DNA from: Lysobacter silvisoli
GTDB taxonomy: Bacteria; Pseudomonadota; Gammaproteobacteria; Xanthomonadales; Xanthomonadaceae
DNA: 64,000 bases
Assembly: GCF_003382365.1 (NCBI RefSeq)
Contig: NZ_QTSU01000001.1
Span: forward strand, 992,001 to 1,056,000
Direction of reading: 5' to 3'
Below, piece after piece: positions 1 through 64,000 of the stretch. The notes under the pieces were generated by a model. It searched no databases. It saw only the letters and a list, made by a program, of their open reading frames with translations, and was not told the origin of the DNA. A program made the position numbers and the translations under genes. How positions within the stretch are numbered: position 1 is the stretch's first letter; every line of letters begins with the position of its first letter.

Positions 1-731
1 AGGCGGCCGCCGGGGCGCAGCACGCGGCCGGCCTCGACCACGGCCTGGGCCGGGTGCTCGGCGTAGGTCAGCGCATGCATCAGCACCACCAGGTCGAAGC
101 TGCGGTCGGCGAAGGGCAGGGCGTGCATGTCGCCCTCGCGCACTTCCACGTTGTCCAGCCGGCGCAGGCGCTCGGAGGCGGCGGCCACGACCTTGGTGCT
201 GGCGTCCAGGCACAGGTAGCGGCGGCTGTGCGGGGCCAGCAGCTCGGCCAGCACGCCGTCGCCGGAGGCGATGTCGAGCACGTCGCCGGGCTGCAGCAGC
301 GGCACCGCCGAGCGCGCCAGCGCTTCCCAGGTGCGGCCGGGGGAGTAGTGGCGTTCCATGTCGCCGGCCACCGAGTCGGCCCAGTTCTGGTCGGCGGCGC
401 GCATCGACAGCACCCCGGCCACGCGCTCGGCGTCCTGGCGCAGCAGCGGGTCGTCGCTGCCGGTGCTCAGGGTCTGCCACAGCGCGCGTTGGGCCTGGTC
501 CAGCGCGCCCTCGTCGAAACGGTAGTACGCCGACACGCCGGCGCGGCGGTCGCGCACCAGCCCGGCTTCCTTGAGCTTGGACAGATGGGTGGACACGCGC
601 GGCTGGGCCAGCCGGGTGATCGCCGACAGCTCGGCCACGGTCAGCTCCTCGCGCTCCAGCAGGGCGAGCAGGCGCACGCGGGTGGCGTCGGCGAATACCT
701 TGAGTCGGGACGACCAGCCTTCCAGGTCCAT
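1..731 (-). CDS. ArsR-type regulator fused to a SAM-dependent methyltransferase domain (3' end beyond window)
   Basis: Reading leftward from the ATG at 731, the first ~90 residues form a winged-helix ArsR domain (starting MDLEGWSSRLKVFADATRVR, recognition helix around QPRVSTHLSKLKEAG). After a linker, a class I methyltransferase fold follows, with the glycine motif DIASGDGVLAELLAP near residue 155 and the acidic strand LCLDAST. The frame is open to base 1, so the gene is cut by the window edge. ArsR-methyltransferase fusions of this kind in proteobacteria include SahR, which senses S-adenosylhomocysteine and controls methionine-cycle genes; that assignment is inference. A palindrome at 820-837 lies 89 bp upstream. 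The next gene downstream would be off the left edge; metF or another methionine-cycle gene is a testable guess. Confidence 0.85.
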   Translation of the reverse strand, partial: MDLEGWSSRLKVFADATRVRLLALLEREELTVAELSAITRLAQPRVSTHLSKLKEAGLVRDRRAGVSAYYRFDEGALDQAQRALWQTLSTGSDDPLLRQDAERVAGVLSMRAADQNWADSVAGDMERHYSPGRTWEALARSAVPLLQPGDVLDIASGDGVLAELLAPHSRRYLCLDASTKVVAAASERLRRLDNVEVREGDMHALPFADRSFDLVVLMHALTYAEHPAQAVVEAGRVLRPGGR

Positions 732-819
732 AGCGGTTCTTGCGTCGTAAGTTGGGGCGGGGCGCGAGCGGCGCGGGTGGCGAACCGGGATGCGGTGCGC
801 AAACCAGCTTTCATCAACC

Positions 820-837
820 TATCGCGATATAGCGATA
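820..837. promoter_or_regulatory. Perfect inverted repeat, candidate operator of the ArsR-methyltransferase regulator
   Basis: The arms TATCGC and GCGATA flank the 6-bp spacer GATATA. The 315-bp gap 732-1046 between the divergent regulator and acyl-CoA dehydrogenase genes holds this palindrome, a candidate -10 for the right-hand gene, and nothing else I recognise. ArsR dimers usually bind palindromes near their own promoter; ownership here is inferred from position. Confidence 0.5.
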
Positions 838-931
838 AGTGTCCTCCCTGCGCCCCGCAGGGTCAAGTCTCGCGCCGCCTGCGGTATCGGTACCGCGGCC
901 GCCGGAGGTGGGGTTATTCGGCCCGCGCGGC

Positions 932-937
932 TACAAT
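932..937 (+). promoter_or_regulatory. Candidate -10 box for the acyl-CoA dehydrogenase gene
   Basis: TACAAT in the context GCGGCTACAATTCGC, a typical Xanthomonadaceae -10 setting, would start transcription near 944 and give a leader of about 100 nt. No good -35 box is visible 16-18 bp upstream. Confidence 0.4.
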
Positions 938-1046
938 TCGCGGCGCGGCCGTACGGAAGGGCCGCGGCCGGTTCCGCACGCCGCCCCATCGGGCGCGGCG
1001 GACAGCGCGAAAACCGTTCCGAACCCGAACCAGCAGAGGTGGCGAC

Positions 1047-2207
1047 GTGGATTTTGGCTTTACCGAAGAGCAGTTGATGATCCAGGACGTGGCGCGCCGT
1101 ATCGCCCAGGAAAAGATTGCTCCCAGCGCCGAGCACCACGACCAGACCGGCGAGTTCCCGCTCGAGAACATCCGTACCCTGGGCGAGAACGGCCTGATGG
1201 GCATCGAGGTGCCGGCCGAATACGGCGGCGCCGGCATGGACCCGGTGTCCTACGTGCTGGCCATGGTCGAGATCGCCGCCGGCGACGCCGCCCATTCCAC
1301 CATCGTCTCGGTCAACAACTCGCTGTTCTGCAACGGCATCCTCAAGTTCGGCACCGAGGAGCAGAAGCAGCTCTACGTGCGCGCCATCGCCGAGGGCCGT
1401 GAGATCGGCGCCTTCGCCCTGACCGAGCCGCAGTCGGGCTCCGACGCCACGGCCATGCGCTGCAAGGCGGTCAAGCAGGCCGACGGCAGCTTCGTCATCA
1501 ACGGCAAGAAGAGCTGGATCACCTCCGGCCCGGTGGCCAAGTACATCGTGCTGTTCGCGATGACCGACCCGGACAAGGGCGCGCGCGGCATCACCGCCTT
1601 CATGATCGACACCGCCCGCCCGGGCTTCCACCGCGGCAAGACCGAGCCCAAGCTCGGCATCCGCGCCTCGGCCACCTGCGAGATCGAGTTCGCCGACTAC
1701 GTCGCCCGCCCCGAGGACGTGCTGGGCGAGGAAGGCCACGGCTTCAAGATCGCCATGGGCGTGCTCGACGCCGGCCGCATCGGCATCGCCAGCCAGGCCA
1801 TCGGCATCGCCCGCGCCGCCTACGAGAAGACCCTGGAATACGTGCGCGAGCGCAAGGCCTTCGGCCAGCCCATCGGCGCGTTCCAGATGACCCAGGCCAA
1901 GATCGCCGACATGAAGTGCAAGCTCGACGCGGCCCTGCTGCTGACCTTGCGCGCGGCCTGGCAGAAGGGTCAGGCCGACAAGAACGGCGGCCGTTTCAGC
2001 AACGAGGCCGCGATCGCCAAGCTCACCGCCTCGGAAGCGGCGATGTGGATCGCCCACCAGGCCGTGCAGATCCATGGCGGCATGGGCTATTCCAAGGAAA
2101 TGCCGCTGGAGCGCTATTTCCGCGACGCCAAGATCACCGAAATCTACGAAGGCACCAGCGAGATCCAGCGCCTGGTGATCGCGCGCAACGAAACCGGCCT
2201 GCGCTGA
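1047..2207 (+). CDS. Acyl-CoA dehydrogenase (short/branched-chain type)
   Basis: 386 aa, the usual length for a short- or branched-chain acyl-CoA dehydrogenase, a tetrameric FAD enzyme that makes the alpha,beta double bond and passes electrons to ETF. The family signature FALTEPQSGSDA lies near residue 125, the FAD/dimer segment RKAFGQPIGAFQ near 270, and the C-terminal block HGGMGYSKEMPLERYFRDA precedes the catalytic base Glu368 in IYEGTSEIQ. The start is the GTG at 1047, behind AGAGGTGG; the frame is open upstream, but homology begins at DFGFTEEQ. It is followed after 212 bp by the glutamate dehydrogenase gene. Substrate chain length cannot be read from sequence; short branched chains (amino acid breakdown) are likely. 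Confidence 0.93.
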   Translation: MDFGFTEEQLMIQDVARRIAQEKIAPSAEHHDQTGEFPLENIRTLGENGLMGIEVPAEYGGAGMDPVSYVLAMVEIAAGDAAHSTIVSVNNSLFCNGILKFGTEEQKQLYVRAIAEGREIGAFALTEPQSGSDATAMRCKAVKQADGSFVINGKKSWITSGPVAKYIVLFAMTDPDKGARGITAFMIDTARPGFHRGKTEPKLGIRASATCEIEFADYVARPEDVLGEEGHGFKIAMGVLDAGRIGIASQAIGIARAAYEKTLEYVRERKAFGQPIGAFQMTQAKIADMKCKLDAALLLTLRAAWQKGQADKNGGRFSNEAAIAKLTASEAAMWIAHQAVQIHGGMGYSKEMPLERYFRDAKITEIYEGTSEIQRLVIARNETGLR

Positions 2208-2419
2208 CCGCCACGACATGAAGCGCACGGGCTCGTACCGAGTCACCGCCTCACCTGGGGACCGCGGCCGCGGTCTCCGGGTTGCAAAGACCGCAAAACG
2301 CGACGTGGGCCGCAGCGCCCGCGGGCGCCACGCCTCGCTCCACGTCGCCGCACCGAACTGAATCTTCACGGCCCGCGCGCAAGCGTGGGCCTCATTCCAT
2401 CGGACCTACGAAAGTTCCC

Positions 2420-5400
2420 ATGAGCAGCAAACCCAAAGCCGCGAAACCGACCGTCCAGGCCACCCAGAAACCGGCTGCCAAGCCGGCGTCCGCGAAGTCC
2501 GCCGGCAAGCGTGCCGCCAAGACCGACGCGGTGTCCCTGGACCCGATCATCGAAGCGATGCGCAAGCGCCTGCCCAAGACGCGCCATGCCGAGGCCGAGG
2601 CTTTCGCCCAGGCCTTCTACCGCCGCATGAGCGGCGACGAGCTGCCCCAGCACAGCGCCGACGGCTGGGCCGCGCTGGCCAGCGACTTCCTCGAGTTCGC
2701 GCGTTCGCGCAAGACCGGCAAGGCGCTGGTGCGCCTGTTCAACCCCACCATCAAGACCCACGGTTGGGAATCGGCGCACACCGTGCTGCAGATCGCCAAC
2801 GACGACATGCCGTTCCTGGTCGATTCGGTGACCATGACCCTGGCCGAGCACGGCGTGGGCGTGCACGTGCTGGGCCACCCGGTGGTGACCTTCCGCCGCG
2901 ACAAGGCCGGCAAGATCGTGGCCGTGGGCGAGGGCGTGGCCGAGTCGCTGATGCACCTGGAAATCGACCGCCAGCCGGCCGAAGCCATGCCCAAGATCCA
3001 GCGCGCCCTGGAGGCGGTGCTGGAGAACGTGCGTGCGATCGTGCGCGACTGGGCGCAGATGCGCGACAAGATGGGCGACGTGGCCGATGCGCTGGGCGCG
3101 CGCAAGCTGCCGGTCGGCGACGAAGGCCGGCGCGAGGCGCAGGAATTCCTGCGCTGGGCCGCCGACAACCATTTCACCTTCCTGGGCTACCGCGAGTACG
3201 AAGTGGTCAAGCAGGGCGGCCAGGAAGTGCTGCGCGCCGTGGCCGGCACCGGCCTGGGCCTGCTGCGCGGCCAGGACACCGGCAAGCCGCGTCCGCTGAC
3301 CTCGCTGGCGGCGCACTACATGCCGCAGTCGGGTTCGGTCGACGCGCTGATCCTGACCAAGACCAACGCCCGCTCCACCGTGCACCGCCCGGGCTACATG
3401 GACTACATCGGCGTGCTCAGCTTCGACGCCGAGGGCAAGCCGGTGCGCGAGGAGCGCTTCATCGGCCTGTACACCTCCAGCGCCTACAACCGCCGCCCCT
3501 GGGACATCCCGCTGGTGCGCCAGCGCCACGCCTACGTGATGGACAAGTCCGGCCTGAGCCCGGACAGCCACAGCGGCAAGGCGCTGCGCCACATCCTGGA
3601 AACCCTGCCGCGCGACGAGCTGTTCCAGTCCGGCGAGGACGAACTGCTGCGCACCGCCTCGGGCATCCTCGGCCTGCAGGAGCGCGTGCGCAGCAAGCTG
3701 TTCCTGCGCCGCGACCGCTACGGCCGCTTCTTTTCCGGCCTGGTCTACATTCCGCGCGACCGCTTCAACACCGACGTGCGCCTGCGCATCGAGGCCATGC
3801 TCAAGCGCATGCTGCACGGCGAGCAGGTCGACACCACCGTGGTCATCGGCGAGTCGCCGCTGGCGCAGCTGCACCTGATCGTGCGGCCCAAGTCGGGCGA
3901 GGCGATCCAGGTCGACAACGCCGCGATCGAGGCCGAGCTGGCGCAGATCGTGCGCGACCGCCGCGACGAGTTGCGCGAGGCCCTGGTGGCGCGCCATGGC
4001 GAGCAGCAGGGCCTGGCCCTGGTCAACCGCTTCGGCCGTGCGCTGCCGGCCGGCTATGTCGAAGAGGTGTCGGCCGCGGTCGCCGCCAACGACGTCGAGC
4101 ACCTGGCCGCGCTGACCGGTCCGGACGACCTGCGCCTGAACCTGCGCCGCATCGGCAGCGGCGAGGGTGGCCTGCGCTTCAAGTTCTACCGCATGCACGA
4201 CGACATTCCGCTGTCGGACGCGCTGCCGATGATGGAGAACATGGGCCTGCGGGTGATCTCCGAACACCCCTACCGCCTGACCGCCGGCGACACGCCGATG
4301 TACATCCAGGACTTCGAGGTCGAGACCGTCGGCGCCGAAGTCGACGTCAGCCGCCTGGACGAGACCTTCGAGGACGCGTTCGCGCAGATCTGGCGCGGCA
4401 ACGCCGAGAACGACGGCTTCAATCGCCTGATCCTGGCCGCCAACCTGTCCTGGCGCCAGGTCGCGATGCTGCGCGCCTACTGCAAGTACCTGCTGCAGGT
4501 CGGCGTGCCGTTCTCGCAGAGCTACGTGGAAGAAACCTTCTTCCGCTATCCGCTGCTGGCGCGTCTGCTGGTGGAGCTGTTCGAAGCCCGCTTCGACCCC
4601 TGCACCGGCAAGGAGAGCAAGGCCGAGATCAAGTCCGGCATCGAGCGCTTCACCCAGCAACTGCAGGCGCTGGCCGGCGGCGACGAGGCCGTGCTCGCCG
4701 CGCTGCAGCCGGTGATCGACGCCCGCAACGGCAAGCGCGAGCAGCAGATCGACACCACCCGCAGCACCCTCAAGGGCCTGCTGGACCGCGTCTCCAGCCT
4801 GGACGAGGACCGCATCCTGCGCAGCTTCATCGGCGCGATCGACGCCACCCTGCGCACCAGCTATTACCAGCGTTCCGCCGAAGGCAGCGAGCGCGGCTAC
4901 GTCAGCTACAAGTTCGACTCGGCCCTGGTGCCGGACCTGCCCAAGCCCAAGCCCTACCGCGAGATCTTCGTCTACGGCCCGCGCGTGGAAGGCGTGCACC
5001 TGCGCTTCGGCCCGGTCGCGCGCGGCGGCCTGCGCTGGTCGGACCGCCGCGAGGACTTCCGCACCGAGGTGCTGGGCCTGGTCAAGGCGCAGATGGTGAA
5101 GAACACGGTGATCGTGCCGGTCGGCTCCAAGGGCGGCTTCTTCGCCAAGCGTCCGCCGGCGGGCGGCGACCGAGATGCCGTGCTGGCCGAGGGCATCGCC
5201 TGCTACAAGATGTTCATCAACGGCCTGCTCGACATCACCGACAACATCGTCGACGGCAAGATCGTGCCGCCGCTGGACGTGGTGCGCCACGACGGCGACG
5301 ACCCCTACCTGGTGGTGGCCGCCGACAAGGGCACCGCGACCTTCTCCGACATCGCCAACGGCATCGCCGCCGAGCACAAGTTCTGGCTCGACGACGCCTT

Positions 5401-7417
5401 CGCCTCCGGCGGCTCGGTCGGTTACGACCACAAGGGCATGGGCATCACCGCCAAGGGCGCCTGGGAGTCGGTCAAGCGCCACTTCCGCGCGCTGGGCCGC
5501 GACAGCCAGACCCAGGACTTCACCGCGGTCGGCATCGGCGACATGTCCGGCGACGTGTTCGGCAACGGCATGCTGCTGAGCAGGCACATCCGCCTGATCG
5601 CGGCGTTCGACCACCGCCACATCTTCCTGGACCCGAACCCGGACGCGGCCAAGACGTTCAAGGAACGCGAGCGCATGTTCAAGCTGCCGCGCTCGAGCTG
5701 GGACGATTACGACCGCAAGCTGATCAGCAAGGGCGGCGGCATCTACCCGCGTTCGGCCAAGTCGATCCCGCTGTCGCCGGAGATCAAGGCCGCGCTGGGC
5801 ATCGACGGCGCGGCCACGGCGATGAGCCCGGCCGAGCTGATGAGCGCGATCCTGAAGTCGCCCGTGGACCTGCTGTGGAACGGCGGCATCGGCACCTACG
5901 TCAAGGCCAGCAGCGAGTCCAACAGCGACGTCGGCGACCGCGCCAACAACGCCCTGCGCGTGAACGGCAGCGAGCTGCGCTGCAAGATGGTGGGCGAGGG
6001 CGGCAACCTGGGCCTGACCCAGCTGGGCCGCATCGAGGCCGCGCTGCACGGCGTGCTGCTCAACACCGACTTCATCGACAACTCCGCCGGCGTGGACACC
6101 TCCGACCACGAGGTGAACATCAAGATCCTGCTCAACGGCCAGGTCCAGACCAGGAAGCTGACCCTGCCCGAGCGCAACAAGCTGCTGGCCTCGATGACCG
6201 ACGAGGTCGCGGCGCTGGTGCTCAACGACAACTACCGCCAGAACCAGGCGATCAGCCTGATGGAGCGGATGAGCCGCTCGCGCCTGGGTTCCAAGCAGCA
6301 CTTCATCCGCACCCTGGAATCGCAGGGCCTGCTCGACCGCCAGATCGAGTTCCTGCCGTCGGATGCCGAGATCGCCGAGCGCAAGGCGCGCGGCCTGGGC
6401 CTGACCCGTCCGGAACTGTCGGTGCTGCTGTCCTACTCCAAGCTGGTCGCGTTCCAGCAGCTGCTGGAATCGGACGTGCCCGAAGACCCGTACCTGTCCA
6501 AGGAACTGGTGCGCTACTTCCCCGAGCCGCTGCAGAAGAAGTACGCCAAGGCGATGGAGAACCACCGCCTGAAGCGCGAGATCATCGCCACCGCGGTCAC
6601 CAACTCCACCATCAACCGGATGGGCGCGACCTTCCTGCTGCGCATGCAGGAAGACAGCGGCCGCACTCCGGGCGAGGTCGCCAAGGCCTTCACCATCACC
6701 CGCGAAACGCTGGATGCGCGCGAGCTGTGGGCGCAGATCGACGCGCTAGACGGCAAGGTCGCCGAGGCGGTGCAGATCGACGCCCTGCAGGTGATCTGGA
6801 ACCTGCAGCGCTCCTTCACCCGCTGGCTGCTGTCGCGCCCCGGCGCGATCCCCGACATCGCCACCGCGGTGGCGCGCTACCACGACGGCTTCAAGGACAT
6901 CCGCGCCGGCAAGGGCATCCTCGGCGACGGCGAGCGGCCGGCCTACGAGGCCAGCCTCAAGGATTGGCTGGCCAAGGGCGTGCCGGCGGCGCTGGCCGAC
7001 CAGCTGGCGGCGCTGCCGTACCTGGAGCCCAGTTGCGACGTGATCGAGGTCGCGCGCGAGCGCAAGCTCAAGCCGGCCGACGTGGCCAAGGTCCACTTCC
7101 GCCTGGGCGAGGCGCTGCGCCTGCCTTGGCTGCAGGAGCAGATCGACGCCCTGGTGGTGGACGGCCGCTGGCACGCGGTCGCGCGCGGCGTGCTGCGCGA
7201 GGAACTGGCGACCCAGCAGCGCGTGCTGGTGGGCCAGGTCCTGTCGATGCCGGGCGCCAACGCCGAAGCCAAGGTCAAGCACTGGCTGGAGCGCGACGAT
7301 CAGTCGCTGCGTTTCACCCTGGCCATGCTCAACGAACTGGCCGCGCAGAAGAGCCTGGACTACCCGACCGCCTCGGTCGCGGTGCAGCGTCTGTCGCAGC
7401 TGGCGTCGCGCGGCTGA
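2420..7417 (+). CDS. NAD-specific glutamate dehydrogenase, large (GDH-180) type
   Basis: 1665 aa. This large homo-oligomeric class oxidatively deaminates glutamate to 2-oxoglutarate and ammonia with NAD, a catabolic role. The first ~45 residues are a Lys/Ala/Pro-rich low-complexity tail; ACT-like regulatory regions occupy roughly residues 150-700. The catalytic dehydrogenase domain follows, with GGLRWSDRREDFRTEVLGL and the lysine segment VPVGSKGGFFAKRP near residue 900, then the nucleotide-binding region with VGEGGNLGLTQ and NTDFIDNSAGVDTSDHE near 1190-1240. ATG 2420 was chosen because upstream codons are Arg/Pro-rich and non-conserved. It is followed by a strong hairpin at 7424. It would feed 2-oxoglutarate from amino-acid breakdown, fitting the neighbouring acyl-CoA dehydrogenase. 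Confidence 0.96.
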   Translation: MSSKPKAAKPTVQATQKPAAKPASAKSAGKRAAKTDAVSLDPIIEAMRKRLPKTRHAEAEAFAQAFYRRMSGDELPQHSADGWAALASDFLEFARSRKTGKALVRLFNPTIKTHGWESAHTVLQIANDDMPFLVDSVTMTLAEHGVGVHVLGHPVVTFRRDKAGKIVAVGEGVAESLMHLEIDRQPAEAMPKIQRALEAVLENVRAIVRDWAQMRDKMGDVADALGARKLPVGDEGRREAQEFLRWAADNHFTFLGYREYEVVKQGGQEVLRAVAGTGLGLLRGQDTGKPRPLTSLAAHYMPQSGSVDALILTKTNARSTVHRPGYMDYIGVLSFDAEGKPVREERFIGLYTSSAYNRRPWDIPLVRQRHAYVMDKSGLSPDSHSGKALRHILETLPRDELFQSGEDELLRTASGILGLQERVRSKLFLRRDRYGRFFSGLVYIPRDRFNTDVRLRIEAMLKRMLHGEQVDTTVVIGESPLAQLHLIVRPKSGEAIQVDNAAIEAELAQIVRDRRDELREALVARHGEQQGLALVNRFGRALPAGYVEEVSAAVAANDVEHLAALTGPDDLRLNLRRIGSGEGGLRFKFYRMHDDIPLSDALPMMENMGLRVISEHPYRLTAGDTPMYIQDFEVETVGAEVDVSRLDETFEDAFAQIWRGNAENDGFNRLILAANLSWRQVAMLRAYCKYLLQVGVPFSQSYVEETFFRYPLLARLLVELFEARFDPCTGKESKAEIKSGIERFTQQLQALAGGDEAVLAALQPVIDARNGKREQQIDTTRSTLKGLLDRVSSLDEDRILRSFIGAIDATLRTSYYQRSAEGSERGYVSYKFDSALVPDLPKPKPYREIFVYGPRVEGVHLRFGPVARGGLRWSDRREDFRTEVLGLVKAQMVKNTVIVPVGSKGGFFAKRPPAGGDRDAVLAEGIACYKMFINGLLDITDNIVDGKIVPPLDVVRHDGDDPYLVVAADKGTATFSDIANGIAAEHKFWLDDAFASGGSVGYDHKGMGITAKGAWESVKRHFRALGRDSQTQDFTAVGIGDMSGDVFGNGMLLSRHIRLIAAFDHRHIFLDPNPDAAKTFKERERMFKLPRSSWDDYDRKLISKGGGIYPRSAKSIPLSPEIKAALGIDGAATAMSPAELMSAILKSPVDLLWNGGIGTYVKASSESNSDVGDRANNALRVNGSELRCKMVGEGGNLGLTQLGRIEAALHGVLLNTDFIDNSAGVDTSDHEVNIKILLNGQVQTRKLTLPERNKLLASMTDEVAALVLNDNYRQNQAISLMERMSRSRLGSKQHFIRTLESQGLLDRQIEFLPSDAEIAERKARGLGLTRPELSVLLSYSKLVAFQQLLESDVPEDPYLSKELVRYFPEPLQKKYAKAMENHRLKREIIATAVTNSTINRMGATFLLRMQEDSGRTPGEVAKAFTITRETLDARELWAQIDALDGKVAEAVQIDALQVIWNLQRSFTRWLLSRPGAIPDIATAVARYHDGFKDIRAGKGILGDGERPAYEASLKDWLAKGVPAALADQLAALPYLEPSCDVIEVARERKLKPADVAKVHFRLGEALRLPWLQEQIDALVVDGRWHAVARGVLREELATQQRVLVGQVLSMPGANAEAKVKHWLERDDQSLRFTLAMLNELAAQKSLDYPTASVAVQRLSQLASRG

Positions 7418-7423
7418 TCGCCC

Positions 7424-7461
7424 GCGCCCCTTCCCGTACGCGGGAAGGGGCGCATTGCTTT
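7424..7461 (+). terminator. Rho-independent terminator after the glutamate dehydrogenase gene
   Basis: A perfect 13-bp stem (7424-7436 pairing with 7441-7453, core CCCCTTCCCG) with loop TACG, followed by ATTGCTTT. It starts 7 bases after the stop codon. Confidence 0.75.
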
Positions 7462-7470
7462 ACCTGCCTT

Positions 7471-7547
7471 GGGGTAGGAGCGGCATGAGCCGCGACCGCG
7501 TAGCCGCCGAAGCGACGCGGGTCGCGGCTCACGCCGCTCCTACCCCA
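7471..7547. repeat. Inverted pair of GTAG-type REP palindromes
   Basis: Unit one (7474-7496) begins GTAGGAGCGGCATGAGCC; unit two (7521-7543) is the same sequence on the opposite strand, ending CGCCGCTCCTAC. Each unit is itself an imperfect palindrome behind a GTAG tetranucleotide, and the two could fold into one long hairpin. This matches the GTAG-headed REPs of Stenotrophomonas and relatives, whose spread is attributed to RAYT transposases. Other copies lie at 8422, 10108-10239 and 51319-51388. Confidence 0.8.
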
Positions 7548-7633
7548 AAGCGTTTGCGTCTGCGCAAGCGCCCGTCATCCGCAACGCACTGGCCTCGGGT
7601 TATGCTGGTCTCGCCATCCGCCAGGACTCGCCG

Positions 7634-8404
7634 ATGACAGCCACGCCCCGCATCGCCTTCCTCGCCAGCCCCGTCGACGACGCGCAGCGCGCGCTCGCCG
7701 AGTTGACCGCGCGCCACGGCCAGCACTCGCCCGAGGACGCGGACGTGGTGGTGGCACTGGGCGGCGACGGTTTCATGCTGCAGACCCTGCACCGCCACGG
7801 CAGCCTGGGTAAACCGGTGTACGGCATGAAGCTGGGCACGGTGGGCTTCCTGATGAACCAGCACGGCGACGGCCTGCTCGAACGCCTGGCCGCGGCCGAA
7901 CCGGCAGTGCTGCGGCCGCTGGAAATGGTCGCCCAGACCGAGTCCGGCGCCACCGTGGGCTCGCTGGCCTACAACGAGGTCTCGTTGCTGCGCCAGACCC
8001 GTCAGGCCGCGCACCTGCGCATCGATCTCAACGGCCAGACCCGGCTGGACGAGCTGATCTGCGACGGCGTGCTGGTCGCCACGCCGGCCGGCAGCACCGC
8101 CTACAACTTCTCCGCCCACGGCCCGATCCTGCCGCTGGGCTCGTCGGTGATCGCGCTGACCCCGATCGCCGCGTTCCGCCCGCGGCGCTGGCGCGGCGCG
8201 CTGCTCAAGGCCGACACCGAAGTGCGCTTCCGCGTGCTCGACCCGTACAAGCGCCCGGTCAGCGCCACCGCCGATTCGCACGAGGTGCGCGACGTGGTCG
8301 AGGTGACCATCCGCGAATCGCGCGACCGCACCGTGACCCTGCTGTTCGACCCGGAGCACAACCTGGAAGAACGCATGCTGATCGAGCAGTTCACCAGCGG
8401 CTGA
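7634..8404 (+). CDS. nadK: NAD kinase
   Basis: 256 aa; phosphorylates NAD to NADP with ATP or polyphosphate in the cytosol. The GGDG motif is at residues 43-46 ([11 protein letters not shown]), the substrate segment [10 protein letters not shown] follows near residue 75, and the conserved [17 protein letters not shown] lies near 150. The N-terminus is short, as is usual for gammaproteobacterial short NAD kinases. A -10-like TATGCT at 7601-7606 is 28 bp upstream of the ATG. It stands alone between a REP pair and a single REP. The identification is secure on motifs. Confidence 0.95.
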
Positions 8405-8421
8405 TCGCGCTTTGCTTTGGG

Positions 8422-8445
8422 GTAGGAGCGGCGTGAGCCGCGACC
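8422..8445 (+). repeat. Single GTAG-type REP palindrome
   Basis: One unit beginning GTAGGAGCGGCGTGAGCC lies between nadK and the 5'-nucleotidase gene. It is the only unpaired copy in the window. Confidence 0.75.
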
Positions 8446-8534
8446 GCCATCCCTCAATCGAGGCCCATGCGTCGTCAACGGCTCGGCCAGCCGGGCACTT
8501 CCGCGCGTCGCAAGCGCTGAGACCCGGCCCGAGG

Positions 8535-8540
8535 CACAAT
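8535..8540 (+). promoter_or_regulatory. Candidate -10 box giving a leaderless transcript
   Basis: CACAAT ends 6 bp before the ATG at 8547, so transcription would start at or next to the start codon. There is no Shine-Dalgarno sequence in the gap. The same arrangement occurs upstream of cmk and of the TetR gene at 35436. Confidence 0.4.
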
Positions 8541-8546
8541 AGCCCC

Positions 8547-9452
8547 ATGCCCGACCGCGATGCCGACCCCCTGATCGTAGCGATCTCCTCGCGAACCCTG
8601 TTCGACATGGAGGAGAGCCACGCGCTGTTCGAGCGCGAGGGGCTGGATGCCTACGCCAACTTCCAGCGCGACCACGAGGACGACCTGCTCGCGCCCGGCA
8701 TCGCCTTCCCGCTGGTGCGCAAGCTGCTGGCGCTGAACGAGGGCGCGCCGCCGGAGGCGCCGCGGGTGGAGGTGATCCTGATTTCGCGCAACTCCGCCGA
8801 CAGCGGCCTGCGCATCTTCAATTCCATCGCCCACCACGGCCTGTCGATCAAGCGCGCGGCCTTCAGCAACGGCGCGCCGCCGTTCCCCTACATCAAGCCC
8901 TTCGGCGCCGACCTGTTCCTGTCGGCCAATGCCGAGGACGTGCGCAACGCGCTGGCCGCCGGCGTGGCCGCGGCGACGCTGTGGCCGTCCAAGGCGCCGC
9001 AGCAGCGCCACGACCAGCTGCGCATCGCCTTCGACGGCGACGCGGTGATCTTCGACGACGAAGGCGAGCGGGTCTCGCGCGAGGGCGGCCTGGCCGCCTT
9101 CGCCAAGCACGAGCGCGACCACGCCGGCGAGCCGCTGTCGGGTGGCCCGTTCCGCGGCTTCCTGGACGCGCTGCACCGCTTGCAGGCCGCGTTCCCCACC
9201 GGCCAGACCGCCCCGATCCGCACCGCGCTGGTGACCGCGCGTTCGGTGCCCGCGCACGAGCGCGTGATCCGCACCTTGCGCGAGTGGGGCATCCGCCTGG
9301 ACGAGGCGCTATTCCTGGGCGGCCGCGCCAAGGGCCCGTTCCTGGAGGCCTTCGGCGCCGACATCTTCTTCGACGACTCCGAGCACAATATCGTCTCGGC
9401 GCGCGACCATGTCGCTGCTGGCCACGTGCCGCACGGCGTGGCGAATCGTTGA
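8547..9452 (+). CDS. Cytosolic 5'-nucleotidase (PF06189 type)
   Basis: 301 aa. This family, related to animal cytosolic 5'-nucleotidase I, dephosphorylates nucleoside monophosphates. N-terminal SSRTLFDMEESHALFEREG and ISRNSADSGLRIFNSI are family-typical. The HAD-like catalytic part carries AFDGDAVIFDDEGE (DxD motif), ALVTARS and the distal acidic motif FFDDSEHN. The ATG at 8547 fits the conserved N-terminus; an in-frame ATG 135 bp upstream would only add low-complexity sequence. It converges on the DUF2939 gene with 6 bp between the stops. The nucleotide preferred is not evident from sequence. Confidence 0.85.
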   Translation: MPDRDADPLIVAISSRTLFDMEESHALFEREGLDAYANFQRDHEDDLLAPGIAFPLVRKLLALNEGAPPEAPRVEVILISRNSADSGLRIFNSIAHHGLSIKRAAFSNGAPPFPYIKPFGADLFLSANAEDVRNALAAGVAAATLWPSKAPQQRHDQLRIAFDGDAVIFDDEGERVSREGGLAAFAKHERDHAGEPLSGGPFRGFLDALHRLQAAFPTGQTAPIRTALVTARSVPAHERVIRTLREWGIRLDEALFLGGRAKGPFLEAFGADIFFDDSEHNIVSARDHVAAGHVPHGVANR

Positions 9453-9458
9453 GCGGTT

Positions 9459-10019
9459 TTACTGAGCCTGGGGTTCCGCCTGGCCCAAGGGCAAGCGAAT
9501 GTCGCTGAGCTTCCAGCTCAGGCCGTAGCGGCTGAGCACGAACACCACCGGGTCGCCGTCGGCGTTGCGCACGGTGGCGGTGAAGCGCGAGGGCGATTCG
9601 AAGCCGTACTTGGCGTCCTTGAGCGGATCGGCCGGCACGTTCGGCGCATACACGTCCTGGCCGCGCCCACCGCCGCCCAGGCGGTTGTAGAAGTTGCGGC
9701 CTTCCAGCACCGCGCCTATGCCCACCGGCGTGGCCAGCGCATCGACCGCGCCGCCGGCCAGGCCGCCAGCCAGGCGCAAGGCGAGGGCGCCGAAAGGATT
9801 GGCCTGCATCTCCACGCCGGCCTCGCGCACCAGATAGTCCTGCACCTGCGCCTTCAGGCTCAGGCGCAGCGCGGGGAAGTCGACATGCTTGTTCAACGCC
9901 GTGGTGTCCTGCTCCTGCACGGCTTTGCGGATCGCGTTGACGGTGAGGTAGGGCCCTGCCGCGACGTAGCCGAGCAGCACAGCCAGCACCAGGACGAGCA
10001 GGGCGATCCACTTCTTCAT
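9459..10019 (-). CDS. DUF2939 family membrane-anchored protein
   Basis: 186 aa. Residues 4-22 form one hydrophobic helix (KKWIALLVLVLAVLLGYVAA) that is a signal anchor or uncleaved signal peptide. The rest resembles DUF2939 proteins: NAIRKAVQEQDTTALNKHVDFPALRLSLK near the N-terminus and a C-terminal beta-rich part (residues ~135-186). These proteins are common in Xanthomonadaceae and have no assigned function. It is probably exported with the soluble part in the periplasm. It stands alone between a convergent nucleotidase gene and a REP cluster. Confidence 0.8.
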   Translation of the reverse strand: MKKWIALLVLVLAVLLGYVAAGPYLTVNAIRKAVQEQDTTALNKHVDFPALRLSLKAQVQDYLVREAGVEMQANPFGALALRLAGGLAGGAVDALATPVGIGAVLEGRNFYNRLGGGGRGQDVYAPNVPADPLKDAKYGFESPSRFTATVRNADGDPVVFVLSRYGLSWKLSDIRLPLGQAEPQAQ

Positions 10020-10107
10020 GCCGGGACTTCCGCGCGGTGGGGCTTCAGCTTAACGCCGAGGCCGATGGCTTGCTTGAACCGCCTGCGCCGCCGCTTTGGC
10101 TTTGGGG

Positions 10108-10239
10108 TAGGAGCGGCGTGAGCCGCGACCGCGCCCCCCCAACCACGTCGCAAGCCCGCAATCCCCCTGTAGGAGCTGCGCAAGCTGCGACCGCACCCTT
10201 TCGCGATGTGGCGGAAATCGCGGCTCACGCCGCTCCTAC
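10108..10239. repeat. Cluster of three GTAG-type REP units
   Basis: Units lie at 10108-10131 (+), 10169-10194 (+, a variant beginning GTAGGAGCTGCGCAAGC) and 10218-10239 (inverted). The variant changes both sides of its stem (AGCTGC/GCAAGCTGC), so pairing is kept while sequence drifts, which suggests the folded form is what is selected or copied. The cluster fills the gap between the DUF2939 and DUF2461 genes. Confidence 0.75.
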
Positions 10240-10258
10240 CCCAAGGCGGGAAGCGAGG

Positions 10259-10945
10259 TCAGAACTCCAGGTCCAGCGCCGCGCACAGATAGTCAGTGAA
10301 CGGCGCCAGGCCGGTCAGGTCTGTTTCCAGGGTCTTGAGCAAACGCGTCCCGGTCATGGTCTCGTCCTCGATCGCACGCAGGGCGACGAAGTTCTTGCGC
10401 TTGAGGTCCTGGGCGAATTCGAAATCGTCGGGGAAGCCGCGCGGCATCCGGGTCAGCATCTCGTCCTCGTCCAGATCGAAGCGGCGGCGGAACTTGGGCT
10501 CGTGCGCGGCCGCCTTCCAACTGCCGGGATTGTCGAGGATGAAATGGCGGATGCGTCGCAGCGTGTCCGGCTGCGGATGCCACAGCCCCGACGCGATGAA
10601 GCAGTTGCCCGGCTGCAGGTGCAGGTAGAACGAGGGCGCCTCGACCTGGCGCGAGCGTTCGTGGAACAGCCGCGCGCCCTGCCAGCTCTTGTACGGAGTC
10701 TTGTCGTTGGCGAAGCGCGTGTCGCGCTGGATCCGGAACAAGGAGCCGCCCACGGTCTTGGGCTCGGCGCGGTAGTGCGCGCTGACGCCGGCCAGCACCG
10801 GCTGCAGGTCGGTCAGCAAGCGCTGGAACGGTGCGCGCACCTGCTCGTCGTACTCGGCCTTGTGCGCCAGGAACCAGGGGCGTTCGTTGTGCCGCGCCAG
10901 GCCGCGCAGGAATTTGAAGCTGGCGTCGGAGAAATAGCGGGCCAT
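10259..10945 (-). CDS. DUF2461 (TIGR02453) family protein
   Basis: 228 aa, full length for the family. The hallmark N-terminus FSDASFKFLRGLARHNERPWFLAHK is followed by FRIQRDTRFANDKTPYK and the central SFYLHLQPGNCFIASGLWHPQPDTLRRIR, all typical of DUF2461. No signal peptide or membrane segment is present, so it is probably cytosolic. Function is unknown; bacterial and fungal homologues are widespread. It lies 69 bp after sbcB on the same strand and may be co-transcribed with it. Confidence 0.88.
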   Translation of the reverse strand: MARYFSDASFKFLRGLARHNERPWFLAHKAEYDEQVRAPFQRLLTDLQPVLAGVSAHYRAEPKTVGGSLFRIQRDTRFANDKTPYKSWQGARLFHERSRQVEAPSFYLHLQPGNCFIASGLWHPQPDTLRRIRHFILDNPGSWKAAAHEPKFRRRFDLDEDEMLTRMPRGFPDDFEFAQDLKRKNFVALRAIEDETMTGTRLLKTLETDLTGLAPFTDYLCAALDLEF

Positions 10946-11014
10946 GGGGCTGGGAGTCAGCGAATAGGAGGCAGTGGATAGAGGCTAGCAGTTCGTTGCG
11001 GGGCGGTTCTTCAC

Positions 11015-12460
11015 CTATTGTTGCAGGTCGGCGTCGATGTCGCGGCCCCAGGCTTCCAGGCGATCGAGCAGGGCCAAGCGCGTGCCGTCGCCGGCGTGGG
11101 TGGCGCGTTGCTGCGCGAGTTCGGCGTGAAAGCGCTCGAAGTTGTATTCGGCCAGGCCGTTGTCCTGATACAGCCGGCGGCGGCGGTAGTCGTCCCAGCG
11201 TGCGCGCTCTTCGGCGCTGAGGCTGTCGGGCCAGTTGCGGGCGCGGTAGCGGAACAGCAGTTCCGGCAGGCGCGCGTCGCGGAAGCCGAATTCGGTGCTG
11301 CCCAGCGCCGGCGGCGGCGTGGTGCGCACCTGGGCGAACAGTCGCTTGTCGCCGTCGCCGATGAAGCTGTCGTAGAGCGAGGCGTCGGCATCGCTGGCGC
11401 CGCGTTCGTCCTGGGCGTCGAACACCCGGCGCACCTTGTCGGCCAAGGCCGGGCCCACCGCGCGCAGCACCGCGGCACGCCGCTCGATCGCTTCCGGGGC
11501 TATGTTCAGGCGTTGGAAGTCGGCCTCGCGCAGATGGTTCCAGGCGATCAGCGCCGGGCAGCGATTGGTTTGCACTTCCTTCAGCGCCACCCGGGTTTCG
11601 CCCTCGGGCAGGTCGGCGCTGGGCGTGTACAGGCGGTCGGCGATGGCCTCGGGGCTCAGCTGCAGCAGCGCGTCGGGTTCCTGGTCCAGGTCGAACACGA
11701 TGATCCGGCTGTCGATGCGCGGATGGCGCGCGATCGGCAGCACCGCGGCCGCGCACAGGCGCTGCGCCGGATAGCGTTGCGACACATGCAGCACCGGGGT
11801 CATGTGGGCGATGTCGAGCAGGCCCGCGGCGTAGCGCTTGTCGCGCAGGCGCAGCGCGTATTCCCACAGGCGCGGCTGCGCGGCCTTGAACTTGCGCGCC
11901 AGCCCGATCAGGGCGCGCACGTCCGACAGCGCCTCGTGGGCGTCGCCTTCGCGCACGCCGTTGGCCAGGGCCAGGTGTTCGAGCCGGAACGAGGTCGCGC
12001 CGTCCTCGCGCTGCGGCCAGACCAGGCCTTCGGGGCGCAGCGCGTGCGCCAGACGCAGCACGTCGAGCAGGTCCCAGCGCGAATTGCCGTTGCGCCACTC
12101 GCGTTCGTAAGGATCGTAGAAGTTGCGGAACAGCCCGTAGCGCACGAACTCGTCGTCGAAACGCAGCGAGTTGTAGCCCAGGCTGCAGGTCTGCGGTCGC
12201 GCCATCTCGTCATAGATCAGGGCGAAGGCCTCGGCCTCGGTCATGCCGTCGCGCAGGGCGTCCTGTGGCGCGATGCCGGTGACCAGGGTGGCGCCGGGCG
12301 ACGGCAGCAGATCGTCGGCGGGTTTGACGAAGACGCTGATCGGCTCTTCGATCTGGTTGAGCTCGGCGTCGGTGCGGATCGCCGCGAACTGGGCGATACG
12401 GGTCGTGCGCGGATCGGCGCCGTAGGTTTCCAGGTCGTAGAACAGGTAACTGGCGGCCAT
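11015..12460 (-). CDS. sbcB: Exodeoxyribonuclease I
   Basis: 481 aa, the same size as E. coli ExoI. It degrades single-stranded DNA 3' to 5' and acts in recombination and mismatch repair. All DEDDh active-site residues are present at a constant offset of six from E. coli numbering: Asp9 and Glu11 in FYDLETYG, Asp102 in RFDDEF, His175 and Asp180 in AHEALSDV. The SH3-like and helical C-terminal domains follow from about residue 200. It starts 6 bp after the kmo stop, so it is probably the distal gene of the kynurenine operon transcript, an unexpected partner. Confidence 0.96.
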   Translation of the reverse strand: MAASYLFYDLETYGADPRTTRIAQFAAIRTDAELNQIEEPISVFVKPADDLLPSPGATLVTGIAPQDALRDGMTEAEAFALIYDEMARPQTCSLGYNSLRFDDEFVRYGLFRNFYDPYEREWRNGNSRWDLLDVLRLAHALRPEGLVWPQREDGATSFRLEHLALANGVREGDAHEALSDVRALIGLARKFKAAQPRLWEYALRLRDKRYAAGLLDIAHMTPVLHVSQRYPAQRLCAAAVLPIARHPRIDSRIIVFDLDQEPDALLQLSPEAIADRLYTPSADLPEGETRVALKEVQTNRCPALIAWNHLREADFQRLNIAPEAIERRAAVLRAVGPALADKVRRVFDAQDERGASDADASLYDSFIGDGDKRLFAQVRTTPPPALGSTEFGFRDARLPELLFRYRARNWPDSLSAEERARWDDYRRRRLYQDNGLAEYNFERFHAELAQQRATHAGDGTRLALLDRLEAWGRDIDADLQQ

Positions 12461-12466
12461 GCGCGC

Positions 12467-13834
12467 TCAGTCGTCCGCGGGCAGGGGCGACAGCCGCGCG
12501 CGCACTTCGGCGTCGACCGCGTTCCAGTCCAGGCTGTCCAGGCGGTCGTGGCCGCGGGTGAGATCGACCAGCAGCCGGCGCTGGGCCTGGCCGCGCTCGA
12601 AGGCCGTGGCGTAGGGCATGCGGTGGAAGGTGACCATGGCGTAGCGCGGCATGAAACGGTCGGGGTGGCGCTCGGCCAGCTCGCGCTCCAGGGCGCGCTG
12701 CAGCAGATAGTCGTCGTCGTCGACGCGGTCGCGCATTTCCAGGTAGTTCTCCAGCGCCATGGCCTGGATCGCCCGCGCATTGGGCAGGCGCTGGGCCTGG
12801 AAGGCGGCGAAGGCGGCGGCGCGGTCGTCGCCGCGCTCCAGGTGCTGGGCCAGGGCCACGCAATCCTCGAAGGCGCAGTTCATGCCCTGACCATGAAACG
12901 GCACCATCGCATGGGCGGCGTCGCCCAGCAGCACGGCGCGCTCGTCCAGGTACCAGCGGTCCAGGTACAGGGTGGCGAGCAGGCCGGCAGGATTGCGCTC
13001 GAAGTCCTGCTCCAGGTTCGGGATCAGCGGCAGCGCGTCGGCGAAATCGCGCTCGAACAAGGCCCGCGCCTGCGCGCCGTCGCGCACGCTGGCGAAGCTG
13101 GGCTCGCCTTCGTTGGGTAGGAACAAGGTGACGGTGAAGGTGCGCTCGTCGTTGGGCAGGGCGATGCACATGTAGCGGCCGCGCGGCCAGATATGCAGGG
13201 CATTGGGCTCGATGCTGAAACCGCCGTCGGGCGTGGGCGGAATCTCGAGTTCCTTGTAGGAATGGCCCAGGAACTCGGTGCGCTCGCCCAGGTCGGCGTG
13301 CCGGCTCATGGCTGCGCGCAGCGCCGAGCCGGCGCCGTCGGCGCCGACCAGGCTGTCGAAGGCGGCCTCATGCAGGCTGCCGTCGCGGTCGTCGGCGAAA
13401 CGGGCGATGCGTGCATCGAAATCCACTTCGGCCAGGCCGCGGTGGAAGTGCAGGTTCGCACCGGCTTCCTGCGCGATCTGCAGCAGGATCAGGTTGAGCT
13501 CGCCGCGGTGCACCGACCAGATCACTTCGCTGTCGTCGCGGCCGTAGCGCTGCAGGTCGCAGCGGCCGTCGAGGAAGTGGACCATGCGCCCGCGCATCAT
13601 CACCGCCTGCGCCATCACCGCCTCGTCCGCGCCGGCCAGGCGCAGCGCGTGGCGGCCGCGCTCGGCCAAGGCCAGGTTGATCGAGCGCCCGCCCTGGTAG
13701 CCCTTCAGCCGCGGATCGCCGCGCTTCTCGTACACGTCCACGACCCAGCCGCGGCGGGCGAGCAGGGTGGCCAGCAAGGCGCCGGCCAGGCCGGCGCCGA
13801 TGAGGGTGATGCGCTTGGAGGTGGATGCGTTCAA
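12467..13834 (-). CDS. kmo: Kynurenine 3-monooxygenase
   Basis: 455 aa, the normal length for bacterial KMO. This FAD enzyme hydroxylates L-kynurenine to 3-hydroxykynurenine with NADPH and O2. The dinucleotide motif GAGLAG is at residues 13-18, an Arg-rich LKGYQGGRSINLALAERGR follows near 55, and the second FAD motif GDAAHAMVPFHGQGMNCAFED near 310. The start is a TTG at 13834 behind AGGAATAGG; the only upstream ATG (13897) lies inside the repeat element and would add a non-conserved arginine-rich extension. The GIY-YIG repeat unit ends only 57 bp upstream, separating kmo from kynU. Confidence 0.95.
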   Translation of the reverse strand: MNASTSKRITLIGAGLAGALLATLLARRGWVVDVYEKRGDPRLKGYQGGRSINLALAERGRHALRLAGADEAVMAQAVMMRGRMVHFLDGRCDLQRYGRDDSEVIWSVHRGELNLILLQIAQEAGANLHFHRGLAEVDFDARIARFADDRDGSLHEAAFDSLVGADGAGSALRAAMSRHADLGERTEFLGHSYKELEIPPTPDGGFSIEPNALHIWPRGRYMCIALPNDERTFTVTLFLPNEGEPSFASVRDGAQARALFERDFADALPLIPNLEQDFERNPAGLLATLYLDRWYLDERAVLLGDAAHAMVPFHGQGMNCAFEDCVALAQHLERGDDRAAAFAAFQAQRLPNARAIQAMALENYLEMRDRVDDDDYLLQRALERELAERHPDRFMPRYAMVTFHRMPYATAFERGQAQRRLLVDLTRGHDRLDSLDWNAVDAEVRARLSPLPADD

Positions 13835-13890
13835 GGTCCTATTCCTGCGGTGCGCTGACTGCGATCCGGTTCCGCGCCGTGCCTCCGATA

Positions 13891-14264
13891 CCGTCATTCC
13901 CGCGAAGGCGGGAATCCAGTAGCTTCAGCCGGTACCTACGAGGTCCTGCCACAAGTCCCGCCAATCCGGGTTGGCTTCCTCGATCAGCCGGATCTTCCAT
14001 TCCCGGTTCCATTTTTGAGTCGCTTCTCACGGGTAATGGCGCTGTCCATGGTTTCGTGCAACTCATACCAAACCAGCCGAGTTACCTCATGACGTTCAGT
14101 GAATCCTTCGACGGCGTGTTCCCGATGTTGCCATATGCGTTGGATCAGGTCTGAGGTAACGCCGATGTACAAGGTGCCTCGCTTCGCGCTGGCCAATAGG
14201 TAGACAGCGGGAGATTTCGGCATGTCGGCCTCGTTCTGGATTCCCGCCTTCGCGGGAATGACGG
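13891..14264. mobile_element. 374-bp candidate mobile unit: GIY-YIG gene between perfect 29-bp inverted repeats
   Basis: The left end (13891-13919) and right end (14236-14264) are exact reverse complements over 29 bp. Each end contains its own hairpin, ATTCCCGC-GAAG-GCGGGAAT. Between them lies almost only the GIY-YIG reading frame. No target-site duplication is evident in the flanks. Small GIY-YIG genes next to this CGTCATTCC palindrome are frequent in proteobacterial genomes, and here the geometry is that of a self-contained unit. It sits inside the kynU-kmo junction. Confidence 0.55.
13925..14223 (-). pseudogene. GIY-YIG single-domain nuclease, frameshifted near the C-terminus
   Basis: From ATG 14223 the frame reads a standard GIY-YIG domain: VYLLASAKRGTLYIGVTSDL, then QHREHAVEGFT and ITREKRLK. 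At the A5 run (14012-14016, minus strand) it passes into nonsense and stops at 13984 after 79 residues. Reading one base back restores the expected tail KWNREWKIRLIEEANPDW, ending at a TGA at 13925-13927, for a product of about 98 aa as in intact relatives. Either one A was lost (mutation or sequencing error) or a -1 slip on the A run is used. Function would be DNA cleavage; the link to the flanking repeats is inference. Confidence 0.8.
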
Positions 14265-14274
14265 CGTTTAAGGC

Positions 14275-15561
<1,287 letters not shown>

Positions 15562-15628
15562 GGGATGTCTGGGAGTCGGCGCAAGCGCGAGCGCGCGAGG
15601 GTCGTGGAAGGAGGATGCGGCACGCGGC

Positions 15629-16639
15629 TCAGGCGAAGCGCGACAGCGGCAGGCCCAGCCATTCCAGCGCGGTGCCGTGGTAGAGCCGCGCCTGTTCGGC
15701 TTCGCCCAGGGTGAGCGAGGCGATGCCGGCGCCGGGTACCTGTTCGCCCAGCGGGAACGGGTAGTCGGTGCCCAGCATTACTCGCGACACGCCGCAGGTG
15801 TCGATCAGGTATTGCAGCGCGCGCGGATCGGCGACCCAGGAATCGAAATACATCCGGCCCAGGTAGTCGCGCGGATTGCGCGGGTTGTCGGTGGCGACCA
15901 GGTCCGGACGCATGTTGAAGCCGTGCTCGATGCGGCCGATGGTGTAGGGGAAGCTGCCGCCGCCGTGGGCCATGCAGATCTTCAGCTTGGGCAGGCGTTC
16001 GAGCACGCCGCCGAACACCAGGCAGCAGGCCGCGCGCGACTGCTCGGCGGGCATGCCCACCAGCCAGGGCAGCCAGTACTTGGGCATGCTGGTCGCGCCC
16101 ATCATGTCCCAGGGATGGACCAGGATCGCCGCGCCCAGGTCGCTGGCGGCCTGGAAGAACTCGAACAGTTCCGGCGCGTCCAGGTTCCAGTCGTTGATGT
16201 GGCTGCCGATTTGCACGCCCTGCAGGCCGAGCTGGTCCATGCAGCGCTCCAGTTCCTGCACCGCCAGCCGCGGCGACTGCAGCGGCACGGTGCCGATGCC
16301 GGCGTAGTGGCGCGGATAGGCGCGGCAGGCCTCGGCCATGTGCTCGTTGAGCGCCTGGTGCAGTTCCAGCGCGTGGTGCGGCTTGGCCCAGTAGCTGAAC
16401 ATCACCGGCACGGTGCTGATCACCTGCACCTGCACGCCGAACCGTGCGTAGTCGTCGATGCGTTCCTGCGGGTCCCAGGTCTTGGACCATATCTCGCGGA
16501 AGAACTTGCCGTCCTTGTAGATGCGGTGGCGGCCGTCGTCGGTGTGGTGGATGACCGGGAAGCGGTCGTCGCCGTACTTGCGCGCCAGGTCGGGCCAGTC
16601 GCGGGGCAGGTAATGGGCGTGGGTGTCGATCTTCAGCAT
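15629..16639 (-). CDS. nbaD: 2-amino-3-carboxymuconate-6-semialdehyde decarboxylase (ACMSD)
   Basis: 336 aa amidohydrolase-superfamily zinc enzyme that decarboxylates ACMS to 2-aminomuconate semialdehyde and so diverts flux away from quinolinate. Zn ligands are visible: His7 and His9 in DTHAHYLP, His175 in ILVHPWDM, Asp292 in LGTDYPFP; the catalytic histidine is His225 in CMAHGGGSFP, and Arg244 (FNMRPD) matches the substrate arginine. Spacing agrees with the Pseudomonas enzyme. The downstream gene is kynU; a 106-bp repeat element separates it from the 3-HAO gene upstream. The gene name follows the Pseudomonas nba nomenclature. Confidence 0.95.
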   Translation of the reverse strand: MLKIDTHAHYLPRDWPDLARKYGDDRFPVIHHTDDGRHRIYKDGKFFREIWSKTWDPQERIDDYARFGVQVQVISTVPVMFSYWAKPHHALELHQALNEHMAEACRAYPRHYAGIGTVPLQSPRLAVQELERCMDQLGLQGVQIGSHINDWNLDAPELFEFFQAASDLGAAILVHPWDMMGATSMPKYWLPWLVGMPAEQSRAACCLVFGGVLERLPKLKICMAHGGGSFPYTIGRIEHGFNMRPDLVATDNPRNPRDYLGRMYFDSWVADPRALQYLIDTCGVSRVMLGTDYPFPLGEQVPGAGIASLTLGEAEQARLYHGTALEWLGLPLSRFA

Positions 16640-16693
16640 GGGCCGAGTTTAGCCGAGGGGCCGGGGGCGGGCACGGTGCGGCGCGGCAACGGT

Positions 16694-16799
16694 AAAGCAA
16701 AAGCAAATCCCCCCTAGCCCCCCTTTTTCAAAGGGGGCTGCCGGCGACGCTCGTGCTGGTACTCCCCCTTTGAAAAAGGAGACTGAGAGGGATTTGCTT
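16694..16799. repeat. AAATCCCC palindromic element, copy A
   Basis: About 106 bp with inverted ends AAGCAAATCCC and GGGATTTGCTT and an inner hairpin of C-rich and G-rich runs (CCCCCCTTTTTCAAAGGGGG). The middle contains GCTCGTGCTGGTACTCCCCC. Copy C at 44230 has the same order of parts. Here it lies between two genes of the same operon (3-HAO and ACMSD), where it could act as a partial terminator or RNA-stability element. Confidence 0.75.
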
Positions 16800-16805
16800 C
16801 CCGCC

Positions 16806-17336
16806 TCAGGTATCCGGCATCGCGTACTTGGCCGGCGCCGGATTGAGGTGCCCGCACTGGCCGCAGGTGCGGTGCTCGCGCGAGGCGTAGAAGCGCTCGA
16901 ACACCGGCGGGAAGTCGGTCTCGATGTTGTGCAGGTGGAAATACTCTTCGTACAGCTTGTGGTTGCAGCGCTCGCAGAACCACATCAGGCCGTCGTCCTC
17001 CTCCGGCCGGCGGCGGCGTTCGATGACCAGGCCGATGGAGTCGGGCATGCGCTGCGGCGAATGCGGCACCCGCGGCGGGAGCAGGAAGGTCTCGCCGGCC
17101 TTGATCGGGATGTCGCGCACCGCGCCATCTTCCTGGATGCGCAGCACCATCTCGCCCTCGAGCTGGTAGAACCACTCCGCGCCCTCGTCCCAGTGGTAGT
17201 CGGTGCGCTGGTTGGGGCCGCCGACCACCATGACGATGAAATCGCCGACGAAGACCACCTTGTTGCCCACCGGCGGCTTGAGCAGGTGGCGGTGTTCCTC
17301 GATCCAGGCCTGCAGGTTGATCGGTCCGGGCAGCAT
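16806..17336 (-). CDS. nbaC: 3-hydroxyanthranilate 3,4-dioxygenase
   Basis: 176 aa cupin that opens 3-hydroxyanthranilate to ACMS with Fe(II) and O2. Iron ligands His48, Glu54 and His92 ([11 protein letters not shown] and RVPHSPQR) and active-site Arg44 and Arg96 are present. The C-terminal rubredoxin-like metal site characteristic of bacterial HAO is intact: Cys121 and Cys124 (WFCERCNHK) with Cys158 and Cys161 (RTCGQCGH). The start codon is 3 bp past the stop of the deaminase gene, so translation is probably coupled. Product feeds ACMSD, two positions downstream in the pathway. Confidence 0.96.
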
Positions 17337-17339
17337 GGC

Positions 17340-17774
17340 TTACTCCCCGCCGCGCGCCAGGCGCGCGACGCATTTGAGTTCGATCGCGATCGGCGTCGGC
17401 AGCGCGGTGATGCCCAGGGTGGTGCGGCAGGGCGCGCGGTCGATGTCGGGGAAAAACTCGGCCCAGACCGCGTTGTAGGCGGTGAAGTCGCGGGCCATGT
17501 CGGTCAGGTAGACGGTCACGTCGACCAGGTCGTCCCAGGACGCGCCGCTGGCCTCGAGCACTGTGCGCACATTGGCGAACACGGCGCGGCATTGCAGGCC
17601 GATGTCGTAGGCCAGCAGGCTGCCGTCGGCGTCGTGGACGTTGCCGGGAATGCCGTTGCTGGCGGGGTCGCGCGGGCCGATGCCGGACAGGAACAGCAGC
17701 TCGCCCACGCGCCGCGCATGCGGGTACAGGCCCACCGGGCGCGGCGCGGCGTCGGCGCGGATCGCTTCGCTCAT
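17340..17774 (-). CDS. RidA-family 2-aminomuconate deaminase
   Basis: 144 aa protein of the RidA/YjgF fold with family landmarks LYPHARRVGELLFLSGIGPRDP, RTVLEASGASWDDLVDVTVYLTDM and a C-terminal Ala/Leu-rich strand IAIELKCVARL. In kyn operons this RidA paralogue removes ammonia from 2-aminomuconate. The ATG at 17774 overlaps the carbonic anhydrase stop (ATGA), and the next gene starts 3 bp later. An in-frame ATG further upstream would lie inside the carbonic anhydrase gene and is rejected. The function rests on operon context more than on specific residues. Confidence 0.88.
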   Translation of the reverse strand: MSEAIRADAAPRPVGLYPHARRVGELLFLSGIGPRDPASNGIPGNVHDADGSLLAYDIGLQCRAVFANVRTVLEASGASWDDLVDVTVYLTDMARDFTAYNAVWAEFFPDIDRAPCRTTLGITALPTPIAIELKCVARLARGGE

Positions 17775-18436
17775 CGCGGCGAGCCCCCGTGGGTGGCGTG
17801 CACGCGCTTGACCGCGGCGTCGTAGGCCGGCTGCAGGCGATCGAACGCGCCGATGTCCATGCCCAGGTCGTTGACCCGGCCGTTGCGCAGGCTGTAGACC
17901 CAGCCGTGCACGGTCAGCGGCTGGCCGCGCGACCAGGCGTCGCGGACGATGGTGGTCAGGCAGACGTTCTGCACCTGCTCGATCACGTTGAGCTCGCACA
18001 AGCGGTCGTGGCGCTCGTCCTGGTGGGCATGGGAAATGCAGGACACGTGCTTGTCGGCCACGTCGGTGACATGGCGCAGCCAGTTGTCGACCAGGCCGTA
18101 GCGGTGGCCGTGCAACGCCGCGTGCACGCCGCCGCAGCCGTAGTGGCCCACCACCAGGATGTGCTTGACCTTGAGCACGTCGACCGCGAACTGGATCACC
18201 GACAGGCAGTTGAGGTCGGTGTGCACCACCACGTTGGCGATGTTGCGGTGGACGAAGACCTCACCCGGGGCCAGGTCGATGATCTGGTTGGCCGGCACGC
18301 GCGAATCGGAACAGCCGATCCACAGGTATTCGGGCGCCTGCTGCCGCGATAGGCGGGCGAAGAATTCCGGGTCCTCGGCGTTGATCCGGTCGGACCAATC
18401 CCGGTTGCGGCTCAGCAGGTCGTCGAGTGCGTTCAT
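17771..18436 (-). CDS. can: Beta-class carbonic anhydrase
   Basis: 221 aa. Interconverts CO2 and bicarbonate. The zinc site is complete and numbered as in E. coli Can: Cys42, Asp44 and Arg46 (IGCSDSRVPA), His98 and Cys101 (VVGHYGCGGV). Length and the C-terminal VHGWVYSLRNGRVNDLGMD are typical. The stop overlaps the deaminase start by 4 bp, so it is translated as part of the kynurenine catabolic operon. ACMSD, encoded in the same run, releases CO2, which gives a plausible reason for its presence here. Confidence 0.95.
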   Translation of the reverse strand: MNALDDLLSRNRDWSDRINAEDPEFFARLSRQQAPEYLWIGCSDSRVPANQIIDLAPGEVFVHRNIANVVVHTDLNCLSVIQFAVDVLKVKHILVVGHYGCGGVHAALHGHRYGLVDNWLRHVTDVADKHVSCISHAHQDERHDRLCELNVIEQVQNVCLTTIVRDAWSRGQPLTVHGWVYSLRNGRVNDLGMDIGAFDRLQPAYDAAVKRVHATHGGSPR

Positions 18437-18452
18437 GGGGCGGATCCGTTGA

Positions 18453-19820
18453 CTAAGGGAAGGCGGGGCGGGCGCAGGCGGGGCCGCGCACGCCGGGCGC
18501 GCAGACCTTCAACAAACGGCGGCCGACGATCTGGCCGCTGCCGTCGCGCACTTTCAGGTCGTAGCGGCCGGGGCGCAGGTACAGCGGCAGGCGGCGTTCG
18601 GCAGCGGTCAGCACCACAGTCTGATCGGCGGGCACGGCATCGGCGCGGTCGCCGGCGTAGCGCGCTTCCAGCGCGCAGGGCAGGCGCGCCAGGCAGGCTT
18701 GCAGATAGGCCGACAGGTCCACGGGCACGCGGCGGCCGCCCAGGCGCATCCAGTCCGGGCGCACCACGGCGTCGGGCGTGTCGGCGAAGATCACGGTCGC
18801 GTCGTGGCGGTTCGGCCATAGCGCCCACGGACGCAACGTGCCCCGCGCGAGCAGCACGCTGGGCTGGGTCGGGCGGAACTCCGCGGCCAGGCGGTCGGCG
18901 ACCGAGGCCGGTTCGCCCGGCGGGGCCGGCGACAGGATCGCCTGCTCCACGCTCAAGGGTTCGATGCCGGTCAGACGCTGGAACTCCATCGCCATCGGCC
19001 GGGTGGTCGGGCCGAAGCCGCCCAGGCCCTTGTCGATGTGCGCATAGCCGGCATGCACCAGCAGCTTGGCCTGCGGGTTGGCGCGCAGCACGCGTTCGAC
19101 CAGATGCTCGGCCTGGCGCGTTTCGCGCTGCTGCTGGGTCTGGCCGGGAATGCCGGCGGAGTCGTAGGGCACCAGGGTGTAACCCAGGCGCAGCGCCTCG
19201 CGGATGAGTTCGGCGTAGATCGGATCGCCGCTGTAGTAGCCGCTGCGCGAATACAGCGGATAGCCGCGTTGCGCCAGTTCGGTGTCGGCCGCGTCCAGGG
19301 TTTCCAGCGCCAGATGGGTGTAGCCCAGCGCGCGCAGGCGCGGGAGCAGGGCCAGGGTCAGGCGGCGCGTGGTGTTGCGGTGGTGGGCCTCGTTGATCAT
19401 GACCACCTGGCGGCTGGCGGCGCGCGCGGCGACCCAGTCCAGCGCCGGCAAGGCGACATGATTGCGGCGCGTGGGCAGCGCGTAGGCGTCCGGCAGTTCT
19501 TCCCAGAAAGGCATCTGCCGGTCGGCGTCGTTGGGCCGGCCGTAGAAGCCGTACTCGGTGGCCAGCATCTGGCCCACCTCGTAAGCCAGCGCTTCGTCGC
19601 CGCCGACCGGGTAGCCGTAGGCGAGCAGGAAGCGGCGGTACTCGTCGGGCTGGGCGTTGAACTGGCGGTAGAACTCGTCGATGGGATCGGGCGGCAGGTC
19701 CTGCGCGGGCGCGGTCAGCGCCGCGGCCAGCAGCCAGGGCCCGCACAGCGCGGCCAGGGCGTGGGCGCGGTAGCGCCGGATCGTGGTGCGCATTCCTTGC
19801 AGGGGCGTGGACGAGCTCAT
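18453..19820 (-). CDS. Secreted protein of unknown function with a ChaN/EreA-like core
   Basis: 455 aa. The segment [21 protein letters not shown] (residues ~20-40) reads as a signal peptide. The mature part has a short helical N-terminus, then [28 protein letters not shown] with [11 protein letters not shown], and later [20 protein letters not shown] glutamate-histidine motif after a strand, followed by a second histidine motif, recalls the EreA/ChaN/TIKI group of putative hydrolases; this is a weak structural resemblance, not an identification. ATG 19820 overlaps the aldehyde dehydrogenase stop (ATGA); a second ATG at 19793 would give a tighter signal peptide. It is an unexplained member of the kyn operon. 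Confidence 0.8.
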
Positions 19821-21244
19821 CCCAGGTGCAGTCCGACGTTCTTGGCTTCGGTGAAAAAGCGCATGGCCTCAACGCCGCCCTCGCGGCCCAGGCCGGAAGC
19901 GCCGACGCCGCCGAAAGGCGTGCGCAGGTCGCGCTGCAGCCAGGTGTTGATCCAGACCATGCCCACGCGCAACTGCGCGGCCAGGCGATGGGCGCGGCCC
20001 AGGTCGCGGGTCCAGACCGAAGCCGACAGACCGTAGTCGCCGGCATTGGCCAGGGCCAGGGCGTGGCTGTCGTCGTCGAAGGGCTGCAGGGTCACCACCG
20101 GCCCGAAGATTTCTTCGCGGTTGCTGGCGGTGTCCGGGCCCAGGCCTTCGATCACCGTCGGCGCCACGTACCAGCCGGGGCGATCCAGCGCTGCGCCGCC
20201 GCACAGCACCTGGCCGCCTTCCTCGCGCGCGCGCGCCAGGGCGCGCAGCACCTTGTCGTAATGCGCCTGCGACACCAGCGGGCCCAGGGTGGTGGTTTCC
20301 TCTTCGGGTTCACCGGCGCGCAGCGCCTGCGCACGCTCCACCAGTGCTGCACGCAGCTGCGGATAGATGCTGCGCTCGATCAGCATGCGCGAGCCGCACA
20401 GGCAGATCTGGCCGGAGTTCTGGAACGCCGAGCGCACCAGGGTGTCGAGCTGGTTGCGCCAGTCGCTGTCGGCGAACACCAGGGTCGGGTTCTTGCCGCC
20501 CAGTTCCAGCGAGACCTTCTTCAATTTGGGCGCGGTCAGCGCGGCGATGCGCGTGCCCACCGCGGTGCTGCCGGTGAAGGAGATCGCGCGCACCGCCTCG
20601 TGCAGCACCAGTGCTTCGCCTACGTCCGGGCCCAGGCCATGGACCAGGTTGAGCACGCCGGGCGGGAATCCGATCTCGGCGGCCAACTCGCACAGCAGGG
20701 TCGCGGTGGCGGGCGTGACCTCGGACGGCTTGGCCACCACGGTGTTGCCGGCGGCCAGCGCCGGCGCGATCTTCCAGGTGAACAGGTACAGCGGCAGGTT
20801 CCAGGGCGAGATCGTCGCCACCACGCCCAGCGGCGAGCGCAGGGTGTAGTTCAGGCCGGCCTGGCCGTGATGCGATTCGCTGGCGAACTGGGTGGCGGCG
20901 TGGGCGAAGAAGCGCAGGTTGGACACCGCGCGCGGAATCTCGGCCTCGCGCGCCAGCCGGATCGGCTTGCCGGCGTCGCGCGATTCGGCGCGGGCGAAGT
21001 CCTCCAGGCGCGCTTCCAGGGCGTCGGCCAGTTTTTCCAGCCAGCGCGCGCGTTCGCTGTGGGGCAGGGCGGACCAGGCCGGAAAAGCGCGTTGCGCCGC
21101 GGCGATGGCGGCGTCCACGTCGTCGGCGTTGCCGGCGGCGACCTGGGCATACGCCTGCGCATTGGCGGGATCGTAGACCTCCAGCCAACGGCCGCCGGCC
21201 GGGTCGCGGGACTGTCCGTCGATGCAGTGCCGGTACTGTCGCAT
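19817..21244 (-). CDS. 2-aminomuconate-6-semialdehyde dehydrogenase (aldehyde dehydrogenase family)
   Basis: 475 aa NAD-dependent aldehyde dehydrogenase. Family motifs: [30 protein letters not shown], the glutamate base in [10 protein letters not shown], the catalytic cysteine in [13 protein letters not shown], and [10 protein letters not shown]. Similarity is to the 2-hydroxymuconic / 2-aminomuconic semialdehyde branch. It is the first gene of the leftward kyn operon and oxidises the semialdehyde made by ACMSD to 2-aminomuconate before it cyclises to picolinate. The 240-bp divergent gap to the TldD gene should hold the operon promoter; I see no recognisable regulator site. Confidence 0.92.
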
Positions 21245-21484
21245 GGGTCTAGCTTAACGCGCCGGCCGGTCAGCGCCCATGCCGTTGCGCTGCGCCGTGC
21301 GGACCTTGCGGCCAAGGCGTGCAAAGTCGTGGGGCACACAGGTCGCGCTTTCGTTGCGCGCCGACCATGACCTCTGTCTCCCGGCACTTGACGTGCCGTT
21401 ATGGCGCTGCGCACATTCGGACCGATCCATTCCATTCATGTCCCGCGGCGCAACACGCAGCCGCCGCGCGGGCCCTAACGGCGG

Positions 21485-23125
21485 ATGACGAACGTGCACA
21501 GACGCGATTTCCTGACCATGTCCGGCCTGGGTGTGGCCGGGCTGATGATTCCCTACGGCAATCTGATCGCCGCCGAGGCCCTGCTCGATGCGCCCATCGA
21601 CGTGGCCAAGAAGAAAGCCCTGGCCGACGCGGCCCTGGCCGCGGCCACCGGCGCCGGCGCCAGCTATTGCGACGTGCGCATCGGCCGCTACCTGCGCCAG
21701 TTCGTGATCACCCGCGAAGACAAGGTGCAGAACGTGGTCAACACCGAGTCCACCGGCGTGGGCATCCGCGTGCTGGTGGACGGCGCCTGGGGCTTCGCCG
21801 CCAGCAACCGCCTGACCAGCGACGGCGTGGCCCAGGCCGCGCGCCAGGCCGCGGCCATCGCACGTGCCAACGCGAAAGTGCAGACCGACAAGGTGCAACT
21901 GGCCAAGGCGCCCGGCGTGGGCGAGGTCGCCTGGCGCACGCCGATCAAGAAGAACGCGATGGAAGTACCGATCAAGGACAAGGTCGACCTGCTGCTGGGC
22001 GTGAACGCCGCGGCGGTCAAGGCCGGCGCCGACTTCGTCAACTCCATGCTGTTCCTGGTCAACGAGCAGAAGTATTTCGCCTCCACCGACGGCAGCTACA
22101 TCGACCAGGACGTGCACCGGATCTGGGCGCCGATGACGGTGACCGCGATCGACAAGGCCAGCGGCAAGTTCCGCACCCGCGACGGCCTGTCCTCGCCGAT
22201 GGGCATGGGCTTCGAATACCTGGACGGCGCCGCCGCCGGCAAGGTCGTCTCGCCCAACGGCGTGGTCAACTACAGCAGTTCCTACGACATGCTCGAGGAC
22301 GCGGTCGCCTCGGCCAAGCAGGCGCGCGAGAAGCTCACCGCGCCGTCGGTGAAGCCGGGCAAGTACGATCTGGTGCTGGACCCCTCGCACACCTGGCTGA
22401 CCATCCACGAATCGGTCGGCCACCCGCTGGAACTGGACCGCGTGCTCGGCTACGAAGCCAACTACGCCGGCACCAGCTTCGCCACCCTGGACAAGCGCCG
22501 CGACAAGTTCCGCTACGGCAGCGATCAGGTCACCCTGTTCGCCGACAAGACCCAAGTCGGCAGCCTGGGCGCGGTCGGTTACGACGACGAAGGCGTGAAG
22601 ACCAAGCGCTGGAACCTGGTTCAGGACGGCACCCTGGTCGACTACCAGACCATCCGCGATCAGGCCCACATCCTGGGCAAGACCGAATCCGACGGCTGCT
22701 GCTACGCCGATTCCTGGTCCAGCGTGCAGTTCCAGCGCATGGCCAACGTCTCGCTGGCGCCGGGCAAGAACAAGCTCAGCGTGGCCGACCTGGTCAAGGA
22801 CGTGGAGAACGGCATCTACATCATCGGCGACGGTTCGTTCTCGATCGACCAGCAGCGCTACAACGCCCAGTTCGGCGGTCAGCTGTTCTACGAAATCAAG
22901 AACGGCAAGATCACCGGCATGCTGGAAGACGTGGCCTACCAGATCCGCACGCCGGAATTCTGGAATGCCTGCGTGGCCGTCTGCGACGACAGCGATTACC
23001 GCCTGGGCGGTTCGTTCTTCGACGGCAAGGGCCAGCCGGGCCAGGTCTCGGCGGTCTCGCACGGCTCGAGCACGGCGCGCTTCAACGGCGTCAACGTCAT
23101 CAACACCGCCCGCAAGCTCGGCTGA
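21485..23125 (+). CDS. Tat-exported TldD/PmbA-family metalloprotease, TldD type (paralogue 1)
   Basis: 546 aa. The N-terminus carries a twin-arginine signal, HRRDFLTMSGLGVAGLMIP, ending around AAEA at residue ~31. The TldD domains follow; the zinc motif HESVGH (HExxxH) is at residues 308-313, and the region SDGCCYADSWSSVQF should supply further site residues. TldD works with TldE as a heterodimeric protease in E. coli, maturing microcin B17 and degrading CcdA in the cytosol; a Tat signal implies a folded, periplasmic enzyme instead. A TldE partner follows 16 bp later. Confidence 0.92.
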   Translation: MTNVHRRDFLTMSGLGVAGLMIPYGNLIAAEALLDAPIDVAKKKALADAALAAATGAGASYCDVRIGRYLRQFVITREDKVQNVVNTESTGVGIRVLVDGAWGFAASNRLTSDGVAQAARQAAAIARANAKVQTDKVQLAKAPGVGEVAWRTPIKKNAMEVPIKDKVDLLLGVNAAAVKAGADFVNSMLFLVNEQKYFASTDGSYIDQDVHRIWAPMTVTAIDKASGKFRTRDGLSSPMGMGFEYLDGAAAGKVVSPNGVVNYSSSYDMLEDAVASAKQAREKLTAPSVKPGKYDLVLDPSHTWLTIHESVGHPLELDRVLGYEANYAGTSFATLDKRRDKFRYGSDQVTLFADKTQVGSLGAVGYDDEGVKTKRWNLVQDGTLVDYQTIRDQAHILGKTESDGCCYADSWSSVQFQRMANVSLAPGKNKLSVADLVKDVENGIYIIGDGSFSIDQQRYNAQFGGQLFYEIKNGKITGMLEDVAYQIRTPEFWNACVAVCDDSDYRLGGSFFDGKGQPGQVSAVSHGSSTARFNGVNVINTARKLG

Positions 23126-23141
23126 GCGCAGGAGAAACCCA

Positions 23142-24476
23142 ATGACCATGTTCACCGAAGCGCAGGCCCGCGCCATCGTCGAGAAGGCCGTCAAGCTGTC
23201 CAAGGCCGACGAATGCACCGCCACGCTCACCGGCTCCGTGTCCGGCAACATCCGTTTCGCGCTCAACAACGTTTCCACCAGCGGCATCGTCGAAGACGCC
23301 GACCTGGCCGTGCAGGTGGCCTTCGGCAACCGCGTGGGCACCGCCACCATCAACGAGTTCGACGACGCGGCGCTGGAGCGCGTGGTGCGCCGCGCCGAGG
23401 ACCTGGCGCGGCTGGCGCCGGAGAACCCCGAGTTCATGCCGGCGATCGGCAAGCAGGACTACAAGGCCAGCGCCACCTTCAGCGAGTCCACCGCGGCGAT
23501 CACGCCCGAGTACCGGGCCAAGGTCGCGGCCGACTCGATCGCGCCGTGCAAGGCCGACAAGCTCACCGCCGCCGGCTTCCTCGAGGACGGCCAGAGCTTC
23601 GTCTGCTTCGCCAACTCCAAGGGCAACTTCGGCTACCAGCGCGCCACCAACTTCAACTACACCTGCACCGTGCGCACCGACGACGGCCGCGGTTCGGGCT
23701 GGGTCGGGCGCAATCTCAAGGACGCCGACGCGTTCAAGGTCGACAGCGACATCCGCACCGCGATGCGCAAGGCCACCGAGTCGGCCGAGGCCAAGGCGCT
23801 GGAGCCGGGCAAATACACGGTGATCCTGGAACCGGCCGCGGCCGCCGGCCTGATCTCGTTCATGATGAACTTCTTCGACGCGCGCCAGGCCGACGAAGGC
23901 CGCAGCTTCCTGTCCAAGAAGGGCGGCGGCAACAAACTCGGCGAGCAGGTCTACGACCCGCGCGTGATCATCACCTCCGACCCCTGGGACGAGCGCGCGC
24001 CGGTCCTGCCCTGGGACGGCGAGGGCCTGCCGCGCGAGAAGATGGCGATCATCGACAAGGGCAAGGTGTCCACGCTGCGCTACTCGCGCTACTGGGCCAA
24101 GAAGCAGGGCAAGCGCGAGGTCGCCACGCCCGGCAACCTGCTCATGGCCGGCGGCGACAAGTCCACCGCCGAGCTGGTCAAGGGCACGGCCAAGGGCATC
24201 CTGGTCACCCGCACCTGGTACATCCGCCTGGTCGACCCGCAGACCGTGCTGCTGACCGGCCTGACCCGCGACGGCACCTTCTACATCGAGAACGGCGTGA
24301 TCAAGCACCCGGTGAAGAATTTCCGCTTCAACGAGTCGCCGGTGATCATGCTCAACAACATCGAGGAGCTGGGCAAGCCGGTGCGCGTGGCCGGCGACGA
24401 GTCCAGCTTCGTGATGATGACTCCGCCGATGAAGCTGCGCGATTTCACCTTCACTTCGTTGTCGGACGCGGTCTGA
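23142..24476 (+). CDS. TldE/PmbA-type subunit of a TldD/TldE protease
   Basis: 444 aa TldE/PmbA-like protein: ISGNIRFALNN-type N-terminal domain, the central GKYTVILEPAAAAGLISFMMNFFDARQADEG, and a C-terminal VTRTWYIRLVDPQTVLLTGLTRDG. As in other TldE subunits there is no HExxxH zinc motif. Unlike both TldD neighbours it has no signal peptide; it begins MTMFTEAQARAIVEKAVKLS directly. The ATG at 23142 is preceded by AGGAG. If the complex is periplasmic it would need co-export with a Tat-bearing TldD. It is flanked by two TldD paralogues. Confidence 0.92.
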   Translation: MTMFTEAQARAIVEKAVKLSKADECTATLTGSVSGNIRFALNNVSTSGIVEDADLAVQVAFGNRVGTATINEFDDAALERVVRRAEDLARLAPENPEFMPAIGKQDYKASATFSESTAAITPEYRAKVAADSIAPCKADKLTAAGFLEDGQSFVCFANSKGNFGYQRATNFNYTCTVRTDDGRGSGWVGRNLKDADAFKVDSDIRTAMRKATESAEAKALEPGKYTVILEPAAAAGLISFMMNFFDARQADEGRSFLSKKGGGNKLGEQVYDPRVIITSDPWDERAPVLPWDGEGLPREKMAIIDKGKVSTLRYSRYWAKKQGKREVATPGNLLMAGGDKSTAELVKGTAKGILVTRTWYIRLVDPQTVLLTGLTRDGTFYIENGVIKHPVKNFRFNESPVIMLNNIEELGKPVRVAGDESSFVMMTPPMKLRDFTFTSLSDAV

Positions 24477-24546
24477 CCCACCACGGGCGGCGCGGCGTCC
24501 GCGCCCGCCGCCCTTCACGTTTTCCGCCAGCGGGTACGACGGTTCC

Positions 24547-26172
24547 ATGCAACGACGCGAATTTCTCGGTGTCACCGGTCTGGGTCTGGCCGGCCTGATC
24601 CTGCCTTACGGCCGCAGCATCGCCGCCGAGGCGCTGCTGGAGCCGGTGGACACGGCCAAACGCCGGCAACTGGCCGACGTGGCCCTGGCCGCCGCGCGCG
24701 AGGGCGGGGCGGACTATTGCGACGTGCGCATCGGCCGTTATCTCAATCAATCGGTGATCACCCGCGAGGCGCAGGTCCGCAACATCGTCAACACCGAGTC
24801 GGCGGGCGTGGGAATACGCGTGCTGTGCCAGGGCGCCTGGGGCTTCGCCGCCACCGCGCGCCAGAGCAGCGACGCGGTCGCCGCGGCCGCGCGCCAGGCG
24901 CTGGCGATCGCCCGCGCCAACGCGCGCGTGCTCACCCGCAAGGTCGAGCTGGCGCCGGTGCAGGGCGTGGGCGAGGTGCGCTGGGCCACGCCGGTGCGCA
25001 AGAACGCGATGGCGGTGCCGGTCAAGGACAAGGTCGACCTGCTACTGGGCGTGAATGCCGCCGCGATGAAGGCCGGCGCCGACTACGTCAACTCCACCCT
25101 GTTCGCGATCAACGAGCAGAAGTACTTCGCCTCCAGCGACGGCAGCTACATCGACCAGGACGTGCACCGGATCTGGCTGCCGCTGACCGCCACCGCGGTG
25201 GACAAGGCCAGCGGCAAGTTCCGCACCCGCGACGGCCTGTCCGCGCCGATGGGCATGGGCTACGAATACCTGGACGCCGATCCGGCCGGCAAGCACGCGC
25301 TGCCCGGCGGCCTGGTCGGCTACGGCCGCTCCTACGACGTGATGGAGGACGCGGTGGCCGCGGCCCGCCATGCGCGCGCCAAGCTCAAGGCGCCGTCGCT
25401 GAAGCCGGGCAAGTACGACCTGGTGCTGGACCCGTCCAATCTGTTCCTGACCATCCACGAGAACGTCGGCCATCCGCTGGAGCTGGACCGCGTGCTGGGC
25501 TACGAGGCCAATTACGCCGGCACCAGCTTCGCCACCCTGGACAAGCGCGAGCAGGGCTACCGCTACGGCAGCGAGCGGGTCAACTTCGTCGCGGACAAGA
25601 CCCGCGCCGGCAGCCTGGGCGCGGTGGGCTACGACGACGAGGGCGTGAAGACCCGGCAGTGGGACCTGATCAAGGACGGCGTGCTGGTCGACTATCAGGC
25701 CACGCGCGACGAGGCGCATATCCTGGGGCATAAGGCATCGCACGGCTGCAGCTATGCCGATTCCTGGTCCAGCGTGCAGTTCCAGCGCATGGCCAACGTC
25801 TCGCTGATGCCCGGCAAGCAGAAGTTGAGCGTGGCCGAGATGGTCAAGGACGTGGAGCGCGGCCTGTACGTGCACGGCCGCGGTTCCTATTCCATCGACC
25901 AGCAGCGCTACAACGCCCAGTTCGGCGGCCAGCTGTTCTTCGAGATCAAGAACGGGCAGGTGACCGGCCTGGTTGAGGACGCGGCCTACCAGATCCGCAC
26001 GCCGGAGTTCTGGAACGCCTGCAGCGCGATCTGCGACGAGCGCGATTTCCGTCTGGGCGGTTCGTTCTTCGACGGCAAGGGCCAGCCCAGCCAGGTGTCG
26101 GCGGTGTCGCACGGGTCCAGCACGGCGCGCTTCGACGGCATCAACGTGATCAACACCGCGCGGGCGCTGTAG
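24547..26172 (+). CDS. Tat-exported TldD/PmbA-family metalloprotease, TldD type (paralogue 2)
   Basis: 541 aa, a close paralogue of the gene at 21485 with long identical blocks (for example the stretches around KYDLVLDPS and LELDRVLGYEANYAGTSFA). It has its own Tat signal, QRREFLGVTGLGLAGLILP, and the zinc motif HENVGH at residues 304-309. A Ser-to-Asn change in that motif and a different charge pattern in the N-terminal third separate it from paralogue 1. Probably a tandem duplication around the single TldE gene. The two may form alternative heterodimers with it. Confidence 0.92.
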   Translation: MQRREFLGVTGLGLAGLILPYGRSIAAEALLEPVDTAKRRQLADVALAAAREGGADYCDVRIGRYLNQSVITREAQVRNIVNTESAGVGIRVLCQGAWGFAATARQSSDAVAAAARQALAIARANARVLTRKVELAPVQGVGEVRWATPVRKNAMAVPVKDKVDLLLGVNAAAMKAGADYVNSTLFAINEQKYFASSDGSYIDQDVHRIWLPLTATAVDKASGKFRTRDGLSAPMGMGYEYLDADPAGKHALPGGLVGYGRSYDVMEDAVAAARHARAKLKAPSLKPGKYDLVLDPSNLFLTIHENVGHPLELDRVLGYEANYAGTSFATLDKREQGYRYGSERVNFVADKTRAGSLGAVGYDDEGVKTRQWDLIKDGVLVDYQATRDEAHILGHKASHGCSYADSWSSVQFQRMANVSLMPGKQKLSVAEMVKDVERGLYVHGRGSYSIDQQRYNAQFGGQLFFEIKNGQVTGLVEDAAYQIRTPEFWNACSAICDERDFRLGGSFFDGKGQPSQVSAVSHGSSTARFDGINVINTARAL

Positions 26173-26236
26173 GGCGGGCGATGCGCAGGCAGGTTCCGGT
26201 ACGGATCGCAAAGCTGCACGACGCGAGCGCGGGTCG

Positions 26237-26941
26237 GTGAACCGCGCCGCGTTCCTGCGCCTGATGCTGGGCGGCCTGGCCGGCGCCGCGTTGGCGCCCG
26301 CGTGGCGTCCGGCGCGCGCGGCCGCGGACTACGACTTCTGGTTCACCCGGCTCAAGTACGACTCCGGCGACTGGGACGTGGACCAGCGCATGCCGGCCAA
26401 CCTCATCACCTCGCTGATCGATTACACCCACCTGCGCGTGGACCCCAAGGAGCACGTGCTGGCGCTGGCCGACCCGAAGATGCTGACCGCGCCGTTCTGC
26501 TACCTGGCCGGACACAAGCTGGTCGAGTTCAATCCCGACGAGCGCCGCAACTTCGAGCGCTACGTGCGCAACGGCGGTTTCGTGTTCGTCGACGACTGCA
26601 ACCACGACATCGACGGCCTGTTCGCGCGCTCGTTCGAGGCGCAGATGGCCTCGATCTTCGGCCGCAAGGCGCTGAAGAAGCTGGCCAAGAACCATCCGAT
26701 CTACCGCAGCTTCTTCGTCTTCGACGGCCCGCCCGCCACCGGTTTCGAGCTCAACGGCTGGGGCGACGACCTGGTCCACGACTACCTGCAGGGCATCGAC
26801 ATCGACGGCCGCCTGGGCGTGCTCTACAGCAACAAGGACTACGGTTGCGAGTGGGACTACGACTGGCGCAACAAGCGCTTTCTGGCCGATGACAACACCA
26901 AGTTCGGGGTGAACATCGTGATGTACGCCTTGAATTCGTAG
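26237..26941 (+). CDS. DUF4159 family exported protein
   Basis: 234 aa. Start is a GTG at 26237 (VNRAAFLRLMLGGLAGAALAP), a signal peptide with a Tat-like setting but only one of the two arginines. The mature part matches DUF4159: YDFWFTRLKYDSGDWDVDQRMPAN, then NGGFVFVDDCNHDIDGLF, HPIYRSFFVFDGPPA, and the C-terminal GVLYSNKDYGCEWDYDWRNK. DUF4159 adopts a glutamine-amidotransferase-like fold and is often found beside MoxR/DUF58/BatA genes, as here. Its role is not known. It is separated from the moxR gene by a repeat-filled 174-bp gap. Confidence 0.85.
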   Translation: MNRAAFLRLMLGGLAGAALAPAWRPARAAADYDFWFTRLKYDSGDWDVDQRMPANLITSLIDYTHLRVDPKEHVLALADPKMLTAPFCYLAGHKLVEFNPDERRNFERYVRNGGFVFVDDCNHDIDGLFARSFEAQMASIFGRKALKKLAKNHPIYRSFFVFDGPPATGFELNGWGDDLVHDYLQGIDIDGRLGVLYSNKDYGCEWDYDWRNKRFLADDNTKFGVNIVMYALNS

Positions 26942-26947
26942 CGCGCG

Positions 26948-27077
26948 AATTAGCCCCCTTCGACAAGGGGGCGGCGGCCGCGCGGCGGTCGCGGGGGATT
27001 TGCTTTTGCTGTTGCTCTGAAGCCGCCACAGCAAAAGCAAATCCCCCCCTAACTCCCTTTTCAAAAAGGGGAGGGGT
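26948..27077. repeat. AAATCCCC palindromic element, variant copy B
   Basis: Contains GGGGGATTTGCTTTTGCTG and, inverted 35 bp later, CAGCAAAAGCAAATCCCCCC, each outside arm ending in a C/G-rich hairpin (GCCCCCTTCGACAAGGGGGC at the left). The parts are the same as in copies A and C, but the halves are arranged back to back. It occupies most of the gap between the DUF4159 and MoxR genes. Confidence 0.7.
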
Positions 27078-27115
27078 AGGGTGGGGCGGCACGTAGGCAA
27101 AGGTTTGGAGCGGCG

Positions 27116-28126
27116 ATGAGTACCCACCAAGGCAACGGCAACACCGGCGAGGCGCAACTGCAGGAACAACTGGCGCGCCTGGGCCAACTGCGCACCGCGA
27201 TCGCCCAGGCCATCGTCGGCCAGAACGACGTGGTGGAGCAGTTGCTGATCGGCCTGCTCGCCGGCGGCCACTGCCTGCTCGAAGGCGTGCCCGGCCTGGG
27301 CAAGACCCTGCTGGTGCGCACCCTGGGACAGGCGCTGGCGCTGCAGTTCCGGCGCGTGCAGTTCACCCCGGACCTGATGCCCAGCGACATCCTCGGCACC
27401 GAGCTGCTGGAAGAGGACCACGGCACCGGCCACCGCCATTTCCGTTTTCAGCCCGGCCCGATCTTCACCAACCTGCTGCTGGCCGACGAGCTCAACCGCA
27501 CCCCGCCCAAAACCCAGGCCGCGCTGCTGGAAGCGATGCAGGAGCGCACGGTCAGCTACGCCGGCGTGACCCACACCCTGCCGTCGCCGTTCTTCGTGCT
27601 GGCCACGCAAAACCCGCTGGAGCAGGCCGGCACCTATCCCTTGCCCGAGGCGCAGCTGGACCGCTTCCTGCTGCACGTGCGCGTGGACTATCCCAGCGAG
27701 CGCGAGGAGCACGACATCCTGCAGCAGACCACCGGCAGTTCGCAGGAGCAGGTGCCGCAGGTGATGGCCGGCGAGCAGGTGCTGGCCTTGCAGGCGCGCG
27801 TGCGCGAAGTGCATCTGGCCGACGATCTGCTGCTGTGGATCACCCGCCTGGTCCGCGCCAGCCGCCCGCGCGACAGCGCGCTGGCCGAGGTGCAGCAATG
27901 GGTGAAGTGGGGCGCCGGCCCGCGCGCCGGCCAGTCGTTGGTGCTCGCGGCCAAGGCCCGCGCCCTGCTGCACGGGCGCCTGGCGGCCACGCGCGAGGAC
28001 ATCCTGGCGCTGGCCGCGCCGGTCATGCGTCACCGCCTGCTGCTGTCGTTCGCGGCCGAGGCCGAACAGAAGAGCGCCGACGACGTGGTCGCCGCGCTGC
28101 TGCGCGGCGTGCCCTTCGGCGGCTGA
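27116..28126 (+). CDS. MoxR family AAA+ ATPase
   Basis: 336 aa. Walker A GVPGLGKT at residues 57-64, Walker [10 protein letters not shown] (Asp124, Glu125), sensor 1 in LATQNP (Asn166), and the lid domain with the conserved [20 protein letters not shown] near 265. MoxR ATPases act as chaperones that mature or activate protein complexes together with VWA/DUF58 partners. ATG 27116 is preceded by GGAG. It starts a five-gene run with gaps of 10 bp or overlaps of 4 bp, strongly suggesting one translationally coupled unit. Confidence 0.95.
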
Positions 28127-28136
28127 CGGGCGCGCA

Positions 28137-29030
28137 GTGAGCGAGCTCATTCCGCCGGCGGTGCGCGCGCGCTTGCGCAATCTGCGCCTGACCTCGCGTC
28201 GGGCGGTCGGATCGCATGGCCTGGGGCTGCACCGCAGCCGCAGCCGCGGTGCCGGTTTGGAATTCGCCCAGTACCGCGCCTACGAGCCCGGCGACGAGCT
28301 GCGCCAGATCGACTGGAAGCTGTACGCGCGTTCGGACAAGTTCTTCGTGCGCGAGGCCGAGCGCGAAAGCCCGCTGGCGATCTGGCTGCTGCTCGACGCC
28401 ACCGCGTCCATGGATCAGCGCGACGAAGCGCGGCCCGATCATTCGCGCCTGGACGCGGCCAAGTCGCTGGCCGCCTGCGTGGCCGAACTGGCGTTGCGTC
28501 AGAGCGACCGCTTCGGCCTGATCGCGCTGCGCGAGGACGGCCTGCGCCTGCTGGCACCCGGCACCGGCACGCGCCAGCGCGACCGCCTGCGCCTGGAACT
28601 GCAAGCCCTGCGCGCGCACGGCGGCTGGCCGTCGCCGCAGGTGCTGCGCCCGCTGTGGGAACGCATCGGCGCCGACGACCTGGTGCTGATGATCGGCGAC
28701 GGCTTGGACGAAGCCGGCCTGGCGGTAGCCGAGCGTCTGGCGGCCGCGCGTCGCGAAGTGCTGAGTCTGCGCATCCTCACCGTCGGCGAGCGCGATTTCG
28801 CCTATCAGGGCGGCCGCCGTTTCCGCGATCCGGAAACCGGCGAGGAATTGCTGGGCGACGGCGCCGCGCTGCGCGCCGAGTTCCTGCAGCGCTTCGGCGC
28901 GGCGCGAGCCGCCGCCGACGCGCGCCTGGACGCCTGCGGCATCCGTCACGCCGAATACGTGCTGGACCAGGAACTGGACCTGCCGCTGCGGCGCCTGTTC
29001 GGCGCCCGCGACGCCGCGGAGTACGCGTGA
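28137..29030 (+). CDS. DUF58 domain protein, MoxR partner
   Basis: 297 aa. The DUF58 signature is clear: EFAQYRAYEPGDELRQIDWKLYARSDKFFVRE near residues 41-75, followed by a VWA-like fold with WLLLDATASMDQ, a probable metal-ion-dependent adhesion motif. There is no signal peptide or membrane helix, so it is cytosolic. Start is a GTG 10 bp after the moxR stop. DUF58 proteins accompany MoxR ATPases and are thought to bridge the ATPase to its targets. The stop overlaps the next start (GTGA). Confidence 0.93.
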   Translation: MSELIPPAVRARLRNLRLTSRRAVGSHGLGLHRSRSRGAGLEFAQYRAYEPGDELRQIDWKLYARSDKFFVREAERESPLAIWLLLDATASMDQRDEARPDHSRLDAAKSLAACVAELALRQSDRFGLIALREDGLRLLAPGTGTRQRDRLRLELQALRAHGGWPSPQVLRPLWERIGADDLVLMIGDGLDEAGLAVAERLAAARREVLSLRILTVGERDFAYQGGRRFRDPETGEELLGDGAALRAEFLQRFGAARAAADARLDACGIRHAEYVLDQELDLPLRRLFGARDAAEYA

Positions 29031-30172
29031 ACCTGGCTCTGTTGCTGCCCGCCGCCCTGGCCGCTCTGGCGGCGCTGGCGCTGCCGTTGCTGATCCACCT
29101 GGCCCGGCGCAGCGAGCAGCGGCCGACCGATTTCGCCGCCCTGCGCTGGCTGCGCGCCAAGCCGCGCCCGCGCAGCCGCATCCGTTTCGACGAGCTGTTC
29201 TTGTTGCTGCTGCGCCTGTTGCTGTTGATCTTGATCGCCCTGTGGCTGGCACGGCCTGCGCTGTACGGCGCCGCTTCCGACGTGCCTTGGGTGGCGGTGG
29301 CGCCGGGCGTGGACGCAGGCGCGGTAGCGGCAGCCGTGCCGAAAGGCGCGCGCGTGCATTGGCTGGCACCGGGCTTCCCGACCTACGAACAAGCCGCGCC
29401 GGCGGCGGCTGCCGCGGCCAGCTTGTTGCGCGAACTGGACGCGACGCTGCCCGAAGCCGTGGCGCTGACCGTGCTGGTGCCCGCCGAACTCGACGGCGCC
29501 GACGGTCAGCGGCCGCAGCTCTCGCGCGAGGTCGCGTGGAAAGTGCTGCCCGGCAAAGCGCCGGCGGCGACGGCGCGCACGGCCGGCTTGCCGCGCGTCG
29601 CGATCCGTTACACGCCCGAACGCGCGTCGTCGCTGCCGTACCTGCGCGCCGCCGTCTCGGCCTGGTCGGCGCAGGACACGCGCGTGGACGCGGCCGACAT
29701 CGGGGTTGCGTTGCCAACCGATGCCCAGGCGGTGCTGTGGCTGGCCACCGGCCCTATGCCGCCCGCGCTGCGCGACTGGGTTGCCGCCGGCGGCACCGTG
29801 CTGACCGATCCCGCCACGCCCTGGCCGCAGGCCGGCACGCCGGCGCCGGCGTGGCGCGGCGACGACGGCGCGGTGCTGGCGCAAGCGCAGGGCTTTGGAC
29901 GCGGCCGCGTGCTGCGCCTGACCCGCGCAGCGACGCCGCTGGAACTGCCGCAACTGCTGGACCCCGAGTTCGCGCGCCAGCTGCGCGACCTGCTTACCGC
30001 CGTGCCGGCGCCCACGCGTGCGAATGCGGACAACTATCGCCCACGCAGCGGCGCCGCCGCGTATGCGCCGCCCGCGCTGGACCTCAAGCCGTGGCTGGCG
30101 CTGCTGATCGCGGTCGTGTTCCTGCTCGAACGTTTGTGGGCGAACCGGCCGCGGCGGAGCGGGGCGCCATGA
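29027..30172 (+). CDS. BatA-like membrane protein (aerotolerance N-terminal domain)
   Basis: 381 aa. N-terminal helix NLALLLPAALAALAALALPLLIHL followed by the BatA-type cytoplasmic stretch RRSEQRPTDFAALRWLRAKPRPRSRIRFDEL and a second helix LFLLLLRLLLLILIALWLARPAL (residues ~55-80). The large middle part is probably periplasmic and lacks an evident VWA metal site. A third helix near the C-terminus (LALLIAVVFLLERLW) precedes a basic tail. GTG start inside the DUF58 stop. Such proteins are the membrane arm of MoxR/Bat systems; substrate unknown. Confidence 0.88.
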   Translation: MNLALLLPAALAALAALALPLLIHLARRSEQRPTDFAALRWLRAKPRPRSRIRFDELFLLLLRLLLLILIALWLARPALYGAASDVPWVAVAPGVDAGAVAAAVPKGARVHWLAPGFPTYEQAAPAAAAAASLLRELDATLPEAVALTVLVPAELDGADGQRPQLSREVAWKVLPGKAPAATARTAGLPRVAIRYTPERASSLPYLRAAVSAWSAQDTRVDAADIGVALPTDAQAVLWLATGPMPPALRDWVAAGGTVLTDPATPWPQAGTPAPAWRGDDGAVLAQAQGFGRGRVLRLTRAATPLELPQLLDPEFARQLRDLLTAVPAPTRANADNYRPRSGAAAYAPPALDLKPWLALLIAVVFLLERLWANRPRRSGAP

Positions 30173-32364
30173 AGGCCGATACGGTCCTGCGCGCCTGGTT
30201 GCAGGCCGCGCGTCGCCGTCGCATCGGCGTAACCACCTGCGCGGCGCTGCCTTGGGCCGCCGTGCTGGCCACGGCGGTGGCGCGCTGGGGCAGCATCGCG
30301 CTGGCTGCCGCGGTCGCCGCGATCACGGCGGCGGCCGTCGTCGCAGGCGCCTGGTCTTACGCGCGGCGCCTGGATACGCGGTGGCTCGCGCGTCGGCTCA
30401 ACGACCGCCGCGCGGACATGGACGACAGCGCGGACCTGTTGTTCGCCGCCGACGCGCCGCTCTCGCCGCTGCAGCGCCTGCAGCAGGCGCGCCTGCGCGA
30501 GCGCATCGAACGCGGCGCCACGCCCGACTTGCGCGAACCCTGGCCCTGGCGCCGCATCGCCGCGGGTGCCGTCGTGGCCGGTCTGCTGCTGGCCGCGCTG
30601 CTGTGGTGGCCGACGGCGCAGGACCTGCCGCTGCACCAACGCCTGGCCGAAGCCACGGGCCTGGCGCCGGCGCCCACGCACACGCGCCTGCTGCAAGCGC
30701 AACTGGCGATCGCGCCGCCGGCTTACACCCGGCTGCCCGCGCGCACGCAGGACGAACTGGACGCCAAGACCGTGCAAGGCGCGAGCCTGCGCTGGACCCT
30801 GCGCCTGTCGCCGCAGCCGCAAACGGCGGCGCTGGCGTTCCACGACGGCCGCCGGGTGGTCCTGCAGCGCAGCGGCGAGGATTGGATCGGCCAGAGCGTG
30901 CTCGACAAACCGGCGCTGTACCGGCTGGAACTCGACGCGCGCGCCTTGCCCTTGCAAACCCGGCGCCTGTACCGCCTGGACGCCACGCCCGACCGGGCAC
31001 CGCAGTTGCGCGTGATCGAGCCCGACCGCGGCCTGAGCCTGATGCAGCCGGGCCAGCGCGCCTGGCCGCTGGCGTTCGAGGCCAGCGACGATTACGGCGT
31101 GGACGCGGGCGCGCAACTGCGCGTGGTCCTGGCCCAGGGTTCGGGCGAGAACATCACCTTCCGCGAGCGCCAGATCGCGTTGCAGGGCAGCGGCGGCGCG
31201 CAGTCCAAGCGCTACGTCCACCGGCTGGACCTCGGCGCGTTGGGCTATGCCGTAGGCGACGACCTGATCGTGCAACTGATGGTGCACGACAACCGCCGGC
31301 CGCAGGCACAGAGCGCGCGCAGCCCCAGCCTGATCCTGCGCTGGCCGGCCGACGCCGGCAGCGAGGCCACCGGCATCGAAGGCCTGGTCAAGACCGTGCT
31401 GCCCGCGTACTTCCGCAGCCAGCGCCAGATCATCATCGACGCCGAAGCGCTGCTGGCGCAGCGCCGGCGGCTGGACGCCGACACCTACCTCAAGCGTTCC
31501 GACGGCATCGGCGTGGATCAGCGCATCCTGCGCCTGCGTTACGGCCAGTTCCTGGGCGAGGAAGCCGAAGGCGAACCGCAACTGCCGACCAACGATGCCG
31601 AGGAAGAGGGCGCGCACGAGGAAGGGGAGCACCACGACGGCGACGGCCACGACCATGCGACGGCGCCCAAGCAGGACGGTCACGACCATGGCCAGGCATC
31701 TGCATCGGAACCGGCGAAGTTCGGCGACCCCGGCTCGGTGCTGGAGCAATACGGCCACACCCACGACCACGCCGAAGCGGCCACGCTGCTGGACCCGGAA
31801 ACGCGCAAGCTGCTCAAGTCCGCGCTGGACGAGATGTGGCAGTCCGAACTGCACCTGCGCCAGGGCCATCCCGACCAGGCGCTGCCCTACGCCTACAAGG
31901 CGCTGCGCTACATCAAGCAGGTACAGCAGGCCAGCCGCATCTACCTGGCGCGGGTGGGCCCGGAACTGCCGCCGATCGACGAAGGCCGGCGCCTGAGCGG
32001 CGATCGCGCCGGCCTGGCGCGGCGCGGCGATGCCCTGAGCCGCGCCGACACCTCCGTGCCGACCTTGGAAGCCTTGTGGCGCACGCTCGATGCCGCGCCC
32101 GGCAGCGAGGCCGCCGCCATCGACACCGCCGCGCTGGAACGCTGGCTGCGCGACAACGAAACCCGCGTGGCCGATCCGCTGGCGCTGGTCGCGGCCATCG
32201 ACGCGCTGCGCGAACGCCCCGACTGCGCCGACTGCCGCGCCCGCCTGCGTGGGCTGCTGTGGCCGCTGCTGCCGCGTCCGCCCGCGGCGGTGCCGCGGCG
32301 TGGCGACGGCGGCGAGGAAGGGCGGCGCTATCTGGACGCATTGCGTCGGGAGCGTGCGCCTTGA
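30169..32364 (+). CDS. DUF4175-like membrane protein with a His/Asp-rich insert
   Basis: 731 aa. Three hydrophobic helices in the first ~150 residues (around 22-38, 44-62 and 128-146) are followed by a large beta-rich region (QLAIAPPAYTRLPARTQDEL onward) like DUF4175 proteins. A helical C-terminal part includes LLKSALDEMWQSELHLRQGHPDQALPYAYKALRYIKQ, a tetratricopeptide-like hairpin. Between them, around residues 470-530, lies a striking acidic and histidine-rich stretch with repeats such as HHDGDGHDHA, DGHDHGQ and HTHDHAE. That looks like a metal-binding loop. ATG start overlaps the previous stop; the product is the largest of the MoxR run. Confidence 0.8.
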   Translation: MKADTVLRAWLQAARRRRIGVTTCAALPWAAVLATAVARWGSIALAAAVAAITAAAVVAGAWSYARRLDTRWLARRLNDRRADMDDSADLLFAADAPLSPLQRLQQARLRERIERGATPDLREPWPWRRIAAGAVVAGLLLAALLWWPTAQDLPLHQRLAEATGLAPAPTHTRLLQAQLAIAPPAYTRLPARTQDELDAKTVQGASLRWTLRLSPQPQTAALAFHDGRRVVLQRSGEDWIGQSVLDKPALYRLELDARALPLQTRRLYRLDATPDRAPQLRVIEPDRGLSLMQPGQRAWPLAFEASDDYGVDAGAQLRVVLAQGSGENITFRERQIALQGSGGAQSKRYVHRLDLGALGYAVGDDLIVQLMVHDNRRPQAQSARSPSLILRWPADAGSEATGIEGLVKTVLPAYFRSQRQIIIDAEALLAQRRRLDADTYLKRSDGIGVDQRILRLRYGQFLGEEAEGEPQLPTNDAEEEGAHEEGEHHDGDGHDHATAPKQDGHDHGQASASEPAKFGDPGSVLEQYGHTHDHAEAATLLDPETRKLLKSALDEMWQSELHLRQGHPDQALPYAYKALRYIKQVQQASRIYLARVGPELPPIDEGRRLSGDRAGLARRGDALSRADTSVPTLEALWRTLDAAPGSEAAAIDTAALERWLRDNETRVADPLALVAAIDALRERPDCADCRARLRGLLWPLLPRPPAAVPRRGDGGEEGRRYLDALRRERAP

Positions 32365-34205
32365 ACGCCGCCGCCGCGACGCCCGAACTCGTGTTGGCGG
32401 CGCTGCTCATGCTTGCGGCCGCGCTGGCGCTGGTCGGCGTGGTGTGGCGTCAGCGCCGCGCCGCCGCCGAGCAGCGCTCGCGTCCCTGGCGCTTGGCGCT
32501 GCTGCTCGCCGCGCAGCCGCTGTGCGCGGCGTTGCTCTATCTGACTTTGCTGCCGCCGGCCGTGCCGGTCGCGGCCGACGCTCTGAGCGTGGCCACCGCC
32601 GGTACCGGCGGATTCGGTAGCGACACTGCGCATCGCATCGTCCTGCCGGAGGCGCCGGCCTCGCTCGACGGCGAGCGTTTGCCCGATCTGGCCACCGCGC
32701 TGCGCCGCTATCCCGGCACGCGCCGGCTGCAGGTGCTGGGCCACGGACTGGAGGCGCGCGACCGCGATGCCGCACGCGGTTTGACCGTCGACTATCGCGC
32801 ACCGCCGCCGCGCCGCGGCCTGACCGGTTTGTGGCCCCCCGCGCGCGTGGTCGCCGGCGGCGACTTCGTGGTCCACGGTGTCGCAACGGGCGTCACCGGC
32901 GGCAGCGTGGAACTGCTGGACCCTGCCGGCCAGCGCGTAGACCGTGTAGTGCCCGGCGCCGATGGCCGCTTCGCCCTGCAAGGCAGCGCACGCACGCCGG
33001 GCCATGCCGGTTTCGCCGTGCGCGTGCTCGATGCGCGGCGCGCCAAGGTGGAGCAGGTCGAGTTGCCGCTGCAGGTGCAGGCCGAAGCCGCGCCGCGCCT
33101 GCTGGTGCTGGCCGGCGCGCCCAATCCGGAGCTGAAATACCTGCGCCGCTGGGCGATCGACAGCGGTCTGCGCCTGCAGACCCAGATCAACACCGGCGGC
33201 GGCATGCAGCTAGGCGACGCGCCCATGGCTTTGAACGCCGCGAGCCTGCGCGATTACGACCTGGCCGTGATCGACGAGCGTGCGTGGGATGCGCTGTCGC
33301 CCGGGCAGCGCGCGGCGCTGGCCGAGTCGGTACGCGAAGGGCTGGGCCTGCTGCTGCGCGCCAGCGGCCCCTTCTCGCCCGGCCTGAGGGCGCAGTGGCG
33401 CGCCTGGGGCGTGAGCCTCGATGCCGGTGGCGACAGTGCGGTATCGCGTCTGGCAGGCGAGGGCGCCGACGAAGATGCGTTGCGCGCGCGCCTGGGCCCG
33501 GGCTCCACCGATGCGCCGCGTACCGCCGACGCCGCCGTACCCGAACTGCCGCCGCTGAGCCGCCGGGCCTTGCGCCTGGACCCGTCGCAGCTGCAGGTCT
33601 GGTTGCGCGACAGCGCGAACACGCCGCTCGCGGGTTGGCGGGAACTCGGCCGCGGCCGCGTCGCGGTGTGGACCTTGGGCGACAGCTACCGGCTGGCGCT
33701 GGCCGGCCGCGGCGATGCGCACGCGCGTTTGTGGAGCCAGGCGCTGGCGCAAGTGGCGCGTGCGCGCGCCCAATCGCAGACACCGACCCTGCCGGCCTGG
33801 GCCTGGCCCGACGAGCGCATGACGATCTGCGGCCTGGGCCAGGGCGCGCGCGTGATCGCCGCCGACGGCACGCAGACCGCATTGCGCTTGGACCCGGCCA
33901 GCGGCGCACAACGCTGCGCAGGCTATTGGCCGCGCGTCGCCGGACGTCACCTGCTGCGCCAGGGCGACGACGAATGGCCGTTCTCGGTGCGCGCCGCCAA
34001 CGACGCGCCGGGTCTGCGCGAAAACGAATTGCGCGAGGCCAACCTCGCTTTGGCGGCACAGGGCGCGCCGTCCGCCGCGACGCTGGCCAAGCAAACCCAG
34101 CGCGGCGCCTCCTGGCCCTGGTTCCTGGCCTGGCTGTGCGTGGCCGCGGCGTTGTGGTGGTTAGAACGTTCGCGTTATGGTCGGCGCTTGGCTGCGTCCG
34201 CATGA
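32361..34205 (+). CDS. Membrane protein with glutamine-amidotransferase-like domain
   Basis: 614 aa. The start is a TTG inside the previous stop (TTGA), in line with the coupling of the run. Two N-terminal helices (LVLAALLMLAAALALVGVVW and LALLLAAQPLCAALLYLTLL) and one C-terminal helix (residues ~587-603) bracket a large extracytoplasmic part. A beta-sandwich-like segment around residue 165 (FVVHGVATGVTGGSVELLDPAGQ) precedes a GATase1-like domain, APRLLVLAGAPNPELKYLRRW to DYDLAVIDERAWDALS. No catalytic cysteine is evident. It ends the MoxR cluster; function unknown. Confidence 0.78.
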   Translation: MNAAAATPELVLAALLMLAAALALVGVVWRQRRAAAEQRSRPWRLALLLAAQPLCAALLYLTLLPPAVPVAADALSVATAGTGGFGSDTAHRIVLPEAPASLDGERLPDLATALRRYPGTRRLQVLGHGLEARDRDAARGLTVDYRAPPPRRGLTGLWPPARVVAGGDFVVHGVATGVTGGSVELLDPAGQRVDRVVPGADGRFALQGSARTPGHAGFAVRVLDARRAKVEQVELPLQVQAEAAPRLLVLAGAPNPELKYLRRWAIDSGLRLQTQINTGGGMQLGDAPMALNAASLRDYDLAVIDERAWDALSPGQRAALAESVREGLGLLLRASGPFSPGLRAQWRAWGVSLDAGGDSAVSRLAGEGADEDALRARLGPGSTDAPRTADAAVPELPPLSRRALRLDPSQLQVWLRDSANTPLAGWRELGRGRVAVWTLGDSYRLALAGRGDAHARLWSQALAQVARARAQSQTPTLPAWAWPDERMTICGLGQGARVIAADGTQTALRLDPASGAQRCAGYWPRVAGRHLLRQGDDEWPFSVRAANDAPGLRENELREANLALAAQGAPSAATLAKQTQRGASWPWFLAWLCVAAALWWLERSRYGRRLAASA

Positions 34206-34327
34206 ACGATCGATTCGCTACGTGCGCACAGTCGCCGTTCTCGGTCCGCAGCTCCGAGCTTGGATCGCGCAAAGCTCGATAGACGCCGATTCCCAGAAAA
34301 CTGCTGCGCCGCCGCTTAGGCCCGGAC

Positions 34328-34660
34328 TCAGCCGGTCGGCAAGTAGCGGGGCACCTTGGCCCGCAGCAGTCGCACCAACACCGGGTCCATGTAATCGAAG
34401 TCGTCCGGTATGTCCAAGCACACGATGCGTTTGCCGGCCAGATGCCGGCGGAATTTCTTGGACAGCTTGTTGCGGTGCGTCTTTTCCATGACGAAGATCA
34501 GGTCGGCCCAGGCGAGCAGTTCCGGCGACACGGGTTGGCCGGCCTCGTTGCCCAGGCCGGCAGACTGGGTCTCGATCCCCGGCCAGTCGGCGAACACCTG
34601 TTCCGCCGTCGGACTGCGCAGCCGGTTCTGGGTGCAGATAAAGAGGACGTTGCGCGACAA
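34328..34660 (-). CDS. Low-molecular-weight protein tyrosine phosphatase-like protein (COG4551 type)
   Basis: 110 aa. The phosphatase loop CTQNRLRS gives Cys9-x5-Arg15, and DIPDDFDYMDPVL near residue 90 supplies the aspartate general acid. The sequence NVLFICTQNRLRSPTAEQVF is diagnostic of the small COG4551 branch of arginine/tyrosine phosphatases. The start is a TTG at 34660 with AGGAGG 4 bp upstream; extending upstream would add a non-conserved, proline-poor leader. It probably lies downstream of, but is separately expressed from, the unknown gene at 34716. Substrate unknown. Confidence 0.85.
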   Translation of the reverse strand: MSRNVLFICTQNRLRSPTAEQVFADWPGIETQSAGLGNEAGQPVSPELLAWADLIFVMEKTHRNKLSKKFRRHLAGKRIVCLDIPDDFDYMDPVLVRLLRAKVPRYLPTG

Positions 34661-34715
34661 GGCGCCTCCTGTAGCCCGTTTGGGTTCTACCGAGCCGCGA
34701 TGCAGCGTCGGCAAT

Positions 34716-35195
34716 CTATCCGTATTGCAAAGCGGCGCGGCAGTCCTGGCCCAGCTCATCAGCACGCCCCTTCAGGTCCGCCCACCGTATCAGCGTTAGA
34801 GCCCTGCCGGCCTGCGCTCTAATCGATCTCCAGTCGCGATGATGGAATATGGTGCGGTCATCGCAGTGCAGGGCTTCGTCGCTCAAGCCGTCGCAGTCGG
34901 AGCGCATGGACGCCAACAGCGCCAGCAGATCGGCGCAGTCCCAGCCTTGGGACGCGTCCAGGAAGCGATCAATCGCCAGGAACTTCGACGACCGGGCCTC
35001 GCAGGCGGGGCAGTCCGGAATGGTTTCGCATTGCCGGGCCGGGTCGAGCGCCAGGAACTCGAGTGCATGGCCCAGCTCGCAAATCCTGAGCACGGCCAGA
35101 TGTTCGCCGGCTCCGTACAGCTTCCACACGATCGTGGACAGCGGCTCCGGCCCGATGCCGGCCGGAAGCGGATGGTGCGCGGGGTTCAATGGCAT
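34716..35195 (-). CDS. Hypothetical protein
   Basis: 159 aa, not recognised. It is soluble, without signal peptide or membrane helix. The middle contains four cysteines in CETIPDCPACEARSSKFLAIDRF, a possible metal knuckle (CPAC), but only one CxxC pair is present. Leu/Ala-rich helices (ADLLALLASM, AQAGRALTLIRWADL) dominate the second half. It lies upstream of the phosphatase gene by 55 bp on the same strand. Codon use is less GC-skewed than in neighbours. It could be a real strain-specific gene; a spurious frame cannot be excluded. Confidence 0.5.
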   Translation of the reverse strand: MPLNPAHHPLPAGIGPEPLSTIVWKLYGAGEHLAVLRICELGHALEFLALDPARQCETIPDCPACEARSSKFLAIDRFLDASQGWDCADLLALLASMRSDCDGLSDEALHCDDRTIFHHRDWRSIRAQAGRALTLIRWADLKGRADELGQDCRAALQYG

Positions 35196-35237
35196 TGGCC
35201 CCTCGGCTCGAGCAGCGCTTAGACGGTACCGATCAGC

Positions 35238-35372
35238 CTAACGGATGTTCTGCCTGGCCATCAGGGTATCCGCGTGCCGGTGCACTACACGCCAACCCTC
35301 CGGCTCGCGGCGGAAGATGGTGGTGGCCCATGGCGGTGGGGGCGGGCCCAAGGGGAAATACGCGATGCATGC
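35238..35372 (-). pseudogene. C-terminal remnant of a SnoaL/NTF2-like protein
   Basis: On the minus strand a frame ending at TAG 35238 reads PWATTIFRREPEGWRVVHR followed by HADTLMARQNIR. The last strands of SnoaL-like (NTF2 fold) proteins commonly read FRRE-x-GW-x-hVHRHAD, so this looks like the C-terminal third of such a protein. Upstream the match fades at about 35372, and no start codon or N-terminal domain is visible. It fills most of the 240-bp gap before the TetR gene. Evidence is a short but characteristic motif only. Confidence 0.5.
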
Positions 35373-35400
35373 CCGGAGCCGGCAATTGGGTGGGCTAGGT

Positions 35401-35429
35401 TTGCAAAAATACCAACCGGATGGTATGTA
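35401..35429 (+). promoter_or_regulatory. Promoter of the TetR operon, predicted leaderless
   Basis: A -35 box TTGCAA (35401-35406), a 17-bp spacer and a -10 box TATGTA (35424-35429) place the start of transcription 6-7 bp further on, at the ATG at 35436. There is no room for a Shine-Dalgarno sequence. The spacer is almost filled by the palindrome at 35409-35426. Confidence 0.6.
35409..35426. promoter_or_regulatory. Candidate TetR operator inside the promoter
   Basis: ATACCAACCGGATGGTAT matches its own reverse complement at 16 of 18 positions, with perfect 5-bp arms ATACC/GGTAT. It lies between the -35 and -10 boxes and overlaps the -10, the classic place for repression by the TetR protein encoded 10 bp downstream. 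Confidence 0.7.
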
Positions 35430-35435
35430 TTATTT

Positions 35436-36071
35436 ATGGCCAGACCCACCAAACAATCCCCCGAGCGCGGCAACGCCCGCATCCGCCTGCTGGAAGCCGC
35501 CCGCGACGTGATCCGGGCCCAGGGCTACGCGGCCACCAGCGTCGACGACCTGTGCCGCGCCGCCGGGGTGACCAAGGGCGCGTTCTTCCATCACTTCGAG
35601 AACAAGGACGCCCTGGGCGTGGCCGTGGCCGAGTTCTGGCGGCAGACCACCACCGACTTCTTCAGTGCCGCGCCGTACCACGAGCCCGACGACGCCTTGG
35701 CGCGGGTGCTGGCTTACGTGGCGTTCCGCAGGGCGATCATCGTCGGCGAGCTGGCCGACTTCACCTGCCTGGTCGGAACCATGGCGCAGGAAACCTATGC
35801 CAGCGCGCCGGACATCCGCGAGGCCTGCGGCCGCAGCATCTTCGGCCACGCCGCCACGCTGGAGGCCGACATCGAGGCCGCCCGACGCGAGCGCGGCATC
35901 GTCGGCGATTGGACCGCGCAAAGCCTGGCGCGGCATACCCAGACGGTGATCCAAGGGGGCTTCGTGCTGGCCAAGGCCGGCAACGACCCGGCATTGGCGC
36001 GCGAAAGCCTGGACCACCTGGACCGCTACATCCGCCATCTGTTCCACATTGCCGAGGAAGCCAGCGCATGA
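35436..36071 (+). CDS. TetR family transcriptional repressor
   Basis: 211 aa. The N-terminal TetR helix-turn-helix is well formed: LLEAARDVIRAQGYAATSVDDLCRAAGVTKGAFFHHFENKDAL (residues ~17-60). The C-terminal ligand domain contains EFWRQTTTDFF and LADFTCLVGTMAQETYASAPDIREACGR. The ATG at 35436 follows directly on the -10 box, so the messenger is likely leaderless. The stop overlaps the next start (ATGA); the two following genes are probably its regulon. The ligand is unknown; a reactive carbonyl or thiol-linked compound would fit the GFA-like neighbour, but that is speculation. Confidence 0.92.
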   Translation: MARPTKQSPERGNARIRLLEAARDVIRAQGYAATSVDDLCRAAGVTKGAFFHHFENKDALGVAVAEFWRQTTTDFFSAAPYHEPDDALARVLAYVAFRRAIIVGELADFTCLVGTMAQETYASAPDIREACGRSIFGHAATLEADIEAARRERGIVGDWTAQSLARHTQTVIQGGFVLAKAGNDPALARESLDHLDRYIRHLFHIAEEASA

Positions 36072-36604
36072 GCGTCGATCAAACCCTGGCCTGCGCCTGC
36101 GGGCGCACGCAACTGCAAGTGCGTGGCGCGCCTATCCTGGTGTCCGAATGCCTATGCGACAGCTGCCGCGCGGCGGACCGGCGCCTGGCCGCGTTGCCCG
36201 GCGCGCAAAGCATTCTTACGGCCTACGGCGCGACGCCCAGCGCCGAGTACCGCAAGGACCGGGTCGAGGTGTTGTCCGGTGCCGGGCATCTGCGCGAATT
36301 CCGCCTGAAAGACGATGCCGGCACCCGCCGTGTCATCGCCGACTGCTGCAACACGCCGCTGTTCCTCGAACTCAAAGGCGCGCATTGGCTGAGCGTGTAT
36401 CTGCATTTGTGGCCGCAAGCGGCGCGGCCGCGCCCCGCGTACCGGACGATGGCCGGCGACGTGGACGATCCCGCCACGGTGCCCGATGACATCCCCAACC
36501 TGAAAAGCCACAACCTGTCGTTCTTCGCCCGCCTGCTGGCCGCATGGGTGGCAATGGGCTTCCGCAATCCCACCGTAGCCGTAGCAGGGAAGGTCGATGC
36601 CTGA
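36068..36604 (+). CDS. DUF6151 / GFA-like zinc-binding protein
   Basis: 178 aa. Resembles the glutathione-dependent formaldehyde-activating (GFA) fold: Cys9 and Cys11 in LACACGRTQLQV, ECLCDSCRAADRRL, and DCCNTPLFLEL with the paired cysteines that bind structural and catalytic zinc. The middle ILTAYGATPSAEYRKDRVEVLSG and the C-terminal HNLSFFARLLAAWVAMGFRN are like DUF6151. Its start overlaps the TetR stop. The reaction is unknown; a zinc-dependent thiol or aldehyde chemistry would match the fold. Confidence 0.8.
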   Translation: MSVDQTLACACGRTQLQVRGAPILVSECLCDSCRAADRRLAALPGAQSILTAYGATPSAEYRKDRVEVLSGAGHLREFRLKDDAGTRRVIADCCNTPLFLELKGAHWLSVYLHLWPQAARPRPAYRTMAGDVDDPATVPDDIPNLKSHNLSFFARLLAAWVAMGFRNPTVAVAGKVDA

Positions 36605-36899
36605 GGACAAGATCGAGATTCAGAACGTCAACACGCCGGGGCGCACCGAGCGGGTGGATCGGGCCAAGTACACGGCGATGCGCGAGGCGCTGCTGGCCGT
36701 GCTGCCGTCCAAGGCGCCTGGCATGACCGTGGCCGACGCCAAGGCCGCGTTGCTGCCGCGTTTGCCCGATGCGCTGTTCCCGCAGGGCAAGACGGCAGGC
36801 TGGTGGCTCAAGGCGGTGCAACTGGATCTGGAGGCCAAGGGCGTGATCGTGCGTGCGCCGGTCAAGCCGGTGCATCTGTACCGGTCGGGCAAAAGTTGA
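36597..36899 (+). CDS. DUF6958 family small protein
   Basis: 100 aa. KIEIQNVNTPGRTERVDRAKY at the start, ALLAVLPSKAPGMTVADAKAALLPRL in the middle, and GKTAGWWLKAVQLDLEAKGVIVR near the C-terminus are characteristic of DUF6958. The latter half looks like a winged-helix module. ATG 36597 overlaps the end of the DUF6151 gene by 8 bp. It is the third gene of the TetR operon. Similar proteins are often encoded near TetR/GFA-like genes, and no function is established. Confidence 0.75.
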   Translation: MPEDKIEIQNVNTPGRTERVDRAKYTAMREALLAVLPSKAPGMTVADAKAALLPRLPDALFPQGKTAGWWLKAVQLDLEAKGVIVRAPVKPVHLYRSGKS

Positions 36900-36993
36900 T
36901 CCGGTTCGAGAGAGCTAGTGGCTGATCCTCCGACAGCGGTTGGCGTCTGCACGTCGCCATCGCGCCATCTGCATTGACCCGATGAAACCGACA

Positions 36994-37102
36994 CCGTCAT
37001 TCCGGCGAAAGCCGGAACCCATTTTGACCTTCGCTCCGATTAGAGTGGCTGCGCCCCTCAAGAGCAAAGCAAAATGGGTTCCGGCTTTCGCCGGAATGAC
37101 GG
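36994..37102. repeat. Perfect 33-bp inverted repeat pair of the CGTCATTCC palindrome family
   Basis: Left arm 36994-37026 and right arm 37070-37102 are exact reverse complements, with a 43-bp spacer. Each arm holds its own hairpin TTCCGGC-GAAA-GCCGGAA, a GNRA loop. Compared with the arms at 13891/14236 (CCCGC-GAAG-GCGGG) both sides of the stem have changed together. There is no GIY-YIG gene inside this copy. It sits between the convergent DUF6958 and SDR genes, so it could also terminate transcription from both sides. Confidence 0.85.
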
Positions 37103-37171
37103 GTTTCGTGGTTGATCGCTTAGGTAATTCGAGCTCTCGAGGGCTCAGCTGCGCCGCTCTCGCGGTCCCGC

Positions 37172-37957
37172 TCAGATCGACTGCATCCGCCCGCCGTCCA
37201 CGGCCAGGCTTACACCGTTGACGTAAGCGGCGGCCGGCGAGGCTAAAAACGCGATCGCAGCCGCGATCTCGGCCGGTTCGGCGAAGCGGCCGGCCGGCAC
37301 GTTCTTGCGCATGGCCTCCAGCACCGCGTCCTCCGACTGCCCGGAGGCGCGCGCGCGTTCGCCCACGATCTGGGCGATGCGGCCGGTGTGGGTGTAGCCG
37401 GGCAGCACGTTGTTGACGGTGATGCCTTCGGGCGCGAGTTCGCGCGACAGGGTCTTGGCCCAGCTGGCCACCGCGCCGCGGATGGTGTTGGACACGCCCA
37501 GGCCGACGATGGGCTCCTTCACCGAAGTGGAGATCACGTTGACGATGCGGCCCCAGCGCGCCGAACGCATGCCCGGCAGCACCGCGCCGACCAGGGTCTG
37601 GTTGGCGACCAGGTGGCGCTGGAATGCGTCCAGGTAAGCGGCGATCTGCGCGCTGTGCGCGGGGCCGCCCGGCGGACCGCCGGTATTGTTGACCAGGATC
37701 TGCACCGGCTTGCCGGCCGCGAGCGCTTCCACCTGCTGGCGCAGCGTGTCGGCCTGAGACACGTCGGCGGCGATCCAGCCGTGCTGTTGCGCGCCGCGCA
37801 CGGACAGCTCGGCGGCCACCGCCTGCAGCGCATCGGCGCGCCGCGCCAGCACGGTCACGTCGCAGCCCAGCAGCGCCAGCTCGTGCGCGGCGGCGCGGCC
37901 GATGCCGTCGGAGGCGCCGCACACCAGGGCGTGCTTGCCGGTCAGGTCCAGGTCCAT
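37172..37957 (-). CDS. Atypical short-chain dehydrogenase/reductase (lacks YxxxK)
   Basis: 261 aa SDR. The Rossmann motif is good (VCGASDGIGRAAAHELAL, residues ~11-28), as are LVNNTGGPPGG and the C-terminal FLASPAAAYVNGVSLAVDGG. Where the catalytic YxxxK should be, the sequence reads VGLGVSNTIRGAVASWAKTL: Tyr is replaced by Ser and Lys by Arg. Such divergent members form a known 3-oxoacyl-ACP-reductase-like subgroup whose activity is uncertain. It lies 24 bp after paiB at the end of the asnS run. Confidence 0.85.
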   Translation of the reverse strand: MDLDLTGKHALVCGASDGIGRAAAHELALLGCDVTVLARRADALQAVAAELSVRGAQQHGWIAADVSQADTLRQQVEALAAGKPVQILVNNTGGPPGGPAHSAQIAAYLDAFQRHLVANQTLVGAVLPGMRSARWGRIVNVISTSVKEPIVGLGVSNTIRGAVASWAKTLSRELAPEGITVNNVLPGYTHTGRIAQIVGERARASGQSEDAVLEAMRKNVPAGRFAEPAEIAAAIAFLASPAAAYVNGVSLAVDGGRMQSI

Positions 37958-37981
37958 CGCGGAACTCCTAAAGTCGGGGGA

Positions 37982-38605
37982 TCAGGCGTCGGGCAGGTAG
38001 CTACGTACCAGCGCGGCGACTTCGTGCGAACGGGCGTCGTCCAGCGCGTCCAGCCGTTGCGCCACCGCTTCGCGGTTGGCGACGGGGTGGTTCTGGTTGA
38101 ACTTGAACTTCAGCGTCGCGCGCTCGACTTCGAAGCGGAAGCCGACGATGCCGCGCAACTGGCGCCGTTGCGCCTCGACCTCGGGCTCGAAACGCCAATC
38201 GCCGCCGACCGCAGCCTCGTGCCGGCGGCTGAGCTCGTCGACCAGCTGCGCCAGCGCGGCTTCGTCGTCGTAGGTATGAAGTTGGCCGTGCAGGTGGGCC
38301 ACGGCATAGTTCCAGGTCGGCACCCGCGCCGCGGCTTCCTTGTCCGGGTACCAGCCCGGCGACACATAGGCATGCGGGCCGTGCACGATCGCCAGCGCCG
38401 CGCCGGCGTGGCCGGACTGAGGGTTGGGCCGGGCCCAATGGCCGCGCAGTTCGATGCGCTCGCCGTCGCGCGCGTACAGCACCGGCAAATGCGACACCAT
38501 CGGCTCGCCTTCGCGCACGGTCACCAGGGTGACGAAGCTGTCGCGCGCAAGCAGGGCGTCGAGCGCGGCCAGGTCGTTTTCGGCGAAGGCGCGCGGCAGG
38601 TACAT
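37982..38605 (-). CDS. PaiB-type FMN-binding protein
   Basis: 207 aa. Matches the PaiB / FMN-binding negative regulator family: MYLPRAFAENDLAALDALL, the split-barrel stretch TLVTVREGEPMVSHLPVLY, then AIVHGPHAYVSPGWYPDKEAAARVPTWNYAVAHLHG, and the C-terminal GFRFEVERATLKFKFNQNHP. In Bacillus PaiB affects protease synthesis; in proteobacteria it is uncharacterised. ATG 38605 is 5 bp past the stop of the upstream acidic protein gene. The split-barrel fold suggests flavin or heme-degradation chemistry rather than DNA binding. Confidence 0.9.
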   Translation of the reverse strand: MYLPRAFAENDLAALDALLARDSFVTLVTVREGEPMVSHLPVLYARDGERIELRGHWARPNPQSGHAGAALAIVHGPHAYVSPGWYPDKEAAARVPTWNYAVAHLHGQLHTYDDEAALAQLVDELSRRHEAAVGGDWRFEPEVEAQRRQLRGIVGFRFEVERATLKFKFNQNHPVANREAVAQRLDALDDARSHEVAALVRSYLPDA

Positions 38606-38610
38606 GGCGC

Positions 38611-38919
38611 TCAGTGCCGCGGCGGCAGCTTGCGCATCATCAGCTCGCGCAGGGCCTCGTCGTCGTCGGCGCGCGGCGGCTGCAGCTCGTCCACGGCGAA
38701 GCCGCGCTCCGCGGCGTCCTCGTCGTCCAGACCGTCCAGGGCCACGAATTCGGCGTCCATCAGCGCCGCGCGGGCGCTGTCCTCGCTGTCGTAGGCCAAG
38801 GTGTTGCCGTCGGCGTCGAAGACCTCGGCGGTGCCGGCGTCGCGCACGCGCAGGCGCGCCCAGATCACGGTGCGGCCCAGGGTGGCCAGCCACCACTCCT
38901 CGCGCAGGGTCTCGTTCAT
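38611..38919 (-). CDS. Small acidic hypothetical protein
   Basis: 102 aa with strong net negative charge, starting MNETLREEWWLATLGRTVIW. The middle has VFDADGNTLAYDSEDSARAALMDAEFVALDGLDDEDAAE, a beta-hairpin then an acidic helix. Not assigned to a named family. Positioned within the asnS operon with short gaps on both sides (11 and 5 bp), which supports it as a real gene. No signal peptide or membrane segment. Confidence 0.7.
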   Translation of the reverse strand: MNETLREEWWLATLGRTVIWARLRVRDAGTAEVFDADGNTLAYDSEDSARAALMDAEFVALDGLDDEDAAERGFAVDELQPPRADDDEALRELMMRKLPPRH

Positions 38920-38930
38920 GGCGTCCTCGT

Positions 38931-39236
38931 TCACGGCAGCAGGGTCGACAGCGCCCACAGCGCCGCGGCGCCGACCAGGCCGGCGATGATGGTCAGCAGC
39001 GACAACCGCGCCGGACTGGCCAGGCCGTCCAGGTTGCGGTCGCCGGCGGCGAGGTAGCGGCGAGCCAGCAGCCAGCGCCAGGCGCCAGGGCTGGCGAACG
39101 CGCCCGCGCCCAGCTCGCGCTTGATCTCCGGGTGGCGGTCGCGGATGTGCACCAGCGCCAGCGGCCAGAAGATCACGAAGGCGCAGAAGCCGGCGATGGC
39201 CAGGGCGACGAACAGCAGGGCGAGGAACAGGATCAC
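38931..39236 (-). CDS. Small two-helix membrane protein
   Basis: 101 aa. An N-terminal hydrophobic helix (ILFLALLFVALAIAGFCAFVIFW) and a C-terminal one (LSLLTIIAGLVGAAALWALSTLL) flank a basic loop with RDRHPEIKRELG. The family is not recognised by name; the amphipathic RHPEIKRELGAG motif is common in small Xanthomonadaceae membrane proteins. It starts 13 bp past the asnS stop and is probably co-transcribed. Both ends are likely cytoplasmic or both periplasmic. Confidence 0.7.
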   Translation of the reverse strand: MILFLALLFVALAIAGFCAFVIFWPLALVHIRDRHPEIKRELGAGAFASPGAWRWLLARRYLAAGDRNLDGLASPARLSLLTIIAGLVGAAALWALSTLLP

Positions 39237-39249
39237 GATCTAAGCGTAC

Positions 39250-40650
<1,401 letters not shown>

Positions 40651-40732
40651 GGGATCCCTGCCTGATAGCGCTATACGAGTAGAACCGGGAATGATAGCGG
40701 ATCGCCGAGGCCCGAAGCGGCGGCGCGCCGGC

Positions 40733-40738
40733 TAGACT
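40733..40738 (+). promoter_or_regulatory. Candidate -10 box of the DUF2891 gene
   Basis: TAGACT in the context GGCTAGACTCGGCGCC, 37 bp before the ATG. The nearly identical GGCTAGACTCGGCCCC occurs upstream of the DUF885 gene at 42412, suggesting a shared promoter type; no -35 box is clear in either. Confidence 0.35.
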
Positions 40739-40775
40739 CGGCGCCAATACCTACACAGCGGGGCAGGGCGAGACG

Positions 40776-41909
40776 ATGGCGGCGATGGCGAAGTGGCTGG
40801 CGATCGGGGTGTTGTGCGGCAGCGCGGCCACCGCCGCGGCGGCGGCGCCCCAACCCGAACCCGGATCCGTGACCGGCGTCGCCACGGACACGGTGCTGGA
40901 CGAAGCCCGCGCGACCCGCTTCGCCCGCCTGGCGCTGGACTGCGTGGGCCGCGAGTACCCGAACAAGATTTCCCAGCAACTGCGCGGCGATGGCGACGTG
41001 AAGCCGCCGCGGCAGCTGTACCCGGCCTTCTACGGCTGCTACGACTGGCATTCCTCGGTGCACGGCCACTGGCTGCTGGTGCGGCTGTTGCAATTGCACC
41101 CGCAGGCCGAGTTCGCCCCGGCCGCACGCGAGGCGCTGGCCGCCAACCTCACCGCCGAGCGCATCGCCGGCGAGCTGGCGGGGCTGCGCAGCGGCAGCGA
41201 CGAGACTTTCGAGCGCCCTTACGGCCTGGCTTGGCTGCTGCAGTTGGGCGCGCAGCTGCGCGGCTGGGACGACCCGCAGGGCCGGCAATGGGCCGCGGCG
41301 CTGGAACCGCTGGAGCGCGAGGCCGCGGCGCGGCTGCTGCGCTGGCTGCCCAAACTGACCATGCCGATCCGTGCCGGCGAGCATTCGCAGACCGCCTTCG
41401 CCTTCGGCCTGGCCCTGGACTGGACCCAGCGCAGCGGCGACACCGCCCTGCGCGAGGCGCTGCTCGCGCGCAGCCGCGATTTCTACCTGCGCGACAGCAA
41501 ATGCCCGCTGGCCTATGAGCCCTCGGGCCAGGATTTCCTCTCGCCCTGCCTGGCCGAGGCCGACCTGATGCGGCGGGTGCTGCCGCCGGTGGACTACGCG
41601 ATCTGGCTGGCCACCTTCCTGCCGCAGGTCCCGCGCAAGGCCGACGCCAGCTGGCTGGCGCCAGGCGTGGTGCTGGACCCCAGCGACGGCAAGCTCGCCC
41701 ACCTGGACGGCCTGAACCTGAGCCGCGCCTGGATGCTGCAGGGCATCGTCAAAGGCCTGCCGCCGCGCGACCCGCGCGTGCCGGCCTTGCGCGCGGCGGC
41801 CGACCGCCATGCGCAGGACGGCCTGAAGGCGGTCAGCGACGTGCATTACGCCGGCGCGCACTGGCTGGGCAGTTTCGCCACCTATCTGTTGGCGCCGCCC
41901 GCGCCTTGA
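40776..41909 (+). CDS. DUF2891 family secreted protein
   Basis: 377 aa. Starts with a signal peptide (MAAMAKWLAIGVLCGSAATAAAAA). The mature sequence matches DUF2891: REYPNKISQQLRGDGDV, YPAFYGCYDWHSSVHGHWLLVRLL near residue 87, RPYGLAWLLQLGAQLRGW, IRAGEHSQTAFAFGLALDWT, and YEPSGQDFLSPCLAEADLMRRVL. The repeated helical pairs suggest an alpha/alpha barrel, as in glycan-acting enzymes; no catalytic assignment is possible. It is divergent from asnS and monocistronic. Confidence 0.88.
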   Translation: MAAMAKWLAIGVLCGSAATAAAAAPQPEPGSVTGVATDTVLDEARATRFARLALDCVGREYPNKISQQLRGDGDVKPPRQLYPAFYGCYDWHSSVHGHWLLVRLLQLHPQAEFAPAAREALAANLTAERIAGELAGLRSGSDETFERPYGLAWLLQLGAQLRGWDDPQGRQWAAALEPLEREAAARLLRWLPKLTMPIRAGEHSQTAFAFGLALDWTQRSGDTALREALLARSRDFYLRDSKCPLAYEPSGQDFLSPCLAEADLMRRVLPPVDYAIWLATFLPQVPRKADASWLAPGVVLDPSDGKLAHLDGLNLSRAWMLQGIVKGLPPRDPRVPALRAAADRHAQDGLKAVSDVHYAGAHWLGSFATYLLAPPAP

Positions 41910-41966
41910 AACGCTGTGTCGCGGGGCCATATCGGTGGGGCAGGGGCCGCGGCTGCGGTCCCTTGG

Positions 41967-41972
41967 TAGAAT
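41967..41972 (+). promoter_or_regulatory. Candidate -10 box of the Fe-S carrier gene
   Basis: TAGAAT in GGTAGAATGAAC, ending 27 bp before the ATG at 42000. The -35 position is GC-rich and not recognisable. Confidence 0.4.
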
Positions 41973-41999
41973 GAACGCCTAGCATCGAGAACCCCGCGC

Positions 42000-42338
42000 A
42001 TGTCCGTCACCCTCGCTCCCGCCGCCTTCGAACGTGTCAGCCGTTACGTCGCCGAGACGCCCGGCGCGCTGGGCCTGCGCTTCGGCGTGACCCGCACCGG
42101 TTGCTCGGGCTGGCAGCACACCGCCGACTTGGCGCGCGAGCAGCGCGAGGGCGACACGGTGTTCGAGCAGGACGGCGTGCGCATCTACGTGGACCCGATC
42201 AGCCTGCCGCTGGTCGACGGCACCCAGATCGATTTCCTCAAGCAGGGCCTGGGCGAGCAGTTCGTGTTCCGCAATCCCAACGCCAGCGCGGAATGCGGCT
42301 GCGGCGAGAGCTTCACCACGGCCGCCGACGCGGCCTGA
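42000..42338 (+). CDS. A-type iron-sulfur cluster carrier (IscA/SufA/ErpA family)
   Basis: 112 aa. The three cluster-binding cysteines of A-type carriers are present: one in VTRTGCSGWQH near residue 36 and two in SAECGCGESF near residue 100. Flanking motifs GLRFGV and VYVDPISLPLVDGTQIDF are typical. The protein passes [4Fe-4S] clusters from scaffold to target proteins. It is not next to an isc or suf operon in this window; the copy is free-standing between two secreted-protein genes. Confidence 0.92.
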   Translation: MSVTLAPAAFERVSRYVAETPGALGLRFGVTRTGCSGWQHTADLAREQREGDTVFEQDGVRIYVDPISLPLVDGTQIDFLKQGLGEQFVFRNPNASAECGCGESFTTAADAA

Positions 42339-42411
42339 TTTTCTCCGGCCCGATCTTTACAGCGCGACTTTCGGCCTAGGGCCGCGCCCGCACGCGCGGG
42401 CTAGACTCGGC

Positions 42412-42417
42412 CCCAGC
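42412..42417 (+). promoter_or_regulatory. Candidate -10 box of the DUF885 peptidase gene
   Basis: TAGACT in GGCTAGACTCGGCCCC, 18 bp before the ATG at 42436; a near copy of the box at 40733. Confidence 0.35.
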
Positions 42418-42435
42418 TCACCTGGGGACCCGCGC

Positions 42436-44199
42436 ATGTTCCGCAGTTTCGTACTCGCCACGGCCGCCGCGGCCGTGCTCGCCGCCGCGCCCGTGCGCGC
42501 CCAGGACGCCGACGCGCGCCTGAAAGCCTATTTCGAGGCCGAATGGGAACGCGGCCTGGTCGAAAGCCCCGAGGGCGCCAGCTACAACGGCGACAACCGT
42601 TTCAACGACCGCTGGACCGACCGCAGCCTGACCGCCATCGCCCAGCGCGAGGCCGCCGACCGCGACGCGCTGGCCCGGCTCAAGGCGATCGGCCGCGATG
42701 CGCTGTCGGCCGACAGCCGCCTGGATTACGACACCTACGCCTGGACCCTGGAACGCAACATCGAGCGGCAGAAGTTCCGCGAATACCTGCAGCCGGTGAG
42801 CCACCAGGGCGGGGTGCAGACCGCCGACGGCATCAGCGAGGTGCTGCCGTTCGCCAACGCCCGGGACTACCGCGACTGGCTGGCGCGCATGAACGCGGTG
42901 CCGGCCATGGTCGAGCAGACCACCGCGCTGATGCGCGAGGGCGTGGCGCGCAAGTCGATGCCGCCCCGGGTGCTGATGCAGCGCGTGCCGGCGCAGATCG
43001 CCGCGCAGATCGTCGACGACCCCACCCGCAGCCCGTACTACCGCCCGTTCCTGCGCTTCCCCGACAGCGTGAGCGCGGACGAGCGCGCGCAGCTGCAGGC
43101 GCAGGCCAGGCAGGCGGTGAGCGAGCGCATCGTGCCGGCGTACCGCCAGTTCGCCCACTACTTCAAGCACGACTACCTGCCGCATGCGCGCGCGGGCATC
43201 GCCGCCGCCGAACTGCCCGACGGCCGCGCCTACTACGACTTCCTGGCGCGCTACTACACCACCACCGGGCTCAGCGCCGACGAGATCCACGAGATCGGCC
43301 TGAAGGAAGTCGCGCGCATCCGCGCCAAGATGGAACAGGTCAAGTCCGAGGTGGGATTCAAGGGCACGCTGGCGGAGTTTTTCGCCTTCCTGCGCAGCGA
43401 TCCGCGCTTTTTCCACAAGACGCCCGAGTCCCTGCTCACGGCCTACCGCGCCCTGTCCAAGCGCATCGATCCGGAGCTGGTGAAGGTGTTCCACACCCTT
43501 CCGCGCCAGCCCTACGGCGTGCGCCCGATCCCCGACAACATCGCCCCCGACACCACCACCGCCTATTACCAGCCGGGCGCGGTCGATGGCACGCGCGCGG
43601 GCTACTACTACGTGAACCTGTACAAGCCCGAGGTGCGGCCGACCTGGGAAATGATGGCGCTGTCGCTGCACGAGGCGGTGCCGGGCCACCACTTCCAGTT
43701 CGCGCGCGGACTGGAACTGCCGGAGCGGCCGATGTTCCGCCGCACCGCCTACTTCGTCGCCTACGGCGAGGGCTGGGGTCTGTACGCCGAGCAGTTGGGC
43801 TACGACATGGGCCTGTACGACGACCCCTACGACCGCTTCGGCCAGCTCACCTACGAGATGTGGCGCGCGGTGCGCCTGGTGGTGGACACCGGCATGCACG
43901 CCAAGGGCTGGAGCCGCGAGCGCGCGATCGCCTACTTCAAGGACAACGCGGCCAAGACCGACCAGGACATCGTCAACGAGATCGACCGCTATATCGGCAC
44001 GCCGGGGCAGGCGCTGGCCTACAAGATCGGCCAGCTGAAGATCTCGGCGCTGCGGGCCAAGGCGCAGGCGGCGCTGGGCGAACGCTTCGACCTGCGCGCG
44101 TTCAACGACGAGGTGCTGGCGACGGGCTCGGTGCCGCTGGAGGCCCTGGAGGCGCGGATCGACGGGTGGATCGAGGCGGAGCGGGGGAAGCGGCGGTAA
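42436..44199 (+). CDS. Secreted DUF885 family metallopeptidase
   Basis: 587 aa. Signal peptide MFRSFVLATAAAAVLAAAPVRA. The zinc site is visible: His412, Glu413 and the following histidines in HEAVPGHHFQ, plus Glu445 in YGEGWGLYAE as the third ligand; this is the M3/M32-like pattern of DUF885. Other conserved pieces are YYYVNLYKPEVRPTWEMMALSL and the C-terminal YIGTPGQALAYKIGQLKI. It is probably a periplasmic peptidase (possibly dipeptidyl or oligopeptide cleaving). It is monocistronic, ending at a repeat that faces the convergent TraB gene. Confidence 0.93.
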   Translation: MFRSFVLATAAAAVLAAAPVRAQDADARLKAYFEAEWERGLVESPEGASYNGDNRFNDRWTDRSLTAIAQREAADRDALARLKAIGRDALSADSRLDYDTYAWTLERNIERQKFREYLQPVSHQGGVQTADGISEVLPFANARDYRDWLARMNAVPAMVEQTTALMREGVARKSMPPRVLMQRVPAQIAAQIVDDPTRSPYYRPFLRFPDSVSADERAQLQAQARQAVSERIVPAYRQFAHYFKHDYLPHARAGIAAAELPDGRAYYDFLARYYTTTGLSADEIHEIGLKEVARIRAKMEQVKSEVGFKGTLAEFFAFLRSDPRFFHKTPESLLTAYRALSKRIDPELVKVFHTLPRQPYGVRPIPDNIAPDTTTAYYQPGAVDGTRAGYYYVNLYKPEVRPTWEMMALSLHEAVPGHHFQFARGLELPERPMFRRTAYFVAYGEGWGLYAEQLGYDMGLYDDPYDRFGQLTYEMWRAVRLVVDTGMHAKGWSRERAIAYFKDNAAKTDQDIVNEIDRYIGTPGQALAYKIGQLKISALRAKAQAALGERFDLRAFNDEVLATGSVPLEALEARIDGWIEAERGKRR

Positions 44200-44229
44200 G
44201 GCGCGCCGCTTCAGTAACAACAGCAACAG

Positions 44230-44330
44230 CAAATCCCCCTGGCCCCCCTTTTTCAAAGGGGGGGAACCGCATATGTCGCTCTTGCTGGTCTTCCCACTTT
44301 GACAAAGGGGGATTGAGGGGGATTTGCTTT
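44230..44330. repeat. AAATCCCC palindromic element, copy C
   Basis: CAGCAAATCCCCCTGGCCC, an inner hairpin CCCCCCTTTTTCAAAGGGGG, a middle GCTCTTGCTGGTCTTCCC and an inverted end GGGGGATTTGCTTT. Same parts and order as copy A. It lies between the convergent DUF885 and TraB genes, where the hairpins plus T/A runs could stop transcription in both directions. Confidence 0.75.
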
Positions 44331-44339
44331 ACCGCCCCA

Positions 44340-45545
44340 TCAGCCGATCAACTTGCCCAGCATCCGCAAGCCGCCCGTCCACACCCCGATGGCCGTGCCC
44401 AGGCTGGTCAGGAAGAAGTTCAGCAACACCCGCGCCACCCGGTTGCGCCACCAGCCACGCACGCTCTGCACGTCGTCGCGCAGGGCCATGAAGTCGGCAT
44501 AGGTGGGCTTGCGCACCCAGGCCTCGGTCAGCGCGCTCAGCGTGCCCGAGGCCAGCGCCGGGTGCAGTGGAGTGATCGGCGAGGCCACGAACGCGACCAG
44601 GATGCTCAAGGGGTGGCCGCCGGCCACCGCGCAACCGATCGCGCCGAGCACGCCGGTGGCCAGCACCCACTGCAGCAGCAGGTCCGAGCCCACGTCGATG
44701 CCGCCGCGCCAGAAGCCCCAGGCGAAACCGCCGAGCACGAACACCGACAGGATCAGGGTGAACCAGGGGAAGTCGCTCTTCTTCGGCAGCGACTCCAGTT
44801 CCTCGCGCACCGTCTCGGGCGCGCGGGTTTCCTCGCGCAGGTGCTGGGCCAGGCCCTGCAGGTGGCCGGCGCCGACCACGGCCAGCACCTCGCGCGCATC
44901 GCCGTGCGATTCGCGCAGGCGCGCGGCCATGTAGCGGTCGCGCTCGGAGATCACGCTTTCGTACAGTTCCGGACTCTCGCTGGCGAACTCGCCGAAGCTC
45001 GATTCCAGCACGTCGCCCTGCTTGAGCTTTTCGATCTCGTCCTCGCCCACTTCCTCGTCGGCGATCAGCGCCGCGATCAGGCCGCTGCCGAGCTTGGCCC
45101 GGCCCCACCAGCCCAGCTTGCTGGAGGCGCGCTTGAAGGTCAGGCCCACCTCGCGGTCGATCAGGTGCACCGGCAATTCGCGCTGGCGCGCTTCCAGCAC
45201 CGCGCGCTTGAGCTCGGCGCCGGGTTCGATGCCCAGTTGCTCGGCCAGGCGGCGCTGGTAGGCGGCCAGGGCCAGGTTGGCGGCGAACAGCGCGGTCTTG
45301 CCGGTGCGCAGCACCTGGATCAGGTCCAGCCGCGCCAGCGCGTCCGGGTCGGTCAGGGCTTGCAGCCGCTGCGGGTCCAGCTCCACCGCCACCGCGTCGT
45401 AGGCGCCGCTGCCGATGGCGTCGCGCACCGCATCCACGCTGGCCTGGGAGACGTGCGCGGTGCCCAACAGGGTGTAGCGCACACCGTCGCGTTCGACGAT
45501 GGCATGGGGCTGGCCGTGCAGGCCGTCTTGGACAGGGGCATTCAT
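44340..45545 (-). CDS. TraB/PrgY family membrane protein
   Basis: 401 aa. The TraB/PrgY domain (residues ~1-240) carries YTLLGTAHVSQASVDAVRDAI at the start and VLAVVGAGHLQGLAQHL near residue 225, the glutamate and histidine motifs shared with the TIKI/ChaN clan. The C-terminal ~140 residues hold four or so hydrophobic helices (WFTLILSVFVLGGFAWGFW, LLLQWVLATGVLGAIGCAVA, ISILVAFVASPITPLHP, VLLNFFLTSLGTAIGVWTGG). Homologues are thought to act on signal peptides or other small ligands at the membrane. It is monocistronic. Confidence 0.88.
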   Translation of the reverse strand: MNAPVQDGLHGQPHAIVERDGVRYTLLGTAHVSQASVDAVRDAIGSGAYDAVAVELDPQRLQALTDPDALARLDLIQVLRTGKTALFAANLALAAYQRRLAEQLGIEPGAELKRAVLEARQRELPVHLIDREVGLTFKRASSKLGWWGRAKLGSGLIAALIADEEVGEDEIEKLKQGDVLESSFGEFASESPELYESVISERDRYMAARLRESHGDAREVLAVVGAGHLQGLAQHLREETRAPETVREELESLPKKSDFPWFTLILSVFVLGGFAWGFWRGGIDVGSDLLLQWVLATGVLGAIGCAVAGGHPLSILVAFVASPITPLHPALASGTLSALTEAWVRKPTYADFMALRDDVQSVRGWWRNRVARVLLNFFLTSLGTAIGVWTGGLRMLGKLIG

Positions 45546-45633
45546 GCGTAGGGCGGGCGCCTTCGGGGGCTGGGCACGGAAAGGCCCGCAGGATAGAGGC
45601 TGGGCCCGGCGCCGGCAAACCGGCGTCCGGGCT

Positions 45634-46371
45634 TCAGTGCCCGCCCTTGAACGGCGCGCGGTACCAGGCGATCAGGCCCAGGGCGAGCAGGACCGCGCCG
45701 ATCCAGCGCAGCGTGCGCGGCCAGGAGGGCGCGGCTTGCAGCAAGTCCAGCTGGCGCACGAACAGGGTTTCGCAGGCGCCGTTGCCGCCGTCGTCGCGGT
45801 TGGTCGAGGTGCCGCGGACGAAGTTCATGCCGTGGTTGTGGCGGTACACGGCCAGTTGGCCGCGCAGGCGCACCTGGTCGCCCACGCGCAGGCTGCGGAT
45901 GCGTTCGGCGATCAGCGGGTCGTTGGTCAGCAGGTGATTGTTGGACACCGCACGGGTGTGCTGCGGTCCCACCGGCGCGCCGCCGCCCCATTGGAAGTTG
46001 CAGGTCCACTGGCCGTTCCAGAACTTCATGTGCCGGTAGACGCCGTCGGCGGTGTTGGCGCCCCAGGCCAGGCACAGGTCGGCGACGTTGAGGTGGTCGT
46101 TATTGCGGGCGTGGAACTTATCCCACCAGGTGTCGGAGTCGTGGCGGCTCACGATCAGGCCGGCGATGTCGTATTCGGCCACCGGCTCGATCCGGTATTC
46201 CACTTCGCCCGCGCGCACCGAAAACGGAGCCATCGAACTGGGATGCTGGCCGGGCTCGGTGTTCACCACCGGCAGCAACTGCGCCGGCTCCGGTTCCAGA
46301 TTGCGCTTGAACCAGCCCACGGCCAGCAGCAACAGGCCGACGGTCAGCAGCGCCCGGGCGGGCGTGATCAT
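45634..46371 (-). CDS. Conserved membrane-anchored protein of unknown function
   Basis: 245 aa. One helix near each end (LLTVGLLLLAVGWF at residues 8-21 and WIGAVLLALGLIAWY near 222-238) with a periplasmic middle of ~200 residues. The middle has DSDTWWDKFHARNNDHLNVADLCLAWGANTADGVYRHMKFW, tryptophan-rich and distinctive, and later LRVGDQVRLRGQLAVYRHNHGMN, which reads like an OB-type beta-barrel strand set. Not matched to a named family. ATG 46371 was preferred to an upstream ATG that adds an arginine-rich leader. It faces the TraB gene with an 88-bp gap. Confidence 0.75.
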   Translation of the reverse strand: MITPARALLTVGLLLLAVGWFKRNLEPEPAQLLPVVNTEPGQHPSSMAPFSVRAGEVEYRIEPVAEYDIAGLIVSRHDSDTWWDKFHARNNDHLNVADLCLAWGANTADGVYRHMKFWNGQWTCNFQWGGGAPVGPQHTRAVSNNHLLTNDPLIAERIRSLRVGDQVRLRGQLAVYRHNHGMNFVRGTSTNRDDGGNGACETLFVRQLDLLQAAPSWPRTLRWIGAVLLALGLIAWYRAPFKGGH

Positions 46372-46500
46372 GACGCGGAACCGCGCGCCGCGGCGCGCGG
46401 AGTTAGACGTAGCGGCAAGGCGGTTCCCCTGGTTGCGGTCGGCGGCTAGCGGCGCGCCCCGCAACCAGAGTAGGAACAGCGATGGGTCCCGCGCAACGGG

Positions 46501-47427
46501 TCAGGCGTAGCCGTAGGGAAGGTTGGGGCTGGATACCACGCGTACGCCCACGGTCTCGCCGCGCAGGAATCGCAGCGCGCTGGCGATCACCGCGCCGTCG
46601 TCGGCCACGCGGTTGTGGCCCAGGCCCTGGGTGCTGAGCAGGCGCGCGCCCGGCCAGTAGCGCGCGTAGCGCTCGCCTTCGGACCAGGGCACTTCGCGAT
46701 CGCCGACGTCGTGCACGATCAGCGCGGGGTGGCCGATGCGCGGCACGTTATGGTGCGCCTGCTGGGCGTCGAAGCTGATGCCGATGCGCGACTCGAAATA
46801 GGCGAACATGCGCCGCATCAGGTCCTCGCCGACCCAGAGGAAGCGCGCGAAGCGGCCCACCGCGGCCGCCGGATCGGCCGGCGGCGCGATCAACACCGCG
46901 CGTTCGGCCTGCAGCCCGCGCGCCAATGCCAGCATCGCCGCGGCGCCGCCCAGCGAATGGCCGATCACCGCCGCGGCCGGGCCGTAATGCGCGCCGACGG
47001 CGTGCAGGTGGCGGGTGAAGTCGGGCAGGGTCGCCAGGCGGCCGCCGCTGCGGCCGTGGGCGAGCTGATCGAAGGCGACCACCGCGTAACCGGCCTCGCG
47101 CAGCGCCGGCAGCCACTTGGCCACGCGCGTGCCGTGGCTGGACCAGCCGTGGGCGAACAGCACGTAGGGCTGGGCGTGCGGATCGCCCCAGACATAGGTG
47201 GCGATGGCGTGTCCGTCGATCTGCAGCGACTCCTCGCGCGCGCCGCAGGTGGGCGCGTCCAGCGCGCGGCGGCGGCTGGACGCGAACGGTGTGCAGAACA
47301 GTTCGGCGGCACGGCGCATGGTCGCATCGGGCGCCAGCCAGGCGCCGACGGCGAAGCCCAGGCGCAGGCCGTAGAGACGCGTTACGTTACGAACGGTCGT
47401 GCTAATTTTGCTCGTCAGCATGGACAT
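46501..47427 (-). CDS. Alpha/beta hydrolase
   Basis: 308 aa. Nucleophile elbow GHSLGG near residue 160 after YVLFAHGWSSHGTRVAKWLP (oxyanion-hole HGW), acid in LIVHDVGDREVPW and base histidine in STQGLGHNRV. The N-terminal ~35 residues contain a mildly hydrophobic stretch (LYGLRLGFAVGAWLAP) that could anchor it to the membrane. It follows the TetR gene by 39 bp on the same strand and is therefore a candidate for its control. Substrate unknown; likely an ester or acyl compound. Confidence 0.88.
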   Translation of the reverse strand: MSMLTSKISTTVRNVTRLYGLRLGFAVGAWLAPDATMRRAAELFCTPFASSRRRALDAPTCGAREESLQIDGHAIATYVWGDPHAQPYVLFAHGWSSHGTRVAKWLPALREAGYAVVAFDQLAHGRSGGRLATLPDFTRHLHAVGAHYGPAAAVIGHSLGGAAAMLALARGLQAERAVLIAPPADPAAAVGRFARFLWVGEDLMRRMFAYFESRIGISFDAQQAHHNVPRIGHPALIVHDVGDREVPWSEGERYARYWPGARLLSTQGLGHNRVADDGAVIASALRFLRGETVGVRVVSSPNLPYGYA

Positions 47428-47466
47428 GGCGGTACCTCTTCGGGCAGGCCTAGGACGGAGGGGAGG

Positions 47467-48081
47467 TCAGGCGGTGGGGGTGGCGGCGTAGGAGCCGATC
47501 AGGCGCTCGAACGCCCGGCGGCCGCGCGCGGCGGCGGTGTCGAAGCCGTACAGGCCGGCGTCGTGGTGCACGACCAGGGCGATGCCGTAGATCTCGAACG
47601 CCAGTTGCTCGGTATCGGTGTCGGCGCCGAGCTCGCCGGTGTCGATGGCCAGTTGCGCGGCGCGGCCGAGTTCGCGGTGCCAGCGCTGTTGCTGGCCGAA
47701 CACGTTGTCGCGCAGGGCGCCGGGGCGGTCGTCGTACTCGTGCACGGCGGCCAGCAATACGCAGCCGCCGTCGGTGTGGCGCGACCAGTCGAACCAGGCC
47801 TCGACGATGGCGCGCAGGCGCGCCAGGCCGCGCGGGCGCTTCAACGCGGGCAGCAGCACGTAGGCGACGAAGCGCTGGCTGGCGGTGTCCAGCACGGCCA
47901 GCTGCAGGTCCTCGCGCGAGCCGAAGTGGGCGAACACGCCGCTCTTGGACATGCCCACCGCCGCCGCCAGCGGCCCGATCGACAGGCCTTCCAGGCCGGC
48001 CGAGCAGGCGATGCTGTAGGCCTGTTCCAGGATGGCGTCGCGGGTGGCGGCGCCCTTATGGGTGGCGGTCAGAGCGTTCAT
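47467..48081 (-). CDS. TetR family transcriptional regulator
   Basis: 204 aa. N-terminal helix-turn-helix: AILEQAYSIACSAGLEGLSIGPLAAAVGMSKSGVFAHFGSREDL (residues ~15-58). The C-terminal domain has LLPALKRPRGLARLRAIVEAWFDWSRHTDGGCVLLAAVHEYDDRPG, as in regulators of the TetR_C group that control efflux or hydrolase genes. A palindrome 16 bp upstream of the start codon is a probable operator for autoregulation. Downstream is the alpha/beta hydrolase gene. Confidence 0.92.
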   Translation of the reverse strand: MNALTATHKGAATRDAILEQAYSIACSAGLEGLSIGPLAAAVGMSKSGVFAHFGSREDLQLAVLDTASQRFVAYVLLPALKRPRGLARLRAIVEAWFDWSRHTDGGCVLLAAVHEYDDRPGALRDNVFGQQQRWHRELGRAAQLAIDTGELGADTDTEQLAFEIYGIALVVHHDAGLYGFDTAAARGRRAFERLIGSYAATPTA

Positions 48082-48096
48082 GGATGTAAAAATAGC

Positions 48097-48108
48097 ACGT
48101 CCGTTCGT
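48097..48108. promoter_or_regulatory. Candidate TetR operator ACGnnCGnnCGT
   Basis: ACGTCCGTTCGT fits the palindromic frame ACG-nn-CG-nn-CGT used by many TetR regulators, flanked by A/T-rich bases (AAAATAGC and TTTTAAT). It lies at -16 to -27 from the TetR start codon, where it would overlap the promoter. Confidence 0.55.
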
Positions 48109-48649
48109 TTTAATGGCACCGTTCGTCGGCCGGAGGGCGGCAAGGATCGCTGGCAGGAGGCGCGAGGGTCCGAAGCCTGCCCGTGGTCCGAGCGGCAGGT
48201 TTGCGGTCGGCCGGACGCGCGGGCCCGCCGATAGCGGGTCCGCGCCTGGCTAGGGCACTGTCCGCTCGCTGTTTCGTCGATCAGCGGATGTGCTCGCGAT
48301 TCCGGCCCACGTGCTTGCAACGATGCGGCCCGCGCGGCGCCAATCACTGCGGCCGTTCGCGAGCCGGCGGCGGCGCCCACACGATGCGTCGCGAGCTGCG
48401 CGGCGGCACTTCGCTCGACGGCCACGAAATTCCGTGGCTTGGCGATGCATTCGTCATGCTGTTTCGTTTTCCATGGCACACAAGAAATGCGGCATCAGAT
48501 GTATCGCGGCTGACCGATCGCATGCGCGCCGTTTCTCGCTCCCCTTTGTCGCTACTGCATGACTTACCTTTTTCGCCTGGTCGCGGCGCCAGCGTTCCGA
48601 TTCCGGTCTTCGCTCGCTGCGTCGCTCAACGCCCACTACAGGTCTACGC
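48109..48649. other. 541-bp intergenic stretch with no recognised gene
   Basis: Between the TetR gene and the divergent secreted hydrolase gene. Frames here are arginine- and proline-rich and match nothing I know. Base composition is slightly less GC-rich toward 48450-48600. No REP palindrome, terminator hairpin with a T run, or RNA gene is visible. The promoters of both flanking genes should lie at its ends. Confidence 0.6.
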
Positions 48650-49699
48650 ATGCAGCAGCCATCGCTCGTATCCGGACGCAAGTACATCGTTTTCCGCGCA
48701 TTGGCCGCATTGTTGGCGCTGGCTTCGCCTTTGGCGTCCGCGGCGGCGGGCGCAATCGAACCGCACACGCTTCGGCCCGACGGCAGCGCGATCCGATGGC
48801 GCCTGGATGTGCCGGATGCGCGGGAAGGGCGCGTCGGATTGATCGTGGCGATGCAGGGGTCCGGATGCGAGCCCGCGTCCGAAGGTGCGGCTATCGAGGC
48901 CGTGCGTGCGGCGTTCTCCGGCCTGGCCGTCGTGACCGTGGACAAGTACGGCGTGGAGCCCCGCCCGGCGGTCAAGACCGAGGAATGCTCCGCGGCGTTT
49001 TATCGGCACCACACGCTCTCGCAACGCGTCGCCGACTACCGCCAGGTCGTCGACAGCCTGCGCGGAGCGCCCTGGTGGAATGGCGACCTGCTCCTGCTCG
49101 GCGGTTCAGAGGGCGGCGCGATCGCTGCCCAGCTCGCAGGGCCTTTGCGCGCGCAAACCGCGATCATCATTTCCACCGGCGGTGGCGCGCGTTTCGGGGA
49201 CATGTTCCGCAGCTTGCTAGTGGACCAAATGAATCAACTGGACATGCCGGCCGCGCAACGTCCGGACATCGACGCCGCCTTCGACCATGCGAGACAGAAT
49301 CCGGACAGCACGCAGGTCTGGATGAGTGCCAGCTTCAAATTCTGGGCCGATGCGCTGAGCGGGATTGCGCCCGTGGAGTCCATGCTGAAGGCCGACACCC
49401 AGTTCCTGCTTATCCAGGGCGGACGCGACGCAGCCCCCATCGTGCAGGCGGCGCGCGCCGCGTCGGATGCCTATGCCAAGGCCGGGCGCTGCGAACTGAC
49501 CTACTGGGAGTTTCCCGGCCTGGACCACGCGATGAAGGACGGCGCAGGCGGGGACCGTATGCCCGAGGTCCTGACGGAGGCGCATCGGTGGTGGTTGGCC
49601 AAGCGCGCCGTGGGCGGCGGTGCCGCCGTTTGTGGAGCACACGCGGCGCAGACGAGCGGCGGCGCGTCGTCCGATGCGGGGCGTGCGCCGGTCGATTGA
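48650..49699 (+). CDS. Secreted alpha/beta-hydrolase-fold protein
   Basis: 349 aa. A signal peptide region (VFRALAALLALASPLASAAA, residues ~14-33) is followed by an alpha/beta-hydrolase-like body: VGLIVAMQGSGCEPAS, the elbow LLLLGGSEGGAIAAQLAG (GSEGG, serine nucleophile), acid in FLLIQGGRDAAPIV and histidine in FPGLDHAMKDG. Prolyl-oligopeptidase and acylaminoacyl-peptidase-like enzymes share these motifs. A cysteine- and alanine-rich C-terminal tail of ~35 residues is unusual. Monocistronic; substrate unknown. Confidence 0.82.
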   Translation: MQQPSLVSGRKYIVFRALAALLALASPLASAAAGAIEPHTLRPDGSAIRWRLDVPDAREGRVGLIVAMQGSGCEPASEGAAIEAVRAAFSGLAVVTVDKYGVEPRPAVKTEECSAAFYRHHTLSQRVADYRQVVDSLRGAPWWNGDLLLLGGSEGGAIAAQLAGPLRAQTAIIISTGGGARFGDMFRSLLVDQMNQLDMPAAQRPDIDAAFDHARQNPDSTQVWMSASFKFWADALSGIAPVESMLKADTQFLLIQGGRDAAPIVQAARAASDAYAKAGRCELTYWEFPGLDHAMKDGAGGDRMPEVLTEAHRWWLAKRAVGGGAAVCGAHAAQTSGGASSDAGRAPVD

Positions 49700-49720
49700 A
49701 GCCGCTTCGCTGCGGCCGCG

Positions 49721-50293
49721 CTACTTCAAGCCGGGTACGTTCTCATCCGGCTCGCCGACGTTGGCCTCGCCCAGCGGTCGCAGCATCTGCACCGTGTCCA
49801 GCCAGCGTCCATGCTTGCGGCCCAGGCCCGGGAACACGCCGGCCGTCTTGAAGCCCAGCCGCTCGTGCAGGCCCACCGAGGCGGCGTTGCTGCCGTCGCC
49901 GATCACCGCGACCATCTGCCTGAAACCCAGCGCCTCGCAGTCGGCGATCAGGCGCAGCATCAGCGCGCGGCCGACGCCGCGGCCCTGGCAATCCGGCCGC
50001 ACGTAGACCGAATTCTCCACCGTCCAGCGGTAGCCGATACGGGTGCGGTAGGCGCTGGCGTAGGCATAGCCGGCGAAGCGCCAGGCGCCGTCGCGCTCGC
50101 ATTCGGCGACCAGGTAGGGATAGCCGGCCTCGACCAGGGCGCGCCAGCGCCGCCGCATTTCGGCCAGGTCGGGCGCCTCGTATTCGTAGGTCGCCAGGCC
50201 CTCGCGCACCTCGAGCGCATACAGGGCGGCGATCGCCTCCAGGTCGGAGTCGGCCGCCGCGCGCAGGCGCGGCGCGGGCGCGGCGGCGCTCAA
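49721..50293 (-). CDS. GNAT-family N-acetyltransferase (phosphinothricin-acetyltransferase-like)
   Basis: 190 aa. LRAAADSDLEAIAALYALEVREGLATYEYEAPDLAEMRRRW at the N-terminus and the acetyl-CoA loop VYVRPDCQGRGVGRALMLRLI (Q/RxxGxG/A) near residue 110, then VAVIGDGSNAASVGLHERLGFKTAG, are those of the PAT/MnaT group. The start is a TTG at 50293 inside the aguB stop (TTGA), consistent with the tight operon; no ATG lies near the conserved N-terminus. Being coupled to agmatine genes, it might acetylate an amine or amino acid in that pathway; this is inference. Confidence 0.85.
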   Translation of the reverse strand: MSAAAPAPRLRAAADSDLEAIAALYALEVREGLATYEYEAPDLAEMRRRWRALVEAGYPYLVAECERDGAWRFAGYAYASAYRTRIGYRWTVENSVYVRPDCQGRGVGRALMLRLIADCEALGFRQMVAVIGDGSNAASVGLHERLGFKTAGVFPGLGRKHGRWLDTVQMLRPLGEANVGEPDENVPGLK

Positions 50294-51177
50294 TCGCGGT
50301 AGCGCTTGAGCAGGTCGGCGTAGGCGTCGATGCGGCGGTCGCGCAGGAACGGCCAGATCCGCCGCACGTGCTCGCTGCGCTGCATGTCGACCTCGGCCAT
50401 CAGGATCTGCGGCGCGTCGGTGCCGGCCTGGGCCAGGAACTCGCCCTGCGGGCCCAGCACGTGGCTGGTGCCCCAGAAGTCGATGCCGGCCGCATCCAGC
50501 GGCGACTGCTCGTGGCCCACGCGGTTGCAGCTGAGCACCGGCACGCCGTTGGCCACGGCGTGGCCGCGGTGGCTGAGCACCCAGGCGTCGCGCTGGCGGT
50601 CCTTCTCGGCCTGCTCGTCGGTCGGATCCCAACCGATCGCGGTCGGGTAGAGCAGCAATTCGGCGCCGGCCAGTGCCATCAGCCGCGCGCCTTCCGGGTA
50701 CCACTGGTCCCAGCACACCAGCACGCCCAGGCGGCCGACCGAGGTCTGGATCGGCTCGAAGCCCAGGTCGCCCGGAGTGAAGTAGAACTTCTCGTAGAAG
50801 CCCGGGTCGTCGGGGATGTGCATCTTGCGGTACTTGCCGGCGATGCGGCCGTCGGTCTCGTAGACCACGGCGGTGTTGTGGTACAGGCCGGCGGCGCGCT
50901 TCTCGAACAGCGAACTCACCAGCACCACGCCGTGCTGCTTGGCCAGCGCGCCCAGGCGCTCGGTGCTGGGGCCCGGGATGGGTTCGGCCAGATCGAACTC
51001 GTGCACCGATTCGTGCTGGCAGAAGTAGGGGCCGTTGTGCAGCTCCTGCAGCAGCACCAGCTTGGCGCCGCGCTGGGCGGCCTCGCCCACACGGTCCTCG
51101 ATGTTGGCCAGGTTGGCCTCGCGCGAGCCGTGGTCTCGGTCCTGGATCAGGGCGACGGGGAGGGTGGTCTTCTTCAT
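50290..51177 (-). CDS. aguB: N-carbamoylputrescine amidase
   Basis: 295 aa nitrilase-superfamily enzyme that hydrolyses N-carbamoylputrescine to putrescine, CO2 and ammonia. Catalytic triad Glu45 (LLQELHNGPYF), Lys118 (KYRKMHIPDD) and Cys155 (VLVCWDQWYPE), plus the family-specific SHRGHAVANGVPVLSCNRVG. ATG 51177 (KKTTLPVALIQDRDHG) was chosen over an ATG 81 bp upstream that adds a non-conserved leader. It lies downstream of aguA across a REP pair, and its stop overlaps the GNAT start. Confidence 0.95.
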   Translation of the reverse strand: MKKTTLPVALIQDRDHGSREANLANIEDRVGEAAQRGAKLVLLQELHNGPYFCQHESVHEFDLAEPIPGPSTERLGALAKQHGVVLVSSLFEKRAAGLYHNTAVVYETDGRIAGKYRKMHIPDDPGFYEKFYFTPGDLGFEPIQTSVGRLGVLVCWDQWYPEGARLMALAGAELLLYPTAIGWDPTDEQAEKDRQRDAWVLSHRGHAVANGVPVLSCNRVGHEQSPLDAAGIDFWGTSHVLGPQGEFLAQAGTDAPQILMAEVDMQRSEHVRRIWPFLRDRRIDAYADLLKRYRD

Positions 51178-51318
51178 GCTCGGAAAATCCGGACGCGGGA
51201 TGACGACTATTGTAGGGCTTGCCCGAAGAGGCGCGGCCGCGGCTCGTACGCGACGCATCCCGTTGGGACGCCGCTACCTCGTTCGTTATCGGTGCTTCGC
51301 AACGGGCATCGCTGTGGG

Positions 51319-51388
51319 GTAGGAGCGGCGTGAGCCGCGACCTGCGTCGCGGCCGAAGGGTCGCGGTCGCGGCTTGCGCCGCTCCTAC
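51319..51388. repeat. Inverted pair of GTAG-type REP palindromes
   Basis: Units at 51319-51342 (+, GTAGGAGCGGCGTGAGCC) and 51365-51388 (inverted, a variant with GGCTTGCGCCGCTCCTAC). The pair lies inside the aguA-aguB gap, so the two genes may not be fully co-transcribed. Confidence 0.8.
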
Positions 51389-51401
51389 TTCGAAGCCGCG
51401 C

Positions 51402-52436
51402 TTACGCCACCACGCCCCGCGGCAGCTGCATGGTGATGCAGTGCAGGCTGCCGTTCTGCCAGATCAGCGGGCGGCAGGGCACGGCGACGATCTCGCGATC
51501 GGGGAAGGCCTGGGCCAGCACGGCCTGGGCTTCGGCGTCGCGGGCGTCGCCGTAGGCCGGCATCAGCACGGCTCCGTCGATGATGAGGAAGTTGGCGTAA
51601 CTGGCTGCCAGCCTTCGGTTTTCATCGATGATGGGCTGCGCCCACGGCAACGGGAACAGGCGGTAGGGCTTGCCGTCGCGGGTGCGCAGCGCGGCCAGTT
51701 CGGCGGCCATGGCCTGCAACTCGGCGTAGTGCGAATCGGCCGGGTCGTCGCAGCCCTGGTAGACGATGGCATCGGGCGCGGCGAAGCGGGCCAGGGTGTC
51801 GATGTGGGCGTCGGTGTCGTCGCCCTCCAGGTAACCGTGGTCCAGCCACAGCACCCGGTCCTGGCGCAGCCAGTCCGACAGTTGCGCGGTGATCTGTTCG
51901 CGGCTGGCGTCCGGATGGCGCTCGTGCAGGCAGCGCCAGGTGCTCAACAGGGTGCCCGCGCCGTCGGTTTCGATAGCGCCGCCTTCCAAGGCAAAATCAA
52001 TGCTTTGGCGATCACTGTTCAAGAAGATTCCCTGATCGTGCAGGCGCTCGACCAGCAAGTCGTCCTGGCTGGCGTCGAACTTGCCGCCCCAGCCGGTGAA
52101 GCGGAAGTCCAGCAGGCGGAACCCGTCGCCCTCGCGCAGGGTGATCGGGCCGGAATCGCGCAGCCAGGTGTCGTCGTAGGGCGCTTCGACGAAGCGCACC
52201 CGGCCCATGTCGATGCGCGCCGAGGACAGGCGCGCGCGGGCGTAGGCCTGCACGTCGTCGTCGGCCACGCAGACGATCGCCGGCTGGAAGCGGGTGATGG
52301 CCGCGACCAGGGCGATGTAGGTCTCCTCGACCTCGCCCAGGCGGTCGGCCCAGTCGGTGTCGGCGTTGGGCCAGGCGATCAGGACCGCGGACTGGGGTTC
52401 CCACTCCGCGGGGAAGCGCAATGCGTGCTCGCTCAA
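51402..52436 (-). CDS. aguA: Agmatine deiminase
   Basis: 344 aa guanidino-modifying enzyme that converts agmatine to N-carbamoylputrescine and ammonia. Nucleophile Cys333 in GSLHCITMQLPRG, His and acids in LDHGYLEGDDTDAHIDT, the arginine in DTWLRDSGPI, and GGAIETDGAGTLLST. Length and N-terminus (PAEWEPQSAVLIAWPNADTDW) are normal. It provides the substrate for aguB on the same strand, so the strain can make putrescine from arginine via agmatine. No regulator gene is adjacent. Confidence 0.96.
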   Translation of the reverse strand: MSEHALRFPAEWEPQSAVLIAWPNADTDWADRLGEVEETYIALVAAITRFQPAIVCVADDDVQAYARARLSSARIDMGRVRFVEAPYDDTWLRDSGPITLREGDGFRLLDFRFTGWGGKFDASQDDLLVERLHDQGIFLNSDRQSIDFALEGGAIETDGAGTLLSTWRCLHERHPDASREQITAQLSDWLRQDRVLWLDHGYLEGDDTDAHIDTLARFAAPDAIVYQGCDDPADSHYAELQAMAAELAALRTRDGKPYRLFPLPWAQPIIDENRRLAASYANFLIIDGAVLMPAYGDARDAEAQAVLAQAFPDREIVAVPCRPLIWQNGSLHCITMQLPRGVVA

Positions 52437-52460
52437 AACAGCTATGTCCGGTACGGGGCG

Positions 52461-52787
52461 TCAGCGCACGGGCGGCTTGGGCCCGATCTCTTCGGCGTCG
52501 GCCTTGTTGGCGACCACGTCGACCACCTTGTTCTTCTCGAAGTACACGGTGAACGCCGGGTAGACCCAACGGTTGATGGTGGGCCACTGGCGCTTCTGGC
52601 CGCCGCGCGGGTCCAGGCGTTCGGCCGGGGCGCCGTAGCGGGACTCGACCTGGGCCATGGTCTGGCCGCGGGCGGGCATGGCCGCCTTGTTCTCTTCGGA
52701 CACGCGCTCGATCAGCAGGGTGTCGGCGGAGGCGGCGGTGGACAGGAGCAGCAGGGCGGTGGCGAATGCGGCGGCGCGGACGGACAT
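52461..52787 (-). CDS. Small exported protein, SmpA/OmlA-like
   Basis: 108 aa. Signal peptide MSVRAAAFATALLLLSTAASA. The mature part has RGQTMAQVESRYGAPAERLDPRGG, the GMT-x-x-V-x-x-x-YG-x-P pattern of the SmpA/OmlA (BamE-like) fold, then WVYPAFTVYFEKNKVVDVVANKADAEE. There is no lipobox cysteine. ATG 52787 has GAGG upstream. It starts upstream of aguA by 24 bp and may be the first gene of that run. Periplasmic, function unknown. Confidence 0.82.
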   Translation of the reverse strand: MSVRAAAFATALLLLSTAASADTLLIERVSEENKAAMPARGQTMAQVESRYGAPAERLDPRGGQKRQWPTINRWVYPAFTVYFEKNKVVDVVANKADAEEIGPKPPVR

Positions 52788-52908
52788 GGGTGCAACCTCG
52801 CTGGATGACGCGAGATTGTACGCACAAGGGCCGAGCGCACGGCAGCACGCGGCCGTCACGTTTTCGCGATCCGGACGCGCCCGGGCAGGGCGCGCCGCGC
52901 AACGCAGA

Positions 52909-52930
52909 AAGGCCGCCTTGCGGCGGCCTT
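52909..52930 (-). terminator. Rho-independent terminator after rpmJ
   Basis: A perfect 9-bp stem AAGGCCGCC/GGCGGCCTT with a 4-base loop, followed on the minus strand by TTTCTGCG. It is 46 bp past the rpmJ stop. Confidence 0.7.
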
Positions 52931-52976
52931 CCAGGCGAACGGTCGCGGCGCTTTTAAGGCGCCAGGACAGCGTCTA

Positions 52977-53102
52977 TTAGCGCTGACGCGCTTTGAAACG
53001 CGGGTTCGACTTGCAGATCACGAAGACCTTGCCACGGCGGCGAACGACTTTGCAGTCGCGGTGACGGGCCTTCGCCGACTTCAGGGAGGACAGGACCTTC
53101 AT
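52977..53102 (-). CDS. rpmJ: 50S ribosomal protein L36, B type (partial zinc-ligand loss)
   Basis: 41 aa: starts [18 protein letters not shown] and ends [12 protein letters not shown], like E. coli YkgO. The zinc ribbon of C+ L36 (two CxxC-type cysteines, a third cysteine and a histidine) is incomplete here: only Cys17 and Cys30 remain, His14 stands at the first cysteine position, and the final histidine is Phe36. This is the zinc-independent paralogue class. It has its own promoter (53142-53171) and terminator. A canonical C+ copy would be expected in the alpha operon, outside the window. Confidence 0.95.
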
Positions 53103-53141
53103 GACAGACCTCGGCAACAGGATTGGAATAAACAGCCCGCG

Positions 53142-53171
53142 ATCATAGCGGGTATTTCCCACTGCGATCAA
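53142..53171 (-). promoter_or_regulatory. Sigma-70 promoter of rpmJ
   Basis: On the minus strand a -35 box TTGATC (53166-53171) and a -10 box TATGAT (53142-53147) are separated by 18 bp. The predicted leader is about 33 nt, with GAGG as the ribosome-binding site. Confidence 0.6.
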
Positions 53172-53253
53172 GTGCTTGCACGAAAATAATTCGCGCCCCC
53201 GTCGAAAAGGGGGCGCGGCGGGCGCCGGACGCGGGTCCGCGGCGGCGTCCTTG

Positions 53254-53259
53254 CATAAT
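53254..53259 (+). promoter_or_regulatory. Candidate -10 box of cmk, leaderless configuration
   Basis: CATAAT in TTGCATAATAGCC ends 7 bp before the cmk ATG at 53267, so transcription should start at or one base from the start codon. No Shine-Dalgarno sequence is present. Confidence 0.5.
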
Positions 53260-53266
53260 AGCCGAC

Positions 53267-53953
53267 ATGAACAGCCCCCACGACAGCAGCACCCCCGTAC
53301 TCACCATCGACGGCCCCTCCGGCTCCGGCAAGGGCACCATCAGCCGCCTGGTCTCGCAGGCCCTGGGCTGGCACTACCTGGACTCCGGCGCCCTGTACCG
53401 CGCGGTCGGCGTGGCCGCCGGCTGGGCCGACCTGGACCTGGCCGACCCGGCCGCCCTGGTCCGCTGCGCCTTCGACACCCGCATCGGCTTCCGCGACGAC
53501 GAGCGCGGCGAGCTGCGGGTGCTGGTCAACGACCTGGACGCCACCGACGAGCTGCGCACCGAGACCGCCGGCGCGGCCGCCTCGGCCATCGCCGCCATCC
53601 CCGAGGTCCGGGCCGCGCTCAAGGACCGCCAGCGCGCCTTCCGCCAGCCGCCCGGCCTGGTCGCCGACGGCCGCGACATGGGCACGGTCATCTTCCCCGA
53701 CGCTGCCTACAAGGTGTTCCTGACCGCCAGTGCCGAGGAAAGGGCCGAAAGGCGCTATAAGCAGTTGAAAGACAAAGGGGTTTCCGTTACTTTAGACGGT
53801 CTGCTGCGGGAGATCCTCGCCCGCGACGCCCGCGACGCACAGCGCGCGGTGGCTCCTTTGCGCCCGGCGCCCGACGCCGTGCACATCGACACCACCGGCC
53901 TGGGCATCGCCCAGGTGGTCGAACGCGTGTTGGCCTTGTTGCCGCCGCGCTGA
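53267..53953 (+). CDS. cmk: Cytidylate kinase
   Basis: 228 aa; phosphorylates CMP and dCMP. P-loop GPSGSGKGT at residues 16-24, [39 protein letters not shown], and [15 protein letters not shown], all family-typical. The gene lies directly before rpsA, the usual gammaproteobacterial order. It is apparently expressed from a leaderless promoter close to the start codon. Identification is secure. Confidence 0.97.
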
Positions 53954-54159
53954 CGTTCGCGCAAACGCGGACCGAACGCAGCAGAAGAGCTCCCGCCGCA
54001 ATCCCGCGGCGGGTTTCACAACGACACATGGCGCAGTTCCTTATGGGAACGGTGCGGTAGCGCCACACAACGGGTGGGTCGACCACGCGCTGCTTGCGTC
54101 GCCATGTCGGCGACGATGCCAGCCGGTGCGGCCCGTGTGTTCAACCGAGTAATCAACTA

Positions 54160-55848
54160 ATGACCGAATCATTTGCCGAGCTGTTCGAACAGAGCCAGCA
54201 GTACCTGGCCAAGCTGAAGCCGGGCGCCATCGTCACCGGTACCGTCGTGGAAGTCCGCGGCGACGTGGTGGTGATCAACGCCGGCCTGAAGTCCGAAGGC
54301 ATCGTGCCGATCGAACAGTTCCGTAACGACGCCGGCGAGATCGACGTTGCCGAAGGCGACGAGGTCAAGGTCGCCCTCGACTCCATCGAGAACGGCTTTG
54401 GCGAAACCGTGCTGTCGCGCGAGAAGGCCAAGCGCGCCATGGTGTGGGACGAGCTCGAAGCGGCGCTCGAAAAGAACGAAACCATCACCGGCCGCATCAG
54501 CGGCAAGGTCAAGGGTGGTTTCACCGTCGACATCAAGGATGTCCGCGGCTTCCTGCCCGGTTCGCTGGTGGACGTGCGCCCGGTGCGCGACTCCGCCTAC
54601 CTGGAAGGCAAGGAACTCGAGTTCAAGCTCATCAAGCTGGACCGCAAGCGCAATAACATCGTCGTCTCCCGCCGTGCGGTGGTCGAGAGCGAGTACAGCG
54701 TCGAGCGCGAGCAGCTGATGGAGAAGCTGCAGGAAGGCGCGATCCTCAAGGGTGTGGTCAAGAACCTCACCGACTACGGCGCGTTCGTGGACCTGGGCGG
54801 CATCGACGGCCTGCTGCACATCACCGACATGGCGTGGAAGCGCGTGCGTCACCCGTCGGAAGTTGTGGAAGTGGGTCAGGAGCTGGACGTCCGCGTGCTC
54901 AAGTACGACCGCGAGCGCAACCGCGTCAGCCTGGGCCTGAAGCAGCTGGGCGAGGATCCGTGGGACAACATCGCCCGCCGCTACCCGGCCGACACCCGCG
55001 TGTTCGGCAAGGTCAGCAACGTCACCGACTACGGCGCGTTCGTCGAGATCGAGCCGGGCGTCGAAGGCCTGGTGCACGTCTCCGAAATGGACTGGACCAA
55101 CAAGAACGTCAACCCGTCCAAGATCGTGCAGGTCGGCGACGAAGTTCAGGTCATGGTGCTGGACGTCGATGAAGAGCGTCGCCGTATCTCGCTGGGCATG
55201 AAGCAGGTCACCTCGAACCCGTGGGAGACCTTCGCGGCCATCCACAAGAAGGGCGACAAGGTCGAAGGCCAGATCAAGTCGATCACCGACTTCGGCATCT
55301 TCATCGGCCTGGACGGCGGCATCGACGGCCTGGTGCACCTGTCGGACATCAGCTGGAACACCACCGGCGAAGACGTGGTCCGCAACTACAAGAAGGGCGA
55401 CACCCTGGAAGCCGTCGTCCTGGCGGTGGATCCGGAGCGCGAGCGCATCAGCCTGGGCGTGAAGCAGCTGGAGCAGGACCCGATGGGTCAGTACGTCGCT
55501 TCCAACGCCAAGGGCTCGATCGTCAAGGGCGTGGTGAAGGAAGTGGACGCCAAGGGCGCCACGATCGAACTCGCCGACGGCATCGAAGGCTACGTCGCCG
55601 CGCGCGACATCGCCAAGGAGCGCGTCGAGGACGCTTCGCAGTACCTCAAGGTCGGCCAGGAAGTCGAAGCCAAGATCGTCGGTACGGACCGCAAGGGCCG
55701 CACCATGCAGCTGTCGATCAAGGCCAAGGACGAAGCCGAGCAGGCCGAGGCGCTGGCGGACTACAACCGTCAGTCCTCCGAGGCCTCCAGCGGCACCACC
55801 AAGCTGGGCGCGCTGCTGCGCGAGCAGCTGAGCGGCAAGTCCGAGTAA
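54160..55848 (+). CDS. rpsA: 30S ribosomal protein S1
   Basis: 562 aa with six consecutive S1 (OB-fold) repeats at about residues 22-87, 105-171, 192-260, 277-347, 364-434 and 450-519; repeats 3-6 carry the clear RNA-binding pattern (for example [28 protein letters not shown]). It loads structured mRNAs onto the 30S subunit. The ATG at 54160 has no Shine-Dalgarno sequence (CCGAGTAATCAACTA precedes it), as in other rpsA genes, which rely on special leader structure and autoregulation. The 206-bp leader region after cmk should contain its own promoter. Confidence 0.98.
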
Positions 55849-55907
55849 GCGCTTCACGCGCCGGTCCGGTCCGCCGGGCCGGCGCTAGCGGCAAAGCAGT
55901 ACCGCGG

Positions 55908-55940
55908 AGGCGGCCCGGCGTACCGGGTCGCCTTCGGTTT
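55908..55940 (+). terminator. Terminator after rpsA
   Basis: An 11-bp stem AGGCGGCCCGG / CCGGGTCGCCT with one G-U pair and loop CGTA, followed by TCGGTTT. It is 60 bp past the rpsA stop and 68 bp before ihfB. Confidence 0.6.
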
Positions 55941-56008
55941 GTAGCACCGTCGCGGCGCCGGCCTCCGGTTCCGTCCCGACACCTTCGTTAGAGCATCGCG
56001 CCGCGCCC

Positions 56009-56311
<303 letters not shown>

Positions 56312-56551
56312 GAAGCGGGAGTTAGGAGATAGAGGAGGGCGCTGCGCCGCTCCGCTGTCGTTCCTTGGCTCCGATGTCCTGCGACGCCCCTGGCGTCTTC
56401 CAGCTCTCTTGCATCGACCGGCCCGGAAAGCTCGCGCCTTGCCCAGCTTCCCATTCCTGGCGACTGCCCGCTTTTCTCTACTTCCTAACTCCTCTGCGCT
56501 ACTTTCTAGCCTTAAGCTAGTAAGCATCGCGGACGTTGGACTCCAGCCACC

Positions 56552-56809
56552 ATGCGCCTGATCCGTTTCCTGATCGCCTTGCTCTGCCTCGCGGCCGGCG
56601 CCGTCGTCGGCGCGCTGAACCGGCAGATCGTGCCCATCGACCTGGGCTTCGGCACTTTCCCCACCACCCTGGGCGTGGCCCTGCTGGTCGCCTTGCTGCT
56701 GGGCGTGCTCGCCGGCGGCCTGGCGATCACCGCCAGCCTGGTGCTGCCGCTGCGCCGGCGCCTGGCGCGTGCCGAACGCGTCGCCGCCGCGCCGCCGCGC
56801 GAGGTCTGA
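56552..56809 (+). CDS. lapA: LapA family (DUF1049) inner-membrane protein
   Basis: 85 aa, two membrane helices (residues 4-21 and 41-63) with the conserved NRQIVPIDLGFGTFPTTLGVALL between them and a basic C-terminus (LPLRRRLARAERV). LapA partners LapB in controlling LPS synthesis through FtsH and LpxC. It is followed by lapB after 3 bp, as in E. coli (yciS-yciM). The order ihfB-lapA-lapB is a further support for the assignment. Confidence 0.92.
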   Translation: MRLIRFLIALLCLAAGAVVGALNRQIVPIDLGFGTFPTTLGVALLVALLLGVLAGGLAITASLVLPLRRRLARAERVAAAPPREV

Positions 56810-56812
56810 GGC

Positions 56813-57988
56813 ATGGAATTCATCAGCGAGTGGTTCTGGTTTTTCCTGTTGCTGCCCATCGCCGCGGTCAGCGGCTGGGTGATCGGCCGGCGCGGCGGCG
56901 AACGCCATAGCGACAACCAGGTCAGCCACCTGTCCACCACGTATTTCCGTGGCCTGAACTACCTGCTCAACGAGCAGCCGGACAAGGCCATCGAGTTGTT
57001 CCTGCACATCGCCGAACTGGACAAGGACACCTTCGAGACCCAGGTCGCGCTGGGCCATCTGTTCCGCCGCCGCGGCGAGGTCGATCGTGCGATCCGTTTG
57101 CACCAGGCGCTGGTGCAGCGCCCCGGCCTGAGCGATCAGCAGAAGGTGCAGGCGCTGCTGGCGCTGGGCGAGGACTACATGCGCTCGGGCCTGCTCGACC
57201 GCGCCGAGACGGTGTTCAGCGACCTGGTCGCGCTGGACATGGCGCCGCTGGCGCTGCGTCACTTGATCGGCATCTACCAGTCCGAACGCGACTGGGACAA
57301 GGCGATCGAAAACGCCAGCCGCTACGAGGCCGCCACCGGCGAGCCCATGGGCAAGCTGATCGCGCAGTTCGAATGCGAGCTGGCCGACCGCCACCGCGCC
57401 GCGGGCGAGGTCGAGGCCGCGCGCGCGGCGGTGCGCCGCGCCTACGAGGCCGATGCCAATTCGGTGCGTGCGGGCATGCTGGAGGGCCGCATCGAGGTCG
57501 AGGCCGGCAACGACGCCGCCGCGATCCGCGCCTTCGAGCGCGTGGCCCGCGCCGATCCCGACTACCTGCCGGAAGTGCTGCCCTCGCTGCTGAGCTGCTA
57601 CGAGCGCGACGGCGACCCGACCGGCGGGCGCGCGTTCCTGGCCGAGATGTGCGAGCACTACCGCGGCATCGCTCCGGTGCTGGCGCTGACCCGCATGGTC
57701 GAAGCCGAAGACGGCGTGCCGGCCGCGCGCGCCTACCTCGCGCGTCAGCTCAAGGACCGGCCGTCGGTGCGCGGCGAGGCCGCGCTGATCGACCTGACCC
57801 TGGCCGAAGGCGCCGACCCGCAGGCGACGCTGCACGACCTCAAGCACATCACCGACCAGTTGCTGGTGCGCAATCCGAGCTACCGCTGCAACCGCTGCGG
57901 CTTCGGCGCGCGCAGCCACCACTGGCAATGCCCGAGCTGCAAGGAATGGGGAACGGTCAAGCCGCTGCTGAATTACGCGGTGGTGTGA
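56813..57988 (+). CDS. lapB: LPS assembly regulator LapB (YciM)
   Basis: 391 aa. N-terminal membrane helix (FWFFLLLPIAAVSGWVIG), then about nine TPR hairpins (from YFRGLNYLLNEQPDKAIELFL), and a C-terminal rubredoxin-like metal site with paired cysteines in YRCNRCGFGAR and QCPSCKEWGT (residues ~357-378). LapB directs FtsH to LpxC and so limits LPS output; the metal site is needed in E. coli. It overlaps closely with lapA and is followed after 4 bp by a glycosyltransferase gene, tying LPS control to glycan synthesis here. Confidence 0.95.
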   Translation: MEFISEWFWFFLLLPIAAVSGWVIGRRGGERHSDNQVSHLSTTYFRGLNYLLNEQPDKAIELFLHIAELDKDTFETQVALGHLFRRRGEVDRAIRLHQALVQRPGLSDQQKVQALLALGEDYMRSGLLDRAETVFSDLVALDMAPLALRHLIGIYQSERDWDKAIENASRYEAATGEPMGKLIAQFECELADRHRAAGEVEAARAAVRRAYEADANSVRAGMLEGRIEVEAGNDAAAIRAFERVARADPDYLPEVLPSLLSCYERDGDPTGGRAFLAEMCEHYRGIAPVLALTRMVEAEDGVPAARAYLARQLKDRPSVRGEAALIDLTLAEGADPQATLHDLKHITDQLLVRNPSYRCNRCGFGARSHHWQCPSCKEWGTVKPLLNYAVV

Positions 57989-57992
57989 GCGC

Positions 57993-58964
57993 ATGGGCAG
58001 TTGGCTGGCGATCCACCTGCTGATCGGCGCGGTCGGCACCTGGCTGGCGCGGCGCTATGCGCTGCGCCAGGCCCTGTTCGACCAGCCCGGCGAGCGACGC
58101 GCGCATACCGTGGCCACCCCGCGCGGCGGCGGCATCGCCATCGTCCTGGCCCTGCTGGTGGCCGTACTGACCCTGGCCGTGCGCCTGCCGGCGCAGGCAC
58201 CGCTGCTGGCCGCCTTCGGCCTGGGCCTGGTGCTGGTGGCCGGGGTCGGCCTGATCGACGACCACCGGCCGCTGCCGGCCTCGCTGCGGCTGGCCGTGCA
58301 TGCGGTGGCCGCGGCGGTGTTCGGCTACGCGGTCTGGCACGTGCTGGGGCAGCCCTGGCTGGCCCTGGCCGCGTTCGCCGCGGCGCTGGTGCTGACCAAT
58401 GTCTGGAACTTCATGGACGGCATCAACGGTCTGGCCGCGAGCCAGGCCGCGGTGGCCGCGCTGGCCCTGGGCTGGCTGGCCGGCGCTCCGGGCTGGTGGC
58501 TGGGCCTGGCCCTGGCCGCGGCCTGCCTGGGCTTCCTGCCGTTCAACTACCCGCGCGCCCGGATCTTCATGGGCGACGTGGGCAGCGGCGCCCTGGGCTA
58601 TGCCCTGGCCGGCCTGGCGGTGCTCGCCGCCGCCCAACTCGGCCCTGGCCGATCAGCGGTCGTCCTGATGCCGCTGTCGGCGTTCCTCGTCGACGCGGGC
58701 TTGACACTGGCCCGCCGCATGCTGCGTCGGGAGCGGTGGTGGACGGCACACGATCAGCACGCTTATCAGGGATGGGCCCGCAGGGTGGGGCACACCAAAG
58801 TCACACTGATCTATGCCATCCATTCCTGCTTGGCTGTGCTGGCGCTCCCAGTCCTGCTGCAAACGAGAATGGCTTTCATGTTGTATATGGTTTTGGCGTG
58901 GTATACCTCCGCCGCTTTTTTGTGGTGGTGGCTACAACGCGCGCCGGCTCCTGGCCGGCGCTAG
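57993..58964 (+). CDS. MraY/WecA-family undecaprenyl-phosphate glycosyltransferase (WbpL-like)
   Basis: 323 aa, about ten membrane helices. Family motifs: GGGIAIVLALL near residue 45, GVGLIDDHRPLPASLR (DDxxxx), the catalytic NVWNFMDGINGLAAS, and FNYPRARIFMGDVGSGALG, with a histidine motif HDQHAYQGWARR near the C-terminus. It transfers an N-acetylhexosamine-1-phosphate to undecaprenyl phosphate to start a lipid-linked glycan; not MraY, whose length is ~360 aa. The last ~150 bp have noticeably lower GC than the rest. It sits between lapB and a WbpM-like gene. Confidence 0.93.
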   Translation: MGSWLAIHLLIGAVGTWLARRYALRQALFDQPGERRAHTVATPRGGGIAIVLALLVAVLTLAVRLPAQAPLLAAFGLGLVLVAGVGLIDDHRPLPASLRLAVHAVAAAVFGYAVWHVLGQPWLALAAFAAALVLTNVWNFMDGINGLAASQAAVAALALGWLAGAPGWWLGLALAAACLGFLPFNYPRARIFMGDVGSGALGYALAGLAVLAAAQLGPGRSAVVLMPLSAFLVDAGLTLARRMLRRERWWTAHDQHAYQGWARRVGHTKVTLIYAIHSCLAVLALPVLLQTRMAFMLYMVLAWYTSAAFLWWWLQRAPAPGRR

Positions 58965-58993
58965 TTTTCTCCCGGCAGGTATAGGGGCATGGA

Positions 58994-60901
58994 ATGAGCT
59001 CTTGGCGCGATCGTATGAAAGGTGCACTGCCGCGGTTCGCGGTAGTCGCGCACGATCTCGCAATGGTGTGGTTGGTCTGGCAAGCGCTGCATCGCCTGCG
59101 TTTCAGCATGGCCGCCCCCGCGACCCTGCCGCTGTGGTCGGCCGAGATCGCGCTGGTCATGGCTGCCCAGGGCCTGGTGTTCTGGCAGGTCGGCCTGTAC
59201 CGCGGCCTGTGGCGTTTCGCCGGCGTGCCCGACCTTTGGAACATCTTCAAGGCCTGCGTGCTGGGCTTGTTCGCGATCGTCCTGGGCCTGTTCCTGTACA
59301 ACCGCGTCGATGCCGTGCCGCGCACGGTGCTGGTGCTGTACCCGCTGGTGCTGATGGGCATGCTGGGCGCGCCGCGCCTGCTGTACCGCGCCTGGAAGGA
59401 CAGCCGCATCGAACGCGCCAGCACCGCCTCGGTGCGCATCCTGATTTTGGGCGCCGGCCGCGCCGGCGAAGCGCTGGTGCGCGACCTGCGCCGCTTCGGC
59501 ACCTACGAGCCCGTGGGTTTCCTCGACGACGCGGTGCGCCTGCGCGGCAGCAAGGTGCAGGGCGTGCCGGTGCTGGGCCGGGTGCCCGAGGTCGCCGAGA
59601 TCGCGCGCGAAACCGCGGCCAAGCTGCTGGTGATCGCGATGCCCTCGGCCGACGCCAACGCGCTGCAGCGCGTGGTCCTGGCCTGCGAGCGCACCGGCCT
59701 GCCGTTCCGCATGGTGCCGCGCCTGCAGGACGTGCTCGAAGGCCGTTCGCTGCCCGGCGAATTGAAGGAAGTCGCGATCGAGGACCTGCTCGGCCGCAAG
59801 CCGGTGCTGCCCGATTGGAAGGCCATCCGCGGCTGGCTGGGCGCGCGTTCGGTGCTGGTCACCGGCGCCGGCGGCTCGATCGGCTCGGAGCTGTGCCGCC
59901 AGTGCGCGCGCCACGGCGCCCGCCGCATCGCCCTGATCGAAATCGACGAGCTCGCGCTGACCCAGACCGAGGCCGCGCTGCGCCGCGACTTCCCCGATCT
60001 GGAATACATCCCGGTGCTGGGCGACTGCGGCGACCCCGCGGTGATCGCCTACGCCTTGGGGCTGTCCGAGCCCGACGCGGTCTTCCATGCCGCCGCCTAC
60101 AAGCAGGTGCCGCTGCTGGAAGCGCAGCTGCGCGAGGCCGTGCGCAACAACGTGCTGGCCACGGCCACGGTCGCGCGCGCCTGCCGCGAGGCCGGCGTGG
60201 GCACCTTCGTGCTGATCTCCACCGACAAGGCGGTGGACCCGGTCAATGTGCTGGGCGCGACCAAGCGCCTGGCCGAAATGACCTGCCAGTCGCTGGCCGA
60301 CCAGCGCTCCACCCGTTTCGTCACCGTGCGCTTCGGCAACGTGCTCGATTCGGCCGGCAGCGTGGTGCCGCTGTTCCGCGAGCAGATCCGCAGCGGCGGC
60401 CCGGTCACGGTCACCGATCCGGAAGTGACCCGCTTCTTCATGACCATTCCCGAAGCCTGCCAGCTGATCCTGCAGGCCTCGGCGATCGGCACCCACGAGG
60501 CGATCTACACCCTGGACATGGGCGAGCCGGTGCCGATCCGGCTGCTGGCCGAGCAGATGATCCGCCTGGCCGGCAAGCAGCCCGGCCGCGACATCGCGAT
60601 CATCTACACCGGCCTGCGCCCGGGCGAGAAGCTGCACGAGACGCTGTTCCACGCCGACGAGCGCTACCGCCCGACCCAGCATCCCAAGATCCTGCAGGCC
60701 GAGCCGCGCGACGTCTCGGCGCACGCGATCGAATCGGCGATCGCGCAGCTGCGCGAGGCCAGCGCCCGCTACGACCGCGACGCGCTGGGCCAGCTGCTGC
60801 GCATGGCCGTGCCCGAGTTCGCCCCGGTGGGCGAACATCCTGATTACATCGAGTCGGCTACCGTTGTGGCCTTTCCCGCTCGTAACGCCAGGAAGGTTTG
60901 A
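58994..60901 (+). CDS. WbpM/CapD-like nucleotide-sugar 4,6-dehydratase, membrane-bound
   Basis: 635 aa. Four N-terminal helices (residues ~12-125), a first Rossmann-like segment ([17 protein letters not shown]) and the catalytic SDR domain: [79 protein letters not shown]. These enzymes make UDP-4-keto-6-deoxy-N-acetylglucosamine for bacillosamine, FucNAc or QuiNAc. The S/M/K triad has Leu420 where WbpM has methionine (NVLGATK, Lys424). It follows the transferase gene by 29 bp and overlaps galU by 1 bp. Confidence 0.95.
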
Positions 60902-61797
60902 TGGCACGTATCCGTAAAGCCGTGTTCCCGGTCGCAGGGCTGGGCACCCGGTTCCTGCCCGCGACCAAGACCGTTCCCAAGGAAATGCTGCCGATCGTGG
61001 ATCGGCCGCTGATCCAGTACGCCGTGGACGAGGCCATCGAGGCCGGCTGCGACACCCTGATCTTCGTCACCAACCGCTACAAGCACGCGGTGGCCGACTA
61101 TTTCGACAAGGCCTACGAGCTGGAACAGAAGCTCGAGCGCAGCGGCAAGACCGAGCAACTGGAGCTGGTGCGCAACGTGCTGCCCGAGGGCGTGCGCGCC
61201 GTGTTCGTGACCCAGGCCGAAGCGCTGGGCCTGGGCCATGCGGTGCTGTGCGCCAAGGCCGTGGTCGGCGACGAGCCGTTCGCGGTGGTGCTGCCGGACG
61301 ACCTGATCTGGAACCGCGGCCCCGGCGCGCTCAAGCAGATGGCCGACGCCGCCGCGGCATCGGGCAGCAGCGTGATCGCGGTGCAGGACGTGCCGCGCGA
61401 GCAGACCGGCAGTTACGGCATCGTCGCCACCGACGGCTTCGCCGCGCGCCAGGGCCGGATCCGCGCCATCGTCGAAAAGCCCAAGCCCGAGGTCGCGCCC
61501 AGCACCCTGGCCGTGGTCGGCCGCTACGTGCTCAATCCGCGCATCTTCGACCTGCTGGAAAGCACCACGCCCGGCGCCGGCGGCGAGATCCAGCTGACCG
61601 ATGCGATCGCCTCGCTGCTGGCCGAAGAAGCCGTCAATGCCTACCGCTTCCAGGGCACGCGCTTCGACTGCGGCACCCATCTGGGCCTGATCGAGGCCAC
61701 GATCCGCTTCGCCCTGGACCACGAGGTGCTCAGCGATTCGGCGCGCCAGCTGATGCAGAACGCGCTGGCCGAATTGGGCGTGGCCGATCTGGAGTGA
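60901..61797 (+). CDS. galU: UTP-glucose-1-phosphate uridylyltransferase
   Basis: 298 aa. Makes UDP-glucose from UTP and glucose-1-phosphate. Motifs [22 protein letters not shown] (nucleotide binding), [19 protein letters not shown]-type [12 protein letters not shown] and [13 protein letters not shown] 60901 has AGGAAGG just upstream; a TTG three bases earlier is not needed. It is the last gene of the envelope run and supplies UDP-sugars to the adjacent glycan genes. Highly conserved; identification secure. Confidence 0.97.
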
Positions 61798-61827
61798 GGG
61801 CAGGGCGCGCCGCGCCCGCCTGCGGAT

Positions 61828-62268
61828 TCAAGCGTAGGTCCACCACAGCGCCGCGGCCGCCGCGGCGCACACAGCGGCGGCCGCCATCGCCGCGCGCCCG
61901 AGCAGGCGCACGCGCGCGATCCAGCGCAGGGCTACCGGGCCGCGCAATACCCGTACATCGCGCAAGGTGCGCCAGTGCTGCGGCGGAAAACGCCGTTTGG
62001 CCTGCGCGGCCGCGGCCAGCCGGCCCAGGCTGCGGCCCAGCAGCCACAGCGGCACGGTGGGCAGCAGCGCCAGCGCGCTGAGCAGGCCGCGCAGCCAGCG
62101 CCGGGTGCGCTGCGCATCGGCGTCGCTGGCCAGTTGCTGCACCACCTGCGCCAGCCAGCCGTCGAGCTGCCACAGCGCCAGCGCGCTCAGCACCGCGATC
62201 GCGGCGATGATGCGCAGGCTGCGCCTGCGATAGGCTAGGTCGGCCGGATGGATCTCGATCTCGCGCAT
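61828..62268 (-). CDS. Two-helix membrane protein of unknown function
   Basis: 146 aa. Starts [20 protein letters not shown], a short amphipathic cytoplasmic head, then a hydrophobic helix ([16 protein letters not shown]) and a second one ([17 protein letters not shown]), ending in a Lys/Arg-rich region and a third weak hydrophobic stretch ([18 protein letters not shown]). No named family. Convergent with galU (30-bp gap) and divergent from the FAD oxidoreductase gene (75-bp gap), so it has its own promoter. Confidence 0.7.
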
Positions 62269-62343
62269 CCCGTGCCGGCCTCGTCCCCCGTAGCGTTCCA
62301 GCCGTATTTCAGCAAACCCCGCCCGCGCCCGCCAACTCCGCCG

Positions 62344-63633
62344 ATGACCGCCGACAGCTACTACCGCGCCACGCTGCCGCCCATCGACGAACGCCCGGCC
62401 TTGCAGGGCCGGCGCGAGGCGGAGGTCTGCGTGGTCGGCGGCGGCTTCGCCGGTCTCAACACCGCCCTGGGCCTGGCCGAGCGCGGCCTGGACGGGGTGG
62501 TGCTGCTGGAGGCGCAGACCCTGGGCCACGGCGCCTCGGGCCGCAACGGCGGCTTCGTGTTCGGCGGCTTCTCGCTGGGCGAGGCCGCGCTGCGGCGCGA
62601 ACTCGGCGGCGCCAGGGCACGCGAGCTGTACGCCGGCAGCACCGATGCGGTCGAACTGATCCGCGCGCGCATCCACCGCCATGGCCTGGACTGCGACGCG
62701 GTCGAGGCCGGCGTGATCTGGGCCAACTGGTTCCGCGACCCGCAGGTGCTGCGCTCGCGCCAGCGCCTGCTGGCCGAGCACTACGGCGTGGATTGGCAAT
62801 GGCTGCCGCAGCCGGAGCTGCGCGACCTGATCCGCAGCCACCGCTATCACGACGGCCTGTTCGAGCCGCAGGCCTTCCATTTCCACCCGCTCAAGTACGC
62901 CCACGGCCTGGCCGGCTTGGCCCAGCGCGCCGGCGTGGCCGTGCACGAGCGCAGCCCGGCCGTGGCCCTGCGCCGCGAAGGCGCGCACTGGCGCGTGGGC
63001 ACGCCGCAAGGCGAGGTGCTGGCGCGGCAGGTGGTGCTGGCCTGCGGCGGCTACCTGGCCGGCCTGCGCGCGAACGTGGACGCGGCGGTGATGCCGATCG
63101 CCACCTACGTGATGGTCACCGAACCGCTGGGCGCGCGCCTGGATCAGGCGCTGCGCACGCGCGCGGCGGTCTACGACACCCGCTTCGCCTTCGACTATTA
63201 CCGCCCGCTGCCCGATACCCGGCTGCTGTGGGGCGGCCGCATCTCGGTGTTGGACCGCTCGCCGTCGGCGGTGGAACGCTTGCTGCGGCGCGACCTGCTC
63301 AAGGTGTTCCCGCAGCTGGAGGGCGTGCGCATCGAGCAGGCCTGGTCCGGGCTGATGAGCTATGCGCGGCATCAGATGCCGCAGATCGGCGAGGTCGAGG
63401 ACGGCCTGTGGCTGGCGCAGGCCTTCGGCGGCCATGGCGTGGCGCCGACCACGTTCGCCGGCGAAACGCTGGCCGCGGCCATCGCCCATGGCGATACGCG
63501 CTGGCGCGACCTGCAGCGTTACGGCCTGGTCTCGGCGTTCAAGCCGGCCGGTTTGCTGGCGGCGCAGTTGAGTTACACCTGGGCGCAGTTCCAGGACGCG
63601 TGGAAGGATTGGAACGAGAGGAACAGCGGATGA
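62344..63633 (+). CDS. FAD-dependent oxidoreductase (DadA/PuuB-like)
   Basis: 429 aa. Rossmann FAD motif [20 protein letters not shown] near residue 31 and [17 protein letters not shown] near 68 characterise the DAO superfamily branch that includes gamma-glutamylputrescine oxidase and sarcosine/glycine oxidases. C-terminal motif [16 protein letters not shown] supplies the second FAD contact. ATG 62344 gives the conserved N-terminus; in-frame upstream codons would overlap the divergent gene. An amine oxidase role, perhaps on a polyamine conjugate, is possible given aguAB, but unproven. Confidence 0.9.
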
Positions 63634-63989
63634 GCGCGGACGATACGGCGGCCGGGCAGGGCGACCTGAGCTGGCAGGAATTCGAGCGGGTGGCGCTGTG
63701 CGCGGGCACGGTGCTGCGGGTGGAGGACTTCCCCGAGGCGCGCAAGCCGGCGTGGAAGCTGTGGGTGGACTTCGGCCCGCATGGCGTGCGCAAGACCAGC
63801 GCGCAGGTGAAGCAGCTCTACAGCGCCGAGGAACTGGTGGGCCGGCAGATCGTCGGCGTGATCAATTTCCCGCCCAAACAGGTCGGCCCGTTCCGCTCCG
63901 AGTTCCTGCTGACCGGTTTCCCCACCGACGAGGGCGTGGTGATCACCGCCATCGAACGCCCGGTCCCCAACGGCACCCGCCTGGCCTGA
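63630..63989 (+). CDS. CsaA-like tRNA-binding domain protein
   Basis: 119 aa. The tRNA-binding OB-fold seen in CsaA and the MetRS C-terminus: [70 protein letters not shown]. Homologues bind tRNA and are also proposed as export chaperones; neither role is settled here. The ATG at 63630 overlaps the oxidoreductase stop (ATGA), so the two are coupled. It ends 11 bp before the window edge. Confidence 0.9.
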
Positions 63990-64000
63990 CCCGCCTGGCT

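Follow-up and report, generated by a model that had tools for sequence, protein, structure and literature searches.

The Neisseria protein Ssn, a single-domain GIY-YIG enzyme, is reportedly a site-specific single-stranded nuclease that goes together with a repeat named NTS (Nature Communications, 2025). A comparable partnership exists between REP sequences and RAYTs: in REPtrons the gene of a repeat-specific enzyme, a HUH Y1 transposase, is framed by GTAG-tagged repeats, which are also found as many inverted dimers (REPINs). For another REP superfamily, tagged by CGTC, a 2013 report states that its members "apparently lack a dedicated transposase" (Di Nocera et al. 2013, PMC3733652). As described there, CGTC-1 REPs, which include the Neisseria dRS3 repeats, carry a CGTC tag, an 8-bp stem opening with A-T pairs, a 4-base loop and a CCA tail, and form head-to-head dimers; neither GIY nor Lysobacter is mentioned in the main text of that report.

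Here we analyse a compact unit in the window, i.e. the whole 64-kb stretch of Lysobacter DNA under study, in which a GIY-YIG gene is framed by two inverted palindromes. Its repeats, termed type A, fit the CGTC-1 description in tag, A-T-led stem, loop, tail and head-to-head dimers, while the stem of a second type, B, is without the outermost A-T pair; unlike the CGTC-1 REPs of the 2013 report, for which no dedicated transposase was found, they are accompanied by a GIY-YIG gene. With REPtrons and REPINs the system shares a repeat-specific enzyme gene framed by repeats and the many inverted dimers, but the enzyme is a GIY-YIG protein rather than a HUH Y1 transposase and the tag is CGTC rather than GTAG, so that the unit falls outside the RAYT/REPtron class. 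A relative from N. gonorrhoeae, which we take to be Ssn, is a single-domain GIY-YIG protein with 71% identity over 92 aa, a close homology, and CGTC/dRS3-type hairpins adjoin its gene. Different from Ssn/NTS are the two-sided framing, the coexistence of two types with matching repeat sets and the broken state of the window copy. The first-pass annotation had regarded a relation between GIY-YIG proteins and palindromes as not established, which is only partly right, given the reported Ssn/NTS pair. We consider it probable that the unit is one broken copy of a widespread single-domain GIY-YIG family, in which each nuclease is paired with its own CGTC-tagged hairpin and may act on it by cleavage and repair.

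Structure of the unit and its genomic site

The two arms of the unit (13891..13919, plus strand, and 14236..14264, minus strand) are 29 nt each, 100% complementary and separated by 316 nt, and either arm is a palindrome on its own. About 9e-11 such arm pairs (≤400 bp apart) are expected by chance in 64 kb of equal base composition, which bears out the initial description of perfect 29-bp inverted ends with a hairpin in each. The left arm, a type A, CGTC-1-like hairpin directly beyond the nuclease gene at its 3' side, consists of the tag CGTC, the stem ATTCCCGC/GCGGGAAT, the loop GAAG and the tail CCA(G); the right arm, its exact inverse, precedes the start codon of the nuclease by approximately 12 bp. 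Folding of the whole unit as single-stranded DNA gave z = -7.0, and positions 13800-14400 yielded no Rfam match above the gathering score. The spacer holds one GIY-YIG ORF on the minus strand. Both neighbouring genes are encoded on the minus strand as well: the kynureninase gene kynU (14275..15561; TIGR01814, E 2.4e-140) and a FAD-dependent monooxygenase-like ORF (12467..13897; kmo in the naming of the first-pass annotation) that probably starts nearer 13835. A homing endonuclease was considered and rejected because the unit is intergenic, situated between two genes and inside neither.

Among 20 genomes of the genus, 13 carry a framed unit in the kynU-kmo gap, with site and orientation shared by all of them, while in the other seven the gap measures 54-98 bp and is without the unit. 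Twelve of these 13 units have arms with 0-2 differing bases; in G002 the number is seven. An empty site had been sought in this gap; at the species level the short gap without the unit was indeed found, although the intergenic sequences have diverged too far to define the site to the base. One of the gaps without the unit (L037, G018) contains a different palindrome, TTCGTCCTTCCCGCG-TTCGCGGGGACGACGAA, which may be a relic or belong to another repeat type.

Spacer DNA (L022-L034) and flanking genes give strongly conflicting trees: groupings supported by the flanks were rejected on the spacer tree, both for G009+G014 (p-AU 2.6e-49) and for G003+G004+G010 (p-AU 4.9e-79). The cassette has therefore probably been exchanged or re-inserted at one fixed site in one orientation.

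The nuclease and its relatives

The ORF between the arms (13984..14223, minus strand) matches the Pfam family PF01541 with 52.1 bits (curated cut-off 22.6; E 8.5e-14), as do 14/14 aligned relatives. The nuclease gene noted earlier between the arms is thus present, but it is frame-broken and encodes 79 aa: owing to a frame break within an A-rich stretch, the conserved C-terminal part remains as an out-of-frame remnant (13925..13983, minus strand), recognised by reading the DNA directly against the alignment of relatives. Ten of the other 12 copies at the kynU-kmo site of the genus encode 98-109 aa, and early stops reduce those of G010 and G017 to 87 and 89 aa; together with the window copy, three of 13 are shortened. 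By domain and by fold the window gene is a member of the GIY-YIG nuclease superfamily. For an intact relative, AlphaFold gave a confident model (pLDDT 90.7) that had UPF0213, Slx1 and UvrC GIY-YIG domains as its top fold matches in the PDB, with a best Foldseek E of 2.6e-3 and none below 0.001. One of seven hits of a PDB sequence search was UPF0213; the other six, WD-repeat/WRAP-T chains with no stretch passing alone, were set aside as chance. NCBIfam offered no model fitting the nuclease. Tyr8, Tyr19, Arg29, Glu66 and Asn85, presumably the catalytic residues, are invariant in all 24 rows of an alignment that excludes rows with stops, and Asn85 has been lost from the window copy through the frame break. 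The family is under purifying selection, with dN/dS ratios of 0.08-0.37 in 10 chosen nuclease pairs, synonymous sites being near-saturated in some.

A scan of named genomes confirmed 532 relatives, the best 80 of which were analysed with their surroundings. A CGTC-type hairpin was present within 250 bp at 69 of these best 80 of 532 loci, and GTCATTCC or its complement occurred 5.24 times per kb within 250 bp of the gene vs 0.14 times per kb at distances beyond 600 bp. Taxa named in the record titles include Gammaproteobacteria, Betaproteobacteria, Alphaproteobacteria, Chloroflexi, Planctomycetes, Myxococcota and Ignavibacteria, with numerous metagenome bins among the records. The nearest hairpins pointed head-out on both sides of the gene at 30 of the best 80 loci, corresponding to 30 of the 56 having hairpins on two sides, and head-out framing was likewise found at 18 of 24 usable best loci of the family. 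Perfect inverted repeats of at least 14 bp surrounded the gene at 38/79 loci, vs 0/1088 control windows from the same loci. A stop interrupted the match in 10 of the best 80.

Repeat types and their nucleases

A nuclease-free palindrome pair at 36994..37102 had initially been taken for the same palindrome as that of the unit. It is instead of the sister type B, with another stem and tail (CCGGC/GCCGG and CCCATTTTG, vs CCCGC/GCGGG and TCCAG in the unit), and this inverted dimer folds into one long hairpin (z -12.7). Type B is the repeat type of a second, intact nuclease located outside the window (C1:957408-957719), beside which three tandem type B pairs are found. A 15-base pattern spanning types A and B matches 117 times in this genome; of 20 hand-picked stretches of it, 18 contain inverted pairs, with arm loops matching by eye in 11 of the 18. 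Nuclease-free dimers show the head-out layout of the unit with a shorter spacer, the commonest repeat spacings in 800 kb each of G003 and G004 being 72 bp and 53 bp. In some type A hairpins (L241, L242), which form a variant subfamily, CTCCGCTTTACTTCGGC... extends the arm between the stem and the tail.

Repeat type and nuclease type match across the genus. All four genomes with a type B nuclease are rich in type B repeats (118, 129, 245 and 190), vs 0-4 copies in 14 of the 16 others. The remaining two, with 62 (G013) and 42 (G017) copies, hold orphan families, no type B nuclease being found in them even at E 0.01; non-B repeats number 26 in G015 and 38 in G019, genomes without a type A unit. 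The type B gene is unframed: in three of the four genomes, the approximately 520 bp upstream of it contain one to three whole dimers, a half-site was all that was seen in the fourth, approximately 300 bp upstream, and no repeat was seen in the 1.5 kb examined downstream.

Where a genome has several paralogs, its framed nucleases mostly come with a palindrome type of their own. The prediction that repeats follow the unit with the same tail gave a mixed result, holding in part for ATCGC and failing for ATCTC. Of 66 ATCGC-tailed repeats, 33 belong to G080 and five to G158, both with a matching unit; 12 are spread over three genomes without a nuclease match (G047, 7; G069, 4; G105, 1) and 16 over seven others. 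ATCTC-tailed repeats occur once outside their own unit in G055 and nine times in three other genomes. Mapped on the nuclease tree, the palindrome stem type, assigned in 126 of 148 rows, changes 34 times vs 50 times on average over 200 shuffles, a comparison affected by few alignment columns, near-copies and weak branches.

Repeat numbers and nuclease presence

In the genus, the 15 genomes with a nuclease contain 14-401 repeats and the five without contain 4-11. On the flank-gene tree nuclease presence changes at least four times, and repeat numbers follow in 4/4 independent pairs (p 0.125; the cut-off of 14 repeats was set after the counts were seen). One of the four pairs is weak, with 14 repeats in G002 vs 11 in G001, and G001, counted as being without nuclease, has a distant single GIY-YIG match (C1:457409-457678, L303; E 2.1e-11 with the A1 profile) that the first search had missed. 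Of 159 genomes of the family, 54 have a nuclease (E 1e-12) and a median of 17 repeats; the median of the 105 others is 0. Ten of 11 within-genus contrasts in the family agree with this association and one disagrees (p 0.012). At the species level, palindromes and GIY-YIG genes are therefore not independent of each other, albeit with exceptions: 20 of the 105 family genomes without a nuclease match have 3-24 repeats, and seven of the 54 with a nuclease have fewer than three.

The partnership of nuclease and palindrome proposed in the first-pass annotation, similar to that of REPs and RAYTs, is well supported at the level of sequence comparison by this co-occurrence (15/20 and 54/159 genomes), by the proximity of hairpins at 69 of the best 80 of 532 loci and by the matching of types. 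An intact nuclease would recognise its cognate hairpin in single-stranded DNA, as may arise on the lagging strand, in repair or in transformation uptake, and cut there. The hairpins flanking the gene would be its own targets, which would make the gene an exchangeable cassette, and they might also feed back on nuclease expression. Over time, cleavage followed by repair or template switching at hairpins could keep, multiply and homogenise the repeats. The comparative evidence joins the reported Ssn/NTS pair with the CGTC REPs; cleavage, a preference for single strands and multiplication or spreading of the repeats by the nuclease are what we infer beyond it.

A different account, modelled on what is reported for Ssn/NTS, is that the nuclease has incoming or transient single-stranded DNA as its substrate and thereby modulates transformation, that it does not spread the repeats, and that gene and repeats travel together by horizontal transfer and selection. 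It agrees with the identity of 71% to the N. gonorrhoeae relative, with the similar hairpins adjoining that gene, and with the disagreement of unit and flank trees at kynU-kmo. Alone, however, it leaves unexplained why copy number is higher with a nuclease in separate lineages, and we regard it as a serious possibility whose chances are somewhat below even. A further extension of the pairing of each nuclease with its own hairpin, offered tentatively, is that single-domain GIY-YIG nucleases might be the mobilising enzymes that the CGTC REP superfamily has so far been missing: they would constitute a second REP-enzyme system, chemically unrelated and parallel to RAYT/GTAG, with each nuclease copying, homogenising and maintaining its own hairpin family. 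CGTC REPs, for which the 2013 report names no dedicated enzyme (PMC3733652), now have a candidate enzyme with matched pairs in several genera, which opens the question of their enzyme to direct testing. Should the repeats be multiplied by the nuclease, a major superfamily of bacterial repeats would be driven by a non-HUH enzyme class; otherwise, the pairing still lists nucleases whose hairpin targets can be predicted.

Identity of the arms

Forty stretches around family nuclease matches were inspected, 23 of which had hairpins on two sides, and the closest hairpin on each side was compared. The arms of these 23 units differ by 1.0 base on average, and 13 are perfect. Mismatches between the arms of one unit average 0.47 (17 units) vs 4.85 when paralogous units within a genome are compared (13 pairs, 7 genomes), although some paralogous units in G083 and G153 are only 1-2 bases apart (2/13 pairs).

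Perfect arms might also result from quasi-palindrome correction by template switching, or be terminator-like palindromes, the nuclease being irrelevant to arm identity in either case. This finds support in dimers without a nuclease. In one (L194/L214; G003 C1 ~72419, G004 C1 ~74399), an insertion of approximately 26 bp occupies mirror positions in both arms in one species only, which suggests template switching inside the dimer, i.e. copying from arm to arm; another shows matched changes in both arms, and arms can therefore stay alike without a gene between them. As a full explanation, correction of this kind is rather unlikely, as it does not account for type matching, for proximity across phyla or for copy number, all of which agree with the pairing of each nuclease with its own hairpin.

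Mobility of the unit

The first-pass annotation suggested, by analogy with REPs and RAYTs, an autonomous copy with the nuclease and non-autonomous copies with the palindromes only. In an autonomous transposon, the nuclease would excise and insert the whole unit, and nuclease-free dimers would be its non-autonomous derivatives. The inverted ends framing the unit, the shared head-out layout of the shorter dimers, the short gap without the unit in 7/20 genomes and the conflict of unit and flank trees at the same site are in keeping with such a transposon. However, 27 within-genome pairs from 12 genomes, a subset of the paralogs, share 59-70% of bases and include no near-identical copies, so that the near-identical copies at several genomic sites that mark an insertion sequence were not found, and the 13 units of the genus occupy one site in one orientation. 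In addition, most mapped repeat clusters are common to G003 and G004 (21/24 and 19/25, respectively) over the 800 kb compared, where array lengths differ and no clean target duplication was seen. Nine clusters (3 + 6) had been scored as being without counterpart; of eight inspected, at least three had one and others lie in unalignable DNA. These observations favour a resident, exchangeable gene, whose repeats turn over locally, rather than a hopping element; autonomous transposition is not supported and is considered improbable.

That RAYT (HUH, Y1) transposases spread the repeats, with the nuclease as a bystander, is very improbable and was rejected: Y1_Tnp genes occur in 19/20 genomes, but the most repeat-rich genome (G009, 401 repeats) has no Y1_Tnp match, repeat number does not correlate with Y1 count (rho 0.19, p 0.42) but does correlate with nuclease count (rho 0.66, p 0.002; neither value kinship-corrected), a CGTC half-site lies within 250 bp at 1 of 30 Y1 loci examined (of 38 matches), and no RAYT flanked by CGTC repeats is reported in the portion of the 2013 study considered here (PMC3733652).

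Comparison of G003 and G004 also revealed another long palindromic repeat, TAGGAGCGGCGCGAGCCGCGACC, which is present as an inverted pair in both species near C1 ~621700 and ~639100, respectively.
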